Both the position numbers and the translations under genes were made by a program. Shown one piece after another: positions 1 to 64,000 of a stretch of DNA of 64,000 nt. Position 1 is the stretch's first letter. Each line of letters opens with the position of its first letter. The notes below the pieces were generated by a model that did no database searches, had not been told where the DNA came from, and worked only from the letters and a program-made list of their open reading frames with translations. The stretch is from Luteitalea sp. TBR-22 (lineage in GTDB: Bacteria; Acidobacteriota; Vicinamibacteria; Vicinamibacterales; Vicinamibacteraceae), in the NCBI RefSeq assembly GCF_016865485.1, contig NZ_AP024452.1, positions 5,230,501-5,294,500 of the forward strand. The letters are read 5' to 3'.

Positions 1-1
1 C

Positions 2-145
2 GAATGGGGCGACATGCGGTACCGCAGCAGCGTGTCGCTCGGCACGGTGGTCGAGACGCTGTTCGGGCCGCTGTACGCCGGCACGGCGTTCGACTTCGAC
101 GGGCGCTTCCGGTTCTACATCGGGCTGGGTCCGCTCTTCCGGTAG
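2..145 (+). CDS. Patatin-like phospholipase / outer-membrane barrel protein, C-terminal end (partial)
   Basis: The window opens inside a gene; 47 codons and the TAG stop are visible. The residues read as the last strands of an outer-membrane beta-barrel: alternating hydrophobic/aromatic pattern, the segment VETLFGPLYAGTAFDFDGR, and a terminal strand ending in Phe-Arg (FYIGLGPLFR). This resembles the end of PlpD-type patatin proteins, in which a lipase domain is followed by a POTRA and a 16-strand barrel and the last strand carries aromatic residues for recognition by BamA. Only the tail is visible, so the catalytic domain is inferred. Alternative: another Omp85/surface-antigen protein. The gene converges on the thioredoxin-like gene downstream. 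Confidence 0.5.
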   Translation, partial: EWGDMRYRSSVSLGTVVETLFGPLYAGTAFDFDGRFRFYIGLGPLFR

Positions 146-220
146 CCTGCGGTCGGCACCGAGGGCGATCGATGCGCACGCCGGCCCCGTCGGCCCGATG
201 GTCGGAGCGGGCCGTGTCCA

Positions 221-682
221 TCACGGCCCGTCGTCGCGCAGGAAGGCCTGCATGCCGCCGCGGCTGAGGAACGAAGCGGTGCGGAGGACGCGACCGTCGT
301 GATCGAGCACCAGCACGCTCGGGATGCCAGCGACCTCATAGCGCTCGGCGAGGTCGGGGTGCCTGTCGATGTCGACCTTCAGCGGCACGTAGTCGCGCGT
401 GACGAGGGCGGCCACCTCCGGGTCGGGCCACACCTCGTGGTTCATCGTGATGCAGGGCGGGCACCAGCCCGCCGCGAAGTCGGCGAGCACGGGCTTGCCG
501 GTGCGGCGGGACTCGGCCAGGGCGGCGGCATGGTCGGTCCGCCAGGCGATGGCGCTGGCCGGTGCCGGCGCGCCGCGCCACTGGTAGTAACGTCCCTTGA
601 TCATGGGCCACTGCGCGACGAGCAGCAGCGCGATGACGAACCCCCACACGATGGTCTCGCGCGAGGCGCGTCGGACCGCCAT
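221..682 (-). CDS. Membrane-anchored thioredoxin-like protein
   Basis: A 153-residue protein. Residues about 11-28 form one hydrophobic N-terminal segment, an uncleaved anchor or signal peptide, followed by a thioredoxin fold facing the periplasm. The redox motif is W73-C74-P75-P76-C77, and a cis-proline loop (GIPSVLVLDHDG) lies about 50 residues later. Proteins of this thioredoxin_7/DsbD-gamma-like type reduce or isomerise periplasmic disulfides or serve cytochrome c biogenesis; the partner cannot be told from the sequence. The CPPC motif differs from the CGPC of cytoplasmic thioredoxin. It stands alone between a convergent gene (patatin end) and a divergent gene (PAP2 phosphatase). Confidence 0.8.
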   Translation of the reverse strand: MAVRRASRETIVWGFVIALLLVAQWPMIKGRYYQWRGAPAPASAIAWRTDHAAALAESRRTGKPVLADFAAGWCPPCITMNHEVWPDPEVAALVTRDYVPLKVDIDRHPDLAERYEVAGIPSVLVLDHDGRVLRTASFLSRGGMQAFLRDDGP

Positions 683-807
683 CCTTGCACGCTAGCACGG
701 GCGGCAGGGCTCGCGGGCGTCGCATGCGGCCGGGTGATGAGCCACCAACCGCGAGTCCCCAGGGCCGCTCCGATTCGCCGGGTGCTCGGCGCCGAGTTGC
801 CCACACA

Positions 808-1671
808 ATGGTCCAGACCATGCGCATGAGCCACCTTCGCAGTGCGTTCCTCCTCCTCGTGTTGGCCCCTGCGCCGCCCTGCGCGGGCCAGGTGGCGCAA
901 CCGGCCTCGCCCGCGCCGGTCGTCTCCGTGACGCCAGAGGTCAAGTCGCCGCAGTCGGAAGCCGAGGCACCACAGCCCGGGGCCGCGGCGCCCGAGGCCG
1001 CCACCGACCCGCGCCTGGCCGGGTCGCCGGGGTTCTCCGGGTTCTTCAAGGACGTCGGCCGCGACTACGCGCAGTGGTTCACGCTGGACACGGCGGGCAC
1101 GCTCACGCTGGGCACCGCGACGGCCCTGTTCGTGCGGCCATTCGACGAGAAGATCACCGAACGCGGCTTCGACCAGATCGGCAGCAGCCTGGGGGCCGGC
1201 CAGGAGTACGGCAACGTCTCGTTCCAGGGGCCGCTGGCGGTCGGCTGGTGGGTGGTGGGCCATGCCGTCGGCAGCAAGCGCGCCTCGGCGGCCGGCCGTG
1301 ACCTGGTGCGCGCGCAGATCAGCGCGGCGTCGTGGACGTATGTCATCAAGTACGCCGTGCGTCGCACGCGTCCCAATGGCGACGCGCGATCGTTCCCGTC
1401 GGGGCACTCGTCGGCGACGTTCGCGACGGCCACCGTGCTGCAGACGCACTATGGCTGGAAGGTGGGGCTGCCGTTCTACGCTCTCGGCGTCTACACGGCG
1501 GCCTCGCGCATCCACGATCGCAAGCACTGGCTGAGCGACACGGTGATGGGCGCGGCGGTGGGGGTGACGGCCGGCCGGGCGGTGACCATCCGGCTGCGCC
1601 AGCACCCGGTGCGAGTGGTGCCGGCGATCACCCACGGCGGCGGCATGGTGCAGTTCGTCGTCGACCCGTAA
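808..1671 (+). CDS. PAP2 superfamily phosphatase, secreted or membrane-associated
   Basis: A 287-residue protein taken from ATG 808 (ATG 826 is an equally good alternative); both give a short basic N-terminus and the hydrophobic signal SAFLLLVLAPAPPCAG. The acid-phosphatase/lipid-phosphatase signature is complete: KYAVRRTRP (motif 1), SFPSGHSSA (motif 2) and SRIHDRKHWLSD (motif 3), supplying the Lys/Arg, His and Arg-His-Asp active-site residues. Family members dephosphorylate undecaprenyl pyrophosphate, phosphatidate or similar lipids on the periplasmic face. Fewer obvious membrane helices are present than in PgpB or BacA-type enzymes, so a soluble or peripherally bound form is possible. Fifteen bp separate it from the next gene, so the two may be co-transcribed. 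Confidence 0.85.
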   Translation: MVQTMRMSHLRSAFLLLVLAPAPPCAGQVAQPASPAPVVSVTPEVKSPQSEAEAPQPGAAAPEAATDPRLAGSPGFSGFFKDVGRDYAQWFTLDTAGTLTLGTATALFVRPFDEKITERGFDQIGSSLGAGQEYGNVSFQGPLAVGWWVVGHAVGSKRASAAGRDLVRAQISAASWTYVIKYAVRRTRPNGDARSFPSGHSSATFATATVLQTHYGWKVGLPFYALGVYTAASRIHDRKHWLSDTVMGAAVGVTAGRAVTIRLRQHPVRVVPAITHGGGMVQFVVDP

Positions 1672-1686
1672 GAATCCGCCTCCGCC

Positions 1687-3828
1687 ATGTCCTTCTCAAC
1701 CCGCATCCTCCTCTGGCTGGCGGCCGGCGCCGCGACCGGCGTGCTGCTGGGCGACCTGGTGGCGCCGCTCGGGGTCATCGCCACGGGGTTCGTCAAGCTG
1801 CTGCAGATGACGGTGCTCCCCTACGTGGTGATCTCCATCGTCGCCAGCCTGGGACACCTGTCGGCGGTCGAGGCGCGCCGTCTCGGCGTCCGCGCCGGCC
1901 TGGTGCTGCTGGCGCTGTGGAGCACCGGACTGGCGTTCGCGCTGCTGATGCCGGCGGTCTTCCCGGTGGTCCGTCAGGGGGCGTTCTTCAGCACGTCGAT
2001 GCTCGAGCGGCCGCCCGACTTCGATTTCGTCGACCTGTACATCCCGTCCAACCCGTTCAACTCGCTGGCCAACAACATCGTGCCGGCGGTGGTGCTGTTC
2101 TCGATCGTGCTGGGCGTGGCCCTGATCGCGGTGCCGCGCAAGCACGTGCTGCTCGACGTGCTCTCGGTGGCCAGCGACATGGTGGGCCGCGCCACCAAGC
2201 TGGTCGTCCGGCTCACGCCCTACGGCATGTTCGCGGTCGCGGCCGTCGCCGCCGGCACGCTGCAGATCGAGCAGCTGGCCCGCATCCAGGTGTACCTGGT
2301 GGCGTACGTGGCGATTGCCATGCTGCTGGCGGCCTGGGTGCTGCCTGGTCTGGTGTCGGCGCTGACGCCGATCGGCTACCTCGAGCTGCTGCGGCCGACC
2401 CGCGCCGCACTGCTCACGGCGTTCGTCGCGGGCGACCTGTTCATCGTGCTCCCGACGCTGACCGACGCCTGCAAGGAACTGCTGTCGCGCCACGTGCCGG
2501 AGGCCGACCGCGATCACGCCACCGGCCTGCCCGACGTGATCGTCCCGGCGTCGTTCAACTTTCCGCACACCGGCAAGCTGCTGTCGCTCAGCTTCGTGCT
2601 CTTCGCCGGGTGGTTCGCCAATGCGGCCATCCCGTTCACGTCGTACCCGGCGCTGGCGCTCACGGGGCTGCTGACGTTCTTCGGCAGCCTGAACGCTGCG
2701 GTGCCGTTCCTGCTCGACGTGTTCCGCATCCCGGCCGACACCTTCCAGCTGTTCCTCGCCACGGGCGTGATCAACCAGCGGTTCGGTTCGCTGCTGGCCG
2801 CGGTGCACACGGTGGTCGTCGGCCTGCTCGGCAGCGCGGCGCTCGCCGGGCTGATCCGCTTCGACGCAAAGAGGCTGACCAGGTACCTGGTCATCACGGC
2901 GACGCTGACGGTGGTGGTGCTCGGGTCGCTCCGCCTGCTGTTCGAGACGGCGCTGCGCCCGCATTTCGACGGCGGGGCCGTGGTCGCCGCGCTGGCGCCG
3001 GTCCTGCCCCGGGCCGAGGTCGCCGACGCGGACGCCCGCGGCTCTCGCGCCGCCGGCGCACCGGTGCTGGACGCCGTCAGGACGACCGGGGTGGTCCGCG
3101 TGTGCTACGTCGAGGGACGACCGCCGTACGCGTTCGACAATGCGCACGGTTCACTGGTCGGCCTCGACGTCGAGATGGCCCACCAGCTGGCGATCGACCT
3201 GCAGGCGCGCCTGCACCTGGTGCCGCGCGACGCAGAGGCCCTGTCGGAGGGGCTGGCGTCCGGTGAGTGCGACATCGCGATGGGCGGCGTCGTCGCGACG
3301 CCTCTCCGGGCGACGCAGCTGGCCTTCTCCACTCCGTACATGGAGGAGAGCCTGGCCTTCGTGGTCCCCGACCACCTTCGCGCGGCGTACGGCTCGTGGG
3401 ACGCGGTGCGGGCGCGGGGCGCAGTGCGGCTCGCGCTGCCCGACCTGCCCTATTTCAGGCGGCAGGTGCAGCAGCGTCTGCCCGAGGCCGTGATGGTGCC
3501 GCTGACCGCGACGGCGGGCGTGTTCGCGCCGGGGGGGTGGACGTTCGAGGCCATGGTGCTGTCGGCGGAGCGAGGTGCATTCCTCACCCTGCTCTACCCG
3601 GGGTATTCGGTCGTCGTGCCGACGCCCGGCCTGATTCGGGTGCCGGTGGCGTACGGGCTGCCCCAGGGCGACGCGGCGTGGAAGTCCTTCGTCGACGCCT
3701 GGCTCGAGCTGCACTCCCGTGATGGGTCGCTGACCCAGCTGATCGACCACTGGATCTTCGGGCGGTCCTTCGCACCGCATCAACCCCGTTGGTCCATCGT
3801 CCGCAACGTGCTGCACTGGGTGGACTGA
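1687..3828 (+). CDS. Dicarboxylate/cation symporter-like protein fused to a family 3 solute-binding domain
   Basis: A 713-residue protein in two parts. Residues 1 to about 400 form the multi-helix core of the glutamate/dicarboxylate:cation symporter family (DAACS; GltP/DctA fold). A further hydrophobic segment at about 400-420 (ITATLTVVVLGSLRLLF) could carry the chain to the periplasm. Residues about 465-700 look like a bacterial extracellular solute-binding protein family 3 domain, with VRVCYVEGRPPYAF, GLDVEMAHQLA and GECDIAMGGVVATPLRATQLAFSTPYMEE. In the transport core the usual serine-rich HP1 stretch and NMDG motif are not recognisable (SFNFPHTGK lies where NMDG is expected), so ion coupling may differ. 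A tethered receptor-transporter is the simplest reading; a sensor derived from a transporter is possible. Substrate unknown, probably a carboxylate or amino acid. Confidence 0.75.
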   Translation: MSFSTRILLWLAAGAATGVLLGDLVAPLGVIATGFVKLLQMTVLPYVVISIVASLGHLSAVEARRLGVRAGLVLLALWSTGLAFALLMPAVFPVVRQGAFFSTSMLERPPDFDFVDLYIPSNPFNSLANNIVPAVVLFSIVLGVALIAVPRKHVLLDVLSVASDMVGRATKLVVRLTPYGMFAVAAVAAGTLQIEQLARIQVYLVAYVAIAMLLAAWVLPGLVSALTPIGYLELLRPTRAALLTAFVAGDLFIVLPTLTDACKELLSRHVPEADRDHATGLPDVIVPASFNFPHTGKLLSLSFVLFAGWFANAAIPFTSYPALALTGLLTFFGSLNAAVPFLLDVFRIPADTFQLFLATGVINQRFGSLLAAVHTVVVGLLGSAALAGLIRFDAKRLTRYLVITATLTVVVLGSLRLLFETALRPHFDGGAVVAALAPVLPRAEVADADARGSRAAGAPVLDAVRTTGVVRVCYVEGRPPYAFDNAHGSLVGLDVEMAHQLAIDLQARLHLVPRDAEALSEGLASGECDIAMGGVVATPLRATQLAFSTPYMEESLAFVVPDHLRAAYGSWDAVRARGAVRLALPDLPYFRRQVQQRLPEAVMVPLTATAGVFAPGGWTFEAMVLSAERGAFLTLLYPGYSVVVPTPGLIRVPVAYGLPQGDAAWKSFVDAWLELHSRDGSLTQLIDHWIFGRSFAPHQPRWSIVRNVLHWVD

Positions 3829-3988
3829 ATGCCGACCGTCGACGCGATGGTCGCGGCGCCCCCCGAACCCACGTGGCGGTCCGCGTGCCGACACCGATGG
3901 CCGCTATGACAGGACCGACACCGCCACGGCGCGCCCGGTCGGGGTCCGTTCGAGTCCATACTGTCGTTTTCATGGCCGAGCTTTCCGC

Positions 3989-5356
3989 ATGACCTCACCC
4001 GCCGCCCCCCCGCCCTCCCAGTCATCGCGCGGCTGGATCGAACGTGCGCTGGCCCCCATCGCGGAGGTGCGCCCCGGTGAGGCCGCCACCGCGCTGCTGC
4101 TCACCAGCACGATGTTCGTGCTGCTCGGGGCGTACTACATGCTGAAGACGGCGCGCGAGGCGCTGATCCTGGCCGACGGCGGCGCGGAGGTGAAGGCCTA
4201 CTCGTCGGCGGGCCAGGCGCTGCTGCTGCTCGGCCTGGTGCCGATGTTCAGCGCCCTGGCGTCGCGCGTCGACCGCATGAAGTTGATCCGCTGGGTGACG
4301 CTGGCCTTCGTGGTGCAGATCGGGCTGTTCATCATGGCCAGCGCCGGCGGGCTGCGCATCGGCATCCCCTACTTCCTCTGGGTCGGGATCTTCAACACGA
4401 TGGTGATCGCTCAGTTCTGGGCGTTCGCCAACGACCTCTACACCCCGGAGCAGGGCAAGCGCCTGTTCCCGCTGGTCGGCCTCGGCAGCAGCCTGGGGGC
4501 GTTCGTGGGATCGGTGCAGGCCGCACCGCTCGCGCGGGCGTTCGGGCCCCTGCCCCTCATGGGCATCGCCGGCGTGCTGGTGAGCGTGTGCATCGGGCTG
4601 GCGTACGGGGCCAATCGCGCCAATCGCGCCACACAGACGGCGGCGCAGAAGAAGGTCGACGACGTGCCGCTCGGCAAGGACGGGGCGTTCTCGCTGGTGT
4701 TCGGCAACCGGTACCTGCTGCTGATCGGCGTGCTCATGGTGCTGCTCAACGTGGTCAACACCTCGGGTGAGTACCTGTTCGGCCGCCTCGTCACCGAGGA
4801 AGCCGTCGCCAGGTTCGGCAGCGACGCGGCGGGGCACGAGGCGCGCGAGAAGTTCGTCGGCGGCGTGTACGGCAACCTGTTCTCGTACGTGAACTTCGTG
4901 GGGCTGTTCCTGCAGCTGTTCGTGGTGTCGCGGCTGTTCAAGTGGCTGGGCGTGGAGAAGTCGCTCTACATCCACCCGATCGTCGCGCTGCTCGGCTACA
5001 CCTTCATGCTGCGCACGCCCTCGGTGCAGACGGTGGGCCTGTTCAAGATCGCCGACAACTCGATCGACTACTCGCTGGGCAACACGACCAAGCAGGCGCT
5101 CTGGCTGCCGACCAGCCGCGAGGCGAAGTACAAGGCCAAGCAGGCCGTGGACTCCTTCTTCGTGCGCGCCGGCGACGTGCTGCAGGCCGGCGTCGTCTGG
5201 GCCGGCCATGCCGCCTCGTTCGGCATCCCGGCCTTCGCCGCGGTGAACGTCGTCCTGACGCTCGGCTGGCTGGCCGTGGTCCACTCCCTCGGCAGCGAGC
5301 ACGCGCGGCTCGTCGCCGCCTCGCGCACCGAGCCCGACCCACGAGCCGCACGCTGA
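3989..5356 (+). CDS. NTP/NDP-exchange (Tlc-like) transporter family protein
   Basis: A 455-residue polytopic membrane protein with about twelve hydrophobic segments. It has features of the ATP:ADP antiporter (Tlc/AAA, TC 2.A.12) group of the major facilitator fold: the N-terminal helix LLGAYYMLKTAREALIL, AQFWAFANDLYTPEQGKRLFPLVGLGSSLGA and, near the end, the conserved DYSLGNTTKQALWLPTSREAKYKAKQ-like region at about residues 358-383 followed by a possible FVRAGD. Tlc proteins of intracellular bacteria exchange nucleotides, but homologues in free-living bacteria have unknown substrates, so no nucleotide transport is claimed. It lies 160 bp downstream of the symporter fusion on the same strand; the gap shows no obvious terminator. 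Confidence 0.75.
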   Translation: MTSPAAPPPSQSSRGWIERALAPIAEVRPGEAATALLLTSTMFVLLGAYYMLKTAREALILADGGAEVKAYSSAGQALLLLGLVPMFSALASRVDRMKLIRWVTLAFVVQIGLFIMASAGGLRIGIPYFLWVGIFNTMVIAQFWAFANDLYTPEQGKRLFPLVGLGSSLGAFVGSVQAAPLARAFGPLPLMGIAGVLVSVCIGLAYGANRANRATQTAAQKKVDDVPLGKDGAFSLVFGNRYLLLIGVLMVLLNVVNTSGEYLFGRLVTEEAVARFGSDAAGHEAREKFVGGVYGNLFSYVNFVGLFLQLFVVSRLFKWLGVEKSLYIHPIVALLGYTFMLRTPSVQTVGLFKIADNSIDYSLGNTTKQALWLPTSREAKYKAKQAVDSFFVRAGDVLQAGVVWAGHAASFGIPAFAAVNVVLTLGWLAVVHSLGSEHARLVAASRTEPDPRAAR

Positions 5357-5447
5357 AGAACGCAAGGGCGCGCCACCGCGACGCCGGGGCCGCACCTGCC
5401 GCGCCAGGCAGCGGCCGGTGCGCAACCAGCGGCGTGCCGCGCCCGGC

Positions 5448-6485
5448 TCAAGGACTTTCCGCCCTCGCCTTCATCGTGCGGAGCGCGGCCGACAGGCCGG
5501 CGCGCGCGCCCTCGCGGGCCTTCCGTTTCACCATCCCGCCGAGCAACCCGGTGAGCCCGTCGGACCGCGCCAGGTTCAGCACCACCAGGTAGTGCCCCCG
5601 CCCCGGACGCTCCGTGTCGTCGACGATCGCGCGGACCTCGAGCGCCGTGTGGAAGTAGTGGCTCGCGTACAGTTGCTTGACGGTGACCACACCGCGCAGG
5701 TCGCCCGAGGTGGCGGTGGGATGCACCACCGCGTGGTTGATGCGCACCACGGGCTTGAGCCCGAACTGCGCGAGCGACCAGTAGAAGAAGTCGTCGACAC
5801 CGGCAGGCCGGCCCAGCGGATACGAGAGCAGGTAGGCCGACACCTCGGGCAGCGTCGACGTGAGAAGCGGCGAGCGGCGGACCATGTCCTCGAACTCGCG
5901 GGCGACGAAGGTCGGCCGCTCGGCATCGTGGTAGATGGCGAGGGCCTGGTTGCCGCCGGCGCGGTAGCGCTCGACGTAGTCGACGGCCATGCGACGCGCC
6001 AGCGCGTTGGCCTGCTCGGCAGCATCGGGGCGGAGCCAGTCGATGCGGGCGACCGCGGCGAGGGCGTCGGTCCCCAGCTTGACGCCGCAGCGTCCGGGCC
6101 GGCAACGGCGGAGGTCGGCCACGTCCTGGTCGGGCAGGCGGAGCGCGGCCATGTCCTCGACGGTGGGCGGCGTGGAGAAGCGGTGGGTGGCGAGGAAGCC
6201 GTTGCCACGCTCGAGGCGCTCCACGTGGCGCATCAGATCCATCATGCGCGCCGCAGGCGCAGCGACGCGCACGGCGCCGGCGACGGCGATCTCGCGATCG
6301 GAGGACGATCGGACGTCGGCGATGACGGGCTCGCCGTTGCGGACCGCAGACAGTTGCGTGTCGTTCAGCCCGACCTGCCGTGCCAGGCGACCGACCGTGC
6401 CCGCACCTGGCTGCATCGTCGTCGACGCGTGCCACGGCACCGAGCCGGCCACGACCAGCGCAGCCATGGCCATGGCCACGCGCAC
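5448..6485 (-). CDS. Secreted conserved protein of unknown function
   Basis: A 345-residue protein with an N-terminal signal peptide (MRVAMAMAALVVAGSVPWHA). No family is recognised. Visible features are an RHVERLERGNGF segment, a single Cys pair (CRPGRC, about residues 130-135), a hydrophilic alpha/beta body containing VIADVRSSSDREIAVAGAVRV and a C-terminal VKQLYASHYFHTALEVRAIV strand region, ending in a basic tail. The latter part could form a lipid-binding or lipocalin-like sheet, but this is a guess. The gene starts 1 bp after the stop of the PPK2 gene, so the two are almost certainly translated from one message. Confidence 0.6.
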   Translation of the reverse strand: MRVAMAMAALVVAGSVPWHASTTMQPGAGTVGRLARQVGLNDTQLSAVRNGEPVIADVRSSSDREIAVAGAVRVAAPAARMMDLMRHVERLERGNGFLATHRFSTPPTVEDMAALRLPDQDVADLRRCRPGRCGVKLGTDALAAVARIDWLRPDAAEQANALARRMAVDYVERYRAGGNQALAIYHDAERPTFVAREFEDMVRRSPLLTSTLPEVSAYLLSYPLGRPAGVDDFFYWSLAQFGLKPVVRINHAVVHPTATSGDLRGVVTVKQLYASHYFHTALEVRAIVDDTERPGRGHYLVVLNLARSDGLTGLLGGMVKRKAREGARAGLSAALRTMKARAESP

Positions 6486-6486
6486 G

Positions 6487-7392
6487 CTAGGGCTCCGCGA
6501 GCAGCTGCCGACGGCCTTCGTCGATCACTTCGAGCTGCGCCGGCGTCATCTTGCGCGGCTTCAGGCCGAGTCCCTGGATGGACTCGGTGAGGATGGCCGA
6601 GACCAGCGCCCGCGACACCCACTTGTTGTCGGACGGGATCACCCACCACGGCGCGAAATCGGTGCTGGTGTGCGTGAGCGTGTCCTCGAACGCCTCCTGG
6701 TACTGGTCCCAGTAGGCACGCTCGTGCAGGTCGCCCATCTCGAACTTCCAGTGCTTGTCCGGATTGTCGAGGCGGTCCATGAACCGCTTCTTCTGTTCCT
6801 TCTTCGAGATGTTCAGGAAGAACTTCAGGATCAGCGTGCCGTTGCGCGTCAGGTGCTTTTCGAACGCGTTGATGTCCTCGTAGCGCGCCAGCCAGAACTC
6901 GTCGTCGCGCGGACCGGGCGGCAGGCGCTGGCGCTCGAGCACCTCGGGGTGGACGCGGACGACCAGCGTCTCTTCGTAGTACGAGCGGTTGAAGATGCCG
7001 ATCCGGCCGCGCTCGGGCAACGCGCGCCAGTAGCGCCACAGGAAGTCGTGGTCGAGTTCCTCCTCCGACGGACGCTTGAAGCTGAACACCTGGCAGCCCT
7101 GCGGATTGAGGCCAGACATGACGTGCTTGATCATGCCGTCCTTGCCGGCGGCATCGATCGCCTGCAGCACCACCAGCACCGACCAGACGTCGTTGGAGGC
7201 CAGCCGATCCTGCGCCTCGGCGAGCCGCACCAGGTTCTGCTCGACGAAGCCCCGAGCCTTCTCCTTCAGCGCGTCGGTCGTCAGCCGCTGGAGATCCTTG
7301 TCGCCGGCCCACGCCGTGTCGTGCTTCCTCAGCCGCAGTCGCGTTCCCGGGGTCACGCGGAAGCGCCGCGTGATGTCCTTCATGGTGAGCAT
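6487..7392 (-). CDS. ppk2: Polyphosphate kinase 2 family phosphotransferase
   Basis: A 301-residue enzyme covering the usual length of the single-domain PPK2 family. The phosphate-binding loop DAAGKDG (residues 80-86), the following MSGLNPQGCQVFSFKRPS, the lid segment FNRSYYEE and the DRLDNPDKHWKFEMGDL region are family hallmarks. PPK2 enzymes transfer phosphate between inorganic polyphosphate and nucleoside di- or monophosphates. The class (ADP- versus AMP-phosphorylating) cannot be settled without alignment, though the length and N-terminal helical extension resemble the one-domain enzymes. The protein is cytoplasmic. It is the promoter-proximal gene of a two-gene unit with the secreted protein that follows it 1 bp downstream. 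Confidence 0.92.
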   Translation of the reverse strand: MLTMKDITRRFRVTPGTRLRLRKHDTAWAGDKDLQRLTTDALKEKARGFVEQNLVRLAEAQDRLASNDVWSVLVVLQAIDAAGKDGMIKHVMSGLNPQGCQVFSFKRPSEEELDHDFLWRYWRALPERGRIGIFNRSYYEETLVVRVHPEVLERQRLPPGPRDDEFWLARYEDINAFEKHLTRNGTLILKFFLNISKKEQKKRFMDRLDNPDKHWKFEMGDLHERAYWDQYQEAFEDTLTHTSTDFAPWWVIPSDNKWVSRALVSAILTESIQGLGLKPRKMTPAQLEVIDEGRRQLLAEP

Positions 7393-7508
7393 GCCGTCGT
7401 CTCCGGCCCCGATGGTAACGCAGCCGGGCTCGGACTCAGGCTCGAGGCGCGGCGCAGCGCGAGGTTGCCGCGGCCCGCAGGGCGCGAACCGGCATGTCAG
7501 CCGTGGCG

Positions 7509-9551
7509 TTACGTGGCGGAGGCGGGATCGGAGGCGGCAGGCCCCGGTGCGTCGAGGACCTGGCGCACGCGCGCGGCGAGGGCGGTCGGGCTGAACGGCT
7601 TGGTGATCAGCGACACGTCGGCTGGCAACAGGCCTCGCTCGGTGACGACGTCGCTGCTGTAGCCCGACATGTAGAGCACGCGCATCGAGGGGTCTCGACG
7701 CCGCAGTTGCGCGGCCAGCTCACGCCCGTTCATCACCGGCATCACCACGTCGGTCAGGAGCAGGTCGACCCGATCGCCCTGCTCCTGCAGCGCCTTGATG
7801 GCGCGATCGGGCGTGCTCGCGTGCAGCACCGTGTAGCCGTAGGACTCGAGGGTGCGCCGCATCAGGTCGAGCACCGCGGGCTCGTCCTCGACAAGCAGGA
7901 TCCGCTCGCTGCCCTCGAGCGTGTCGGACGGCACGCCACGCGGCGCCCCGACGATGCGCGAGCTGGCGCGCGGCAGCAGGACCAGGAACGTCGTGCCGCC
8001 AGGTCCCGTGCGCTCGACCTCGATGCGCCCGCCGGCCTGCTCGACGGTGCCCATCACGCTGCTCAGCCCGAGGCCGGTGCCCTCGCCCGGGGCCTTCGTG
8101 GTGAAGAAGGGCTCGAAGATGCGCGGCAGCGCCGCCGGGTCGATGCCGCGACCGCTGTCGGTCAGGCGGATCGCGACGTAATCGCCGGCCGGCAGGCCGT
8201 GCGAGGCGGCGGTGGCGGCCGACAGCGAGAGGTTGGCCAATGAGATGTCGATGGCGCCGGCGCCGCGTATCGCATCGCGCCCGTTGGCGACCAGGTTGAC
8301 GATCATCTGGTCGAACTGCGACGGGTCGATCTCGACGGGCCAGATGTCGGGACCGAGCGAGAAGCCGAGGCGAATCTCGTCGCCGGCCAGCCGCTGCAGG
8401 GTGCGCGACAGGGCGGCGATGGCGTGCGCGACGTCGAGCACGAGCGGGTGCACGACGTCGCGCCGCGCATACGTGAGGAGCTGCCGGGTGATCGTGGCGC
8501 CGCGCGACGCCGCGTCGAGCACGGCGCCGAGATCGGCGCGCAGCGGATCGGTGGGGCCGAGCTGCTGCAGCACCAGGTGGGCGTGGCCGATCACGATCGT
8601 CAGCAGGTTGTTGAAGTCGTGCGCCACGCCGCCGGCCAGTCGGCCGACCGAGTCGATCCGCTCGGCCTGCCGCCGCTGCGCCTCCTGCGCCTCGCGCGCG
8701 AGTTGCTCGCGCTTCTGCTCGGTGATGTCCTCCGAGAGTCGCAGGAAATGCGTGACCGCGCCGTGCTCGTCGCGCACCGGCGCGATGACGGCCCGTTCCC
8801 AGAACACGGTGCCGTCGCGACGGCGTTGCTCGAAATCACCCCGCCATTCCTGGCCGGCCAGCAGCGCGGCGCGGATCTCGAAGCCGAGGCCGGCGTCGGC
8901 GTGGCTGGTGCGCATCAGGGCGTGCGTCTGCCCGCGCACCTGATCGCGCCCGAAGCCGGTCACCGCCTCGAACCGGGCGTTGACGTACTCGATGCGGCCA
9001 CGCGTGTCGGTGAGGCTCACCAGCGCGGGCAGTTGCTCGAGCGCGAGCGTCAGCGCCCGAAGCGTCCGCACCTCGCTGGAGAGCTCGAGGTTGCGGTGCT
9101 CCAGCTTCTTGATCAGCGACTCGTTGTACAGGCGCCACGACTCGGTCTCGCCCGGGTCGTCGGGGCCGGTCGCCTGGCCGGGCTCGTCGCCCAGGGCCTC
9201 CGTGATGGCACGGATGACCTCCTCGGCGGCCATCGACTTGACCAGGAAGCGGGTCACGCCGAGGCGGCGGGCCTCGGCAATGTCCTTGGCGCTGGCGTAC
9301 GAGCCCGTGTAGAACACGAAGGGCGCGCGCGCCAGGGCCGGCTCGGACCGGGACGCGCGGCAGAGCGCGAAGCCGTCCATCTGCGGCATCAGGATGTCGG
9401 AGACGATCAGGTCGACGGGTTCGCGGCGCGCGACCGCCAACGCGTCGAGGCCGTTGCTGGCCTCGGCGACGACGTGGCCGTGCGCCTGCAGGAGGGTCCG
9501 CAGGCGCGACCGGCTCTCCGGTTCGTCGTCGACGATCAGGACTCGCGTCAT
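7509..9551 (-). CDS. Hybrid sensor histidine kinase, REC-PAS-HK-REC
   Basis: A 680-residue soluble protein without membrane helices. An N-terminal receiver (about 1-120; acidic DDE near residue 9, phospho-acceptor in SDILMPQMDGF) is followed by a short coiled coil, a PAS/PAC module (about 170-285, ending FLRLSEDITEQK), an HDFNN-type kinase dimerisation domain (LAGGVAHDFNNLLTIV, about 305-370), an ATPase domain (NLVANGRDAI, DSGRGIDPAALPRIFEPFFTTK, GTGLGLSSV) and a C-terminal receiver (about 550-670; LLLTDVVMPVMNGREL, lysine in ITKPFS). The HDFNN H-box places it in the NtrB-like class. Input probably comes through the N-terminal receiver and the PAS domain. No dedicated response regulator gene is adjacent. 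Confidence 0.9.
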   Translation of the reverse strand: MTRVLIVDDEPESRSRLRTLLQAHGHVVAEASNGLDALAVARREPVDLIVSDILMPQMDGFALCRASRSEPALARAPFVFYTGSYASAKDIAEARRLGVTRFLVKSMAAEEVIRAITEALGDEPGQATGPDDPGETESWRLYNESLIKKLEHRNLELSSEVRTLRALTLALEQLPALVSLTDTRGRIEYVNARFEAVTGFGRDQVRGQTHALMRTSHADAGLGFEIRAALLAGQEWRGDFEQRRRDGTVFWERAVIAPVRDEHGAVTHFLRLSEDITEQKREQLAREAQEAQRRQAERIDSVGRLAGGVAHDFNNLLTIVIGHAHLVLQQLGPTDPLRADLGAVLDAASRGATITRQLLTYARRDVVHPLVLDVAHAIAALSRTLQRLAGDEIRLGFSLGPDIWPVEIDPSQFDQMIVNLVANGRDAIRGAGAIDISLANLSLSAATAASHGLPAGDYVAIRLTDSGRGIDPAALPRIFEPFFTTKAPGEGTGLGLSSVMGTVEQAGGRIEVERTGPGGTTFLVLLPRASSRIVGAPRGVPSDTLEGSERILLVEDEPAVLDLMRRTLESYGYTVLHASTPDRAIKALQEQGDRVDLLLTDVVMPVMNGRELAAQLRRRDPSMRVLYMSGYSSDVVTERGLLPADVSLITKPFSPTALAARVRQVLDAPGPAASDPASAT

Positions 9552-9685
9552 CGTGGAGCGACGGTTGGTCGCTGATGCATTCTGACGGGTTTCCGCCGCA
9601 GTGCAAGGGCTCGATGAGCGGCCGCTAAGTAGATGATGGCAAGGGAGTTGGACAAAATCGTCAGCGACACCTCCGGGGCCCGAAG

Positions 9686-11971
9686 ATGACCCTCCCTCGC
9701 CAGACTAATGTCGCCGCGATGTGGTGTTTCCTGGTCACCTGCCAAGCCTTCGCTCCCGCGGCGGGTCGAGCCGCGGCGGACCCGGTCGCGTGGCAGGAAA
9801 GCGTCGGCGACGTGCGACGCGTGCGCGTGGTCGACGCCACGACGGGAGAGGGCCTTGCCGACGCGATCGTGCAGTGCGGGCAGTCGACGCCGGCGCTCAC
9901 CGACGCCTCCGGCACGACCAGCGTGTCGTCGTGCGCGACCGGACTGGTGATCACCCGCGACGGCTACGTCGAGGCCCGGCTGCCGATGCCAGCGCAGGGC
10001 GACGTCGAGGTGCGACTGATCCCCGAGCGCCGGGCGGCCGAGAGCGTGACGGTGGTCGGCCCGGCCGCGGGACAGGCCGAAGCTGCCGTTCCGGCGCAGA
10101 TCGCCATCACGCGCGACGAGCTCGCCATGCTGCGCGGCGTGACCTTCGACGACCCGCTGCGCACCCTGCAGCAGTTGCCCGGGGTCGCGACGAGCGACGA
10201 ACTGCGCGCCGAGCTGTCGGTGCGCGGCAGCCCCTTCCGGCAGGTGGGCCTCGTGCTCGACGAGGTGAAGAGCCGCCTGCTCGTGCACACCGTGCGCGGC
10301 GTCGACAACACGGGCTCGGTCGCGCTGCTCAACGCCGATCTCCTCGACGCGGCCAGCCTCACGCCCGGGGCCGGGCCGCAGCGGTTCGGCAACACGGTCG
10401 GCGCCGAGCTCGCGATCCGGACGCGCGCCGGTCGACCGGCATGGCATGGCCGCGGCATGGCCAGCGCGATCGCCGCGACGGGGTTCGTCGAGGGGCCGAT
10501 CGGCACCGACCGCGTCACGTTCATCGCCGGCGCGCGCAAGAGCTACGCGTCGTGGATCGTGCGGCGCATCGATCCCGACGTCAGCGGCACGTTCGAGTTC
10601 ACCGACGCGCAGGCCAAGCTCGACGCGCGGCTCTCGACGCGCCAGAGCCTCAGTGCGGGCGTGCTCGCGGGCACCTCGACCTACGACGAGCGCGGCCGGC
10701 GCAGCGGCGCCAATGCCCTCGACGTCGGGAAGAACCAGACGACGATGGGCACGCTGGCCTGGCAGGCGCAACTGGGGTCGCACTGGGTGGTGCGCCAGCG
10801 CGTGGCGGGCATCTCCAGCACCTATCGCAACGCCAACCCCGACGCCCTGCCGCTCGACAGCGGCACCGAGCACGAGTGGCTGTCGCGCTCGATCGTCGAG
10901 TGGGCGCCGCAGGCGTCGATCTCGCTGGACGGCGCCGCGCAGGTGCAGCGCTTCACGAGTCGCGGCTCGTCGGTCGTGTATCACCCGACGACCCGGCTGC
11001 CGCAGTCGGACACGGCGCATGCCGGCGAGCAGACGCTGGCCGGCGGGCACGTGCACGCCCGCTGGTCCCCGCACCGGGCCATGACGCTGGCCGGCGGCGC
11101 GCGCGTCGATCACGTGCCCGATCTCGAGACCTTCGTCGGCGGCTGGGCGCAAGCGCAGGTGGCGCTCTCGCCCAGCCTGGCGGTGACCGCCGCGGTGTCG
11201 CGACAGGGACAGTCACCCGACGTGCTGCAGCGGTTCGGCCCGGCCGGCACGGCCGACCTGCGCTTCGAGCGGGCGACGCTGGTCGATGGCGGCATCGGCT
11301 GGCGGCGCGGGCCATACACGATCGCGGTGAACCTGTACCAACGTCGCGAGACCGACGGGCTCGACACGCCGGGCCGGCAGTTCCGGCTCACGTCGTCGGG
11401 CCAGCTGGCCGGGGGCGACCCGCGCGCGCCGTGGGTCAACGCGTTGAGCGGGCGGGCGAGGGGCGCCGAGGTGCTGCTGCGACGCCAGCCATCGACCACC
11501 CCCAGGGGTGTCCGGTGGTCAGGCTGGATCGGCTACAGCTACGGTCGCACCACCTACGAGGGGGAGCTCGACCCGTCGTTCCCTGGCGCCTTCGAGCAGC
11601 GCCACCTCGTGACGATCTCGGCCACCACGCAGGTCGGCTCCCGGTGGGATGCCAGCACCACGCTGCGGCTCGCCACCAACTGGCCGTACGAGGGCTGGTA
11701 CGAGGAGCGGAGCGACGGCCGGATCTACCTCTCCTCGGAGCGCAACGGCCTGAGGCTTCCGGAGTACGGCCGGCTGGACGTGCGGGTGCGGTATCGCGTG
11801 CCGCTGCCGCACGGGCGTCTGCTCCTGTTCGCCGAGGCGCTCAACGCCACCAACGCGACCAATTACCGCCAGGTGAGCGCGAGCGTGAACCTGCGGACCT
11901 ACCAGGTGGGCCGCCTCTCGGAGAAGCAACTGCCGATCATCCCCGCCGTCGGCGCGGCGTTCGAGTTCTGA
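9686..11971 (+). CDS. TonB-dependent outer-membrane receptor
   Basis: A 761-residue protein with a signal peptide (cleavage near GRAAA-D, about residue 32). A carboxypeptidase-regulatory-like beta-sandwich (about 38-105; VRRVRVVDATTGEGLADAIV, then TDASGTTSV) leads into a plug domain (FDDPLRTLQQLPGVATSDE, SVRGSPFRQVGLVLDEV) and a barrel ending in aromatic Glu-Phe (GAAFEF). This order is typical of SusC-like and Acidobacteria TonB transporters for oligosaccharides, siderophores or other large nutrients. The substrate is not evident, and no partner lipoprotein, ExbB/D or TonB gene lies nearby. It follows a divergently oriented hybrid kinase. Confidence 0.88.
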   Translation: MTLPRQTNVAAMWCFLVTCQAFAPAAGRAAADPVAWQESVGDVRRVRVVDATTGEGLADAIVQCGQSTPALTDASGTTSVSSCATGLVITRDGYVEARLPMPAQGDVEVRLIPERRAAESVTVVGPAAGQAEAAVPAQIAITRDELAMLRGVTFDDPLRTLQQLPGVATSDELRAELSVRGSPFRQVGLVLDEVKSRLLVHTVRGVDNTGSVALLNADLLDAASLTPGAGPQRFGNTVGAELAIRTRAGRPAWHGRGMASAIAATGFVEGPIGTDRVTFIAGARKSYASWIVRRIDPDVSGTFEFTDAQAKLDARLSTRQSLSAGVLAGTSTYDERGRRSGANALDVGKNQTTMGTLAWQAQLGSHWVVRQRVAGISSTYRNANPDALPLDSGTEHEWLSRSIVEWAPQASISLDGAAQVQRFTSRGSSVVYHPTTRLPQSDTAHAGEQTLAGGHVHARWSPHRAMTLAGGARVDHVPDLETFVGGWAQAQVALSPSLAVTAAVSRQGQSPDVLQRFGPAGTADLRFERATLVDGGIGWRRGPYTIAVNLYQRRETDGLDTPGRQFRLTSSGQLAGGDPRAPWVNALSGRARGAEVLLRRQPSTTPRGVRWSGWIGYSYGRTTYEGELDPSFPGAFEQRHLVTISATTQVGSRWDASTTLRLATNWPYEGWYEERSDGRIYLSSERNGLRLPEYGRLDVRVRYRVPLPHGRLLLFAEALNATNATNYRQVSASVNLRTYQVGRLSEKQLPIIPAVGAAFEF

Positions 11972-11973
11972 GG

Positions 11974-12068
11974 GGCTTACGGCTCACGGCTGACAGGGGC
12001 TCAAGGCTCAGGGCTCAGGGCTCAGAGAGCTTTCTGGGTTCTGTCGACTGCCGACTGCCGACTGCCGG
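11974..12068. repeat. Heptad repeat locus A (GGCTNAC/GGCTCAG and CTGCCGA)
   Basis: Starting three bases after the TonB-receptor stop, seven heptads of GGCTNAN type occupy 11974-12025 with one 3-nt interruption; the last four are GGCTCAA and three GGCTCAG. After a spacer reading AGAGCTTTCTGGG, four further heptads of another word (CTGTCGA, CTGCCGA twice, CTGCCGG) fill 12041-12068. The second array overlaps the position expected for the -35 element of argG. The G3N4-like first array could form a partial G-quadruplex. Confidence 0.85.
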
Positions 12069-12073
12069 CTGTT

Positions 12074-12088
12074 TATACTTGTCGGTCA
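12074..12088 (+). promoter_or_regulatory. Candidate -10 element; argG possibly leaderless
   Basis: TATACT at 12074-12079 matches the sigma-70 -10 consensus TATAAT at five of six positions, in an otherwise G+C-rich gap. The argG ATG begins eight bases after the hexamer, so a start of transcription 6-8 nt downstream would give a leaderless or nearly leaderless mRNA. No Shine-Dalgarno-like run precedes the ATG. The -35 region falls in the CTGCCGA heptads and has no good match. Confidence 0.5.
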
Positions 12089-13320
12089 TGAGTACCCCGT
12101 CCTCGCCAAAGAAGATCGTGCTCGCCTACTCCGGCGGGCTCGACACGTCCGTCATCCTGCCGTGGCTGAAGTCCCGCTATCCGGGCGTCAAGCTCTACGC
12201 CTTCGCCGCCGAACTCGGCCAGGGCGACGAGCTGCACGAGATCGAGGCCAAGGCCAGGAAGAGCGGCGCCGACGCGGTGCTCGTGAAGGACCTGCGCAAG
12301 GAGTTCGCCGAGGAGTACTGCTTCCCGATGCTCCGCGCCCACGCCACGTACGAGCAGGACTACCTGCTCGGCACCTCGATCGCGCGGCCGCTCATCGCCA
12401 GGCACCAGGTGCTGTACGCGCAGAAGGTCGGCGCCGACGCGGTCGCGCACGGCGCCACGGGCAAGGGCAACGACCAGGTACGTTTCGAGCTGACCTACCA
12501 GGCCCTCGATCCCTCGCTGAAGATCGTGTCGCCGTGGAAGGATCCGCAGTTCCTCGAGGACGGCCTCACCGACCGCGAGACGGCGATCGACTACGCGCGC
12601 CAGCACGGGATCCCGATCGCGCAGACCAAGAAGAAGATCTACTCGCAGGATCGCAACCTGTGGCACATCAGCCACGAGGGCGCCGAGATCGAGGATCCGG
12701 CCGCCGAACCGAACGAGCGCGTGTACACGATCACGGTGCCGCCCTCCAAGGCGCCCAACCGCGCCGAGTACGTGACGATCGACTTCGAGGCGGGCGTGCC
12801 CGTCGCCGTGAACAAGAAGAAGTTCCACGGCAAGGGCCACGCCCTCATCGCCGTCCTCAACGAGATCGGCGGCCGCCACGGCGTCGGCCAGGTCACCCTC
12901 GTCGAGAACCGCCTGGTCGGGATGAAGAGCCGCGGCGTGTACGAGACGCCGGGCGGCACCATCCTCTACGAGGCGCACAAGGCCCTCGAGCAGATCTGCC
13001 TCGAGCGCGAGCTCTATCACGAGAAGCAGCGCATCGCCCTCAAGTACGGCGAGCTGGTGTACTACGGGCAGTGGTTCCACCCGCTGCGCGAGGCGCTGCA
13101 GTCCTTCGTCGATCACGCCAACCGGGTGGTCACCGGCCAGGTGAAGGTGAAGCTGTACAAGGGCCGGGCGACGGCCGTCAGCGCCACCTCGCCGCAGTCG
13201 CTGTACGACACGCGCCTGGCCAGCTTCGCCATGGCCGACTACGACGTCACCGCCGCGCGCGGCTTCATCGACCTCTTCGGCCTGCCGATGAAGGTGCGCG
13301 GCCTGAAGCAGCAGTCGTAG
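12088..13320 (+). CDS. argG: Argininosuccinate synthase
   Basis: A 410-residue protein. It ligates citrulline and aspartate with ATP in the penultimate step of arginine synthesis. The N-terminal ATP pyrophosphatase P-loop AYSGGLDTS, the GNDQVRFELTYQAL segment and the NRLVGMKSRGVYETPGG signature are all present and the length is normal for the type 1 family. Although the frame stays open far upstream, ATG 12088 is chosen because homologues begin a few residues before the P-loop and a -10 box lies directly upstream. No other arg genes are in the window. Heptad repeats lie on both sides (loci A and A-prime). Confidence 0.96.
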   Translation: MSTPSSPKKIVLAYSGGLDTSVILPWLKSRYPGVKLYAFAAELGQGDELHEIEAKARKSGADAVLVKDLRKEFAEEYCFPMLRAHATYEQDYLLGTSIARPLIARHQVLYAQKVGADAVAHGATGKGNDQVRFELTYQALDPSLKIVSPWKDPQFLEDGLTDRETAIDYARQHGIPIAQTKKKIYSQDRNLWHISHEGAEIEDPAAEPNERVYTITVPPSKAPNRAEYVTIDFEAGVPVAVNKKKFHGKGHALIAVLNEIGGRHGVGQVTLVENRLVGMKSRGVYETPGGTILYEAHKALEQICLERELYHEKQRIALKYGELVYYGQWFHPLREALQSFVDHANRVVTGQVKVKLYKGRATAVSATSPQSLYDTRLASFAMADYDVTAARGFIDLFGLPMKVRGLKQQS

Positions 13321-13331
13321 GGCGGAGCGAG

Positions 13332-13365
13332 GATTCAGGGCTCAGGGGTCGGAAGGCATCCTGGG
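13332..13365. repeat. Heptad repeat locus A-prime (degenerate GGCTCAG copy)
   Basis: Eleven bases after the argG stop lie GATTCAG, GGCTCAG and GGGTCGG followed by AAGGCATCCTGGG. The order (GGCTCAG-like heptads followed by an RGRGCWTYCTG-like spacer) matches loci A and B, so this looks like a shorter, decayed copy of the same element. Confidence 0.6.
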
Positions 13366-13453
13366 CCCGACCCATTTCCTATCGTTGGTTAAAGGCAGGC
13401 AGCGCCGGGCCGATGGTTGTCGAAGGTCGCCGAACTGGTGACCGACGCGACCG

Positions 13454-16400
13454 ATGCAAGACGCTCCCGCCCCGTCGGGCCGTCGCACGAGCAGCACGGT
13501 GCTGCTCACGACGGCCCTCGTTCTCTGCGCGCTCGGCCTGGCGCGCTTCCTCGCGACGTTGGCCGGCCTGCCGCCCGGGCCGCTCGCCATCCGGGTGCAC
13601 GGATTCGCCGCCTCGTTGATGGCGGCCGCCGTGGCGAGCATCCTGGCGGGGTGGCGCGGCCGCGCCTGGCTGGCCAGCCGCCTGGCGTCGGTCGCGCTCG
13701 CCGGCGCCGGACTCCTGCTGGCGTTGCAGGCGGCGCTCGACCTCGTGCCGGCGTCCTCGTCGGTCCTGGCCGGCCTCGCGCTGCTGCTGCCGACCCGGCA
13801 GGCCACCCTCTGCATCATGGTCACGGCCCTGATCGGGCTGCCGCTGCCCCGCCGACTGGCGCGCGTCCCCTCGCGCAACGCCCTGGTGCAGGTGTGGGGC
13901 AGCCTGCTGCTGGCGTTCCTGGCCACCACCAGCCTGGTGACCTGGGCCTCGTCCGGCGCGATGGACAGCTGGCTGCGCTACCTGCTCATGTCGCCGCCCC
14001 TGTCGGTGTGCTGCCTGCTCGTGGCCGCCGGGGTGCTGGTCGACCGTGTCCTCAGGGGCGACACCGCGTGGCAGCGCTGGCTGCCCGCGGCCATCACCGT
14101 CTTCGTGGGCGCCTGCGCGGTCATCTTCGCGCAGGCCCTCAGCTCACAGGAACAGGCCGGCGTGCGGCGACAGGCGGCAGCCGAGGCGCGCCGCCTGCGC
14201 GAGGCGCTCGTCGAGCGGGTCGCGGCGATGGACGCCGACCTCGAGCGCATGCGCGTCAGGTACGAGAGCGGCGCGGTCAGCACGCGCGACGCATGGCACG
14301 CCGATGCCACTGCCGCCATCCGCGCCCATGCCGGCGTGCTCGACTCGCTCGTCGTGGCGGACGCCGACGGGCGTCCCGCGTGGGTCGCAGCGACCACGCC
14401 GTCGCGGCACCAGCGCGACAGCGCCTCGTCGCGGACGCTCACCGCGGCGCTCGCCCGGGCGGCCGCCTCGAGCAGCCCCGTCGCCTGGGCGCCCACCGAG
14501 GACCGCAACGGACCGCATCGCGGTTATGGTGTCGCGCTGCCCCTCGGCGCGGTCGGCGAGACGCCGGCTCGCCTGCTGCTGGCCTCCTACAGCCTCGAGG
14601 CGCTCGTGCCGCGCGTGACCGATGCCTCGCCGTACGCGGTGCGCGTGGCGACCGGCGGCGATCAGGATCTGCATCGCCACCAGGTGCCTGCACCGGCGGG
14701 TCGGTTCGGCACGACCTTCACCGAGGCGGTGGACGTCGACATGCCGGGCGCCCAGCGGCTCCGCGTGCACGTGACGCCGACGGCGTCGCTGCTCGCCGAT
14801 CAGTTGAGCGGGCTGCCCCGCCTCGTGCTCGCCCTCGGCCTGCTGCTGGCCGGCGTCGCCGGCGTGGCCACCCGCGTCTACGCCGTGAGCCGCGAGCACG
14901 CCGAGGCACTCACGACCAGCAATGCGTCGCTGCAGGCGTCCTTCAAGGCGCTGGCGATGGTCCGCGACCAGTTGATGGCCTCCGAGGTGCAGTTCCGCGG
15001 CCTCTTCCTGACCTCGCCGCTGGGCCTCATGCTGTCGCGCGGCGCGCGGCAGATCGAGCACGCCAACCCGGCGCTGCTGCACATGCTGGGGTACGACGCC
15101 GAGGCACTGTCGCAGGTGACCCCCGCCGACCTGCTCATCGACGCCACGCTGGTCGACCGGCAGGCACGGGAACTCGAGTCGCGCGGTGCCTACGGACCCT
15201 ACCGCACCCGCCTGCGCCGGCGTGACGGGACCGAGGTGCCGGTCCTGCTCACCGGCACGCTGATGCGCAGCGCGCAGGGCGAGCCGATGGTGTGGTCGTT
15301 CGTGCAGGACAACACGGTGGAGACCGTCGCCGAGGCCGATCGGGCCCGCTATCTCGCCGAACTGGAGAAGCAGGCCGTCGAGCTCGCACAGGCCCGCGAC
15401 ACCGCGCTGGCGGCCACGGCGGCCAAGAGCGGTTTCCTCGCGACGATGAGCCACGAGATCCGCACGCCGATGAACGGCATCATCGGCATGACGGGGCTGC
15501 TGCTCGACACGCCCCTGAGCACCGAGCAGCGCGAGTTCGCCGACGCGGTGCGCGGCTCGGCCGAGCACCTGCTCACCATCATCAACGACATCCTGGACTT
15601 CTCGAAGATCGAAGCGGGCAAGCTCGCGCTCGAGACCGTGGAGTTCGACGTCCGGGCCATCCTCGAGGACGCGCTGGATCTGGTGGCCGAGCCGGCCCGC
15701 AAGAAGGGACTGGAGTTCGGCGGCTTCGCGGCGCCCGACGTGCCGCAGATGGTCAAGGGCGATCCCGGGCGCATCCGCCAGGTCCTGCTGAACCTGCTCA
15801 GCAACGCCGTCAAGTTCACGACGCTGGGCTCGGTCAGCGCGCGCGTGTCGGTCGACGAGATGCCGGGGGCGCGCGCCACGATCCGCTTCGAGGTCAGCGA
15901 CACGGGCGTCGGCATCCCGACGCACGTGCAGCAGCGACTCTTCCAGCCGTTCACGCAGGCCGATGCCTCGACGACGCGCAAGTACGGCGGCACCGGGCTC
16001 GGCCTGGCGATCAGCCGGCAACTGGCCGAGGCCATGGGCGGCGAGGTCGGCGTCCGCAGCGTGCCCGGCCAGGGCAGCACCTTCTGGTTCACCGTGCGTG
16101 TCGAGCGCCTGGCCTTCGCCAGCGACTCCCTCGTCAGCGCCCAACTGCGCGGCAAGCGCGCCTTGTGCGTCGACGATCACGACATCAGCCTGCACGTGTT
16201 CCGCAGCCTGCTCATGGGGTGGGGCGTCGAGGTCACGCTGGCGACGACGCCCCAGCAGGCGATGGCGGCGCTCGACGCGGCCGACGCGACCGGGATGCGC
16301 TTCGACTTCGCGATCCTCGACCAGCAGATGCCGGGCATCGACGGCTTCACGCTGGGAGGGCTGATGCGGGGCCGCGCCACCACGTCCGCGCTGCCGCTGC

Positions 16401-17023
16401 TGCTGTCCTCGTCGGTGGTGCAGCCGGGCGGCCTCGACGAGGCGACCGCGCGGGGCTTCGACGGGCTGGTGACCAAGCCGGTCAAGAAGCGGTACCTCCT
16501 GCAGGCGCTGCGACAGGCCCTCGCCCTGGACAGCGTCCCCGTGCCCATCCCCTCGTCGTCGGTGGCGATGCCGACGCCGGCGCCGGCGCGCCGCATGCGC
16601 ATCCTGCTTGCCGAGGACAACCCGGTGAACCAGCGCGTCGCCGTGCGCATGCTCGACAAGCTTGGGCACCGTGTCGATGCGGTGGGCAACGGGCTGGAAG
16701 CAGTCGAGGCACTCGGCCGTCTGCCGTACGACCTCGTGTTGATGGACTGCCAGATGCCCGAGTGCGACGGCTACCAGGCCACGGCACTGGTCCGGCAGCG
16801 CGAGGAACGCGGCGCCAGCCGCACGATCATCGTGGCGCTGACGGCCAACGCGATGGAAGGCGACCGCCAGCGGTGCCTCGACGCCGGCATGGACGACTAC
16901 CTGCCCAAGCCGCTCCGGTTCGACGATCTGCGGACGGTGCTCGACAGGTACGCCGCGCTGTTGCCCGCGCCGGAGCCTGCCCCGACGGCGGTCACGCCCG
17001 CCGATGGCGCGCGCGTGCACTGA
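13454..17023 (+). CDS. Membrane hybrid histidine kinase with two receiver domains
   Basis: A 1189-residue protein. The first about 215 residues contain around seven hydrophobic helices (MASE-like sensor). They are followed by an extracytoplasmic region (about 215-455, CHASE-like, with an N-terminal helical coil and [17 protein letters not shown]) closed by another helix ([16 protein letters not shown]). Then come a PAS/PAC module (about 515-630), HisKA with [16 protein letters not shown] (His near 667), HATPase ([19 protein letters not shown]), a first receiver (about 895-1020; [15 protein letters not shown]) and a second receiver (about 1045-1165; [15 protein letters not shown]). No Hpt domain is attached, so phosphotransfer probably proceeds through a separate Hpt protein; an Hpt-REC-REC-GGDEF protein is encoded at 22837-24486. 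The gene converges on the desulfurase-like gene across repeat locus C. Confidence 0.9.
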
Positions 17024-17034
17024 GCCGCGCTGGC

Positions 17035-17151
17035 AATTTGAAATTCGAAAATTCGAAATTCTCGTGGGCGCGGCTTCGCCGCCGCCCCTCGCGACGCATC
17101 GCGCGGCAAGGCCGACAGGCCGGCCGCCGACCAATTTCGAATTTCAAATTT
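17035..17151. repeat. Heptad repeat locus C: A+T-rich inverted arms between convergent genes
   Basis: The left arm (17035-17061) contains ATTTGAA, ATTCGAA and an 8-nt variant. The right arm (17133-17151) carries the reverse complement (AATTTCGAATTTCAAATTT). At least sixteen bases are shared as an inverted repeat around a G+C-rich core that itself holds GCGGC-TTC-GCCGC. The arms are the most A+T-rich DNA in the surroundings. The right arm runs into the first base of the desulfurase stop codon. Lying between two gene ends, it could fold as a bidirectional terminator-like hairpin. Confidence 0.8.
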
Positions 17152-18368
17152 CACATTGCCGCGAGGGCGGCCAGCAGCCGATCGATCTCGGATGCCGTCG
17201 TGTAGCACGAACAGCCGATGCGCACGAGGCCGTCCTCGGCGTGCCCGAGGCGCTGCACGAGCGTCTGGGCGTAGAAGTCCCCCGACGACACGAACAGGCC
17301 CGCGTCCACCAGGCGTCTCGCCACGTCGTGGCTGGCGTGTCCGGCCAGCGTGAAGGACACGGTCGGCGTCCGGCCGGGCCCTGCGGGACGGCCGTAGCGC
17401 GTCACGCCCGCGATCTGCCCGAGCCCGTCCCAGAGCTGGCGCGTGAGCGCCGCCGCATCCTCGTGCAACAGGGCGTGGCTGGCCACCAGGCCGGCGCGGA
17501 GGTCGCCGGCCGAGGGGCCCACCGGCCCGGCAATCGAGGCCAGGAAGCGCACGGCAGCCGCGGCGCCGACGATGCCCTCGTGGCTCTGCGTGCCGGTCTC
17601 GAGCGAGTCGGGCGGCGCGGCGGGCGCCGGCTGCAGCTTCGGCAGCCGCAACGACGCAATCAGCTCGGGGCGTGCGCAGAGGATGCCCTGGTGCGGTCCG
17701 TAGAACTTGTACGACGAGCACGCGAGCATGTCGCAGCCCAGCGCCTGCACGTCCACCAGGGTGTGCGGCGCATAGTGCACGGCGTCGACGTACACCAGCG
17801 CGCCGGCCGCCCTGGCCAGGCGAGCCGCCGCGGCGACGTCGGGCATCGTGCCGATCGCGTTGGACGCCGCCCCGACGGCCAGCAGGCGGGTGCGCGACGA
17901 CAGCAGCGCCTCGAGCGCCGCCATGTCGAAGCAGGTGCCGTCGGCGGTGAGCGGCACGGTGCGGACGGTCACGCCCGCGTCGGCGGCGGCGTGCCGCCAC
18001 GGATCGACGTTGCCGTGATGATCGAGCTCGGTCACCACGATCTCGTCGCCGGGGCCCCACTGCCGCGCCAGCGCGCGCGCGACATGGAACGTGATCGTGG
18101 TCATGTTCTGCCCGAAGCTCACCCAGTCCGGGCCCGGGGCGTTGAAGAACGCCGCGTACACCTGCCGCGCGTCGAGCAGCGCCGCGTCGGTCTCCTGGCT
18201 GGTCGGGTAGACCCAGTGCGTGTTGGCGTTGTGGTGCAGCAGGTAGTCGGCCATCGCGTCGACGACCGACTGCGGCACCTGGGTTCCGCCCGGCCCGTCG
18301 AAATAGGCCACCGGGTGGCCGGCGTGGACGCGACGGAGGGCGGGGAACTGCGAGCGGACCGATTCCAT
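17151..18368 (-). CDS. Cysteine desulfurase-like PLP enzyme (class V aminotransferase fold)
   Basis: A 405-residue PLP enzyme. [10 protein letters not shown] at the N-terminus, [14 protein letters not shown], the cofactor-binding [10 protein letters not shown] (Asp-Ala-Val-His) and the Schiff-base lysine in [11 protein letters not shown] are clear. The overall pattern ([11 protein letters not shown], then [21 protein letters not shown] near the C-terminus) matches the cysteine-desulfurase-like subfamily related to isopenicillin-N epimerase, rather than IscS or SufS: the mobile Cys loop of NifS/IscS is not visible and no isc/suf genes are adjacent. The reaction is therefore uncertain; removal of sulfur or another beta/gamma-elimination from an amino acid is likely. 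Confidence 0.82.
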
Positions 18369-18388
18369 GGGGCGAACCGTACAGGAAT

Positions 18389-18525
18389 GGCTCAGGGCTC
18401 AGGGCTCAGGGCTCAGAGAGCATTCTGCACACCTGGTGGATGCTGTCCGAGCCTTGAGCCGCGAGCCCTGGGTCGTGAGCCGTGCCGCTCGAGCCCTGAG
18501 CCTCGAGCCTTGGGCCCTGAGCCTT
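18389..18525. repeat. Heptad repeat locus B (GGCTCAG array and opposing GAGCCNN array)
   Basis: Four perfect GGCTCAG units (18389-18416) are followed by a 32-nt spacer beginning AGAGCATTCTG, then eleven in-phase heptads of GAGCCNN type (18449-18525; words GAGCCTT, GAGCCGC, GAGCCCT, GGGTCGT and so on). The second array is approximately the reverse complement of the first, so the locus can form a long imperfect stem. It ends two bases before the hppA stop codon and fills the gap between hppA and the desulfurase-like gene, both on the minus strand. Confidence 0.88.
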
Positions 18526-18527
18526 CT

Positions 18528-21002
<2,475 letters not shown>

Positions 21003-21235
21003 TGGGATGTGTCTCGTGAGCTGGCGGCTGGATGTCGGGCACCCGTGGGCCCGCGGGGCTCCCCTGCCCCTCCTTCGGCGCGATGGTGCGTGCGTACGGG
21101 TCCGCCAAGAACCGGGCGCGATTGTGTCATAAGGCGGGGTCATCGCCTAGACGCCGGCGGCCGGGCGTGGCGGTGCGCCGGCGGCGCGGCGGTGCGCCGG
21201 GCGGACCCCGCGGCGATTGGATGGGGAAAGGCCCC

Positions 21236-21241
21236 TATAAT
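21236..21241 (+). promoter_or_regulatory. Perfect -10 hexamer upstream of nfeD
   Basis: TATAAT occurs at 21236-21241 in a very G+C-rich 271-bp divergent gap, 32 bp before the nfeD ATG. A TTGGAT sits only 13 bp upstream, too close to serve as a normal -35, and no better -35 is seen at 16-18 bp. A GGAG Shine-Dalgarno lies about 8 nt before the ATG. The rest of the gap (21003-21235) contains runs of GCGGCGG-like sequence and nothing else recognisable. Confidence 0.55.
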
Positions 21242-21273
21242 GCCGAGGTCCTTCCAATGACGGAGCGTCCGGC

Positions 21274-21717
21274 ATGATCTGGTGGTACTGGGTGGTCCTC
21301 GGCCTGCTGCTCACCGGGCTCGAGCTCGCGACGCCGGGCGGCTTCTTCCTGCTGTTCTTCGGGATCGGCGCGCTGCTGGTCGGCGGGCTGGTCACGCTGG
21401 GCCTGGCCGGACCGGCCTGGGTGCAGTGGCTGCTCTTCTCGGTGCTGTCGGTCGCGGCCCTGGTGTTCTTCCGCACCCCCCTGCTGCGTTTGATGGAAGC
21501 AAGGACTCCCGGCTCGGGCGACGTCGACTCCCTTCGCGGCGAGGTCGCGGTCGCCATGGACGGCATCCCCGCCGGCGGGCTGGGTCGCGCGCAACTGCGC
21601 GGCACGGTCTGGACCGCGCGCAACCTCGGGACCGACCCGATCACCCCCGGCCAGCGGTGCCTGGTGACCTCGGTGGACGGCCTCACCATCTCGATCCGCC
21701 GCGAAGGAGCGCTCTGA
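21274..21717 (+). CDS. NfeD-like membrane protein
   Basis: A 147-residue short NfeD. Two or three hydrophobic segments cover about residues 3-70 (VLGLLLTGLELATPGGFFLL, then a second pair), and a C-terminal OB-fold-like domain (about 85-145) reads LRGEVAVAMDGI, GTVWTARN and ITPGQRCLVTSVDGLTISI. Short NfeD proteins are encoded next to SPFH (stomatin/paraslipin) proteins and act with them in membrane microdomains. Here the partner gene starts three codon-widths away at GTG 21720, 2 bp after this stop. Its promoter is probably the TATAAT at 21236. Confidence 0.88.
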   Translation: MIWWYWVVLGLLLTGLELATPGGFFLLFFGIGALLVGGLVTLGLAGPAWVQWLLFSVLSVAALVFFRTPLLRLMEARTPGSGDVDSLRGEVAVAMDGIPAGGLGRAQLRGTVWTARNLGTDPITPGQRCLVTSVDGLTISIRREGAL

Positions 21718-21719
21718 AC

Positions 21720-22634
21720 GTGGAAGGCCTGATTGTCCTCATCATCTTCGCGATCCTGGTCCTGATCATCGTCGCCAAGACGGCGATCGTGGTGCCGCAG
21801 CAGAGCGCCTACGTGGTGGAGCGCCTCGGGCGCTACGCCGGCACGCTGGATGCCGGCTTCCACATCCTGGTGCCCTTCATCGACGTGGTGCGCTACAAGC
21901 ACTCGCTGAAGGAGACCGCCATCGACATCCCGGCGCAGGTGTGCATCACCCGCGACAACGTGCAGGTGGGTGTCGACGGCGTGCTCTACCTCAAGGTGCT
22001 CAACCCCGAACGGGCCTCGTACGGCATCTCGGACTACCACTTCGCGATCTCGCAGCTGGCCCAGACGACGCTGCGCAGCGAGGTCGGCAAGATCGATCTC
22101 GACAAGACCTTCGAGGAGCGCACCAACATCAACACGCAGGTGGTCAGCGAGGTCGACAAGGCCACCGACCCCTGGGGCGTGAAGGTGCTGCGCTACGAGA
22201 TCAAGAACATCACGCCGCCCTCCGACGTGCTCGCCGCGATGGAGAAGCAGATGCGCGCCGAGCGCGAGAAGCGCGCGGTGATCCTGACCTCGGAAGGCCA
22301 GCGCGATGCGGCGGTGAACACCGCCGAGGGCGCCAAGCAGGAAGTGATCAAGGCCTCGGAAGCCCGGCGCCAGCAGCAGATCAACGAGGCCGAGGGTCAG
22401 GCCGCCGCGATCATGGCGGTCGCCCGCGCCACCGCCGAGGGCATCCGCGAGGTGGCGGCCGCCATGCAGTCGCCCGGCGGCGCCGAGGCCGTGCAGTTGC
22501 GCGTCGCCGAGCAGTACATCACGCAGTTCGGCAACCTGGCGCAGAAGACCAACACCATGATCATTCCCGCCACCACGAGCGACATCGGCGGCATGATCGC
22601 CACCGCGATGCAGGTGGTGAAGAAGACGTCGTAG
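21720..22634 (+). CDS. SPFH/stomatin-like protein (QmcA/paraslipin type)
   Basis: A 304-residue protein from GTG 21720, with AAGGAG ten bases upstream inside the end of nfeD. One N-terminal transmembrane helix (GLIVLIIFAILVLIIVAKTAI) is followed by an SPFH domain (VPQQSAYVVERLGRYAGTL; SQLAQTTLRSEVGKIDLD; WGVKVLRYEIKNITPP) and a charged helical coiled coil (about 190-245, EKQMRAEREKRAVILTSEGQ), ending with a hydrophobic tail. Family members assemble into membrane-bound rings or cages and are linked to membrane-protein quality control. Operon partner of the NfeD protein. The repeat array at 22641 starts six bases after the stop. Confidence 0.92.
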   Translation: MEGLIVLIIFAILVLIIVAKTAIVVPQQSAYVVERLGRYAGTLDAGFHILVPFIDVVRYKHSLKETAIDIPAQVCITRDNVQVGVDGVLYLKVLNPERASYGISDYHFAISQLAQTTLRSEVGKIDLDKTFEERTNINTQVVSEVDKATDPWGVKVLRYEIKNITPPSDVLAAMEKQMRAEREKRAVILTSEGQRDAAVNTAEGAKQEVIKASEARRQQQINEAEGQAAAIMAVARATAEGIREVAAAMQSPGGAEAVQLRVAEQYITQFGNLAQKTNTMIIPATTSDIGGMIATAMQVVKKTS

Positions 22635-22640
22635 GCGAAC

Positions 22641-22710
22641 GGGAGTCGGGAATCGGGAGTCGGGAATCGGGAATCGGGAATCGGGAGACGGGAGTCGGGA
22701 GTCGGGCGAC
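22641..22710. repeat. Heptad repeat locus D: ten GGGARTC units
   Basis: Ten consecutive 7-bp units (GGGAGTC, GGGAATC, GGGAGTC, GGGAATC three times, GGGAGAC, GGGAGTC twice, GGGCGAC) without register break, starting six bases after the stomatin-like gene. Every unit begins with GGG, so the plus strand contains ten G3 tracts separated by 4-nt loops: a strong G-quadruplex motif. The word is of the GGGNATC kind reported for Xanthomonas and Nostoc. Confidence 0.95.
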
Positions 22711-22750
22711 CAGAGCAGCGGCCGCCTCTCGCCTGCAGCCTGGCTCGGCA

Positions 22751-22780
22751 CGAAGGGCGCGTTCACGGACGCGCCCTTCG
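22751..22780. terminator. 12-bp stem-loop between convergent genes
   Basis: CGAAGGGCGCG (22751-22761) pairs perfectly with CGCGCCCTTCG (22770-22780), with one more T-A pair inside and a 6-nt loop. It lies between the stomatin-like gene and the oppositely oriented GGDEF gene. There is no T-run on either side, so it would be a structured 3' end or a Rho-assisted site rather than a classic intrinsic terminator. Confidence 0.55.
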
Positions 22781-22836
22781 GCGTTCAGCGAGCGTCCTGG
22801 TGTCGTCGAAGGCCGAAGGCCGAATGACGACGGCCG

Positions 22837-24486
22837 CTACGGCGCGACGACGACCTGGTTGCGGCCGGCCTTCTTGGCGGCGTAGAGGGCCTGGTCCGCA
22901 GCCTCGATCCAGGCATGGCGCTCGAGGCCCTCGCGCCACGGCGCGATGCCGGCGCTGAAGGTCACGCGGAAATGCTGGTGCTCGCCGGCGGCGTGATCGA
23001 GCGCGGCGAACTCCCCCAGCAGGCGCGTGATCAGTCGCTGTGCGTCCTCGGCCGACAGCTGATCGAGCAGCACGCCGAACTCCTCGCCGCCGTACCGGCC
23101 GATGACGTCGGTGCGCCGCAGGTGCTGGCGCAGCGAGCCGGCAAGGGTGGCCAGCACGCGGTCGCCCGCCTGGTGGCCGTAGGTGTCGTTGATCTGCTTG
23201 AAGTGGTCGACGTCGAGCAGCACGAGCGAGGCCGGCCCGGGCGAGACGCGCGCCCGCCTGTCGATCACCTGCTGCACCTGCTCCATGAACGAGGCGTGCG
23301 TGAGCAGCCGCGTCAGGCCGTCGCGATGCAGGAGGCTCTTGAGGAAGCGGGCCCGCTCGAGACGCGCACCGACCGCCGAGGCCAGCAGCGCGGGATGGAC
23401 CGGCTTGGTCAGGTGCTCGTCGCCACCCGCCTTGGCGGCCCGGATGCGCGACTCCATCTCGGCTTCCGACGTGAGGAAGATGATCGGCAGCGCCGCGTGC
23501 TGTTCCTGCTGGCGCACGAGCCGCGCGAGGTCGTATCCGGAGACCTCGGGCAGGTTGACGTCCATCAGCAGGAGTTCGGGCTGGAACGTCGCCATGTGCT
23601 CGGAGAAATGCCGCGGCGCGCTGCACACGTCCACCTGGTAGCCGGCCGACTCGAGCACCGTGCGCGCGAACGCGGCGTGGAACTCGTCGTCTTCCACCAC
23701 GAGGATGCGCGGCACCTCGGACTGCGACTGCTCCAGCATCTGCAGCAGCTTGCGGTGGGCGGCCTCGATCTCGGCCGGCTTGGTGTAGCAGGCGTCGGCG
23801 CCGGCGTGGATGGCCTCGGCAAGGTCGAGGAAGTCGCCGACGGCGCTGAGCATCAGGATGGCGGTCTGCTCGCCATCCGGCTTCTGGCGGGCGTACTCGA
23901 CGACGCTGTAGCCCGAGCCGTCGGGCAGCCGCACGTCGACCATCAGGCCGTCCGGCACGCGCGCGTCGATCAACGCCCGGGCGTCGTGGCAGGTGCCGGC
24001 CTCGCGCACCGGGATGCCCTCGTGCTGGAGGACCGAGGCGAGGAGGCGCCGGGTCTCCTGGTTCTCGTCGACGAGCAGCACGTCGAGCTCGCCGCGTGGG
24101 CCCTCGGGCACGGGAGTGGAGGCGGTGGCCGCAGCGGGCGTCGGCTCGGCGAGGACGGTGGTGGCGATGCCCTCGTCGAACAGCGACGCCAGGCGAAGGC
24201 GGATGTCGCGCCACCGCGCCACATCGTCGGTGGAGGGTTGGCCGTGCCCCTTCAGCAGTTCGTCGCAGCGACGCTCGGCCTCGCGCGCCAGGGTGCTGAT
24301 CTGGGGACGCTGGTAGGTGGCACCGGCACCGGCGAGCTTGTGGAAGTGGCGCTTGAGGTCGGCCAGGGTGGCAGCGGTGCCCCGATCGAGCCGGTCGAGG
24401 GTCTCGTCGATGTCGACGAGCCTGTCCGGTCCCCCTCGCAGGAACTCGGCCTGGAGTTGGCGGAACTCTTCATCCCAGGTGCTCAT
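22837..24486 (-). CDS. Hpt-REC-REC-GGDEF diguanylate cyclase
   Basis: A 549-residue protein. Residues 1 to about 95 are a histidine phosphotransfer domain with LKRHFHKLAGAG (phospho-His 49). Two receivers follow (about 130-245, DGLMVDVRLPDGSGYSV; about 250-370, LLLMDVNLPEVSGYDL with TKP lysine), then a GGDEF domain (about 385-545; DVDHFKQINDTYGHQAGD and the intact GRYGGEEFG catalytic motif). It should make cyclic di-GMP. Having its own Hpt and two receivers allows multi-step phosphorelay input. Two hybrid kinases without Hpt domains are encoded in this window and are plausible but unproven donors. Confidence 0.9.
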   Translation of the reverse strand: MSTWDEEFRQLQAEFLRGGPDRLVDIDETLDRLDRGTAATLADLKRHFHKLAGAGATYQRPQISTLAREAERRCDELLKGHGQPSTDDVARWRDIRLRLASLFDEGIATTVLAEPTPAAATASTPVPEGPRGELDVLLVDENQETRRLLASVLQHEGIPVREAGTCHDARALIDARVPDGLMVDVRLPDGSGYSVVEYARQKPDGEQTAILMLSAVGDFLDLAEAIHAGADACYTKPAEIEAAHRKLLQMLEQSQSEVPRILVVEDDEFHAAFARTVLESAGYQVDVCSAPRHFSEHMATFQPELLLMDVNLPEVSGYDLARLVRQQEQHAALPIIFLTSEAEMESRIRAAKAGGDEHLTKPVHPALLASAVGARLERARFLKSLLHRDGLTRLLTHASFMEQVQQVIDRRARVSPGPASLVLLDVDHFKQINDTYGHQAGDRVLATLAGSLRQHLRRTDVIGRYGGEEFGVLLDQLSAEDAQRLITRLLGEFAALDHAAGEHQHFRVTFSAGIAPWREGLERHAWIEAADQALYAAKKAGRNQVVVAP

Positions 24487-24556
24487 GTCAGCGCGCAGAC
24501 CGGCGCCATCGTACCACCTCGGCCGGAGGCGCGCCCCGGCGCGGCACCCGCGCGCA

Positions 24557-25030
24557 TTAGCGGGGCGAGCGACAGGCGCCGCCGACGACCGTCAGGCGGT
24601 CGACGGCAAAGGTCGCGGGCCGACTGGCCGGCGTGGCCTGCTCATACGTGCCGCGGAGCTCGACTCGCTGGCCGACGTGTGCCCTCAGGCTTTCCACGTC
24701 GCCGCCGAGCCGCACCTCCTCGGTGACGGTGGCCTCGTCACCCTCGATGGGCCTCAGCCGCCAGGCCCGCGAGCCGGCGCGCTCGAGGCATCCCGTCAGG
24801 GTGAGCCTCCCCAGTTCGGGGTCCCCGGCTTCGGGCGTCGATCGGGGACGGTCGCGCATCCCCCGTTCGCGCGCGCCCCCGAGATCGGGCTCGGGCGTGG
24901 GGAGCGGCTGGGGTTCGCCGGCGGGCGGACGGTCCGGCGGCCGGACGGGCTGCGTGGCTGGAGTCGGCGGCTGCGCGTGAATGACGGCGGCCAGGGTGAG
25001 CACGGCGAGCGGTTGCAGGATGCCTGTCAT
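24557..25030 (-). CDS. Small secreted protein with a C-terminal OB-like domain
   Basis: A 157-residue protein from ATG 25030, chosen because GGAGGTCG lies just upstream and the N-terminus is then a signal peptide (MTGILQPLAVLTLAAVIHAQ). A Pro-rich linker (about 20-75) precedes a domain with LTLTGCLERAGSRAWRL, AHVGQRVELRGTYE and FAVDRLTVVGGAC. The pattern of strand, GCLER, strand, HVGQRVELRG resembles the small OB-fold periplasmic proteins common in Acidobacteria. The two Cys (GCL and GAC) could form a disulfide. Function unknown. Confidence 0.65.
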   Translation of the reverse strand: MTGILQPLAVLTLAAVIHAQPPTPATQPVRPPDRPPAGEPQPLPTPEPDLGGARERGMRDRPRSTPEAGDPELGRLTLTGCLERAGSRAWRLRPIEGDEATVTEEVRLGGDVESLRAHVGQRVELRGTYEQATPASRPATFAVDRLTVVGGACRSPR

Positions 25031-25258
25031 TTTCGACCTCCGCCGTCGTGGGATCCACGACGCGCGCCACCCGCCGCCCGGACCCGTCAAGCCGAGCCAA
25101 GTGGCCCGTGTGCAGCGAGTTGGCCGGGCCGGCTCAGCCAGGTGCTCGGAGCGGAGCGCGGTCGTGCGGATGGCCACGCGGATCGGAATGACTGCAGGTC
25201 CCGTCTGATTGACGAGGCCAGACGGGGGTGGTAGCGTGGCGTGTTCGGCGGGCGCCGC

Positions 25259-25345
25259 GCGAAAGTGGCGGAACTGGCAGACGCGCCGGACTTAGGATCC
25301 GGTGGCCGGAAGGCTGTGCGGGTTCGAGTCCCGCCTTTCGCACCA
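25259..25345 (+). tRNA. tRNA-Leu (anticodon UAG)
   Basis: An 87-nt gene with encoded CCA. The acceptor stem GCGAAAG pairs with CTTTCGC, discriminator A. The D-arm TGGCGGAACTGGCAGACGC is typical of leucine tRNA. The anticodon stem CCGGA/TCCGG encloses the loop CTTAGGA, giving anticodon TAG (25293-25295), which reads CUA and wobble CUN codons. A long class II variable arm and the T-arm GCGGG-TTCGAGT-CCCGC complete the cloverleaf. No convincing terminator follows before tig, 160 bp downstream on the same strand; a T6 run at about 25416 lacks a good preceding hairpin. Confidence 0.97.
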
Positions 25346-25423
25346 GACGTCGTCTGGCAGCCCGTACGCTGGTGCGCTGCGCCTGGCAAGGCCTGCGCGA
25401 CGCCCGGCGACCCGATTTTTTCG

Positions 25424-25502
25424 GTGCCCGGCCCCCGGAACCCGGCACCCGACGCTGTCCGACTCCCGTTTCCCGATTCCCGACTCCCGATTCCCGAGCC
25501 CC
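25424..25502. repeat. Heptad repeat locus E: NNNCCCG then GAYTCCC, abutting the tig start
   Basis: Four heptads ending CCCG (25424-25451), a short break, then six units GACTCCC, GTTTCCC, GATTCCC, GACTCCC, GATTCCC, GAGCCCC (25461-25502). The tig ATG begins at 25505, two bases later. The array is the complement of the GGGARTC family, so the G-rich strand is the template strand of tig. There is no Shine-Dalgarno sequence between the array and the ATG. Confidence 0.93.
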
Positions 25503-25504
25503 AG

Positions 25505-26806
25505 ATGAAGGTCGAACTCACCGACGTCAGCGAAACCAAGAAGACCTTGACCGTGGAAGTCCCGCAGGACGTGGTCGAGAGCGAGATCTCCCGCATCACC
25601 CAGCGCTACGCCCGGGCCGCCCGGCTGCCCGGGTTCCGCCCAGGGAAGGCGCCCATCCAGGTGGTGCGGCGCAAGTTCAAGGACGAGATCCTCCACGACG
25701 TCGCGCACGACCTCGTGCCGCGCGTGGTGGGCGACGCGCTGCGTGACAAGGGCGTCAATCCGGTCGACACGCCGAAGGTGCGCGACCTGCAGCTCGAGGA
25801 AGGCAAGCCCCTGACCTTCACCGCTGCCATCGAGACCGCCCCGTTCGTGGATCCGGGCGACCTGACCACGCTCACGGTGACCCGTCCCGAGATGCCGGTG
25901 ACCGAAGACGACGTCGATCAGGCCTTGTCGCGCCTGCGCGACCGCCTGGCCCGGATGGAGCCGGTGGAGGATCGCGCGGCCGAGCCGGGCGACACGGTGG
26001 TGATGCACCTGGCGCGTCGCCGCCTGACGGGGCCGCAGGGCGCCGAGATCACGCCGGAAGAGCCGGAACGCCACGAGAACGTGTCGGCCGAGATCGGTGC
26101 GGCGGCCAACCCGCCGGGGTTCGACGAGGCGCTGGTGGGAGTGACGGCTGGCCAGAAGAAGACTTTCGAGGTCACCTTCCCGTCTGAGTACGAGGTCGAG
26201 GAGATGGCCGGGGCGCGCGTCGAGTACGACGTGGAGGTCACCGGGCTGCGGCGCCGGGTGCTGCCGACCCTCGATGACGAGTTCGCCAAGGACCTGGGCG
26301 AGTTCCAGACCCTGGCCGATCTGCGGGGGCGCATCCGGCAGGATCTGGAGCAGGATGCTGATCGGGAGCGGACCCGGCGCATGCGCCAGCAGTTGCTCGA
26401 GCAGCTGGCGGCGCGGATGACCGGGGAGGTCCCCGAGGGCATGGTGGCCCGCGAGGTCGACCGCCGGGTGGAGGAGTTCGCGCGCCGGCTGATGGATCAG
26501 GGCGTGGACCCGCGGCAGGCGGCGATCAACTGGGAGGAATTCCGGGCCCAGCAGCAGGAACCGGCCGTGGCGACGGTGAAGAGCGTGCTCGTGCTCGACA
26601 AGCTGGCCGAGCGCGAGGGGTTGGAGGTATCGGAAGAGGAGCTCGATGCCGATATCTCCGGATATGCGACCCGCGCGGGTCGCTCGCTGGCCGAGGTGAA
26701 GGCGCAGTTGGCGCAGCAGGATCAGCTGGTGCAGATCCGGGTGGGCCTGCTGCGGGAGAAGGCGGTGGCGCACGCGCTGTCGCGTGCTACGATCGCGGGG
26801 GCGTGA
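25505..26806 (+). CDS. tig: Trigger factor (ribosome-associated peptidyl-prolyl isomerase chaperone)
   Basis: A 433-residue chaperone that binds ribosomal protein L23 and shields nascent chains. The N-terminal ribosome-binding domain carries the signature GFRPGKAP, followed by a FKBP-type isomerase domain (about 160-245; EPGDTVVMHLARRR, FEVTFPSEYEVEEMAGA) and a helical C-terminal arm domain (about 250-430). ATG 25505 is the start used by the family (MKVELTDVSETKKTL). It lacks a Shine-Dalgarno sequence because the heptad array ends two bases before it; the message may be read through from tRNA-Leu or translated by another route. First of the tig-clpP-clpX-lon-engB-rho block. Confidence 0.95.
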   Translation: MKVELTDVSETKKTLTVEVPQDVVESEISRITQRYARAARLPGFRPGKAPIQVVRRKFKDEILHDVAHDLVPRVVGDALRDKGVNPVDTPKVRDLQLEEGKPLTFTAAIETAPFVDPGDLTTLTVTRPEMPVTEDDVDQALSRLRDRLARMEPVEDRAAEPGDTVVMHLARRRLTGPQGAEITPEEPERHENVSAEIGAAANPPGFDEALVGVTAGQKKTFEVTFPSEYEVEEMAGARVEYDVEVTGLRRRVLPTLDDEFAKDLGEFQTLADLRGRIRQDLEQDADRERTRRMRQQLLEQLAARMTGEVPEGMVAREVDRRVEEFARRLMDQGVDPRQAAINWEEFRAQQQEPAVATVKSVLVLDKLAEREGLEVSEEELDADISGYATRAGRSLAEVKAQLAQQDQLVQIRVGLLREKAVAHALSRATIAGA

Positions 26807-26849
26807 GCGTCCGCCTCGCGTCCTTCTCCCCTGTGCAACGACGACGTGA

Positions 26850-26898
26850 CTGCCCGGTAGTGCCGGGCAGGTGCAACTGCCCCCGGCCGGGTCCGGGG
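26850..26898 (+). promoter_or_regulatory. Two hairpins in the clpP leader
   Basis: CTGCCCGG-TAGTG-CCGGGCAG (26850-26870) is a perfect 8-bp stem. A second stem CCCCCGG/CCGGGGG-type (about 26880-26898) ends four bases before ATG 26903 and buries the only G-rich stretch that could serve as ribosome binding site. The first could be a tig 3' end; the second could limit clpP translation. No T-run follows either. Confidence 0.45.
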
Positions 26899-26902
26899 GG
26901 CG

Positions 26903-27526
26903 ATGAGGCCGATGCATCCCATGATTGATCCGCGCCTGCAGCTGGTCCCGATGGTGGTCGAGCAGACCAACCGCGGGGAGCGCGCGTACGACATCTTCTC
27001 TCGCCTGCTCAAGGACAGCATCATCTTCATCGGCACGCCGATCGACGACACGGTCGCGAGCCTGGTGATTGCGCAGATGCTGTTCCTGGAGGCCGAGGAT
27101 CCGGAGCGGGACATCCTGCTGTACATCAACAGCCCTGGCGGGTCGATCACCGCGGGGCTGGCGATCTACGACACGATGCAGTACATCCGGCCCGACGTGT
27201 CGACGTACTGCCTCGGGCAGTGCGCCTCGTTCGGGGCGGTGCTGCTCGCCGGCGGGACCAAGGGCAAGCGATACGCGCTGCCCAACTCGCGCATCCTGAT
27301 CCACCAGCCGTGGGTGCAGGGTGGGGTCGGCGGGCAGGCCACCGACATCGACATCCACGCCAAGGAAATCCTGCGGATGCGTCACCGGCTGAACGAGATC
27401 CTGGCCGAGCACTCCGGCCAGCCGATCGAACGGCTGCAGGCCGATACCGAGCGCGACTACATCATGTCGGCCGAGCAGGCGCGCGAGTACGGTATCATCG
27501 ACGATGTCCTCCGCAAGCGCAGCTGA
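26903..27526 (+). CDS. clpP: ATP-dependent Clp protease proteolytic subunit
   Basis: A 207-residue serine peptidase subunit forming the tetradecameric barrel of ClpXP/ClpAP. Catalytic triad: Ser109 ([10 protein letters not shown]), His134 (RILIHQP) and Asp185 ([10 protein letters not shown]). The segment around the nucleophile differs slightly from the usual QAASMGAFLL, with Cys107 and Phe110, but the triad is complete. Start ATG 26903; ATGs at 26912 and 26921 are in frame and would shorten only the processed N-terminus, and none has a well-spaced Shine-Dalgarno. Lies between tig and clpX, as in many bacteria. Confidence 0.95.
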
Positions 27527-27591
27527 CGGCGCGGTGACTGCCGCGTGCGCGCGGTGTCCCCGGTGCCGGTGACGCAGACGGGTCCGATCCC

Positions 27592-28839
<1,248 letters not shown>

Positions 28840-28850
28840 CCGTCCGGTCC

Positions 28851-28906
28851 GCCCGCGACGCTCCCGGTGGGGCGTCGGCGGGCCCGCCTGCCGGGAATCC
28901 GGCAGG
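28851..28906 (+). terminator. Two strong stem-loops after clpX
   Basis: GCCCGCGACGC (28851-28861) pairs with GCGTCGGCGGGC (28872-28883) with one bulge, and CCTGCCGG-GAAT-CCGGCAGG (28887-28906) is a perfect 8-bp stem. Both are G+C-rich without a T-run, so termination would be incomplete or Rho-assisted. They sit 12 and 48 bp after the clpX stop. A TTGACA (29030-29035) further down could be the -35 of a lon promoter, though no good -10 is seen at the right distance. Confidence 0.5.
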
Positions 28907-29064
28907 ACGCCCGGCCGCGCGCCTGGCGTACGCCCGTCCAGGCAGGCACGGCCCGGTGCCGCTTCCCGCGGGGAGCGCCCGACGGCCCGGCGACCTGCCC
29001 GTATGGCGGAGGAAGTCGTCTCCGCCGCCTTGACAAGTCACCGCGCATTCCCGACAACTGATTC

Positions 29065-31452
<2,388 letters not shown>

Positions 31453-31462
31453 TCGGAGGACG

Positions 31463-31492
31463 CGCGGGGCGGCGCACCGACGCTGCCCCGCG
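31463..31492 (+). terminator. Stem-loop after lon
   Basis: CGCGGGGC (31463-31470) pairs with GCCCCGCG (31485-31492) and the stem extends inward by three pairs including one G-U. It begins 11 bp after the lon stop, with no T-run following. Probably a 3'-end stabiliser or Rho-dependent terminator element. Confidence 0.45.
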
Positions 31493-32159
31493 ACGCCGGC
31501 GTCCGCCCCCCACGGACAGCAGGCCGGTCGTTCCCTCCTCCATCACACGCCTGTGGTCGTCTCACCTTGAAAGCCCTGCCGGTCCAGTTCGTGCGCAGCG
31601 CGATGCGCGCCGCCGACCTGCCGCGCGACGCCTCGCCGCAGCTGGCCCTCGTGGGCCGCTCGAACGTCGGCAAGTCGACGCTGATCAACGCGATCACCGG
31701 CACGCGCGTGGCGCGCACGAGCGCTGCGGCCGGCAAGACGCGGGAGTTGAACGTGTACGCGGTGGAGTACGGCCACCGCGACCTGCGCCGCCTGTACCTG
31801 GTCGATCTGCCGGGCTACGGGTATGCGCGCGGCGGGGATGCCTCGGCGGAACAGTTCGCCGGGCTCACCGCCATGTACTTCGGACGCCCCCCGCACGTCG
31901 CCGGCACGATGGCCGACGGCGGGGGCTACGGACCGACGGGCGCGCTGCTGATCGTCGACGCGCGCCACCCGGGACTCGCCCAGGACCTCGGGGCCTGGGC
32001 GTGGCTTTCCACGCAGGACCTGGCGACTGCCGTCGTGGCCGCCAAGATCGACAAGCTGTCGCGCACCGAGCGGGTGCGCAACCTACGTGCATGGGAAACA
32101 TCGTTGAACGCCCCGGTGACGCCAGTGTCGGCGCTCACCGGCGAAGGACTGGAAAACCT

Positions 32160-33800
<1,641 letters not shown>

Positions 33801-33807
33801 CTCGGGC

Positions 33808-33937
33808 GGGCACCGGGCACCGGATACCGGGCACCGGAGTTGGGAAGGCTGGGCGCCCTCGTGGGCGCCTTTCCTTTTTGGTGGGCGAACTGCCGTTGGC
33901 CTCCGGTGACCGGATCCCGGTGCCCGGTGCCCGATCT
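33808..33937. repeat. Heptad repeat locus F: GGGCACC array, hairpin, inverted CCGGTGC array
   Basis: The left array (33808-33842) reads GGGCACC, GGGCACC, GGATACC, GGGCACC, GGAGTTG. The right array (33903-33937) reads CCGGTGA, CCGGATC, CCGGTGC, CCGGTGC, CCGATCT and is nearly the exact reverse complement of the left. Between them lies the rho terminator hairpin. The arrays could pair to form an outer stem around the inner hairpin. The right array ends 11 bp before the aldo/keto reductase start codon. Confidence 0.9.
33852..33879 (+). terminator. Intrinsic terminator of rho
   Basis: GGCGCCC (33852-33858), loop TCGT, GGGCGCC (33863-33869), followed at once by TTTCCTTTTT. A perfect 7-bp stem with a U-rich tail, about 50 bp after the rho stop. 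It is one of the few classic intrinsic terminators in the window. Confidence 0.85.
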
Positions 33938-33948
33938 ACGATCACGCC

Positions 33949-34914
33949 ATGCAAACACGACGCTTCGGACGGCTCGGGTGGCAGGTCTCGGAAATCGGCT
34001 ACGGCATGTGGGGCATGGGTGGCTGGAGCGGCAGTGACGACGCCGAGTCGCTCGCGTCGCTGGACCAGTCGGTGGCCGCGGGGGTCAACTTCTTCGACAC
34101 CGCGTATGCCTACGGGGACGGTCACAGCGAGCAACTGCTCGCGCAGACCCTCCGCGCGCACGCCGACCGCACGCTGTACGTGGCCACCAAGGTGCCGCCG
34201 AAGAACCGCAAGTGGCCGGGCACCGCCGCCACGCCCGTGGCCGAGGTCTTCCCGTACGACTACATCGTCGAGATGACGGAGAAGAGCCTGCAGAACCTCG
34301 GCGTGGAGCGGATCCACCTGCAACAGCTGCACGTGTGGGACGACACGTGGGCGGCCGACGAGGGGTGGCAGCGGGCCGCGGAAGATCTGAAGAAGGCCGG
34401 CAAGATCGAGGGGTTCGGCATCAGCGTGAACCGCTGGGAGCCGGCCAACGTGCTGCAGGCGCTCGAGACCGGCAAGGTGGACGCCGTGCAGGTGGTCTAC
34501 AACCTGTTCGACCAGAATCCCGAGGACGCGCTCTTCCCCGCCGCGCAACGGCTCGACGTGGCGATCATCGCGCGGGTGCCCTTCGACGAGGGCAGCCTCA
34601 CCGGCAAGATGACGCGCGACATGACGTTCCCGAAGACCGACTGGCGCAGCCTCTACTTCACCCCCGACAACCTGCGCGAGACGCTCGACCGCGTGGACCG
34701 CATCGCCGCCGACGTGCCCGCCGGCATGACCCTGCCCGAGCTGGCGCTGCGCTTCATCCTGGAGAACCCGGTGGTGTCGACCGCCATCCCGGGCATGCGC
34801 AAGGCGCCGCACGTCGCCCAGAACACGGCGGTATCGGACGGGCGCCGGCTGGGCGAGGGCCTGATGGCGGCGCTTCGCGCGCACCGGTGGGACCGTACGC
34901 ACGTGATTCCGTAG
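33949..34914 (+). CDS. Aldo/keto reductase
   Basis: A 321-residue (alpha/beta)8 NAD(P)H-dependent oxidoreductase. The catalytic tetrad is complete: Asp50 (FFDTAYAYG), Tyr55, Lys81 (ATKVPP) and His128 (QLHVWDD). The C-terminal cofactor-binding region TAIPGMRKAPHVAQNTA is present. It resembles the YajO/Tas-like general aldo/keto reductases acting on aldehydes or sugars; substrate unknown. Start ATG 33949 follows the right arm of repeat locus F directly. It stands alone; the next gene is convergent. Confidence 0.9.
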   Translation: MQTRRFGRLGWQVSEIGYGMWGMGGWSGSDDAESLASLDQSVAAGVNFFDTAYAYGDGHSEQLLAQTLRAHADRTLYVATKVPPKNRKWPGTAATPVAEVFPYDYIVEMTEKSLQNLGVERIHLQQLHVWDDTWAADEGWQRAAEDLKKAGKIEGFGISVNRWEPANVLQALETGKVDAVQVVYNLFDQNPEDALFPAAQRLDVAIIARVPFDEGSLTGKMTRDMTFPKTDWRSLYFTPDNLRETLDRVDRIAADVPAGMTLPELALRFILENPVVSTAIPGMRKAPHVAQNTAVSDGRRLGEGLMAALRAHRWDRTHVIP

Positions 34915-34919
34915 GGGCC

Positions 34920-34953
34920 GGGAGTCGGGGTCGGGGGTCGGGAGGCGGGAGTC
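34920..34953. repeat. Heptad repeat locus G: five GGGAGTC-type units
   Basis: GGGAGTC, GGGGTC (6 nt), GGGGGTC, GGGAGGC, GGGAGTC, starting six bases after the aldo/keto reductase stop, at the same distance as locus D from its gene. Five G-tracts give a canonical G-quadruplex motif. A weak stem-loop GGCAAC/GTTGCC follows at about 34980-35000. Confidence 0.85.
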
Positions 34954-35067
34954 GGCGAATGACGAGGCCGACCGGGAATGGCAACGGCCAGGATGTTGCC
35001 CGGGAGAGGACAACATGCTGGCCGCTTCACGAGCCCGCGTGACGGGCCGTGCCGGACCCGGAGGTGA

Positions 35068-35556
35068 TTACGGTCGGGCGCGCCAGGCGCGGCGGAAGCG
35101 GCTCGACATTCCGAGCAGGCCCAGACCAACCAGCATTGCCGTGGCGGGCTCAGGCACGGCAGCGAGCCCGGCCGCGGGCAATTCGTCGTAGGCGGCCCTG
35201 CCGCCGGCTGCCGGCAATTCCTCGAAGAAGAACTGCTGCGGCACGCTGCCGGCCGGCCCGAAGACCCTGAGGAAGGCCTGCTCGTCTTCCGGTCCGCGCG
35301 CTTCGGTCGGCTTGAAGGGGTCCTCGACCAGGCGGAGGGGCTCAACCGGCTTGCGGACGTTCACGAAGTCACCGCCGTAGGCGTCAAAAGCCGCCAGGTC
35401 GAGCGGTGTCCACTCGAACGACTCGAACGGCAGCGAGGACGCGGAATATGTCGGGACGTGCGGCTGGACATTGCTGCCCGGACCGATGGTGCCGCCGAAG
35501 GAGGGACGGGTGGCGACCAGCACGAGGACTACGGCAAGAAACAGGCGTCGCATCAT
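35068..35556 (-). CDS. PEP-CTERM sorting-signal protein
   Basis: A 162-residue exported protein from ATG 35556 (GGAG upstream). The signal peptide is MMRRLFLAVVLVLVATRPSF. The C-terminus carries the PEP-CTERM tripartite signal: VPEPAT, a hydrophobic helix AMLVGLGLLGM and the basic cluster RFRRAWRARP, recognised by exosortase EpsH/XrtA in the inner membrane. The middle is short, acidic and without a known fold. PEP-CTERM proteins accompany extracellular polysaccharide and biofilm or floc formation; no exosortase is in this window. A sigma-54-like promoter lies 137 bp upstream. Confidence 0.85.
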   Translation of the reverse strand: MMRRLFLAVVLVLVATRPSFGGTIGPGSNVQPHVPTYSASSLPFESFEWTPLDLAAFDAYGGDFVNVRKPVEPLRLVEDPFKPTEARGPEDEQAFLRVFGPAGSVPQQFFFEELPAAGGRAAYDELPAAGLAAVPEPATAMLVGLGLLGMSSRFRRAWRARP

Positions 35557-35692
35557 CAAGCTCCGGGGCGCCCGCTGACGGATCCGTCGCGTCGAACACG
35601 ATTTCGTGATCGGTGCGGCAGCTCCCTCCCGTGGACTCCTGCGGAAAACCGCGGAAGTCCGATTGCAGCGGGCCGTCCTGACCACCTGACAA

Positions 35693-35708
35693 AGCAAGTT
35701 CCCTGCCG
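35693..35708 (-). promoter_or_regulatory. Sigma-54-type -24/-12 promoter of the PEP-CTERM gene
   Basis: On the minus strand the sequence is CGGCAGGGAACTTGCT. Compared with TGGCACG-N4-TTGCW it keeps the invariant GG and GC dinucleotides exactly ten bases apart, GGCA and a full TTGCT. Transcription would start near 35682 and give a leader of about 125 nt. PEP-CTERM systems commonly include the PrsK/PrsR pair, and RpoN-dependent control of PEP-CTERM genes is established in Zoogloea; neither regulator is in this window. Confidence 0.6.
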
Positions 35709-35852
35709 GTGAGCAACAGGGTGCGTTGCCGGGGGCCGGGAATGCCGCCAGGGGCGGACGCCGGCCTCATCATCTGCCCGAAGTGGCCGACGTGACAAGT
35801 GAAAGCGGCCAAGGCGCGACCCCAGGGACGGTCGAAGCCAGCCTCGCCGTGG

Positions 35853-35883
35853 TATCATCACGGTTTGGCCGCTGCCAAAGGAG
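35853..35883 (+). promoter_or_regulatory. rpmE promoter box and leader hairpin
   Basis: TATCAT (35853-35858) is a plausible -10 with only a weak -35. Immediately after it TTTGGC-CGCT-GCCAAA (35864-35879) forms a perfect 6-bp stem whose 3' arm overlaps the Shine-Dalgarno AAGGAG (35878-35883). A fold or bound protein here would block initiation at ATG 35891. E. coli L31 is known to repress its own mRNA; this could be a comparable site. Confidence 0.5.
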
Positions 35884-35890
35884 CCAGACC

Positions 35891-36142
35891 ATGAAGCCAG
35901 GAATTCATCCGGAGTACCACGAAGTAGAAGCCCGGTGCGCCTGTGGCGCCACCTGGAAGGCCCACTCCACGAAGAAGGAACTGCACCTCGAAATCTGCAA
36001 CAACTGCCACCCGTTCTTCACGGGTCGTCAGAAGCTTGTCGACACCGAGGGGCGCGTGGAGCGTTTCACCCGCAAGTTCGGCGCGACGACCGTCGCCGCC
36101 CGCAAGGCCGCCGAGAAGGCCAAGAAGGGCTCGCCGGCGTAA
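35891..36142 (+). CDS. rpmE: 50S ribosomal protein L31, zinc-binding type
   Basis: An 83-residue protein with the L31 opening [19 protein letters not shown] and four metal-binding cysteines (Cys16, Cys18, and Cys37/Cys40 in ICNNCHPF). The conserved [20 protein letters not shown] is followed by a basic Ala/Lys-rich tail, longer than in E. coli. The intact Cys set marks the zinc-containing C+ form as opposed to the zinc-free paralogue made under zinc starvation. AAGGAG lies eight bases before ATG 35891. Convergent with the mrfB gene 108 bp downstream. Confidence 0.96.
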
Positions 36143-36250
36143 GCAGGCACGCCCGACCCGCCTTCGCCGAGGTTCGGCGAGGCAGGCTGTCCGCATCGCG
36201 GAGCACACCGCGCGGCCCGCGAAGGCGGGGCAGCCAGTTGGTCCACCGTA

Positions 36251-37570
36251 TCAGTCGTTCCACAACGGGGTCGTCGCAGGGACGCCCCGGGCGAGCTTCC
36301 GCTCCAGCCGCTCGAGCCGCCGGCTGAACTGCTCGCGCTCTCCCCTCCCGATCGCTTCTTCGATCCCCGCCACGGCATGCCGCCGCGCCTCCTCGAGCTG
36401 GCCGGCCCGGTGCTCGTGGTGGATGGCCAGCGCCTCCCGCGCCTCCCGCAGCACCTGTGGGCGTCCGCCCAGCTGCAGGACCAGCCGCCAGGCGCCTGCC
36501 GCCTCCTCGTATCGCCTCAGACGGCGCAGCAACCGCGCCAGTGCACGAGCCGAGGCGCGACGCACGTCGCGCGTCTGCCAATGGTCGTCGGCCGCGGCTC
36601 GATAGCAGGCCACGGCGGCCTCGTTCCAGCCGCCGCGCTCGTACAGCGCGCCCAGGCCGAAGGCGGTCGCGCCCGCCGGGGGTGACTCACGCCCGTCGCG
36701 CACGAGTCGCTGCGCGTGGGCCGTGAGTGCGGCCAGCGACAGCAGGTCGAGCCGGTTGTGCAGCAGCACGGGCTCGAGCAGCGCCGCCGGGCCGCCCCTG
36801 ACGAACTGGAAGTACCGGGCCGGGATCTCGAAGCCTCCCACGTCGCCGACCCGCCCGACGCCGAGCACCGATTCCTCGAGGTGCGTGAGGCGGCACGAAC
36901 GGTCGCCCTCCTCCGAGGCGCGCCACAGGCGACGCGCGGCGTGCAGCATGTCGAGGTGCGGGATGTCGCACACCACCTGCGGCACGCGCTGCATCTCGCC
37001 GCGCAGTTCCATGACCGGCACGTCGAACGTGCGGCCGTTGTAGGTCACCAGCACCGCGTCGTCGCGCAGGTACGCGTTCAGGGCGTGCAGCAGCGCGCGC
37101 TCGGCGGCGTAGGACGGCAACAGGAACTGCGTGGTGCGGAAGCCGTCCGGCGTCCACTCCCCGACGCCGGCCAGGAACGCCAGCATGCCGGCGCCGCCCG
37201 AGAGTCCGGTGGTCTCGAGGTCGAAGTACACCAGGCGCGAGCGGTCGCCGAGGGGGCGACCGGCGAGCAACGTCAGGGTCTCGTCGTTGCAGACCTCGCC
37301 GCAGGCCTCGACGCGCAGCCGTCCGTGGCTGCGATCGGCCTCGTGGAGGTGCTCCACGACGATGGTCGGGCCGTGCGCCGTCTCGACGAGACGCGCACCG
37401 TCGAGGCCGACGTCGGGGCCGTCAGGATGGGCGAGCCGCGGATCGACGGGCAGGCCATCGTCGTCGACGGGGGCGTAGGTGAGCTCGCGCACCGGCGCCG
37501 GGCTCGCCGCGCTGCCCGCCACGTGCCCGCGGGCGATCTCGCGCAGCCGTGAGAGCGAGGAGGACGCCAT
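36251..37570 (-). CDS. mrfB: DEDD exonuclease of the YprB/MrfB family
   Basis: A 439-residue protein. The central ribonuclease-H-like domain (about 125-290) shows the first acidic motif YFDLETTGLSGG, then VLVTYNGRTFDVPVM (motif II Asp) and LLHNRLDLLSLAAL (motif III Asp). A helical TPR-like C-terminus (about 300-435; LARLLRRLRRYEEAAGAWRLVLQ) follows. It matches B. subtilis YprB (MrfB), a metal-dependent exonuclease working with the helicase MrfA in removal of mitomycin C adducts and crosslinks. The helicase gene lies directly upstream on the same strand, six bases away. Confidence 0.85.
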   Translation of the reverse strand: MASSSLSRLREIARGHVAGSAASPAPVRELTYAPVDDDGLPVDPRLAHPDGPDVGLDGARLVETAHGPTIVVEHLHEADRSHGRLRVEACGEVCNDETLTLLAGRPLGDRSRLVYFDLETTGLSGGAGMLAFLAGVGEWTPDGFRTTQFLLPSYAAERALLHALNAYLRDDAVLVTYNGRTFDVPVMELRGEMQRVPQVVCDIPHLDMLHAARRLWRASEEGDRSCRLTHLEESVLGVGRVGDVGGFEIPARYFQFVRGGPAALLEPVLLHNRLDLLSLAALTAHAQRLVRDGRESPPAGATAFGLGALYERGGWNEAAVACYRAAADDHWQTRDVRRASARALARLLRRLRRYEEAAGAWRLVLQLGGRPQVLREAREALAIHHEHRAGQLEEARRHAVAGIEEAIGRGEREQFSRRLERLERKLARGVPATTPLWND

Positions 37571-37576
37571 CGCGTG

Positions 37577-40162
37577 CTAGAACGGCACCTCGTCGGCAGC
37601 CGGGCCTGCCGAGGGTGACTGCAGCCGCGCGAGGAGGTCGAGCGCGACGCGCTTGGCGCGCGGGCCGATGTCGCCGACGGGGCCGACGCACGACGGGCAG
37701 CCGACCTCGCAGGGGCAGCTGGCGATCAGCTGCTGCGCCTGCGCCAGCAGCGCGTCGTGCATGCGGAACAGCGGCGCGCTGAAGCCGATCCCCCCGGGAT
37801 AGTTGTCGTAGAGGAAGACGTGGGCGTCGGCGTCTCCGGTGGCCGGCGCCGAGGGCCGTCCGCCCACGCCGGCCTCGCCGGTGCCGGTGTCGATCGAGAC
37901 ACCGATGTCGCGCTGGTCGCACATCAGCAGCAACTGGGCGATGGACTTCATCGCGTGCGCCAGGCCGGCCACGCCGTCGCGGCGGTCGTCGGGCGCCCAC
38001 GGCATCTCGAGCAGCACCGCGCGCGGCACGGTGAGCCAGTACGACGTGGTGTGCATCTGCTGCTCGGGCAGGTCGAGGTCGCCCGACCCGACGTTCTCGT
38101 TGGTGTAGAAGCGGATCTTCTTGAACCCGACGACGCGCGAGACGACGTGCACGTCGCCGTGCGATCGGCCGGCGCGATTGGGCTGCGGCAGGAGTGCGTC
38201 GCTGGCATCGGCGGCGGCCGGCGAGCCCGCTGCGGCCGGATCGCCCTCGCTGCCGCCCTCGGCCAGGGCCTGCTCGCTGCCGACCGCCGACTGCGGGCTG
38301 CCGCCCGTGATCTCGCCGAGGCTGGTCTCGGCCTCTTCGAGCACGTTGACCTTCGTGTAGGTGATCGCGTCGGTGTAGTAGTCGCACTCGACGCTGCGCA
38401 CGTACGCCTTGCGTCCTTCGATGTCGAGCTTCTCGACCTGGAACAGCGCGCCTTCGAGGATGTAGATCGCCTTCTCGTGCAGCGTCGAGAGCGCGCTGGT
38501 GTAGTCGGTCTCGCCGATCACGCGCGAGCCTTCCGTGATGTCGACGATCACGAAGTTGTCCGAGGTGATGGCGCGCAGGCTGATGGCGTCGGCGGGATAG
38601 GACTCGTGGGTCCAGTTCCACTGACCGTCGGCCAGGTGCACGAACCCCTCCTCGCCCAGCACCTGGAGCACCTCGTCGGTGCTCACGGTGGTGCGGCCGA
38701 AGCGCTCGCCGTCCTGGAACGGCAGCTCGAACGCCGCGCACTTGACGTGGTTGAGCAGCACGTGGAGGTTCTCGGGGTTGATCAGCGCGTGCTCGGGCGA
38801 GGCGTCGAAGAAGTACGTCGGGTGGCGCACGATGAACTGGTCGAGCGGCGCGCTCGAGGCCACCATCACCGCCGCCGACCGTCCGGAGCGCCGGCCGGCG
38901 CGGCCGGCCCGCTGCCACGTGGACGCGATCGTCCCGGGATAGCCCGCCATCACGCACACGTCGAGGGCGCCGATGTCGATGCCGAGCTCGAGGGCGTTGG
39001 TGGACACGACCGCGCGCACGTCGCCCTCGCGGAGCCCGCGCTCGATCTCGCGCCGGCGCAGCGGCAGGTAGCCGCCGCGATAGCCACGCACCGCCTCGGT
39101 CGCGCCGGGCGGTCCCTGGAACGCATCCTTGAGGTACGTGGTGAGGATCTCGGTGGCCAGGCGGCTCTGCGCGAAGACGATCAACTGCAGGTTGCGCCGC
39201 AGGAACTCCAGCGCCACCCGCCGCGCCTCGGAGAGGTACGACCGCCGGATGCCGAGCGCCTGGTTCACCACCGGTGGGTTGAGCAGGACGAAGAACTTCT
39301 CGCCGCGTGGCGCGCCGCTCTCCGACACGAGTTCGAACGGCTGCTCGGTGAGTTGCTCGGCCAGCGCCTTGGGGTTGGCGATCGTCGCCGACGTGCAGAT
39401 GAACGTCGGGTTCGAGCCGTAGTGCCGGCAGATCCGCTGGAGCCGCCGCAGCACGTTGGCCAGGTGGCTGCCGAACACGCCCCGATAGGCGTGCAGTTCG
39501 TCGACGACGATGTAGCGCAGGTTCTCGAACAGGCGCGCCCATCGGGGATGGTGCGGGAGCACGCCGGCGTGCAGCATGTCGGGATTGCTGAGGACGACGT
39601 TGGCGCGGGCGCGGATGGCGCGACGCGCGTCGGCCGGCGTGTCGCCGTCATAGGTGAAGACGCCGATGTCGCGCTGCGCGGCCGCCCCGACGATCTGCGC
39701 CAGGCCCTGCAACTCGGCGAGCTGGTCCTGGGCCAGGGCCTTGGTCGGGAACAGGTACAGGGCCCGCGCACCCGGCTCGCGCAGCACGGTGCTGAGGACC
39801 GCGCCGTTGTAGCAGAGGGTCTTGCCGGAGGCGGTCGGCGTGACCACCACCACGTGCCGGCCCGCCAGCGCGTGGCCCATGGCCTCGGCCTGGTGCGTGT
39901 AGGGCTCATCGATGCCGCGCGCCGCGAGGGCCTCGATCAACGCCGGGGCGACGCCCTCGGGCCAGGGCGCGTATCGCGCCGGCTGCGCCGGGATGTGCCG
40001 GACCGCGGTCACGACCTTGTCGCCGCCCACCTGCACGTGTGTGCCGGGGGTCGACTCGGCCGGCAGTGTCGGCGCGACGCGGGTGTCGGGCGCGAGGTGG
40101 CCGAGGGCCTCCTGCAGCGCCTGATCCTTGTTCCCGGAGAGGCGCGCCAGCGTGCCTGACAT
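37577..40162 (-). CDS. mrfA: DEAD/DEAH-box helicase of the YprA/MrfA family
   Basis: An 861-residue superfamily 2 helicase. Motif I is TPTASGKTLCYNG, motif II VVDELHAYRG (DELH), motif III CTSATIANP and motif VI QRAGRAGRRSG. A C-terminal zinc-binding DUF1998 region (about 740-830) has four clustered cysteines, SCPCEVGCPSCVGP. This is the layout of B. subtilis YprA (MrfA), a 3'-5' DNA helicase that repairs mitomycin C damage independently of UvrABC. An Ala/Gly/Ser-rich insertion (about 625-660) is probably a loop. Together with mrfB it forms a two-gene unit; a 160-bp gap upstream separates it from the divergent membrane protein gene. Confidence 0.88.
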   Translation of the reverse strand: MSGTLARLSGNKDQALQEALGHLAPDTRVAPTLPAESTPGTHVQVGGDKVVTAVRHIPAQPARYAPWPEGVAPALIEALAARGIDEPYTHQAEAMGHALAGRHVVVVTPTASGKTLCYNGAVLSTVLREPGARALYLFPTKALAQDQLAELQGLAQIVGAAAQRDIGVFTYDGDTPADARRAIRARANVVLSNPDMLHAGVLPHHPRWARLFENLRYIVVDELHAYRGVFGSHLANVLRRLQRICRHYGSNPTFICTSATIANPKALAEQLTEQPFELVSESGAPRGEKFFVLLNPPVVNQALGIRRSYLSEARRVALEFLRRNLQLIVFAQSRLATEILTTYLKDAFQGPPGATEAVRGYRGGYLPLRRREIERGLREGDVRAVVSTNALELGIDIGALDVCVMAGYPGTIASTWQRAGRAGRRSGRSAAVMVASSAPLDQFIVRHPTYFFDASPEHALINPENLHVLLNHVKCAAFELPFQDGERFGRTTVSTDEVLQVLGEEGFVHLADGQWNWTHESYPADAISLRAITSDNFVIVDITEGSRVIGETDYTSALSTLHEKAIYILEGALFQVEKLDIEGRKAYVRSVECDYYTDAITYTKVNVLEEAETSLGEITGGSPQSAVGSEQALAEGGSEGDPAAAGSPAAADASDALLPQPNRAGRSHGDVHVVSRVVGFKKIRFYTNENVGSGDLDLPEQQMHTTSYWLTVPRAVLLEMPWAPDDRRDGVAGLAHAMKSIAQLLLMCDQRDIGVSIDTGTGEAGVGGRPSAPATGDADAHVFLYDNYPGGIGFSAPLFRMHDALLAQAQQLIASCPCEVGCPSCVGPVGDIGPRAKRVALDLLARLQSPSAGPAADEVPF

Positions 40163-40324
40163 GGTTCGTCGATGCTACGCCGCCGGGCGGGGGCGATCAA
40201 GAGACGAAACGGCAGCGGCCGAGGGGTTCATGTCGACGCGCCGGCTGCCGAACGTAAAGATCATCAAGGGGTTGTTAAGAATGTTAGGCCGTCGTGCTAG
40301 CATTCCCAACCTCAACCTCTCGTC

Positions 40325-42307
40325 GTGCCGGCACGCTCCACATCCCTCCTGTGGCTCGCCCTCTGCTGCGGTCTGGCGGTGGCCTTCTCGTGGCCACTGC
40401 CCCTGCATCTGGGCACCCATCTCACCGGTGCCCCCTCTGGCGACACGGGGGTCTACGTCTGGAACCTGTGGGTGTTCCGGCACGAGGTCCTGCAGCAACA
40501 CCTCCCGTTGCAGACGGGCACGGTGCTCTCGCTGGCGCCGCCTGTCGATCTCACGCTGCACAACTACACGCTGTTCATGGACGCGCTGGCCTTCCCGTTG
40601 ATCGGGACGCTGGGCCTGATCAGGACCTTCAATCTCGTCTACCTCGCGATGATGGCGCTGAGTGCCTGGGCGATGGCGCGCCTGGCCTACACACTCTGCG
40701 GTCGATCCTGGGAGGCGTGGCTGGCTGGCGTGGCGTTCGGGTTCTCGCCCGTCATGCTGGCCCGGAGCACGGGCCACTTCTCGCTGGTCGCCGCCGCGCC
40801 GCTGCCGCTGATGCTGCTCGTGCTCGTCAGGGGCGAGGGCAAGGGACGGCCGCGCGATGCCGTGGCTCTGGGGGCGCTGCTGGCCTGGGCGGCCTTCTGC
40901 GACATCTACTACGCGGTGTACGGCGCGCTGCTGGTGGGCGCCTACGTCCTGGCGGCGGCGATCACGATCTCGCGGGCGCCGTACGACAGCCGTCTCGCGT
41001 TCGCCCAGCGCGTGTCGAGGGGCCTGGTGCTCGTCGCCGCGACGTTCGTGCTGCTGGTGGCCGTGCACGGCGGGTTGGTCGAGATCGCCGGGCTGCGCAT
41101 CAGCATGCGTTCGCTCTACACACCCATGCTCGTGCTGACCGTGCTGGCCATCGTGGCGGCGCTGCTGCGTTGGCGACCGCGCATCGAATGGCGCTACCGG
41201 TTCGTGTCGCAGCACCCCTGGCTGGCGGCGCTGATGGTCGTGACGGCCGCCGTGCTGCTCTCGCCCGTCCTGGTGGCGTACGGCGGGCGGCTGTTGTCGG
41301 GCGAGTCCGCCAGCCCTGACATCTATTGGCGCAGCAGCCCACCTGGCGTGGACCTGCTCGCGTTCGTGATGCCGAACCCGAGTTCGGCGCTGTTCGGCGC
41401 GCCCTTCAAGGCCTGGATCGAGGCGCAGCGCGTCGACGGGTTCGCCGAGCTCACGGGGGCGATGCCCCTGGTGGCCCTCGGTTGCATCGCTCTGGCCGCC
41501 GCGCTCGGTTGGCGTCCGGAGCGACGACGATGGCTCGGCTTCACGGCCTTCTTCGCGCTGCTGTCGCTCGGGCCGTTCGTGCACGTCGGCGGCATCAACA
41601 CCTACATCCCCGGCCCGTGGGCGCTGCTCCGCTACGTGCCGATCGTGGGCCTGGCACGGTCGCCGTCACGCTTCGTGGTGCTGGTCTCGCTGTTGGTGGC
41701 GGTGCTCTTCGCGCTCGCGCTGACGGCGCTCACCACGCGGTGGCCGGCACGGCGCCGCCTGCTGCTCGGCGTGGTCACCGCGCTGCTGCTGTTCGAGTTG
41801 TCGCCGGTGCCGCGCACGCTGTATTCGGCGGCGATTCCCTCGGTGTTCACGACCATCGCGGCCGACCCGCAGACCGACATCCGCGTGCTCTCGCTGCCGT
41901 TCGGCCTCCGCGACGGCACCTCGTCGCTCGGCAACTTCAATCCCCTGACGCAGTACTACCAGACCGCGCACGGCAAGCGGCTGGTGGGCGGGTACCTGTC
42001 GCGCCTCACACCGCAGCAGAAGGAATGGCACCGGCGCTTCCCGGTGCTCGATGCCCTGTTCACGCTCAGCGCCGACCCCGCGGCGCGACTGACCGAGCAG
42101 CAGCGGTCGCTGGCGTACGCCGCGCGCGACCGTTTCCTCGGCGGGCTGCGCCTCGCCTACGTGGTGACCGAGGACGCGCAGACGACGCCGGCACTCCGCG
42201 CCTTCGCCGAGGACCTGTTGCGACTCGAGAAGGTGATGTCGGCAGACGGCTTCACGCTGTACGTGCCGAAGGCGCCGGCCGGCCCCGCCTCCACACCCGC
42301 ACGCTAG
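40325..42307 (+). CDS. Polytopic membrane protein, GT-C glycosyltransferase-like
   Basis: A 660-residue protein starting at GTG 40325 with about twelve membrane helices followed by a soluble C-terminal domain (about 505-655). After the first helix lies SGDTGVYVWNLWVF, an acidic motif in the first outer loop as in GT-C lipid-linked sugar transferases (catalytic Asp). The loop at about 345-385 (YWRSSPPGVDLLAFVMPNPSSALFG) and LLRYVPIVGLARSPSRFVVL are typical of uncharacterised YfhO/GT-C-like families. Donor and acceptor unknown. It is divergent from mrfA; a TTAAGA-17-TAGCAT promoter is possible around 40275-40303. Its stop codon touches that of the convergent next gene. Confidence 0.7.
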   Translation: MPARSTSLLWLALCCGLAVAFSWPLPLHLGTHLTGAPSGDTGVYVWNLWVFRHEVLQQHLPLQTGTVLSLAPPVDLTLHNYTLFMDALAFPLIGTLGLIRTFNLVYLAMMALSAWAMARLAYTLCGRSWEAWLAGVAFGFSPVMLARSTGHFSLVAAAPLPLMLLVLVRGEGKGRPRDAVALGALLAWAAFCDIYYAVYGALLVGAYVLAAAITISRAPYDSRLAFAQRVSRGLVLVAATFVLLVAVHGGLVEIAGLRISMRSLYTPMLVLTVLAIVAALLRWRPRIEWRYRFVSQHPWLAALMVVTAAVLLSPVLVAYGGRLLSGESASPDIYWRSSPPGVDLLAFVMPNPSSALFGAPFKAWIEAQRVDGFAELTGAMPLVALGCIALAAALGWRPERRRWLGFTAFFALLSLGPFVHVGGINTYIPGPWALLRYVPIVGLARSPSRFVVLVSLLVAVLFALALTALTTRWPARRRLLLGVVTALLLFELSPVPRTLYSAAIPSVFTTIAADPQTDIRVLSLPFGLRDGTSSLGNFNPLTQYYQTAHGKRLVGGYLSRLTPQQKEWHRRFPVLDALFTLSADPAARLTEQQRSLAYAARDRFLGGLRLAYVVTEDAQTTPALRAFAEDLLRLEKVMSADGFTLYVPKAPAGPASTPAR

Positions 42308-43666
42308 CTAGCGAGTCCGCTCCGGGGGCGGCCCGTCCGGGGCCGCCTCGACCCGGTGCCCACGCGCGACCCGCGCGGCGTACCCCGACAGGCCGATCAC
42401 GCCGACGATGTTCGGGAAGATCTGGAGCGCGTTCATCAGATCGCCCCACGCCCACACGACCTCGACGCGGCTCATCGCCCCGAACGGGATCAGCACGCAG
42501 TAGATCCACCGATACCAGTGCGCCACGGGTCGGTCGAGCAGGTACTCGAAGAACTGCTCGCCGTAGAAGGCCCACCCGATCAGCGTCGTGTACCCGAAGA
42601 GGAACGCGCACAGGGCGACCACGTATCCGCCGACACCTGGCATCGCCGCCTCGAAGGCCGACGCGACCGCCGCCGAACTCGTGAGCCCGGACTGCCACGC
42701 GCCCGTCAGCAGGATCGTCATGGCGCTGATCGTCGAGGTGACGAACGAGACGATGGCCACCTCCATCACCGCCTGCAACCCCTGCTGCTCCGGCCGCCGG
42801 CTGCGCGCGGTGCCGTAGGCGACCGACGCCGTTCCGTAGCCGGCCTCGTTGGCGTACATCCCGCGCGCCAGGCCGTACCGCATGGCGACGACGATGCCCA
42901 GCGCGCCACCGGCCGTCGCCTTGAGCGAGAAGGCCTCGCGGAAGACCAGCGCGAGCACGGCGGGGATGTTGCCGGCAAACATGACGATGACGATGAGGCC
43001 GCCGCCGAGGTACAGGCCGACCTTCAGGGGCGCGAGCTTCTCGGCGGCCTTGCCGATGCTGCCGATGCCGCCGACGATCACCAGCCACACGAGCAGGCCG
43101 ACGGCGACACCCGAGGCCCACGTCGGGATGGCGAGCTGGCTCTGGAGGACGACGGCGATCGAGTTGGGCTGCGTGAACGGCGTGGTGGTGATGGCGGCGA
43201 CGCCGGCGACCAGCGCGTAGGTGGACGCCAGCCACGGCTGCTTCAGTCCGTCGCGCAGCGCGTACATCGGCCCGGATCGGATGGTCGTGCCCGACGCCTC
43301 CCGCCAGGTCACGCCGAGCACCGCCTCGGTGAACTTGATCGTCGTCGCGACGAACCCGTAGGCCCAGATCCAGAACAGCGCCCCTGGCCCGCCCGAGACG
43401 ATCGCCGTGGCGACGCCGGCGATGTTGCCGGTGCCGATGGTGCCCGACAGCGCGGTCATGAACGCCTGGAACGGCGACAGGGCGCCCGCCGCGCCACTCT
43501 CGGCGCTTGACAGCATGGCCCTGAAGGCCTCCCCGACGCGGCGCACCTGCACGAACCGGTAGCGGATGGTGAGGAACAGGCCCGTGCCGAAGAGCAGCAG
43601 GAGCAGCCAGGGCACGAACAGCGCGTCGGCGGCGCGCTGGATCAGGTCCGCGAGGGTGGTGAGCAT
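42308..43666 (-). CDS. Alanine/glycine:cation symporter family protein
   Basis: A 452-residue inner-membrane transporter of the AGCS family (TC 2.A.25) that imports alanine or glycine with Na+ or H+. The family signature lies in FMTALSGTIGTGNIAGVATAI (split here: FMTALSGTIGTG, then NIAGVATAIV). About ten helices follow, with GLARGMYANEAGYGTA and VTSTISAMTILLTGA conserved. The start at 43666 (MLTTLADLIQRA) is preferred over a frame open to 43717 because it matches the usual short N-terminus. The stop codon lies directly against that of the convergent GT-C-like gene. Confidence 0.9.
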   Translation of the reverse strand: MLTTLADLIQRAADALFVPWLLLLLFGTGLFLTIRYRFVQVRRVGEAFRAMLSSAESGAAGALSPFQAFMTALSGTIGTGNIAGVATAIVSGGPGALFWIWAYGFVATTIKFTEAVLGVTWREASGTTIRSGPMYALRDGLKQPWLASTYALVAGVAAITTTPFTQPNSIAVVLQSQLAIPTWASGVAVGLLVWLVIVGGIGSIGKAAEKLAPLKVGLYLGGGLIVIVMFAGNIPAVLALVFREAFSLKATAGGALGIVVAMRYGLARGMYANEAGYGTASVAYGTARSRRPEQQGLQAVMEVAIVSFVTSTISAMTILLTGAWQSGLTSSAAVASAFEAAMPGVGGYVVALCAFLFGYTTLIGWAFYGEQFFEYLLDRPVAHWYRWIYCVLIPFGAMSRVEVVWAWGDLMNALQIFPNIVGVIGLSGYAARVARGHRVEAAPDGPPPERTR

Positions 43667-43784
43667 GACGGGGGTACAGCTTAATGCCGCGATGCCGAAT
43701 GCCGGCAATGCCGGCATGGCTCATGAGTCACCAACAGCGCAAGGGAGAAGGAGAAAGGCCAGGAGGCAACCCGCTTGGCTTACC

Positions 43785-43840
43785 GACTCCCGAGCCCCGA
43801 TTCCCGATTCCCGACTCCCGACTCCCGACTCCCGACTCCC
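43785..43840. repeat. Heptad repeat locus I: eight GACTCCC/GATTCCC units
   Basis: GACTCCC, GAGCCCC, GATTCCC twice, GACTCCC four times, in unbroken register, then GACC and the stop codon (CTA on this strand) of the short-chain dehydrogenase at 43845. Read on the minus strand this is GGGAGTC/GGGAATC beginning four bases after that gene's stop, so it has the same strand relation to the upstream gene as loci D and G. Confidence 0.95.
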
Positions 43841-43844
43841 GACC

Positions 43845-44624
43845 CTAGATGTTGCTCCGGCTCTGGCACCCGTCGACGGTGATGCAGGCGCCACTGATCC
43901 AGGAGGCGCGGCGCGAGGCGAGGAACGCGACCACGTCGCCCACTTCGTCGGCGCGACCGAAGCGCCCGAAGGGCAGGTCGGTCTCGATGAAGCGCGCGAT
44001 CCCCACGGGGTCGGCCTGCTGGCGTTGGTGCCACGAGCCGCCCTCGAAGAGGATGGAACCGGGTGCCACCGAGTTGACGCGGATGTTGGACGGCGCCAGC
44101 TGCTGGGCGAGCGCCTTGCCGAGGCTGATCTCGGCCGCCTTGACCGCGTTGTAGGTCATGCGGCCGCCCGACTCGCGTCCCCAGATCGAGGCGATGAGCA
44201 GGATCACCCCGCCGCCGCGCGCCTGCATGTGCGGCACCACGAGGCGGGACGCCCGGATGGCCGGGTAGAGCGTCTGGTCGAACGCCTGCTGCCACACCTC
44301 GTCCGGGGTGTCGAGCAGCCCGCCGCCCTTGCCCAGTCCGACGTTGTTGACCAGCACGTCGACGCCGCCGAAGCGGCCGGCGGTTGCCTCGACGAGGCGC
44401 TGCAGATCGTCGGCCTTCGACACGTCAGCCTGCACGGCCAGCACGTGCTCGTCGGTGCCGGCCACCGCCGCCAGTTCCCGCGCGGCTGCGTCGAGCGTGT
44501 CCCGGGTGCGCCCGCAGATCACGACGCGAGCGCCCTCGGCGGCCAGCGCGCGTGCCGAGGCGAGGCCGAGTCCCTTGCTGCCGCCGGTGACGATGGCCAC
44601 CTGGCCGGCCAGTCCGAGATCCAT
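43845..44624 (-). CDS. Short-chain dehydrogenase/reductase
   Basis: A 259-residue classical SDR. The NAD(P)-binding motif TGGSKGLG (about 13-20), NNVG (93-96) and the catalytic Ser146, Tyr158 and Lys162 (YNAVK) are in place. An Arg after the second strand (ICGRTRD) favours NADP. It resembles FabG-like 3-oxoacyl reductases and glucose dehydrogenases; the true substrate is unknown. The ATG overlaps the stop of the DUF547 gene (ATGA), so translation is coupled, and the two follow an alpha/beta hydrolase gene on the same strand. Confidence 0.9.
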   Translation of the reverse strand: MDLGLAGQVAIVTGGSKGLGLASARALAAEGARVVICGRTRDTLDAAARELAAVAGTDEHVLAVQADVSKADDLQRLVEATAGRFGGVDVLVNNVGLGKGGGLLDTPDEVWQQAFDQTLYPAIRASRLVVPHMQARGGGVILLIASIWGRESGGRMTYNAVKAAEISLGKALAQQLAPSNIRVNSVAPGSILFEGGSWHQRQQADPVGIARFIETDLPFGRFGRADEVGDVVAFLASRRASWISGACITVDGCQSRSNI

Positions 44625-45502
44625 CAGCGGGGTCCCCCGTCGGTGAGGTCGTTGAGCCGCCAGTCATACGACGAGTAGGCGAGCGTGAACGTGTTACGGG
44701 TGAGGCCGCGACGCTCGGTGGGCAGCACGTGCGGCACCACCATCTGGAGCACCGCCAGTTCGAGCGGGCTGCGGCGGGAGAAGGTCGCCGCGTCGCCCGT
44801 CCAGGCCCTGGTGAACTCGGCCTGTCGCCAGCCGAAGATCGGCGAGATCTCGATGCGGTCGGAGCCCGGATCGTAGCGGAAGCATTCGTTGCGCTGGACG
44901 CACTCGGCGGCCACGGCGCCGAGCTGGTCCTCGAGGCGCCGCGCGGTGAACGCCTCGCTGCGCAGGCGCCCGCCCCCGAGCGAGCCGCGCCCGAGCGCGA
45001 AGTACATCCGCGGGTCGTCGAAGGTCGGCAGGACCTGCTTCTCGATGTCCTCGAGCGACAGCAGGCGCCCACCGACGCGATGCCGCCTGGCCGTGAAGGC
45101 GCCAGGCACGTGCATGATGCTGTCGGGCGGGTACTGGGCGGCGCTGCCCTTGATCGGATACGCGTTGACGACCGTGCGCAGCACGAGCGCGTTGTAGGCG
45201 TTCAGCCAGAAGGCGGCGCGCTCGGCCTTCGACCAGCCCTCGAAGGCGGCCTGCGGCACGTCGAGATTGCTCACGTACCCGTCGAGGCGGCCACGCTCGG
45301 CGCGCAGCGCCCGGTAGTAGACCAGGCCCTCGCGCACGTAGGTGTCGAGGATCACGTCCAGGGAGGCATGCATGCCCACGTCCGGAGGCGTCACGGTCTG
45401 GGCCGCCGCCGGCGCCCACGCCCGAGGGAGCAGGGTCCCTGCGAGCGCGATCGCGACGACGGCGAGGTGGAACAGGCGAGGGCGGGAAGAAGTGCTGGGC
45501 AT
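44624..45502 (-). CDS. Secreted DUF547 protein
   Basis: A 292-residue protein starting at ATG 45502, which gives a signal peptide (LFHLAVVAIALAGTLLPRAWA). The DUF547 region (about 65-270) includes VYYRALRAERGRLDGYV, the family hallmark AFWLNAYNALVLRTVV, FTARRHRVGGRLLSLEDIEK and RMYFALGRGS. DUF547 proteins are widespread periplasmic proteins without proven biochemical role. Coupled by a 1-nt ATGA overlap to the downstream dehydrogenase, and 123 bp downstream of the hydrolase gene. Confidence 0.85.
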   Translation of the reverse strand: MPSTSSRPRLFHLAVVAIALAGTLLPRAWAPAAAQTVTPPDVGMHASLDVILDTYVREGLVYYRALRAERGRLDGYVSNLDVPQAAFEGWSKAERAAFWLNAYNALVLRTVVNAYPIKGSAAQYPPDSIMHVPGAFTARRHRVGGRLLSLEDIEKQVLPTFDDPRMYFALGRGSLGGGRLRSEAFTARRLEDQLGAVAAECVQRNECFRYDPGSDRIEISPIFGWRQAEFTRAWTGDAATFSRRSPLELAVLQMVVPHVLPTERRGLTRNTFTLAYSSYDWRLNDLTDGGPR

Positions 45503-45625
45503 CGATTGACAGTCGGTCTTCGGCGTTCGGCGCGCAGGCGGTGGCTCCACCGCGCCTGCCCACCGAGACGCGTCACGCATCACGCGTGGAGCGTTCGGGC
45601 GGTCCACGCCTCGAGTCTCGGTCTC

Positions 45626-46441
45626 CTATAGCGTACTCGCCCCTCGTCGGAGTGTCGCCAGCCAACGCTGGAGCGCCCCATTGAACGCCGCCGGGTGCTC
45701 CACGTTGCTCAGGTGCCCGGCGCGCGGGATCTCCACCAGCGTGGCGCCGGCGATGCCGTCGGCGATGACCCGCGCCACCGCGGGCGGCGTGAGCACGTCC
45801 TCGGCGCCGACGAGCACGAGCGTCGGCACGGCGATCGTCGCGAGCGTCGGCCGGCTGTCGGGTCGCGTGCGCAGCGCTTCCAGCGCATCGGCCACGGCGC
45901 TGCCCGGCGTCTCGGTGGCCCAGCGGCGTACCTCGTGCGCGAGGTGAGGCTCGTCGGTCTGCGTGGTGGCGCCGAGCAGGCCGGGCAGCATCGCGTCGAT
46001 GACGGCGCCGGTGCCCGACGTCCGGGCCAGCCCCTGCATCGCCACTCGCCTGGCACGCGCCTCGTCGCTGTCGGCGTCGGCCCTGGTGTCGGCCAGCACG
46101 AGGCCGCGAATGGCCGCAGGGTGCCGGCGCCAGCACTCGAAGGCGACGTATCCACCCATCGAGAGGCCGGCGAGGACCACCGGCCCCGCGTCGAGCGAGG
46201 CGATCAGCGCGAGCACGTCGGCGGCGTGATCGCCCACCGAGCGCGCCGGCGCGCCCGTGGAGGCGCGAAAGCCGCGCAGGTCGGGCGCCACGCCTCGCCA
46301 GCCGGCGGGCAACGCGTCGAGTTGCGGGGCCCACATCTGCGCGTGCAGGGGAAAGGCGTGCAGGAAGACGATCGGCGAGCCTTCCCCGACCTCGGTGACC
46401 GAGAGCATGGTGTCGCCGACGCGCACGTCCCGCAGGGCCAT
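45626..46441 (-). CDS. Alpha/beta hydrolase
   Basis: A 271-residue serine hydrolase. Oxyanion region VFLHAFPLHAQMW, nucleophile Ser94 in GLSMGG, acid in LVGAEDVLTPP and the catalytic His in PRAGHLSNVEHP. The arrangement and length match 3-oxoadipate enol-lactonase (PcaD)-like esterases; with no other beta-ketoadipate genes nearby, a general ester or lactone hydrolase is all that can be said. It heads the cluster hydrolase, DUF547, dehydrogenase on the minus strand and is divergent from the membrane protein at 46490. Confidence 0.88.
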   Translation of the reverse strand: MALRDVRVGDTMLSVTEVGEGSPIVFLHAFPLHAQMWAPQLDALPAGWRGVAPDLRGFRASTGAPARSVGDHAADVLALIASLDAGPVVLAGLSMGGYVAFECWRRHPAAIRGLVLADTRADADSDEARARRVAMQGLARTSGTGAVIDAMLPGLLGATTQTDEPHLAHEVRRWATETPGSAVADALEALRTRPDSRPTLATIAVPTLVLVGAEDVLTPPAVARVIADGIAGATLVEIPRAGHLSNVEHPAAFNGALQRWLATLRRGASTL

Positions 46442-46489
46442 GTCGCCATTATCGGAGGATTCGGGATGCCGCCGTCAGCAGCCTGTATC

Positions 46490-48292
46490 ATGGCGTCCGT
46501 GAGCCGGCACGTGTGGGCGCTCTGCCTCGTGGCCTGGCTCGGAGCGGCGCTGTGGCAGGCCAATCCGGTTCGCGTGGGGGATGGTCACGAGCACGTGGCC
46601 GTCGCGCTCAACCTCTCGCGGGGGCACGCGCCGTCGTTCGCGCCTGACCAACTGGCCTCCCTCGAGCGCGAGCTCCGGGCACTCGGTCCTTCGTTCGCCA
46701 ATGCCTCCCTGGTCCATCCCGACCTCGTCGGCCGGGACGGACGTCAGGACGTGCCCCATTTCTGGCTGTACCCGCTGCTGGCGACACCAGGCGTCTGGAC
46801 GGCGCGGACCGTTGGGGTGTCGCCGTTGTGGGGTTTCGTCGGCCTGCACGTCGTGCTGCTGCTCGCGCTCGGATGGCTGATCCTGTCGCGACCAGCGCCG
46901 GTGTGGACGTCGCTGCTCCTGCTCAGCCCGATCGTCTGGTGGATCGACAAGCCGTCGACCGACCTGCTGCTGGTCACCTGCCTCGCGGGCGCGCTGCTGC
47001 TGTGGCCGACGCGTCCGGGCGTGGCCATGGTGCTGCTCGGCGCCGGCGCCAGCCAGAACCCCGGCCTGATCCTGGTGGCCGCCCTGTTCGCGGCCTGGGG
47101 CTCCATCGAGCGACCGGCGCGGTTGATGTGCCGCCGCTGGCAGTCGGGGGTGCTGACCGCCGCCGCCCTGATTCTCATGCCGGCGGGCTACTACCTGTGG
47201 CGACTCGGACTGCCGTCGCCACTCACCGCATCGACGGCGACCCGCTGGCCGGGCATCTTCGACGCACTCTTCCCGATCACCGACGTGACGATGGGGTTGA
47301 TGGTGCGCTATCCACCGTACGTGCTGGCCGTGGCGGTGGCCGCGGGGTGGCTGGCGCGGCGAGAACTGTCGCGCCTGCGTGATCCCTTCATCGCCACGAC
47401 GGTGCTGGCCGCGCTGGCCCTGCTGTGGGCGGTCGGACAGCCGGTGAGCCAGAACCACGGCGGCAGCCCCGACCTCAGCCGCTACGCCCTGTGGCTGATG
47501 CCGCTGGCGCTGCCGCTCCTGCAACAGGCAGGCACGAGCACGCATCCCCTGCCGGCCCGCCTCGGCCTCGGGCTGGCCGTGCTGTCGGCGGCCTGGACGC
47601 TGGTCGCCTTCCCGCTCTCACGGCCAGAGGGACACCTGCAGCCGACCCGGCTCGCCGACTGGCTGTGGCGGCAACACCCGATGTGGAGCGACCCCCGCCC
47701 GGAGGTGTTCGCCGAACGGCTGTCGCACGCCGAGCCCGCCGTGGTGCCGACAGGCACGGTCGACTGCGCCAAGGTGCTCCTCTACGAGGGCGCGTGGCCG
47801 GTGCACTGCCTGCCGCAGGACACGCCACCCGACGCCTGCCTCGATCCGCAACGCTTCTGTTACGCGAATCGCACCGCCACCGGGGCGGGCTACCTCTTCA
47901 TGGTGGAGCCCCTGCGTCCGGGGTTCCCCGTGACGCCTGCCGAGAAGACGTGGACGCGCGAGACGCCCGCCGTGGCGACCATGCGGCAGTTGGTGAAGGG
48001 CCTGGCCATTGGTGAGCCGGCCGGGGCGCTGGTCTCGCTGCGCGGCCTCTGGAACGCCTCGTGGATCCAGGAATGGAGCGGACGCGACCGATCGGTGTTC
48101 TACGTGCGGAACACCCGTCCGGACGCACGCATCGGCGTCCGCGTCAGGCAGCGGGCACTGGCCCGGGTCATCGACCTCAATCGCGCCGTCGAGGTCGCCA
48201 CGTACCCGATCGAGGCCAACACGATCAACCCCGAGTCGATCCCCCTGCCAGACGCCACGCCCGATCTCGCCATCACGTTCGAGCCGAGGTAG
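46490..48292 (+). CDS. GT-C-like membrane protein, paralogue 1
   Basis: A 600-residue protein from ATG 46490 (GTG 46499 possible) with about nine membrane helices in the first 370 residues and a soluble C-terminal domain. It is clearly paralogous to the protein at 61500-63269: both have VGDGHEHV/VGDASEYV after helix 1, LAWWIDKP/VWWIDKP with a following S/T-D-L, ASQNPGL/AAQNPAL, QNHGGSPDLSRY/HNTGGHPDFSRY, and a late block with VPTGTVDCAKVLLYEGAWPV and CLDPQRFCYANR. The acidic first-loop motif suggests GT-C sugar transfer. The conserved cysteines in the extracytoplasmic domain may pair. Function unknown. Confidence 0.72.
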   Translation: MASVSRHVWALCLVAWLGAALWQANPVRVGDGHEHVAVALNLSRGHAPSFAPDQLASLERELRALGPSFANASLVHPDLVGRDGRQDVPHFWLYPLLATPGVWTARTVGVSPLWGFVGLHVVLLLALGWLILSRPAPVWTSLLLLSPIVWWIDKPSTDLLLVTCLAGALLLWPTRPGVAMVLLGAGASQNPGLILVAALFAAWGSIERPARLMCRRWQSGVLTAAALILMPAGYYLWRLGLPSPLTASTATRWPGIFDALFPITDVTMGLMVRYPPYVLAVAVAAGWLARRELSRLRDPFIATTVLAALALLWAVGQPVSQNHGGSPDLSRYALWLMPLALPLLQQAGTSTHPLPARLGLGLAVLSAAWTLVAFPLSRPEGHLQPTRLADWLWRQHPMWSDPRPEVFAERLSHAEPAVVPTGTVDCAKVLLYEGAWPVHCLPQDTPPDACLDPQRFCYANRTATGAGYLFMVEPLRPGFPVTPAEKTWTRETPAVATMRQLVKGLAIGEPAGALVSLRGLWNASWIQEWSGRDRSVFYVRNTRPDARIGVRVRQRALARVIDLNRAVEVATYPIEANTINPESIPLPDATPDLAITFEPR

Positions 48293-48336
48293 GGCGGGGC
48301 GCCACGCCCTGCCTCGTCACGCCGTCCGAGCCACGC

Positions 48337-49569
48337 TTACTGACTTCCCGCCGGCGGATACGGAGCGCCCGCGGCAATCCAGCGACGCAGCGTGTCGATC
48401 TGCTTCTCGCTGAGCGGATCCTTGTCGAGCGGCATCTGGTCCTCGCCGTCGAGCCCGAGCACGCGTCGCATGATGAGGCTGTTCTCCGGATCGCCCGGCT
48501 TGAGCAGCGCGCCGCTCTTGCCGCCCTTCTGCAGCGCCTCGACCGAGTCCATCCGCAGTCGCGCCTTGACCTTGTCGGGGCCGTGGCACTCCACGCAGGT
48601 TCGCTTGATGATGGGCATGACCTCACGCGTGAAGTCCGGCGTATCGGCCTGCGTCGTCGAGGCGTCGGTCGACTCGGCAGCCGCGGCACTCGGCACCGGA
48701 ACTCCGGCAGGCCCGGCGACTGGCGATGCAGGCGCCGGCGCGGGGGCGGGAGGCGCCGCAGCTGTCGGGGCCACGGGCGCGGCGGCGTGGGCAGGAGCGA
48801 TGGCTGCCGCGGCGGCCACAGGTGGGGCGGTCGGCGTCGCCGCGGGCGCGCTGACCGGCGCCGGGACCTCGGCGCTCACGGGTGCCGCCTTCTGGTTCCA
48901 CGGCAGCACCCCGGTGAGGTAGTCCTCCCCGTACACCAACCCGCCGCCCATGTGCCCGGTGGCGCCGACCACTGCGCTGGTCGCCAGCACCAGGCCCACG
49001 TACGCGACCACGTGGCGCGCCCCTGCCGCACGCCGGACCATCTGCCCGGCGCCCAACGCGGCCGCAGCCGCGAACGTCGAAATCCAGCCCATCACCTGAT
49101 GCCTCCCAAGCGCCACGGCCGCTTCGCCGGTCACCGTCTGGTGCCCTGCATTCAACGTGCCGAGCAGGACGGACGCCACCGCCCCCGCGACGCCGAACGC
49201 CAGACAGTATGTCCCAGCCTCCGACGGCAGCGGGCGACGCCTCAGCACGTGCAGCCCCTCGATCACTGCCGCCACGGTGAGCAACGCAATCGGGAAGTGC
49301 ACGACGATGGGGTGCAGGCGGCCCAGGAGGAGCCACCCCCACCACGCGCGCGGCCGCGGCGCCGGCACAGCGGGGTCGGCCTGCCTGCTCGGCCTGGCCA
49401 CTGGCATGGTGCGCACCTGATGCGTGGAGACGAGTGTCCGGGCGAGCGAGGTACTCCGGCTGGGCTCGGCCGGCAATGCGCTGGCAGACAGGGGACTGGC
49501 GGACACGAGCAGGCCTGCCAGCATCAGCGATGGCAGGACGACGCGTGCGCCGAGGGCGCGAACGTCCAT
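48337..49569 (-). CDS. DUF2231 membrane protein fused to a planctomycete-type cytochrome c domain
   Basis: A 410-residue protein from ATG 49569. A signal-like N-terminus is followed by a DUF2231 domain (about 85-225) with four helices and LHPIVVHFPIALL, then an Ala/Pro-rich linker (about 235-310) and a C-terminal PSCyt1-like domain with the heme-binding CVECH (in IIKRTCVECHGPDK) and PGDPENSLIMRRVLG. It probably forms a membrane-tethered c-type cytochrome in the periplasm. The neighbouring divergent gene encodes heme A synthase, so a role near the respiratory chain is plausible but unproven. Confidence 0.85.
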   Translation of the reverse strand: MDVRALGARVVLPSLMLAGLLVSASPLSASALPAEPSRSTSLARTLVSTHQVRTMPVARPSRQADPAVPAPRPRAWWGWLLLGRLHPIVVHFPIALLTVAAVIEGLHVLRRRPLPSEAGTYCLAFGVAGAVASVLLGTLNAGHQTVTGEAAVALGRHQVMGWISTFAAAAALGAGQMVRRAAGARHVVAYVGLVLATSAVVGATGHMGGGLVYGEDYLTGVLPWNQKAAPVSAEVPAPVSAPAATPTAPPVAAAAAIAPAHAAAPVAPTAAAPPAPAPAPASPVAGPAGVPVPSAAAAESTDASTTQADTPDFTREVMPIIKRTCVECHGPDKVKARLRMDSVEALQKGGKSGALLKPGDPENSLIMRRVLGLDGEDQMPLDKDPLSEKQIDTLRRWIAAGAPYPPAGSQ

Positions 49570-49689
49570 GGGACCTCTAGTCGACGGCGGCGGGGCAGCC
49601 AGCGTTACCCAGTCTAGTGGTGCCCCTTCAGACGGGCAACCGGCGGAGATGGTCGGGCCGGCCCCGTCCGCGATTGATAGGATCCGATC

Positions 49690-50634
49690 GTGCGCTCGCT
49701 CGCCCGTACCGCCTGGCTCGTGCTCGCCTACAACCTCCTGGTCATCGCCTGGGGCGCCTACGTCCGCGCCACGGGCTCGGGCGCCGGCTGCGGTGCCCAC
49801 TGGCCGTTGTGCGACGGGCGCCTGATCCCGCGGAGCCTGGGGGCCAGCACGCTGATCGAGTACTCGCATCGCCTCACCAGCGGCCTGGCCCTCGTCTCGG
49901 TCGTGGTGCTGCTGGCCTGGGTGCGGCGCGCCTGCCCCCCGGGGCACCCGGCCCGCCGCGGCGCGGCGATGACCGTGTTGTTCATGCTCACCGAGGCGGC
50001 CGTGGGCGCCGGCCTGGTGCTGTTCGAACTGGTCGCCGACAACGCCAGCATGGCCCGCGCGCTCTTCATGGCCGTCCACCTGGCCAACACGTTCGTGCTG
50101 GTGGCGTGGATGACGCTCACGGCCTGGTGGCTGTCCGGAGGCGAGGACCTCGAGGTGAGCGCGGCGCCCGGCCGGGCGGCCGCCGTCGGCGGGCTGCTCA
50201 CCGCGGTCACGGTGGTCGGCGTGAGCGGCGCCATCGCGGCGCTCGGCGACACGCTGTTCCCGAGCCAGACGCTCGCCGAAGCGCTGGCCGCCGACCTCTC
50301 CCCCACCTCGCACCTGCTGATCCGCCTGCGCATGTTCCACCCGGCGCTGGCGATCACCACGGCGGTGCTACTGATCGTCGCCGCGCCCGTGCTGGCCCGG
50401 CGGTCGGCCGTGCCGCTGGCCTCCACGCTGGCGCGTGGCGTGTCGCTGCTGGCCGTGCTGCAGGTGGTGGCCGGTGTGGTGAACGTCGCCCTGCTCGCGC
50501 CGGTCTGGATGCAGTTGGTGCATCTGCTGCTGGCCGATGCGCTGTGGATCACCCTGGTCCTGCTCGGGGCGGTGGTGCTGGGTCGCAGCGCCGCGCCGGC
50601 GACGCGCAGGGTCGAGGCGACCCAGCGCGCCTGA
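49690..50634 (+). CDS. ctaA: Heme A synthase (COX15/CtaA family)
   Basis: A 314-residue, eight-helix membrane enzyme that oxidises the C8 methyl of heme O to form heme A for aa3-type oxidases. YVRATGSGAGCGAHWPLCDG contains the conserved loop cysteine pair, and heme-ligand histidines occur in EYSHRLTSG, MAVHLANTF, MFHPALA and QLVHLLLAD. Start GTG 49690. No cox or ctaB genes are in the window, so it is separated from its usual neighbours. Divergent from the cytochrome c fusion protein with a 120-bp gap. Confidence 0.92.
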   Translation: MRSLARTAWLVLAYNLLVIAWGAYVRATGSGAGCGAHWPLCDGRLIPRSLGASTLIEYSHRLTSGLALVSVVVLLAWVRRACPPGHPARRGAAMTVLFMLTEAAVGAGLVLFELVADNASMARALFMAVHLANTFVLVAWMTLTAWWLSGGEDLEVSAAPGRAAAVGGLLTAVTVVGVSGAIAALGDTLFPSQTLAEALAADLSPTSHLLIRLRMFHPALAITTAVLLIVAAPVLARRSAVPLASTLARGVSLLAVLQVVAGVVNVALLAPVWMQLVHLLLADALWITLVLLGAVVLGRSAAPATRRVEATQRA

Positions 50635-50674
50635 CGCGCACGCCCGCATCGCGTCTGCCCGAGACGGATGCGCC

Positions 50675-51556
<882 letters not shown>

Positions 51557-51770
51557 GTCCACTCCGGCACCGAACCACCTGCACGAGGCGCGCCGGATCC
51601 GGGTCCCGAATCATGGCAACCCCCGGGGGGCCACCACTTGCTGGCTGTCGGTCTAGTGTCGCTCAAGGCAGGACAGATCGGCAGGGGGCCGTCGGCTGAG
51701 CTGTCGAGCCGGGTCAGGAGCTCGGCAGTGGGCGGGGGCACCGGCATCCGGCCAGGTCGGCGAGTTCGTG

Positions 51771-51802
51771 GACAAGAGAAAGGGCGCCCGCGTGAGGCGC
51801 CC
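51771..51802 (-). terminator. Intrinsic terminator of the HxlR regulator gene
   Basis: On the minus strand GGGCGCC (51802-51796), a 7-nt loop and GGCGCCC (51788-51782) are followed by TTTCTCTTGTC. A perfect 7-bp stem with a U-rich tail, 37 bp after the stop of the regulator gene. The rest of the 282-bp gap to the metallopeptidase (51557-51770) shows nothing recognisable. Confidence 0.8.
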
Positions 51803-51838
51803 CGTTCCTGCTATCCCGGTGCCCTGTGCCTGCTCGAG

Positions 51839-52231
51839 CTACCGTCCTGTCCGGGACTCCCTGGCGCGGGTGGCGGCGCGACGCACGGCCTGCACGCGCT
51901 CGCGTCGCAGGTGGCGGCGTCCCCAGTCGTCGATGGCGGCCACCACGGGCTGCAGCGCGGCGCCGGCGGCGGTGAGCGAGTACAGGGTGCGGGGCGGCGA
52001 GGAGGCCTCGACGCGCCGCGCGAGGAGGTCGAGACCGACGAGCGTCTCGAGACGCTGGGCGAGCGTCGAGGGATTGCAGCCGCCGATGGCGCGGGCCAGC
52101 TCGTTGAACCCCATCGGACCGTCCATCAGCGCATGCACGATCTGCATCGTCCACTTCCCCTGCAGGACGCCGATCGCGTCGAGCACGGGACAGAAGCGAT
52201 CGGACGGGGCGGAGGCACGGGCGCGGGCCAC
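51839..52231 (-). CDS. HxlR-family transcriptional regulator
   Basis: A 130-residue winged-helix protein. MGFNELARAIGGCNPSTLAQRLETL is the recognition region typical of HxlR/MarR-like folds, and YSLTAAGAALQPVVAAI is the family C-terminal helix. Cys14 (RFCPVLDAIG) is at the conserved position used as a thiol sensor of quinones and aldehydes in HypR/YodB-type members; Cys63 is a possible second. It is divergent from a VOC-type dioxygenase gene, as redox-sensing HxlR proteins often are from the detoxification genes they repress. A T-tailed hairpin follows the gene. Confidence 0.9.
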   Translation of the reverse strand: MARARASAPSDRFCPVLDAIGVLQGKWTMQIVHALMDGPMGFNELARAIGGCNPSTLAQRLETLVGLDLLARRVEASSPPRTLYSLTAAGAALQPVVAAIDDWGRRHLRRERVQAVRRAATRARESRTGR

Positions 52232-52273
52232 GGCGTCAGGCTAGCAGAGGAGACGTCGCAATTCCATAGCTAC

Positions 52274-52303
52274 TTGCATTTTCATAGCAGCTTCGCGTAC
52301 ACT
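52274..52303 (+). promoter_or_regulatory. Promoter of the dioxygenase gene with candidate HxlR operator
   Basis: TTGCAT (52274-52279), an 18-nt spacer and TACACT (52298-52303) form a good sigma-70 promoter in an unusually A+T-rich stretch. Two CATAGC direct repeats (52265-52270 and 52283-52288) overlap the -35 and the spacer, with imperfect GCTA/TAGC symmetry between them; binding there would block the polymerase. Which strand or gene the adjacent regulator controls is inferred from position. Confidence 0.55.
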
Positions 52304-52400
52304 AGCGAGTGCCGGCCAACGACCCGCGCTGCGGGCGCGCCACGACGCGGGCGCGCGGGTCCGCCCTTCCACCGCCGGGAGGGTCGCCGGCCATCGAGCC

Positions 52401-53354
52401 ATGCAGACGATCAGCGGCTTGCACCACGTCACGGCCATCTCCGGCCCCGCGCAGCAGAACCTCGACTTCTACGCCGGCATCCTCGGGATGCGGCTCGTGA
52501 AGAAGAGCGTCAACCAGGACGACCCCGGCACGTACCACCTGTTCTACGCGGACGCAGCCGGGCATCCCGGCACGGACCTGACCTTCTTCCCCTGGTCGCA
52601 CATGGCGCCCTCGCGCGCCGGGCATGGCCTGGCCACCGAGGTGCAGCTGACGGTGCCCACCGGCTCGCTCGACTACTGGGGCGAGCGGCTGACGCGCTAC
52701 GGCGTGAAGGTCGGCGGTGTCGAGACGCGCTTCGGCGATCGCGTGCTGCCAGCCGTCGACCCGCACGGGCTGCAGGTGGCGCTCGTCGAGTCTGCCGACC
52801 CGACCACGCGCGGCTTCGAGCCCTGGGCCCACAGCCCGGTGCCCGTCGAGCGTCAGGTGCGCGGCCTGCACGGCGCCCGCACGTGGCAGCACGACAAGGC
52901 GCCGACGGCGTGGTTCCTCACCAACGTGTTCGGGTTCACCGAACGCGGGACGGAGGGCGGATGGACGCGCTACGTGATCGGCGACGGCGGCCCCGGCCGG
53001 GTGCTCGACGTCCGCGAGACGCCCGACGAGCGCCGCGGTGCCTGGGGCACGGGCAGCATCCATCACCTGGCGTGGCGGGTCACCGACGAGGCGCACGAGC
53101 TCATCGTCCGCAAGGCGGTCGAGGAGGTGGGCCTGCGCCCGACGCCGGTCATCGACCGGTTCTGGTTCAAGTCCGTGTATTTCAAGGAACCTGGTGGCGT
53201 GCTGTTCGAGCTGGCGACCGACGGGCCCGGGTTCGCCGTTGACGAGGACGCGGGCCACCTCGGCGAGACGCTCGTGCTGCCGCCCTGGCTCGAGGGTCAG
53301 CGCGCCGCCATCGAGCGCGCCGTCCCGGCGCTGACGTACCCGCCGCAAGTCTGA
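52401..53354 (+). CDS. Ring-cleaving dioxygenase, glyoxalase/VOC fold
   Basis: A 317-residue protein with two tandem vicinal-oxygen-chelate modules. Metal ligands are expected in GLHHVTAIS (His8), SIHHLAWRV (near residue 221) and VLFELATD (Glu near residue 270). Sequence features such as DDPGTYHLFYADAAGHPGTDLTFFPW are typical of the MhqA/MhqO/CatE-like group annotated as ring-cleaving dioxygenases acting on hydroquinones or catechols, induced by quinone stress. The adjacent divergent HxlR-type regulator with a conserved Cys fits such induction. Convergent downstream with a secreted unknown across repeat locus J. Confidence 0.88.
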   Translation: MQTISGLHHVTAISGPAQQNLDFYAGILGMRLVKKSVNQDDPGTYHLFYADAAGHPGTDLTFFPWSHMAPSRAGHGLATEVQLTVPTGSLDYWGERLTRYGVKVGGVETRFGDRVLPAVDPHGLQVALVESADPTTRGFEPWAHSPVPVERQVRGLHGARTWQHDKAPTAWFLTNVFGFTERGTEGGWTRYVIGDGGPGRVLDVRETPDERRGAWGTGSIHHLAWRVTDEAHELIVRKAVEEVGLRPTPVIDRFWFKSVYFKEPGGVLFELATDGPGFAVDEDAGHLGETLVLPPWLEGQRAAIERAVPALTYPPQV

Positions 53355-53358
53355 GGCC

Positions 53359-53462
53359 GGGCGCCGGGCACCGGGCACCGGGGGGCTGTCAGTCATGACT
53401 CATGACGCATGACCGACGTGACGCTCAACGTCAGACGTTAAACGTTAAACGTCAAACGTCAG
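53359..53462. repeat. Heptad repeat locus J: three different words in 104 bp
   Basis: GGGCGCC and two GGGCACC plus a G6 run (53359-53385) form a G-quadruplex motif. CATGACT, CATGACG, CATGACC follow (53394-53414). Then six units ACGCTCA, ACGTCAG, ACGTTAA, ACGTTAA, ACGTCAA, ACGTCAG (53421-53462). The last unit contains the stop codon of the minus-strand gene (TCA, 53459-53461). The first array starts four bases after the dioxygenase stop. Confidence 0.92.
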
Positions 53463-54322
53463 ATGGCCCCCATGCTCCTCAGGTACTCGAAGTAGGGCTC
53501 GGGCACGACCTTCCACTCGCCCTTGACCTTGCGTACGCGGAAGGGGATCTCGATGCTGCCCATCATGCCGACGAAGACGAGTTCGTCGGGCGAGGATCCG
53601 GCGGTGATGCGCGTGCCGCTCGGCATGCGCACCACTTCGCCGGGCCGGGCCGGCGCCAGGCCCATCTCCACGGCCAGCATCGCCACGTGGCCGCGATCGG
53701 CACCCGGCAGGTTGTTGTTCCGTGTCAGTTCCTCGACGTGCTCCGGCAGGTAGCTGAGCGCCTTCAGTGGTTCGGTCTCGTCGTTCATCACGTGGTACAG
53801 GAACCGCTTCACCAGCATCACCGGGGCGTCGTCGGGTGGCGGCGCCGAGGCCTGCTGGCGCTCGGCCACCCAATAGCGCGGATCGACGCGCCAGCCGTCG
53901 CGGGTCCGCACGACCGGCACCGGCACCAGCGAGCTGCCGTACTGCGTCACGTACACGATCCGCGTGCCCACAGGGGCCGCCGCGACGTCATCGACGGGCT
54001 CGCCCTCGAACAGCGGAGGGAGCTGTGACGAAAAGCGCACCCGCTCCAGTTGCTCCTCGATCCGGCGCAGGCCCTCCCCCGCAGGAGGCGCCGGCGGCAT
54101 CAGGACGTCGATGCCCTCGACCGGCAGCGTGGCCCTGACAAACGCGTCGCGTCGCCCGAGCACCATCGACGACAGGGCGTCGAAGGCGATCTTCTTCGGG
54201 TCGTCGGCCGCCGCAGCGCCCTTCGGCCACGTCGCCATCGCGATCACGAGCGCGATCAGCGCCCTACGCGTCGGTCGTACAGAGTTCCGCCAGAATGTCG
54301 GCTGCCCGGGCGCACTGGTCAC
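53459..54322 (-). CDS. Secreted protein of unknown function
   Basis: A 287-residue protein from GTG 54322. The N-terminus has a basic stretch and a hydrophobic core ([22 protein letters not shown]) consistent with a signal peptide; later starts would remove it. The body shows LLPPLFEGEPVDD-like and RIVYVTQYGSSLVPVPVVRTRDGWRVDPRYWV segments, a pattern of repeated strands reminiscent of periplasmic DUF4440/NTF2-like folds, but no family is assigned. It overlaps the 3' end of the threonine aldolase gene by 59 bp on the same strand, implying translational coupling. Its stop codon lies inside a heptad repeat. Confidence 0.65.
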   Translation of the reverse strand: MTSAPGQPTFWRNSVRPTRRALIALVIAMATWPKGAAAADDPKKIAFDALSSMVLGRRDAFVRATLPVEGIDVLMPPAPPAGEGLRRIEEQLERVRFSSQLPPLFEGEPVDDVAAAPVGTRIVYVTQYGSSLVPVPVVRTRDGWRVDPRYWVAERQQASAPPPDDAPVMLVKRFLYHVMNDETEPLKALSYLPEHVEELTRNNNLPGADRGHVAMLAVEMGLAPARPGEVVRMPSGTRITAGSSPDELVFVGMMGSIEIPFRVRKVKGEWKVVPEPYFEYLRSMGAI

Positions 54323-55298
54323 GCGTCACCTCCAGATGAGTGACAACGCGCAGCGTGCGCGGGCCGAACGCGATGAGGAGCACGCCCCGCTCGCGGGCCC
54401 GCGCAACGACCGTGGCGGCGTCGGGCGCGCCGGGCGAGAGGTGGAACATGACGATGTTGGTCTGGACCGTCGCCAGGTCGAGCCGCACGCCGGGCGACTG
54501 CGCGACCCGCTCGCCGATCAGCCGCGCGTGCGCGTGGTCGTCGACGAGCCGGGCATAGTGGTGCGCAAGCGCGTGGGTCGCCGCCGCGGCCAGCAGGCCG
54601 ACCTGGCGCATCGCCCCACCGAACATCCGACGGTAGCGGACGGCCCGGGCGATCACGTCGCGTGGACCGGCCAGCAGCGACCCAGCCGGCGCGCCCAGCC
54701 CCTTGCTCAAGGCCGCCCAGACGACGTCGAAGGGCGCGGCCACGGCGGCCGGCGGCACCCCGAGGGCGACGGCGGCGTTCCAGAGGCGGGCGCCGTCGAG
54801 CAGCGATGCGATGCCGTGCGCCCGCGCTGCCGCGCAGATCGCCTCTGCGTCGGCCAGAGGCACGACGATGCCGCCCGCCCGGTTGTGGGTGTTCTCCACC
54901 GCCACGAGCGTGGTCGGCGGGTACAGCATGTGGCCCTTCGGCTTGACCGCCGCAAGGAACTCGTCGGCCGAGAACCTGCCGGCCTGCCCGATCTCGGTCA
55001 GTTGCACCCCGGCGTTGGCTGCCGCTGCGCCGGTCTCGTGCCAGGCCAGGTGACTCTCCCGGCTCACGATCACATCGTCGCCCGGGCGCGTGAGCGTGCG
55101 GAGCGCCACCTGGTTGGCCATCGTCCCGGTGGGCAACCAGAGGGCCGCCTCCTTGCCGAGCAGCGCCGCGCCCTGCTCCTGCAGCGCGTTGATCGACGGG
55201 TCCTCGCCGAACTGGTCGTCGCCGACCGGCGCCGCTGCGATGGCCGCGCGCATCTGGGGCGTCGGCCTGGTCACTGTGTCGGAGCGGAGATCGATCAT
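54264..55298 (-). CDS. ltaE: Low-specificity threonine aldolase
   Basis: A 344-residue PLP enzyme that splits threonine or allo-threonine to glycine and acetaldehyde. The family opening [35 protein letters not shown], cofactor Asp168 ([11 protein letters not shown]) and Schiff-base Lys199 ([12 protein letters not shown]) are conserved. ATG 55298 is chosen because it gives this canonical N-terminus; the frame open upstream is repeat DNA. L- versus D-allo specificity cannot be read from sequence. The whole gap upstream to the DUF3500 gene is a heptad array. Confidence 0.93.
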
Positions 55299-55465
55299 CG
55301 GGGATGGGCCTTGGGCGCCTTGGGCCTTGGGCCTTGGGCCTTGGGCCTTGGGGCTTGGGGCTTGGGGCTTGGGGCTTGGGGCTTGGGGCTTGAGCCGTGA
55401 GCCCTGAGCCGTGAGCCCTGAGCCGTGAGCCGTGAGCCCTGAGCCCTGAGCCGTGAGCCGTGAGC
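55299..55465. repeat. Heptad repeat locus K: 20 units in continuous register, three words
   Basis: After a degenerate start, four GGGCCTT units (55322-55349), six GGGGCTT units (55350-55391) and ten GAGCCGT/GAGCCCT units (55392-55461) follow with no phase break: 140 bp of uninterrupted 7-bp periodicity. A partial unit then merges with the stop codon (CTA, 55466-55468) of the DUF3500 gene. The array fills the entire gap from the threonine aldolase ATG to that stop codon, leaving no ordinary leader or Shine-Dalgarno for the aldolase. The GGGGCTT and GGGCCTT blocks are strong G-quadruplex motifs on the plus strand. Confidence 0.96.
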
Positions 55466-56533
55466 CTAGTGCTTCACCGCCGCGAGGTGCTTGCGGAGTA
55501 CGTCGCCGCCGAAGTCGTGCTCGGGATCGCGCCACATGCTGTGGATGTGGTTGGCGTCGTTCTGGCTGTTGTCGTACTCGATCAACATCGTCGGGCCGTG
55601 CACGCGGTAGTAGTGCTTCTTGCCCACCTCGAGGCTACCGGCCCACGCGAAGTGCAGCTTGTCGAAACCGGCCTTTTCGATGCGCGCGAGTTGCGACTTG
55701 CGCTGCGCCTCGGGGAAGCGGTTGGCGTAGACGTCGATGAGCTTGCGCAGCTGCGCCTTCTGCGGCGCCGTGAGCGTGGCGGCGGCCACGCCGTCGAACT
55801 GCGCGATCTCGGCCTTCGGCTTGTTGGTGGTGACGATGTCGTTGGTCGTCTCGGGAGCGATGACCGCCTTGGCCTTCTGGTCGGCAGTGAAGAGCGCCAT
55901 CAGCGCACGCGCCTCGTCTTCCTCGGCGGCGAGAATGCGCAGGCCCGCGCTCGGCCCCGACAGCACCTTCGCGGGATTGGAGCCGAAGAACAGGGGCGCG
56001 ACGACGTCACCGTCCTTGCCGGCATGCGTGGCGTTCACCGAGAGGTGGTGTCCCTCGAAGCGCCAGGCCCACACGCCCTCGGCCGACGGCGTGCCGAAGA
56101 TGGCGGTGTAGTAGAGGCCCGGCTGCCGGCGCATGTAATTGGCCACGCCCTGGCCCTTCTCGATCTCGCGGAGGATGTCCTCGTGGGCGATGATCTTGCG
56201 CGCCGTCGCGTACCCGCTCTCGCTCAGGCCCGAACGCAACAGCGAGAACGCCTGGGCCTGCTGCGGCTCTGCCAGTTCCTCGAGCGGCACGCCGGCGCGG
56301 ACCATCGGCACGTAGTTCAACTGGGTGCGGGCTTCGTGCTCGAGCGGCAGCAGGGCCTTGTCGCGGGCGGGTCCGGACAGCGACGTGGCGAGCGCCGTGG
56401 CCGCCGCGGTGCTGCTGGTGGCCGCCGGCGCGGCGGCCTTCCGGTCCGACGCCGGTTGGGCGGTGGAAGGACGCGAGGCGACAGCCGCGGCGGCCGCGCC
56501 GAGGACGAAGGCGGAGAAGAGGATGGCGCGCAT
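55466..56533 (-). CDS. Secreted DUF3500 protein
   Basis: A 355-residue protein with a signal peptide (MRAILFSAFVLGAAAAAVASRPSTAQ) and an Ala/Ser-rich linker. The body matches DUF3500: LLPLEHEARTQLNYVPMVRAGVPLEEL, YYTAIFGTPSAEGVWAWRFEGHHLSVN, and near the C-terminus HFAWAGSLEVGKKHYYRVHGPTMLIEYDNSQNDANHIHSMWRD-type residues (about 305-345) with several His/Asp that could bind metal. No biochemical function is established for the family. It precedes the threonine aldolase on the same strand but is separated from it by 167 bp of heptad repeats. Confidence 0.88.
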   Translation of the reverse strand: MRAILFSAFVLGAAAAAVASRPSTAQPASDRKAAAPAATSSTAAATALATSLSGPARDKALLPLEHEARTQLNYVPMVRAGVPLEELAEPQQAQAFSLLRSGLSESGYATARKIIAHEDILREIEKGQGVANYMRRQPGLYYTAIFGTPSAEGVWAWRFEGHHLSVNATHAGKDGDVVAPLFFGSNPAKVLSGPSAGLRILAAEEDEARALMALFTADQKAKAVIAPETTNDIVTTNKPKAEIAQFDGVAAATLTAPQKAQLRKLIDVYANRFPEAQRKSQLARIEKAGFDKLHFAWAGSLEVGKKHYYRVHGPTMLIEYDNSQNDANHIHSMWRDPEHDFGGDVLRKHLAAVKH

Positions 56534-56564
56534 GGGGGTGGCGCGGATTCTACTGCGGCCGGAC

Positions 56565-56606
56565 GGGAATCGGGAGTCGGGAGTCGGGAGTCGGGAATCG
56601 GAAGTC
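56565..56606. repeat. Heptad repeat locus L: six GGGARTC units
   Basis: GGGAATC, GGGAGTC three times, GGGAATC, GGAAGTC in unbroken register, in the gap between the DUF3500 start and the cspA stop (both minus strand). Five complete G3 tracts give a G-quadruplex motif on the plus strand. Confidence 0.93.
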
Positions 56607-56636
56607 GGACGCGGGGCAGCACCTGCCGCAGCGAAT

Positions 56637-56674
56637 GAAAAGCAAACGGCCGGACCGCTTTCGCGATCCGGCCG
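56637..56674 (-). terminator. Intrinsic terminator of cspA
   Basis: On the minus strand CGGCCGGATCGC (56674-56663), loop GAAA, GCGGTCCGGCCG (56658-56647) with one mismatch, followed by TTTGCTTTTC. An 11-pair stem with GNRA-like tetraloop and U-rich tail, 25 bp after the cspA stop. Confidence 0.85.
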
Positions 56675-56698
56675 CTCGGTACTGCGAGTTGCTAGGAC

Positions 56699-56911
56699 CT
56701 AGCGGCCCTGGCGGACAACGTTCTCGGCCGCCGGTCCCTTGGCGCCCTGGACGATGTCGAACTCGACGCGCTCACCCTCGACAAGGGTCTTGAAACCCGT
56801 GCCGGCGATGGCGCTGTGGTGCACGAAGCAATCCTTCTGGCCGCCCTCGGGCGTGATGAAGCCGAAGCCCTTGCTCTCGTTGAACCACTTGACGGTACCG
56901 GTAGTACGCAT
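56699..56911 (-). CDS. cspA: Cold-shock family RNA chaperone
   Basis: A 70-residue single-domain OB-fold protein. RNA-binding motifs are RNP1 KGFGFI and RNP2 DCFVHHSAI, with the surrounding [10 protein letters not shown] and GPAAENV conserved. ATG 56911 has GAGGAG seven bases upstream. Such proteins melt RNA secondary structure and may be cold-, growth- or stress-controlled; the regulation class cannot be told from sequence. A long structured leader and a candidate small-RNA unit lie upstream, and an intrinsic terminator follows the gene. Confidence 0.95.
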
Positions 56912-57220
56912 GTCGAACTCCTCGTTCGGTAATCGGAGCACCGCCATGCCACACGGACCGACCGACTACTGATTTTCTGTCGTGCAGACTCCCCCACGAC
57001 GGGGGCAATCGCTGCGCGGGAACGATTGCGGGCACTCAATGCAAAAGGCCTGGCGAACTTCCCAGGCCTCCTACAACCTTGGACTATCACGCCCCATGCA
57101 GGACGTGTCGCGCAAGGTGAATATACACGGGCCCGGCAGCGGGCGCAAGGGCCCCGATCCTGCCGAAGGTCAGGGGAGCTCCTGGAGGTCGTTCATCGAC
57201 TACCCGGCAGGGCCGCGGGC
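56912..57220 (-). other. 309-bp gap between the CoA-binding gene and cspA
   Basis: No coding frame looks real. Reading on the minus strand it contains a promoter-like pair (57148-57120), a T-tailed hairpin (57069-57041), and between that and cspA two further stems: an AATCG/CGATT stem (about 57006-57026) and CCCCC-GTCGT-GGGGG (about 56991-57005). The last two may belong to a structured cspA 5' leader, as known for E. coli cspA. Confidence 0.5.
57041..57113 (-). ncRNA. Candidate small RNA or attenuated leader upstream of cspA
   Basis: On the minus strand TTGCGC (57148-57143), a 17-nt spacer and TATATT (57125-57120) form a sigma-70-like promoter. About 45 nt downstream of the predicted start, AGGCCTGG (57069-57062) pairs with CCAGGCCT (57053-57046) and is followed by TTTTGC, an intrinsic terminator. 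The transcript would be about 73 nt with no evident reading frame. Alternatively the hairpin terminates the upstream CoA-binding gene, with the promoter unrelated. Confidence 0.4.
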
Positions 57221-57670
57221 TCACCGCCGCCCGTGGTTCCGGTAGTCGATCATCAGGCAACGGTCCTGCACCACCTGGATGCCGGCGCGGGCGAGTGTCT
57301 CGGCCACGGCGTCGTTGCGGATCCCCGACTGGAACCAGACGGCGCGCGGGGCGCGCGCGAGGATGTCGTCGACGTGGCCCGGCAGGTCCTCGGGCCGCCT
57401 GAACACGTCCACCAGATCGAGTTGTCCGGGGACGTCCACGAGCCGCCGGTAGACGGGCTCGCCCAGGATCCGGGGCTCGACATGGTCGTGCACCACGACC
57501 GGCACGATGGTCAGGCCCATGTCCTGCAGGGCCTCGGGGACGTAGTAGGCCGCCTTGTGGGCGTACGAGGCAGGGCGCGCGCCGAGGACGGCGACACGGC
57601 TCACGCCATGGAGGAGCTGGCGGATGTCGGACGGGGTGGTGAGCAGGCAGCGGCGCCAGTCGTCGGCCAT
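57221..57670 (-). CDS. CoA-binding domain protein (YccU-like)
   Basis: A 149-residue single Rossmann-domain protein of the CoA_binding_2 family. VSRVAVLGARPASYAHKAAYYVPEAL carries the nucleotide-binding glycine turn, IVPVVVH and GEPVYRRLVDVPGQLDLVDVFRRPED follow, and WFQSGIRNDAVAETLARAGIQVVQDRCLMIDYR holds the conserved C-terminal Asp-Arg-Cys. The usual VNP after strand 2 is VVV here. It resembles the CoA-binding part of succinyl-CoA synthetase alpha but lacks catalytic domains; function unknown. Confidence 0.88.
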   Translation of the reverse strand: MADDWRRCLLTTPSDIRQLLHGVSRVAVLGARPASYAHKAAYYVPEALQDMGLTIVPVVVHDHVEPRILGEPVYRRLVDVPGQLDLVDVFRRPEDLPGHVDDILARAPRAVWFQSGIRNDAVAETLARAGIQVVQDRCLMIDYRNHGRR

Positions 57671-57735
57671 GGCTTCACCGTACGGCAGAAGGCCTCGCGC
57701 GGCCTACTCGACCGCGCGAGACGAAGGCGGGCTGG

Positions 57736-58686
57736 TCAGAACGCGTCGGAATACACGTACGCGTCGATCAGCTTCTGCTCGCCTTCCTTGCCAGGGAAGG
57801 CGTTGCCATGCTCCATGCCGAGGATGAAGTCCCGCCCCTCGGCGGCCGCCTTGGCGTGGATGTGCTTGAAGATGTTCTTGTAGTTGACTTCACCCGTGGT
57901 CGGTTCCTTGCGGCCAGGGTTGTCGCCGATCTGGAAGTAGCCGATCTCGGACCACGCCCAGTCGATGTGCGGGATGATGTGCCCCTCGTTGCGCTGCATG
58001 TGGTACATGTCGAACAGGATCTTGCAGGCGGGCGAGTTCACGGCGCGGCAGATCATGTACGTCTGGTCTGACGTGCGCAGGAACTGATCGGGGTTGTCGC
58101 TGAGCGGCTCGAGCACCATCACGAGATTGTGCTTGGCGAGCACGTCGGCTCCGTACCGCAGCGTGTCGATCACGTGGGCGTGCTGCAGGCCGATCGGCAG
58201 CTTCCGCTCGAAGCCGCCGGGCACCACCGTCATCCACTTCGCGTTGCAGCGCTTGGCCACCTCGACGGCCGACTCGCACGCCTTGATGAACAGGTCGCGG
58301 TTCTCGGGCTTGCCCGTCGTGAACCTGTCGCTGTTGTTGCCGCCCGTCTGGATGACGAAGACCCCCATCTGGATGCCGAGCCTGGTCATCGCCTCGCCGA
58401 GCTGTGCCTGCAACTCGGGCGCGCGGCCCATCATCCCGTTGTCCTCCATCGCCGTGAAACCCTGGTCGGCCATGAACTTCAACTGGTCGAACAGGTCCTT
58501 GCCGGCGGAGTTCTCGAACATGCCGAAGTGCGGGGCGTACTTCAGCTTGAACTTCCGGGCGGGCGTGACCGGGCCGAACGTCCGCGCCGCGGGCGCGGCG
58601 GGAGCCGGTTGGGCCGCGGCCGCGATCGGCAGGCCGAGGGCGGCCGTCATCGCGGTCGTCTTCTGCAGGAAGGCACGTCGATCCAT
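57736..58686 (-). CDS. Tat-exported TIM-barrel isomerase/epimerase-like protein
   Basis: A 316-residue protein. The N-terminus MDRRAFLQKTTAMTAALG is a twin-arginine signal. The body is an AP-endonuclease-2/xylose-isomerase-like TIM barrel: MFENSAGKDLFDQLKFMADQGF, VMVLEPLS (metal-ligand Glu), KILFDMYHMQRNEG (Asp/His pair) and FILGMEHGNAFPG (second Glu). The layout resembles hydroxypyruvate isomerase and secreted sugar-phosphate isomerase/epimerase homologues abundant in Acidobacteria and Planctomycetes. Export to the periplasm argues for an unphosphorylated sugar or sugar acid as substrate. Confidence 0.85.
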   Translation of the reverse strand: MDRRAFLQKTTAMTAALGLPIAAAAQPAPAAPAARTFGPVTPARKFKLKYAPHFGMFENSAGKDLFDQLKFMADQGFTAMEDNGMMGRAPELQAQLGEAMTRLGIQMGVFVIQTGGNNSDRFTTGKPENRDLFIKACESAVEVAKRCNAKWMTVVPGGFERKLPIGLQHAHVIDTLRYGADVLAKHNLVMVLEPLSDNPDQFLRTSDQTYMICRAVNSPACKILFDMYHMQRNEGHIIPHIDWAWSEIGYFQIGDNPGRKEPTTGEVNYKNIFKHIHAKAAAEGRDFILGMEHGNAFPGKEGEQKLIDAYVYSDAF

Positions 58687-58710
58687 GAGCGATCGCTTTC
58701 GTAGGGACGT

Positions 58711-58752
58711 CCCGGGCCCGGGTACCCGTTACCCGATACCCGGAACCCGTCA
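58711..58752. repeat. Heptad repeat locus M: CCCGNNA units
   Basis: CCCGTTA, CCCGATA, CCCGGAA, CCCGTCA in register (58725-58752), preceded by CCCGGGCCCGGGTA with one extra base. The complement has G3 tracts separated by four bases. It lies in the gap between the TIM-barrel gene start and the fumC stop (both minus strand). Confidence 0.82.
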
Positions 58753-58781
58753 GTCGTTCTCGGTGTGCGGCGAATTGTACG

Positions 58782-60185
58782 TCAGCCCTTGCTGGGCCGG
58801 GTCATCTCCACGGGGACGATCCACTGCTCGTACTGCTCGGCGGTCACGTCGCCCGACGCCAGGGCCGCCTCTCTCAAGGTCAGGCCTTTCTTCTGCGCCG
58901 TCTTGGCGATGGCCGCCGCCTTGTCGTAGCCGATGTGACGGTTGAGTGCCGTCACCAGCATCAGGTTCTTGCCGAGGTTCTCGGCGATCTTCTCGCGGTT
59001 GGGCTCGATGCCCTTCGCGCAGCCCTCCTCGAAGGCCAGGCACGCGTCCGAGATCAAGGCGATGCTCTCGAGCACGTTGTGCACCATCACCGGCTTGAAG
59101 ACGTTCAGCTGGAAGTTGCCCTGCGTGCCGGCAAACGCCACCGCCGCATCGTTGCCGAACACCTGCACGCACACCATCGTCATGGCTTCCGACTGGGTGG
59201 GATTCACCTTGCCGGGCATGATCGACGAGCCGGGCTCGTTCTCGGGGATGAACAGCTCGCCGATGCCACAGCGCGGGCCGCTGGCGAGCCAGCGGACGTC
59301 GTTGGCCATCTTCATCAGCCCGCCGGCCAGCGTCCGCAGCGCTGCCGACGTCTCGACCAGCGCGTCGTGCGCCGAGAGCGCGAAGAACTTGTTGGCGGCC
59401 GAGCGGAACGGGTAGCCGGTAGCCTGCGAGATGTAATGGGCGGTGCGATCCCCGAACTGCGGGTGGGCATTCAGGCCGGTGCCCACGGCGGTGCCGCCGA
59501 TCGCCAGGTCGTACAGGCCATCGAGCGACTGCTCCACCGCCTTCAGGCCGAAGTCGATCTGGGCCACCCAGGCGCCGATCTCCTGCCCCAGCGTGATGGG
59601 CGTGGCGTCCTGCAGGTGCGTGCGTCCCGTCTTGACGAGGTCCTCGAAGGCCGCCGACTTGGCCGCCAGCGTCGCCCGCAGCTTGCCCACCGACGGGAAC
59701 AGGCGGTGCTGCAACTGCTCCACCACCGCGATGTGCATCGCCGTGGGAAACGTGTCGTTGGACGATTGACCGCGATTGACGTGGTCGTTGGGATGGATGG
59801 TGCGGTCGACGCCGACGGTGCCGCCGGTGAGCGCCACGGCGCGATTGGCAATCACCTCGTTGGCGTTCATGTTCGACTGCGTGCCCGATCCGGTCTGGAA
59901 GACGACGAGCGGGAACTGGCTGTCGAGCTCGCCGGCAATCACCTCGTCGGCGGCGCGGACGATCGGGTCGGCGACCGCCTGCGTCAGCTCGCCCAGCTCG
60001 GCATTGGCTTGCGCCGCGGCCTTCTTGAGGATGCCGAGGGCGCGGATGACGGGACGCTGCCACTTGAAGCGATCCACGCCAATCGGGAAGTTCTGGATCG
60101 ACCGCTGCGTCTGCGCGGCCCAGTACACGTCGGCGGGCACCTCGATCGGGCCCATCGAATCCTTCTCGGTGCGGGTCTTGGTCAT
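58782..60185 (-). CDS. fumC: Class II fumarate hydratase
   Basis: A 467-residue homotetrameric, iron-free fumarase of the citric acid cycle. The start at 60185 ([19 protein letters not shown]) gives the canonical N-terminus. [13 protein letters not shown], the [14 protein letters not shown] active-site region, [16 protein letters not shown] and the superfamily signature [13 protein letters not shown] (catalytic Ser near residue 320) are all present. The same fold includes aspartase and argininosuccinate lyase, but the SMG--VP opening and length fit FumC. Divergent from the DJ-1/PfpI gene. Confidence 0.96.
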
Positions 60186-60263
60186 GGTCGTTCGCGGAAA
60201 TGAGGCCGTACGGCGCCGGACGACCCGGGCCGCGTCGTGATCACTCAAGCATATGCCGGGGAG

Positions 60264-60312
60264 GCGAATCGAGGATCGAGGATCGGGGATTGGGGATCGC
60301 GGATCGGGAGTT
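60264..60312. repeat. Heptad repeat locus N: GAGGATC/GGGGATC units
   Basis: GCGAATC, GAGGATC twice, GGGGATT, GGGGATC, GCGGATC, GGGAGTT, seven units in unbroken register, in the divergent gap between fumC and the DJ-1/PfpI gene. It is one of the few arrays between two gene starts; a relative of the GGGARTC family. Confidence 0.88.
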
Positions 60313-60374
60313 GCAAGGCATGGGTTGCCGGGTAGACCGGACACCAACGCTTCGGCTCCAAGGGGGAAGAACGC

Positions 60375-60992
60375 ATGACCACATCGCTGGCAGGGAAGAA
60401 GGTGGCCATCCTGGTGGCCGACGGGTTCGAGCAGGTCGAGATGACCAGCCCTCGCGACGCCCTCATCCGGGCGGGTGCGCTCGTCGAGATCGTGTCGCCC
60501 CAGGATCGACACGTGCGCGGCTGGCAGCACACCGAGTGGGGCGAGACGTTTGCGGTGGATCGCCCTGTGGTGGCCGTCGAAGCCACCGACTACGACGCGC
60601 TGGTGCTGCCCGGCGGCCAGATGAACCCCGATCTCCTGCGCGTCAACGCCAAGGCCGTGCAATTGATCCGGGAGTTCCACGAGGCCGGCAAGCCGATCGC
60701 CGCCATCTGCCATGGGCCATGGTTGCTGGTCGAAGCCGGGCTCGTCGACGGGCTGCGTCTCACGTCCTACCCGTCGATCCGCACCGATGTCGTCAACGCG
60801 GGCGGACAATGGCAGGACGCGGAGGTGGTCGAGGACGACGGGATCATCACCTCGCGCAACCCTGACGACCTGCCGGCGTTCAATCGGGCGACGATCGTGG
60901 CGATTGCCGGCAGCCAGGTGCCGCGCGACGTCGGGACCACCACGGCCGCCGGCGAGCCGATCGAGCAGGCCGGGGCATCAGGGGCGCGATGA
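60375..60992 (+). CDS. DJ-1/PfpI family protein (YhbO/GSP18-like)
   Basis: A 205-residue type 1 glutamine-amidotransferase-fold protein. The nucleophile elbow [10 protein letters not shown] has Cys112 and His113; DGFEQVE near the N-terminus gives the conserved Glu19 and [10 protein letters not shown] the oxyanion loop. Relatives such as YhbO, PfpI and Bacillus general stress protein 18 are variously described as proteases, glyoxalases or protein deglycases; the true activity is disputed. The last 15 bp overlap the end of the convergent next gene. Confidence 0.9.
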
Positions 60993-61451
60993 CGATGTCC
61001 GGCTGGCCTTCGCCCGTCCCGCCGCACTCAACGCACGCGCGGGGGCGCGGCGGAGCGTGGCGATGTACTCGACACGGCGGAACCGAAGCCCCGACCAGTC
61101 CTCGTCGATGGCGACGCCCCGCACGGGCTCGAGACCGGCGCCGCCGAGGGACGCCCACCCCGTGTCGCGATTGAAGTCGCAGGCGTAGCGTTTCGACGAG
61201 GCCTTCGGGTACGCACACCACAGGATCGCGTCACCCTCGAGGCGTGGCACGACGTCCCGGGCCACCCGCTCGACCGCCGCGAGCGTCCGGACGAACGCCA
61301 GCGCGAAGACGACGCCGCCCGTCGCTGGCACCTTGCGCATGACCGTCACGCCGGCCAGCGTCGCCAGTGCCGGCTCGAGCGAGGTGGGCGCGTCGAGCAC
61401 GACGATGGTCGCGTGGTCCTTGAGGTTCAGCTTCCTGAACAGGTCGCTCAT
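60978..61451 (-). CDS. Conserved protein of unknown function
   Basis: A 157-residue protein without signal or membrane segments. It starts SDLFRKLNLKDHATIVVLDAP and contains ILWCAYPKASSKRYACDFNRDTGW and VRGVAIDEDWSGLRFRRVEYI, strongly patterned blocks that recur in a family seen widely in bacteria without known function. The Lys/Arg-rich ASSKRYACDF and DEDWSGLRFRRVE segments suggest an interaction surface for nucleic acid or nucleotide. Its 3' end overlaps the DJ-1/PfpI gene tail by 15 bp; it is divergent from the membrane protein at 61500. Confidence 0.7.
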   Translation of the reverse strand: MSDLFRKLNLKDHATIVVLDAPTSLEPALATLAGVTVMRKVPATGGVVFALAFVRTLAAVERVARDVVPRLEGDAILWCAYPKASSKRYACDFNRDTGWASLGGAGLEPVRGVAIDEDWSGLRFRRVEYIATLRRAPARALSAAGRAKASRTSSSRP

Positions 61452-61499
61452 CGTGGGCCAAGGGTAATCCCGCTAGCGACCGGCGACTACAATGCGCGG

Positions 61500-63269
61500 G
61501 TGCATCGCCTCAGCGCGGCGGTCGTGGCCGTGTGGCTGGCCGCCATGTGCCTGCTCGCGCGTCCCCATCAGGTCGGGGACGCCAGCGAGTACGTCGCCAT
61601 GGCGGGCCGACTGGCCAGCGGTCGGCCGCCCGCGATGACCGCCGAGGAGATGGCCGCCTTCACGCGAGCGTGGGCCGGTTCCACCGCAGGGTACGAGCTG
61701 CAGTCGCGTCAGTTGGACCCGCTGCGCGGGACCGACGGGCGATACGACATGCCGCACTCGTGGGTGTACCCGCTGATCGCCGTCCCCGGCGTGTGGCTGG
61801 CGCGGCTGGTCGGGGCCGGTGACCCGTGGGGACTGGTCCTCCTGAACGTCGCGCTCGTGCTGGCTGTGCTGTGGCTGGCGGTGCGACGCGGCGCCGGCCC
61901 GTGGACGCTCACGCTGCTCGCCGGTCCGCTGGCGTGGTGGATCGACAAGCCCATCTCCGACCTGTTCATCGCCTGCCTGGTCGCCCTCGCCGCGCTCGCC
62001 TGGCCGGCCCCGCTGTCCATCGTCCTGCTGGGCCTCGCCGCAGCCCAGAACCCCGCGTTGGGCGTCGCGGCCGCCACCTTCACGCTGGCGGCGGTGGCCG
62101 CCGAGCCTGCGAGGCTCCGCTCGCGCGCCTGGCAGGTGGCGGTCCTTGTCGGCGTCCTGTTGGCGGCGCTGCCGGCCGCGTACTGCCTGGTGCGGATCGG
62201 GCGCATCACGCCGCTGACCGTCTGGACCGATACGGCCGTGTGGCCGTCGTGGGCGGCCTTTGCCTTCCCGGTGCTCGACCTGAACCTCGGGTTCGTGCCT
62301 CGCTTCCTCCCGGGCGCCCTGGCGATGGGGCTGGCAATGCTGGCCCCGGCGGCGTGGAGGGTGCCCGGCGCGATACCCGGGGCGGTGACGATGCTCCTGC
62401 TGCTGCTCGCGGTGAGCCAGCAACCCAGCCACAACACCGGAGGCCACCCGGACTTCTCCCGGTACTGGCTGTGGGTCTGGCCCTTTGCGTTCCCCTTCCT
62501 GCTGGCGCAGGATGCCTCGCCGACGCGCGGCGCTCGCCTCCTCGGCAGCTGCCTGCTGGCCGCTGCCCTGGCGTGGAGCACGATGGCGTTCCGGATGGAT
62601 CGTCCGGAGACGTACCGCTACCCGACGCCACTGGCGGCGTGGGTGTGGCGCGCGCATCCCGGCTGGTCCTCGCCGCTGCCCGAGGCGTTCGCCGAACGGA
62701 CGTCACACCGCGAACCGGGACTGGTGCCGACGTCCACGCCCGGCTGCGAGAAGGTGCTCCTGGCCAACGGCGCATGGCCGGCATCGTGCCCGCCGCGCGC
62801 CGACGCGCCCGCCGGGTGCCTCGACGGGGGCGTGCTCTGTTACGCCAACAGGGGAGCCGACGGGACGTACACGTTCGAGGAGCTCGGGCGCCCGGCTCAA
62901 TCCGATCTCGTGGTCCACGACCGCACGTGGCCGCGCGCCGACGACGCGAGCCGCTGGGTGGAGCGCGCGGTCAGGAGTGGCCGCGCCGGCGAGGACGGCG
63001 GAGTCGCGCAGGTCAGGGCGATCTGGGGCGCCGCGTGGCGCCAGTCGTGGGTTGCCGCCGACGGTCGGATGATCGTCTACGTCCGGGACGTGGGCGAGGC
63101 GGCCAGGATGGCCGTGCGCCATCCCCGGCCAGTGGGGATCCGCGTCACCACGCCGGATGGCCATCACAGCGAGACCACTGCCGCGCCGGGGACAGACCCG
63201 ACGATGATCCTCCTGCCGCCAGGCGCGCACGTGCTCGTGGACATCAGCGACGGGCCGACGCCGCGATAG
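61500..63269 (+). CDS. GT-C-like membrane protein, paralogue 2
   Basis: A 589-residue protein from GTG 61500, with about nine helices and a soluble C-terminal domain. It shares residues throughout with the protein at 46490-48292: VGDASEYVAM after helix 1, RYDMPHSWVYPLIAVPGVWLARL, LAWWIDKPISDLFIACL, AAQNPALG, HNTGGHPDFSRYWLW and the late VPTSTPGCEKVLLANGAWPA block with CLDGGVLCYANR. Cysteines in the C-terminal part are conserved between the copies. The acidic motif in the first outer loop suggests a GT-C-type transferase using a lipid-linked sugar. Function unknown. It lies 13 kb from its paralogue. Confidence 0.72.
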   Translation: MHRLSAAVVAVWLAAMCLLARPHQVGDASEYVAMAGRLASGRPPAMTAEEMAAFTRAWAGSTAGYELQSRQLDPLRGTDGRYDMPHSWVYPLIAVPGVWLARLVGAGDPWGLVLLNVALVLAVLWLAVRRGAGPWTLTLLAGPLAWWIDKPISDLFIACLVALAALAWPAPLSIVLLGLAAAQNPALGVAAATFTLAAVAAEPARLRSRAWQVAVLVGVLLAALPAAYCLVRIGRITPLTVWTDTAVWPSWAAFAFPVLDLNLGFVPRFLPGALAMGLAMLAPAAWRVPGAIPGAVTMLLLLLAVSQQPSHNTGGHPDFSRYWLWVWPFAFPFLLAQDASPTRGARLLGSCLLAAALAWSTMAFRMDRPETYRYPTPLAAWVWRAHPGWSSPLPEAFAERTSHREPGLVPTSTPGCEKVLLANGAWPASCPPRADAPAGCLDGGVLCYANRGADGTYTFEELGRPAQSDLVVHDRTWPRADDASRWVERAVRSGRAGEDGGVAQVRAIWGAAWRQSWVAADGRMIVYVRDVGEAARMAVRHPRPVGIRVTTPDGHHSETTAAPGTDPTMILLPPGAHVLVDISDGPTPR

Positions 63270-63374
63270 GCGTCATGCGGCGAGCGGTCGGGCTCCCTCC
63301 GCCCTGACGTGTGGCGACCGTCGCCCAAGGGCGACGGCTACGCCCGGCGAGAGAGGCGCGACGGCCGTGCCGCG

Positions 63375-63423
63375 TTCCACCTTCCACGTTCGACCTTCCA
63401 CATTTGGCGTCAGGCGTCAGACG
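63375..63423. repeat. Heptad repeat locus O: TTCCACN and TCAGNCG units
   Basis: TTCCACC, TTCCACG, TTCGACC, TTCCACA, TTTGGCG, TCAGGCG, TCAGACG: seven units in one register while the word changes from TTCCAC to TCAGRCG. Not G3N4 type. Upstream in the same gap CCGTCGCC-CAA-GGGCGACGG (about 63318-63338) is a strong stem-loop. The gap is between convergent genes. Confidence 0.85.
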
Positions 63424-63434
63424 CGTCCTCTCGC

Positions 63435-63803
63435 CTACTTCTGCCGCGCCGCGCGTCGCGCGAGCAGGGCCGCGATGACCTCGCGGGCCCTGGGATTCGA
63501 GGGGCCGTCGGCGTCGTGGGTCTTCCCCTTCTGGCGGTTGCAGCGTGCGCAGGCGACGGCAAGGTTGGCCAGCGCCTCCACGTCGCCGACCTCGGCCACG
63601 AGCACGCGGGCGGGACCGCGCCCGAACCAGCTGCGGGGGACGATGTGCTCGAGGCTCGCTTCTCCGAGGGGGGCGCCGCCTGGCGCGATCGCCAGCTTCG
63701 ACTGGCAGTGCAGGCACGGCACGATCCACGACCCGTCGTCGGCCTGCGTGGCACGGGCGTCGCTCTCGACGACGCGGAGGAGAAGCGTGTGGAGGCGGGA
63801 CAT
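63435..63803 (-). CDS. HNH endonuclease domain protein
   Basis: A 122-residue HNH protein. A zinc-binding CLHC (PCLHCQSK) and CARC (VACARCNRQKGKTHD) surround the nuclease motif LEHIVPRSW (the catalytic His follows Glu) and NLAVACARCNRQKG (Asn and second ligand set). Such small HNH proteins occur as orphan nucleases, in restriction systems and in mobile elements. No methylase, toxin or mobile-element gene is near, so it reads as an orphan. It begins 44 bp after the stop codon of the NIPSNAP gene, which lies upstream of it on the same strand. Confidence 0.85.
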   Translation of the reverse strand: MSRLHTLLLRVVESDARATQADDGSWIVPCLHCQSKLAIAPGGAPLGEASLEHIVPRSWFGRGPARVLVAEVGDVEALANLAVACARCNRQKGKTHDADGPSNPRAREVIAALLARRAARQK

Positions 63804-63846
63804 GGGGCGAGCGGCAGCCGGGTGGCCGCCGCCCTTGCGGCGCGTG

Positions 63847-64000
63847 CTACTTGATCGCCGAGTAGTCGGTGGCGTCCATGAACACGGAGTCGACCTTCTC
63901 GACGATCTTGCCGTTGGCCTCCGACTCGGTGCGGACCTTCTGCCACACCGGGTCGGCGCCGAACGCCGCCCAGTTCTTCTTGGCCTGCTCGCGGCTCTCG
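63847..64000 (-). CDS. NIPSNAP family protein, C-terminal end (partial)
   Basis: The last 50 codons of a minus-strand gene entering from beyond the window. The residues SREQAKKNWAAFGADPVWQ, then KVRTESEANGKIVEKVDS, then VFMDATDYSAIK end, match the C-terminus of bacterial NIPSNAP proteins, small ferredoxin-like (dimeric alpha/beta barrel) proteins common in Acidobacteria and Planctomycetes, often with signal peptides. Function unknown. Confidence 0.75.
   Translation of the reverse strand, partial: ESREQAKKNWAAFGADPVWQKVRTESEANGKIVEKVDSVFMDATDYSAIK

Follow-up and report, generated by a model that had tools for sequence, protein, structure and literature searches.

Several tandem heptanucleotides reportedly occur together in one genome in Calothrix (the STRR of Mazel et al.), as they do in Luteitalea sp. 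TBR-22, and to our knowledge neither their polarity nor their orthologous sites have been analysed. Quadruplex-forming heptamers, GGGAATC and GGGGA(C/T)T, are described for Xanthomonas and Nostoc in the available sections of Rehm 2015 (PMC4692102), with 89–186 patterns per genome by that study's own definition. According to the same sections, 89–93% of the Xanthomonas heptamers are intergenic, few lie between divergent genes, the units are heterogeneous and some form inverted pairs; moreover, 83% of the Xcc repeats are found in the same context in Xac, and no preference for the leading or lagging strand is reported there (PMC4692102). In marine Beggiatoaceae, TAACTGA is likewise an abundant intergenic heptamer direct repeat, and some relatives with shorter gaps are without repeats; unlike TBR-22, with its many words and mixed arrays, these bacteria use a single exact word, and variants of it with one base changed seldom form repeats according to the available portion of the report (MacGregor 2015, PMC4679880). 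The tandem repeats of Borgs, as presented in the available part of PMC9879509, are comparable in that they evolve fast and that slippage is discussed for them, but each region has an essentially unique unit sequence and the carriers are archaeal extrachromosomal elements.

The repeats of TBR-22 appear to be of the known kind described in Rehm 2015, and what appears to be new is their fork polarity, together with the sharing of sites but not of words in the stretch compared with a relative (G001). In the open-licence PMC literature, we found no description of heptad repeats combining fork polarity with shared sites and unshared words. Measured against the available account of the Xanthomonas repeats, the array studied here is similar in having a tandem 7-bp unit in at least two copies, its class is many-copy and mostly intergenic in TBR-22, and the TBR-22 family CGGGAGT/CGGGAAT includes the same word and is unpolarised, as in Xanthomonas. 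The differences are that the array studied here contains neither GGGAATC nor GGGGA(C/T)T, whereas other TBR-22 arrays carry CGGGAAT; that TBR-22 has several word families, with strongly polar arrays of exact GGGCCTT and CGGGCAC; and that its sites are often shared with G001 while the words are not.

The array lies in a 64,000-nucleotide stretch of the TBR-22 chromosome (hereafter the window), between two genes of the minus strand:

54264..55298, minus strand: ltaE-like threonine aldolase, Pfam Beta_elim_lyase (threonine-aldolase family), starting MIDLRSDT
55306..55321, plus strand: left edge of the array, one GGGCCTT (55306-55312) and then GGGCGCCTT (55313-55321), from the sequence
55322..55349, plus strand: block A1, four GGGCCTT (AAGGCCC on the mRNA strand), by direct reading
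55350..55391, plus strand: block A2, six GGGGCTT (AAGCCCC on the mRNA strand), one substitution away from A1
55392..55461, plus strand: block B, ten GAGCC[CG]T (GGCTCA[CG] on the mRNA strand), by direct reading
55462..55468, plus strand: partial GAGCC unit entering the DUF3500 stop codon (TAG, minus strand, 55466-55468), from the sequence
55466..56533, minus strand: DUF3500 protein, with a Pfam DUF3500 match

The first-pass annotation had described 20 heptads in one register at 55322-55461, and direct reading of the four, six and ten units bears this out, with no insertion or deletion; position 6 of block B reads, unit by unit, G C G C G G C C G G. The array had also been taken for the whole intergenic region. 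The gap (55299-55465, 167 bp) is indeed nearly all array, but the array is slightly longer than was described, and TRF gives a single 7-mer array at 55305-55467 with 23 copies. GGGCGCCTT is a heptad with two extra bases, so that the array falls out of register at its left end. On the minus strand the order is DUF3500, array, ltaE, and the words of the mRNA strand run GGCTCA[CG] x10, AAGCCCC x6, AAGGCCC x4. Ten consecutive G3-4 tracts stand in register on the plus strand (55322-55391), at least four intact ones being the measure of quadruplex capability, so that by its letters this part could form a quadruplex; block B has no G-tracts on that strand. An Rfam scan of the window gave nothing above the gathering score except a tRNA at 25259-25342. 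An assembly artefact is judged an unlikely source of the array; according to the available text of PMC8852301, TBR-22 was sequenced with short paired, mate-pair and MinION long reads. The window array is an ordinary member locus of a known repeat kind.

As annotated at first pass, ltaE has no ordinary Shine-Dalgarno sequence, but the array does not follow as the reason: by eye, the ltaE orthologues of G001 and G002 lack one as well, and that of G002 has no array either. The missing sequence is thus not evidently caused by the array. Shine-Dalgarno-like 4-mers stand upstream of 406 of 1273 genes by our own gene calls, against 15% for random 20-mers. The ltaE reading frame stays open across the array; in-frame translation of the array was nevertheless rejected, as the mRNA strand of the gap holds no ATG, GTG or TTG and same-genus ltaE orthologues align from the same M/V/L-IDLRSDT start region.

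For the mRNA strand the prediction is a long hairpin with interruptions, whose apex lies close to the word change (-80.1 kcal/mol, z -4.5), and the opposite strand is predicted to reach -110.6 kcal/mol (z -5.6). On either strand the modelled fold is better than that of 200 out of 200 shuffles, which do not preserve the 7-base period, so that the z-scores overstate the effect. When four TGAGCCC elements were folded as DNA, none of 200 shuffles was as good for two of them, and 7 and 20 were for the others. Probably the array is a nearly neutral filler between two genes, which could fold as a long imperfect hairpin if transcribed, and the explanation that we prefer (below) needs no role for it in ltaE.

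Such a fold could be the trace of a snap-back event, which would make the array an imperfect inverted pair with the apex GGCT TG AGCC at the word change and 10 units on each side. In the minimum-energy folds the GGCTCAN block is predicted to pair with AAGCCCC/AAGGCCC around an apex near the word change, in agreement with such an origin. Inverted pairs are reported in 70 cases in Xanthomonas campestris in the available sections of Rehm 2015 (PMC4692102), and they exist in TBR-22 at L141 (7986-8100) and L152 (4379-4428), where TGACGTT-type arrays face the reverse complement AACGTCA, in one case with a central CAAGGCC array. However, the direct and the inverted distance between the two words are equal (3/7), sister arrays hold intermediate direct words, and inverted partners (at most one mismatch) account for 4 of 51 adjacent pairs in four genomes (1/15, 3/27, 0/7 and 0/2), against 6–17% under the null. 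A snap-back origin is therefore considered quite improbable. Inverted pairs as a general rule were rejected, adjacent blocks being no more complementary than random pairs.

Heptad arrays are a genome-wide class, with hundreds of them between the genes of TBR-22, and a period of 7 is far more common there than chance would give. When blocks were detected by lag in a first sample of 541.5 kb, lag 7 gave 65 blocks and lags 4–6 and 8–13 gave 0–8 each, while the 37 blocks at lag 14 are a harmonic of lag 7. A second, larger sample, which covered 1.72 Mb or 26.6% of the genome and combined stretches at even intervals with the window and the stretches next to it, held 190 heptad blocks, 168 of which are intergenic (<50% gene overlap, by our own gene calls). 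Seven word families, defined by at most one mismatch in any rotation and on either strand, account for 156 of the 190 blocks, a figure that is descriptive only, since the families were picked by eye from the first arrays; their sizes are CGGGAGT 39, GAGCCCT 33, GGGCCTT 21, TGACGTT 19, CGGCAGT 19, CGGGCAC 19 and CGGCGTT 6. Both neighbouring genes were known for 162 blocks. Convergent gaps, with 47 blocks for 15% of the gap length, are over-occupied and divergent gaps, with 24 for 31%, under-occupied, the other 91 blocks lying in aligned gaps (54%; chi-square p=7e-8, the blocks not being fully independent). The window itself contains further arrays:

11998..12067, plus strand: GGCTCAG and then CGACTGC arrays (lag-7 blocks)
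18389..18426, plus strand: four GGCTCAG units with the recurrent border AGAGCATTCT
22640..22706, plus strand: CGGGAGT/CGGGAAT array (TRF, lag-7 blocks)
43796..43843, plus strand: CCCGACT/CCCGATT array (lag-7 blocks)
53356..53461, plus strand: CCGGGCA-type and ACGTCAA-type arrays (lag-7 blocks)
56564..56609, plus strand: CGGGAGT/CGGGAAT array upstream of the DUF3500 gene
60268..60306, plus strand: ATCGAGG array

An ACGTCAA/ACGTTAA array occupies a convergent gap at 53427-53463 of the window. The array at 56564-56609 upstream of DUF3500 adjoins a cold-shock protein gene (56699-56947); Bacillus Csp is able to bind heptamer direct repeats according to the available portion of MacGregor 2015 (PMC4679880). 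The terminus region (~2.9-3.6 Mb) is poor in arrays, with 5.0 blocks per 100 kb compared to 7.5–15.6 in the other eight bins.

At first pass, the constant register had been attributed to gradual substitution under a constraint on spacing, or to copying from mixed templates, which may still apply. Gradual substitution finds support in intermediate words of sister arrays in the same genome and in a phase kept above chance. For example, the series GGGCCGT-GGGCCTT-GAGCCTT-GAGCCCT is found at 4892903, and at 6049547 and 4470772 the words GGGCCTT and GAGCCCT have GGGCCCT units between or among them. The constraint on spacing, in contrast, finds no support: bases were gained or lost at 5 of 12 sister junctions, a unit with two extra bases stands at the edge of the array itself, and slippage adds or removes whole 7-mers, so that phase is kept without any such constraint. 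GGGCCTT and GGGGCTT differ by one base, and a mutated unit multiplied by unit-wise slippage must stay in phase. It should be noted that GGGGCTT and GAGCCNT have 3/7 mismatches, so that the register across that change is weakly defined.

Fourteen composite GGGCCTT/GAGCCNT arrays were compared, five from the sample (window, L142, L275, L298 and L322) and nine found solely among 20 loci picked by blast with the window array as query. GGGCCTT precedes GAGCCNT on the same strand in all 14, the nine blast-found arrays being biased to this order; it does so in all five that were chosen independently of order (window included), and the other four alone give p=0.125. Seven of the 12 scorable junctions are in phase and the other five are offset by 2, 3, 4, 4 and 5; excluding the window array, 6 of 11 are in phase (p=0.002 vs 1/7). 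Moreover, among adjacent blocks at most 60 bp apart, whatever their words, 21 of 51 in four genomes are in the best-matching phase, against 10.7 expected with ties taken into account (p=0.0009). Near-identical words (at most one mismatch) are in phase in 8 of 15 cases (2.1 expected) and the others in 13 of 36 (8.6 expected). Phase is thus frequently, though not invariably, preserved, most visibly between similar words; this is what copying by whole units with an indel now and then would produce.

No close strains were present among the genomes searched, and the comparison was made with four same-genus genomes, whose ltaE is 78–83% identical. Three of the five genomes that keep the gene pair have an array in the ltaE-DUF3500 gap. 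G004 has a degenerate GGCTCAN array, and neither of the remaining two words occurs on that strand; in G001 the words differ, by eye GAGGACN with an opposite GTCCTCC arm. The G002 gap (22 bp) has no array, nor has G003, in which the genes abut or overlap. Other sequence lies upstream of ltaE in G011, G034 and G013, which are uninformative on the gap. The first-pass annotation had held that separate insertions of the word blocks in relatives would speak against its reading, and this is in part what G004 presents, with a GGCTCAN block and neither an AAGCCCC nor an AAGGCCC block; the blocks may therefore have separate histories. In another TBR-22 gap, at 5324822, 126 bp with a GTCGGCC block correspond to 72 bp without array in G001, -4 bp in G004 and 11 bp in G002; there, array-bearing DNA separates genes that abut in some relatives.

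The positions of arrays were compared across 112 orthologous adjacent gaps of TBR-22 and G001. Arrays were present in both genomes at 13 gaps, in TBR-22 only at 6, in G001 only at 7 and in neither at 86 (Fisher p=4e-8). Stricter thresholds gave, in the same order, 7, 6, 12, 87 and 6, 6, 10, 90 (p about 1e-3 and 2e-3), and gaps of at least 60 bp in both genomes gave 12, 4, 5, 37 (p=8e-6; 0.006 and 0.009 at the stricter thresholds). As controls of the detector, lags 5, 6, 9 and 10 gave 0–1 gaps per genome, and lag 8 gave 2 and 5, of which 2 were shared. At the 13 shared sites, the words of the two genomes resemble each other no more than those of shuffled partners do (distance 2.62 vs 2.67, P=0.45), a single pair, CCCGACT/CCCGAGT, being within one mismatch. 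This site-sharing result rests on one place, since 11 of the 13 shared sites fall within one region of 144 kb around the window, which accounts for 79 gaps (11 of them shared, 2 occupied in TBR-22 only and 5 in G001 only); the remaining 33 gaps comprise 2 shared, 4 and 2 unshared and 25 empty ones. The arrays of TBR-22 recur at 2 of 9 occupied gaps in G004 and 2 of 7 in G002, both multi-contig drafts in which repeats may be lost, and this low sharing counts against a general rule of shared sites. Of the 74 G001 blocks, 47 have words inside the seven TBR-22 families; for random words of similar composition the figure is 21%. The word sets are still somewhat species-specific, with 9.3% of cross-species pairs within one mismatch compared to 13.8% after label shuffling (P=0.0005).

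Coinciding sites with words no closer than shuffled ones, the large share of G001 words in TBR-22 families and a word pair that recurs in fixed order could all result from ectopic copying, with arrays serving as templates for one another: on stalling in one array, a fork would jump to a different array elsewhere and take over its word, and words from a common vocabulary would be exchanged at persisting sites; the GGGGCTT/GAGCCNT composites would then be joints of two templates. However, the shared sites are largely confined to the 144-kb region, no copied flanks were noticed by eye, a restricted vocabulary with independent mutation would scramble words too, and in-phase joints with intermediate words favour gradual change. 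We regard ectopic copying as possible, but only tentatively so.

The same coincidence of sites would fit a selected structural element, in which a hairpin or quadruplex of any word insulates genes, stabilises the upstream mRNA or ends transcription. The excess of arrays in convergent gaps (47/162 vs 15%), their deficit in divergent gaps (24/162 vs 31%) and the predicted folding of the window array beyond all 200 shuffles on both strands point in this direction as well. Yet G002 and G003 do without an array in the ltaE gap, arrays are absent from 7 of 9 (G004) and 5 of 7 (G002) of the gaps occupied in TBR-22, as far as multi-contig drafts tell, inverted pairs are not enriched overall, and the z-scores are overstated by period-breaking shuffles; selection for such an element thus appears unlikely.

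The chromosomes of TBR-22 and G001 both start at dnaA, and the GC skew of TBR-22 flips near 3.08 Mb, close to half-way, although the signal is noisy, with negative values over the initial 0.64 Mb and mixed ones past 5.16 Mb. For counts of exact words, places within 3 kb of one another were merged manually into single loci. Exact GGGCCTT arrays lie on the minus strand at 13 loci before 3.08 Mb, and on the plus strand at 13 and the minus strand at 2 beyond it, so that 26 of 28 loci have the word on lagging-strand sequence; the window array has the expected polarity. One-mismatch GGGCCTT occurs at further loci, and among the matches listed those at 960018 and 1355120 run against the polarity and those at 37363 and 348755 with it. 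CGGGCAC behaves in the same way, with 17 minus and 5 plus loci in the first half and 20 plus and 1 minus in the second (37 of 43 loci, the list giving 100 of the 119 places). As the list includes every one of the 39 reverse places, the 19 left over must, by the strand totals, be forward, consistent with the second half. TGAGCCC has 18 plus and 7 minus loci before 3.08 Mb, and 23 minus and 9 plus after it, that is, 41 of 57 on leading-strand sequence (p=0.001; 100 of 111 places listed), which corresponds to GGGCTCA on lagging-strand sequence. Of its exceptions, six have an exact GGGCCTT array of the same strand no more than 150 bp away, and for a seventh the distance to such an array is ~0.5 kb.

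In G001, CCGGGYA occurs at 108 places in forward and at 106 in reverse orientation. Of the first 100 places, which reach to 3.63 Mb, 93 are reverse and 7 forward, and subtraction leaves 101 forward and 13 reverse beyond, so that 194 of 214 are polar, a count that could shift by a few because 3.63 Mb is the last listed place and not a measured terminus. In this genome the skew still has a positive sign at 3.70 Mb, lies close to zero at 4.07 and 4.44 Mb, and has become negative at 4.81 Mb. Polarity is seen in two species for one pair of related words.

Polarity is weaker under a looser definition of the families than with exact words. On lagging-strand sequence, GGGCCTT then has 15 of 19 loci (p=0.02), CGGGCAC 11 of 14 (p=0.06), CGGCGTT 5 of 6 and CGGCAGT 9 of 14; on leading-strand sequence, GAGCCCT has 18 of 24 and TGACGTT 10 of 14. 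Over the whole sample, the GGG-bearing strand is lagging at 52 loci, leading at 23 and undecided at 38 (p=0.001). CGGGAGT/CGGGAAT, the commonest family, has no polarity (17 lagging and 14 leading loci, 3 ties), its orientation being mixed among the first 100 of 314 places; a simple rule of G-runs therefore fails.

A background skew of the words was rejected as the cause of polarity. Outside arrays, single CGGGCAC is found 484 times on leading and 556 times on lagging sequence (p=0.03), a slight lean the same way, and single GGGCCTT 116 and 108 times, respectively. Single words are thus almost unbiased and the polarity belongs to the arrays. The direction of transcription was rejected as well, the GGG strand being sense at 29 and antisense at 34 relative to flanking genes.

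Repeats are prone to expand when a structure forms in the nascent strand and to contract when it forms in the template, and of the two strands the lagging one is more exposed. The observed orientation places the G-run word on the nascent lagging strand, which would favour expansion; this fits GGGCCTT, CCGGGYA and GGGCTCA, but not CGGGART. We consider it fairly probable that the window array is an intergenic heptad array of a genome-wide class governed by unit-wise slippage, fork-oriented growth and fast word turnover, with its phase resulting from copying. Replication slippage would make arrays grow and shrink in steps of one 7-bp unit, and a single-base change in one unit, such as the C to G that would have produced GGGGCTT, would spread to its neighbours as an in-phase block. 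Arrays would grow more readily with their G-run strand as the nascent lagging strand, and this would fix the polarity. The larger change to GAGCCNT may have passed through GGGCCCT and GAGCCTT intermediates, or may have come from template switching between arrays; phase would be kept by unit-wise copying and not by selected spacing. Slippage alone does not explain the same words at unconnected sites, the coinciding sites with differing words or the constant order of GGGCCTT before GAGCCNT.

A broader reading, in which arrays in Luteitalea are written in the direction of the fork with a fixed 7-base step, at recurrent sites and from a shared vocabulary, sites and polarity being conserved and words not, is rather doubtful. 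Given that arrays are fork-polar in two species and single copies nearly unbiased, replication is likely their author. This bears on why seven bases are favoured as a repeat length across many bacterial genomes, for which the available portion of MacGregor 2015 (PMC4679880) relates the proposal that 7 nt reflects the contact with DNA polymerase. If shared sites with changed words were found genome-wide, they would amount to a natural experiment on repeat replacement.

REP/RAYT palindromes combine a conserved palindromic core with the RAYT transposase. A dispersed palindromic core, AGAATGCTYT..CTGAGCC, beside some TGAGCCC arrays of TBR-22 resembles them; a REP/RAYT element was rejected for the window array, in which no such core was seen, and the genome has two Y1_Tnp matches, just over the cut-off. 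AGAATGCTCTCTGAGCC (at most two mismatches) is found at 50 places in TBR-22, including 18410-18426 and 12019-12035 (reverse) of the window, compared to 0 for a backwards control. It is nearly absent from the relatives, with 1 place in G001, 1 in G004, 2 in G006 (control 1) and 0 in G002, G003, G005 and G011. Reading of the flanks of AGAATGCTCTCTGAGCC at 30 loci points to a palindromic element, in many cases with GGCTCAGAANGCAT as its other arm, and with TGAGCCC heptads outside.
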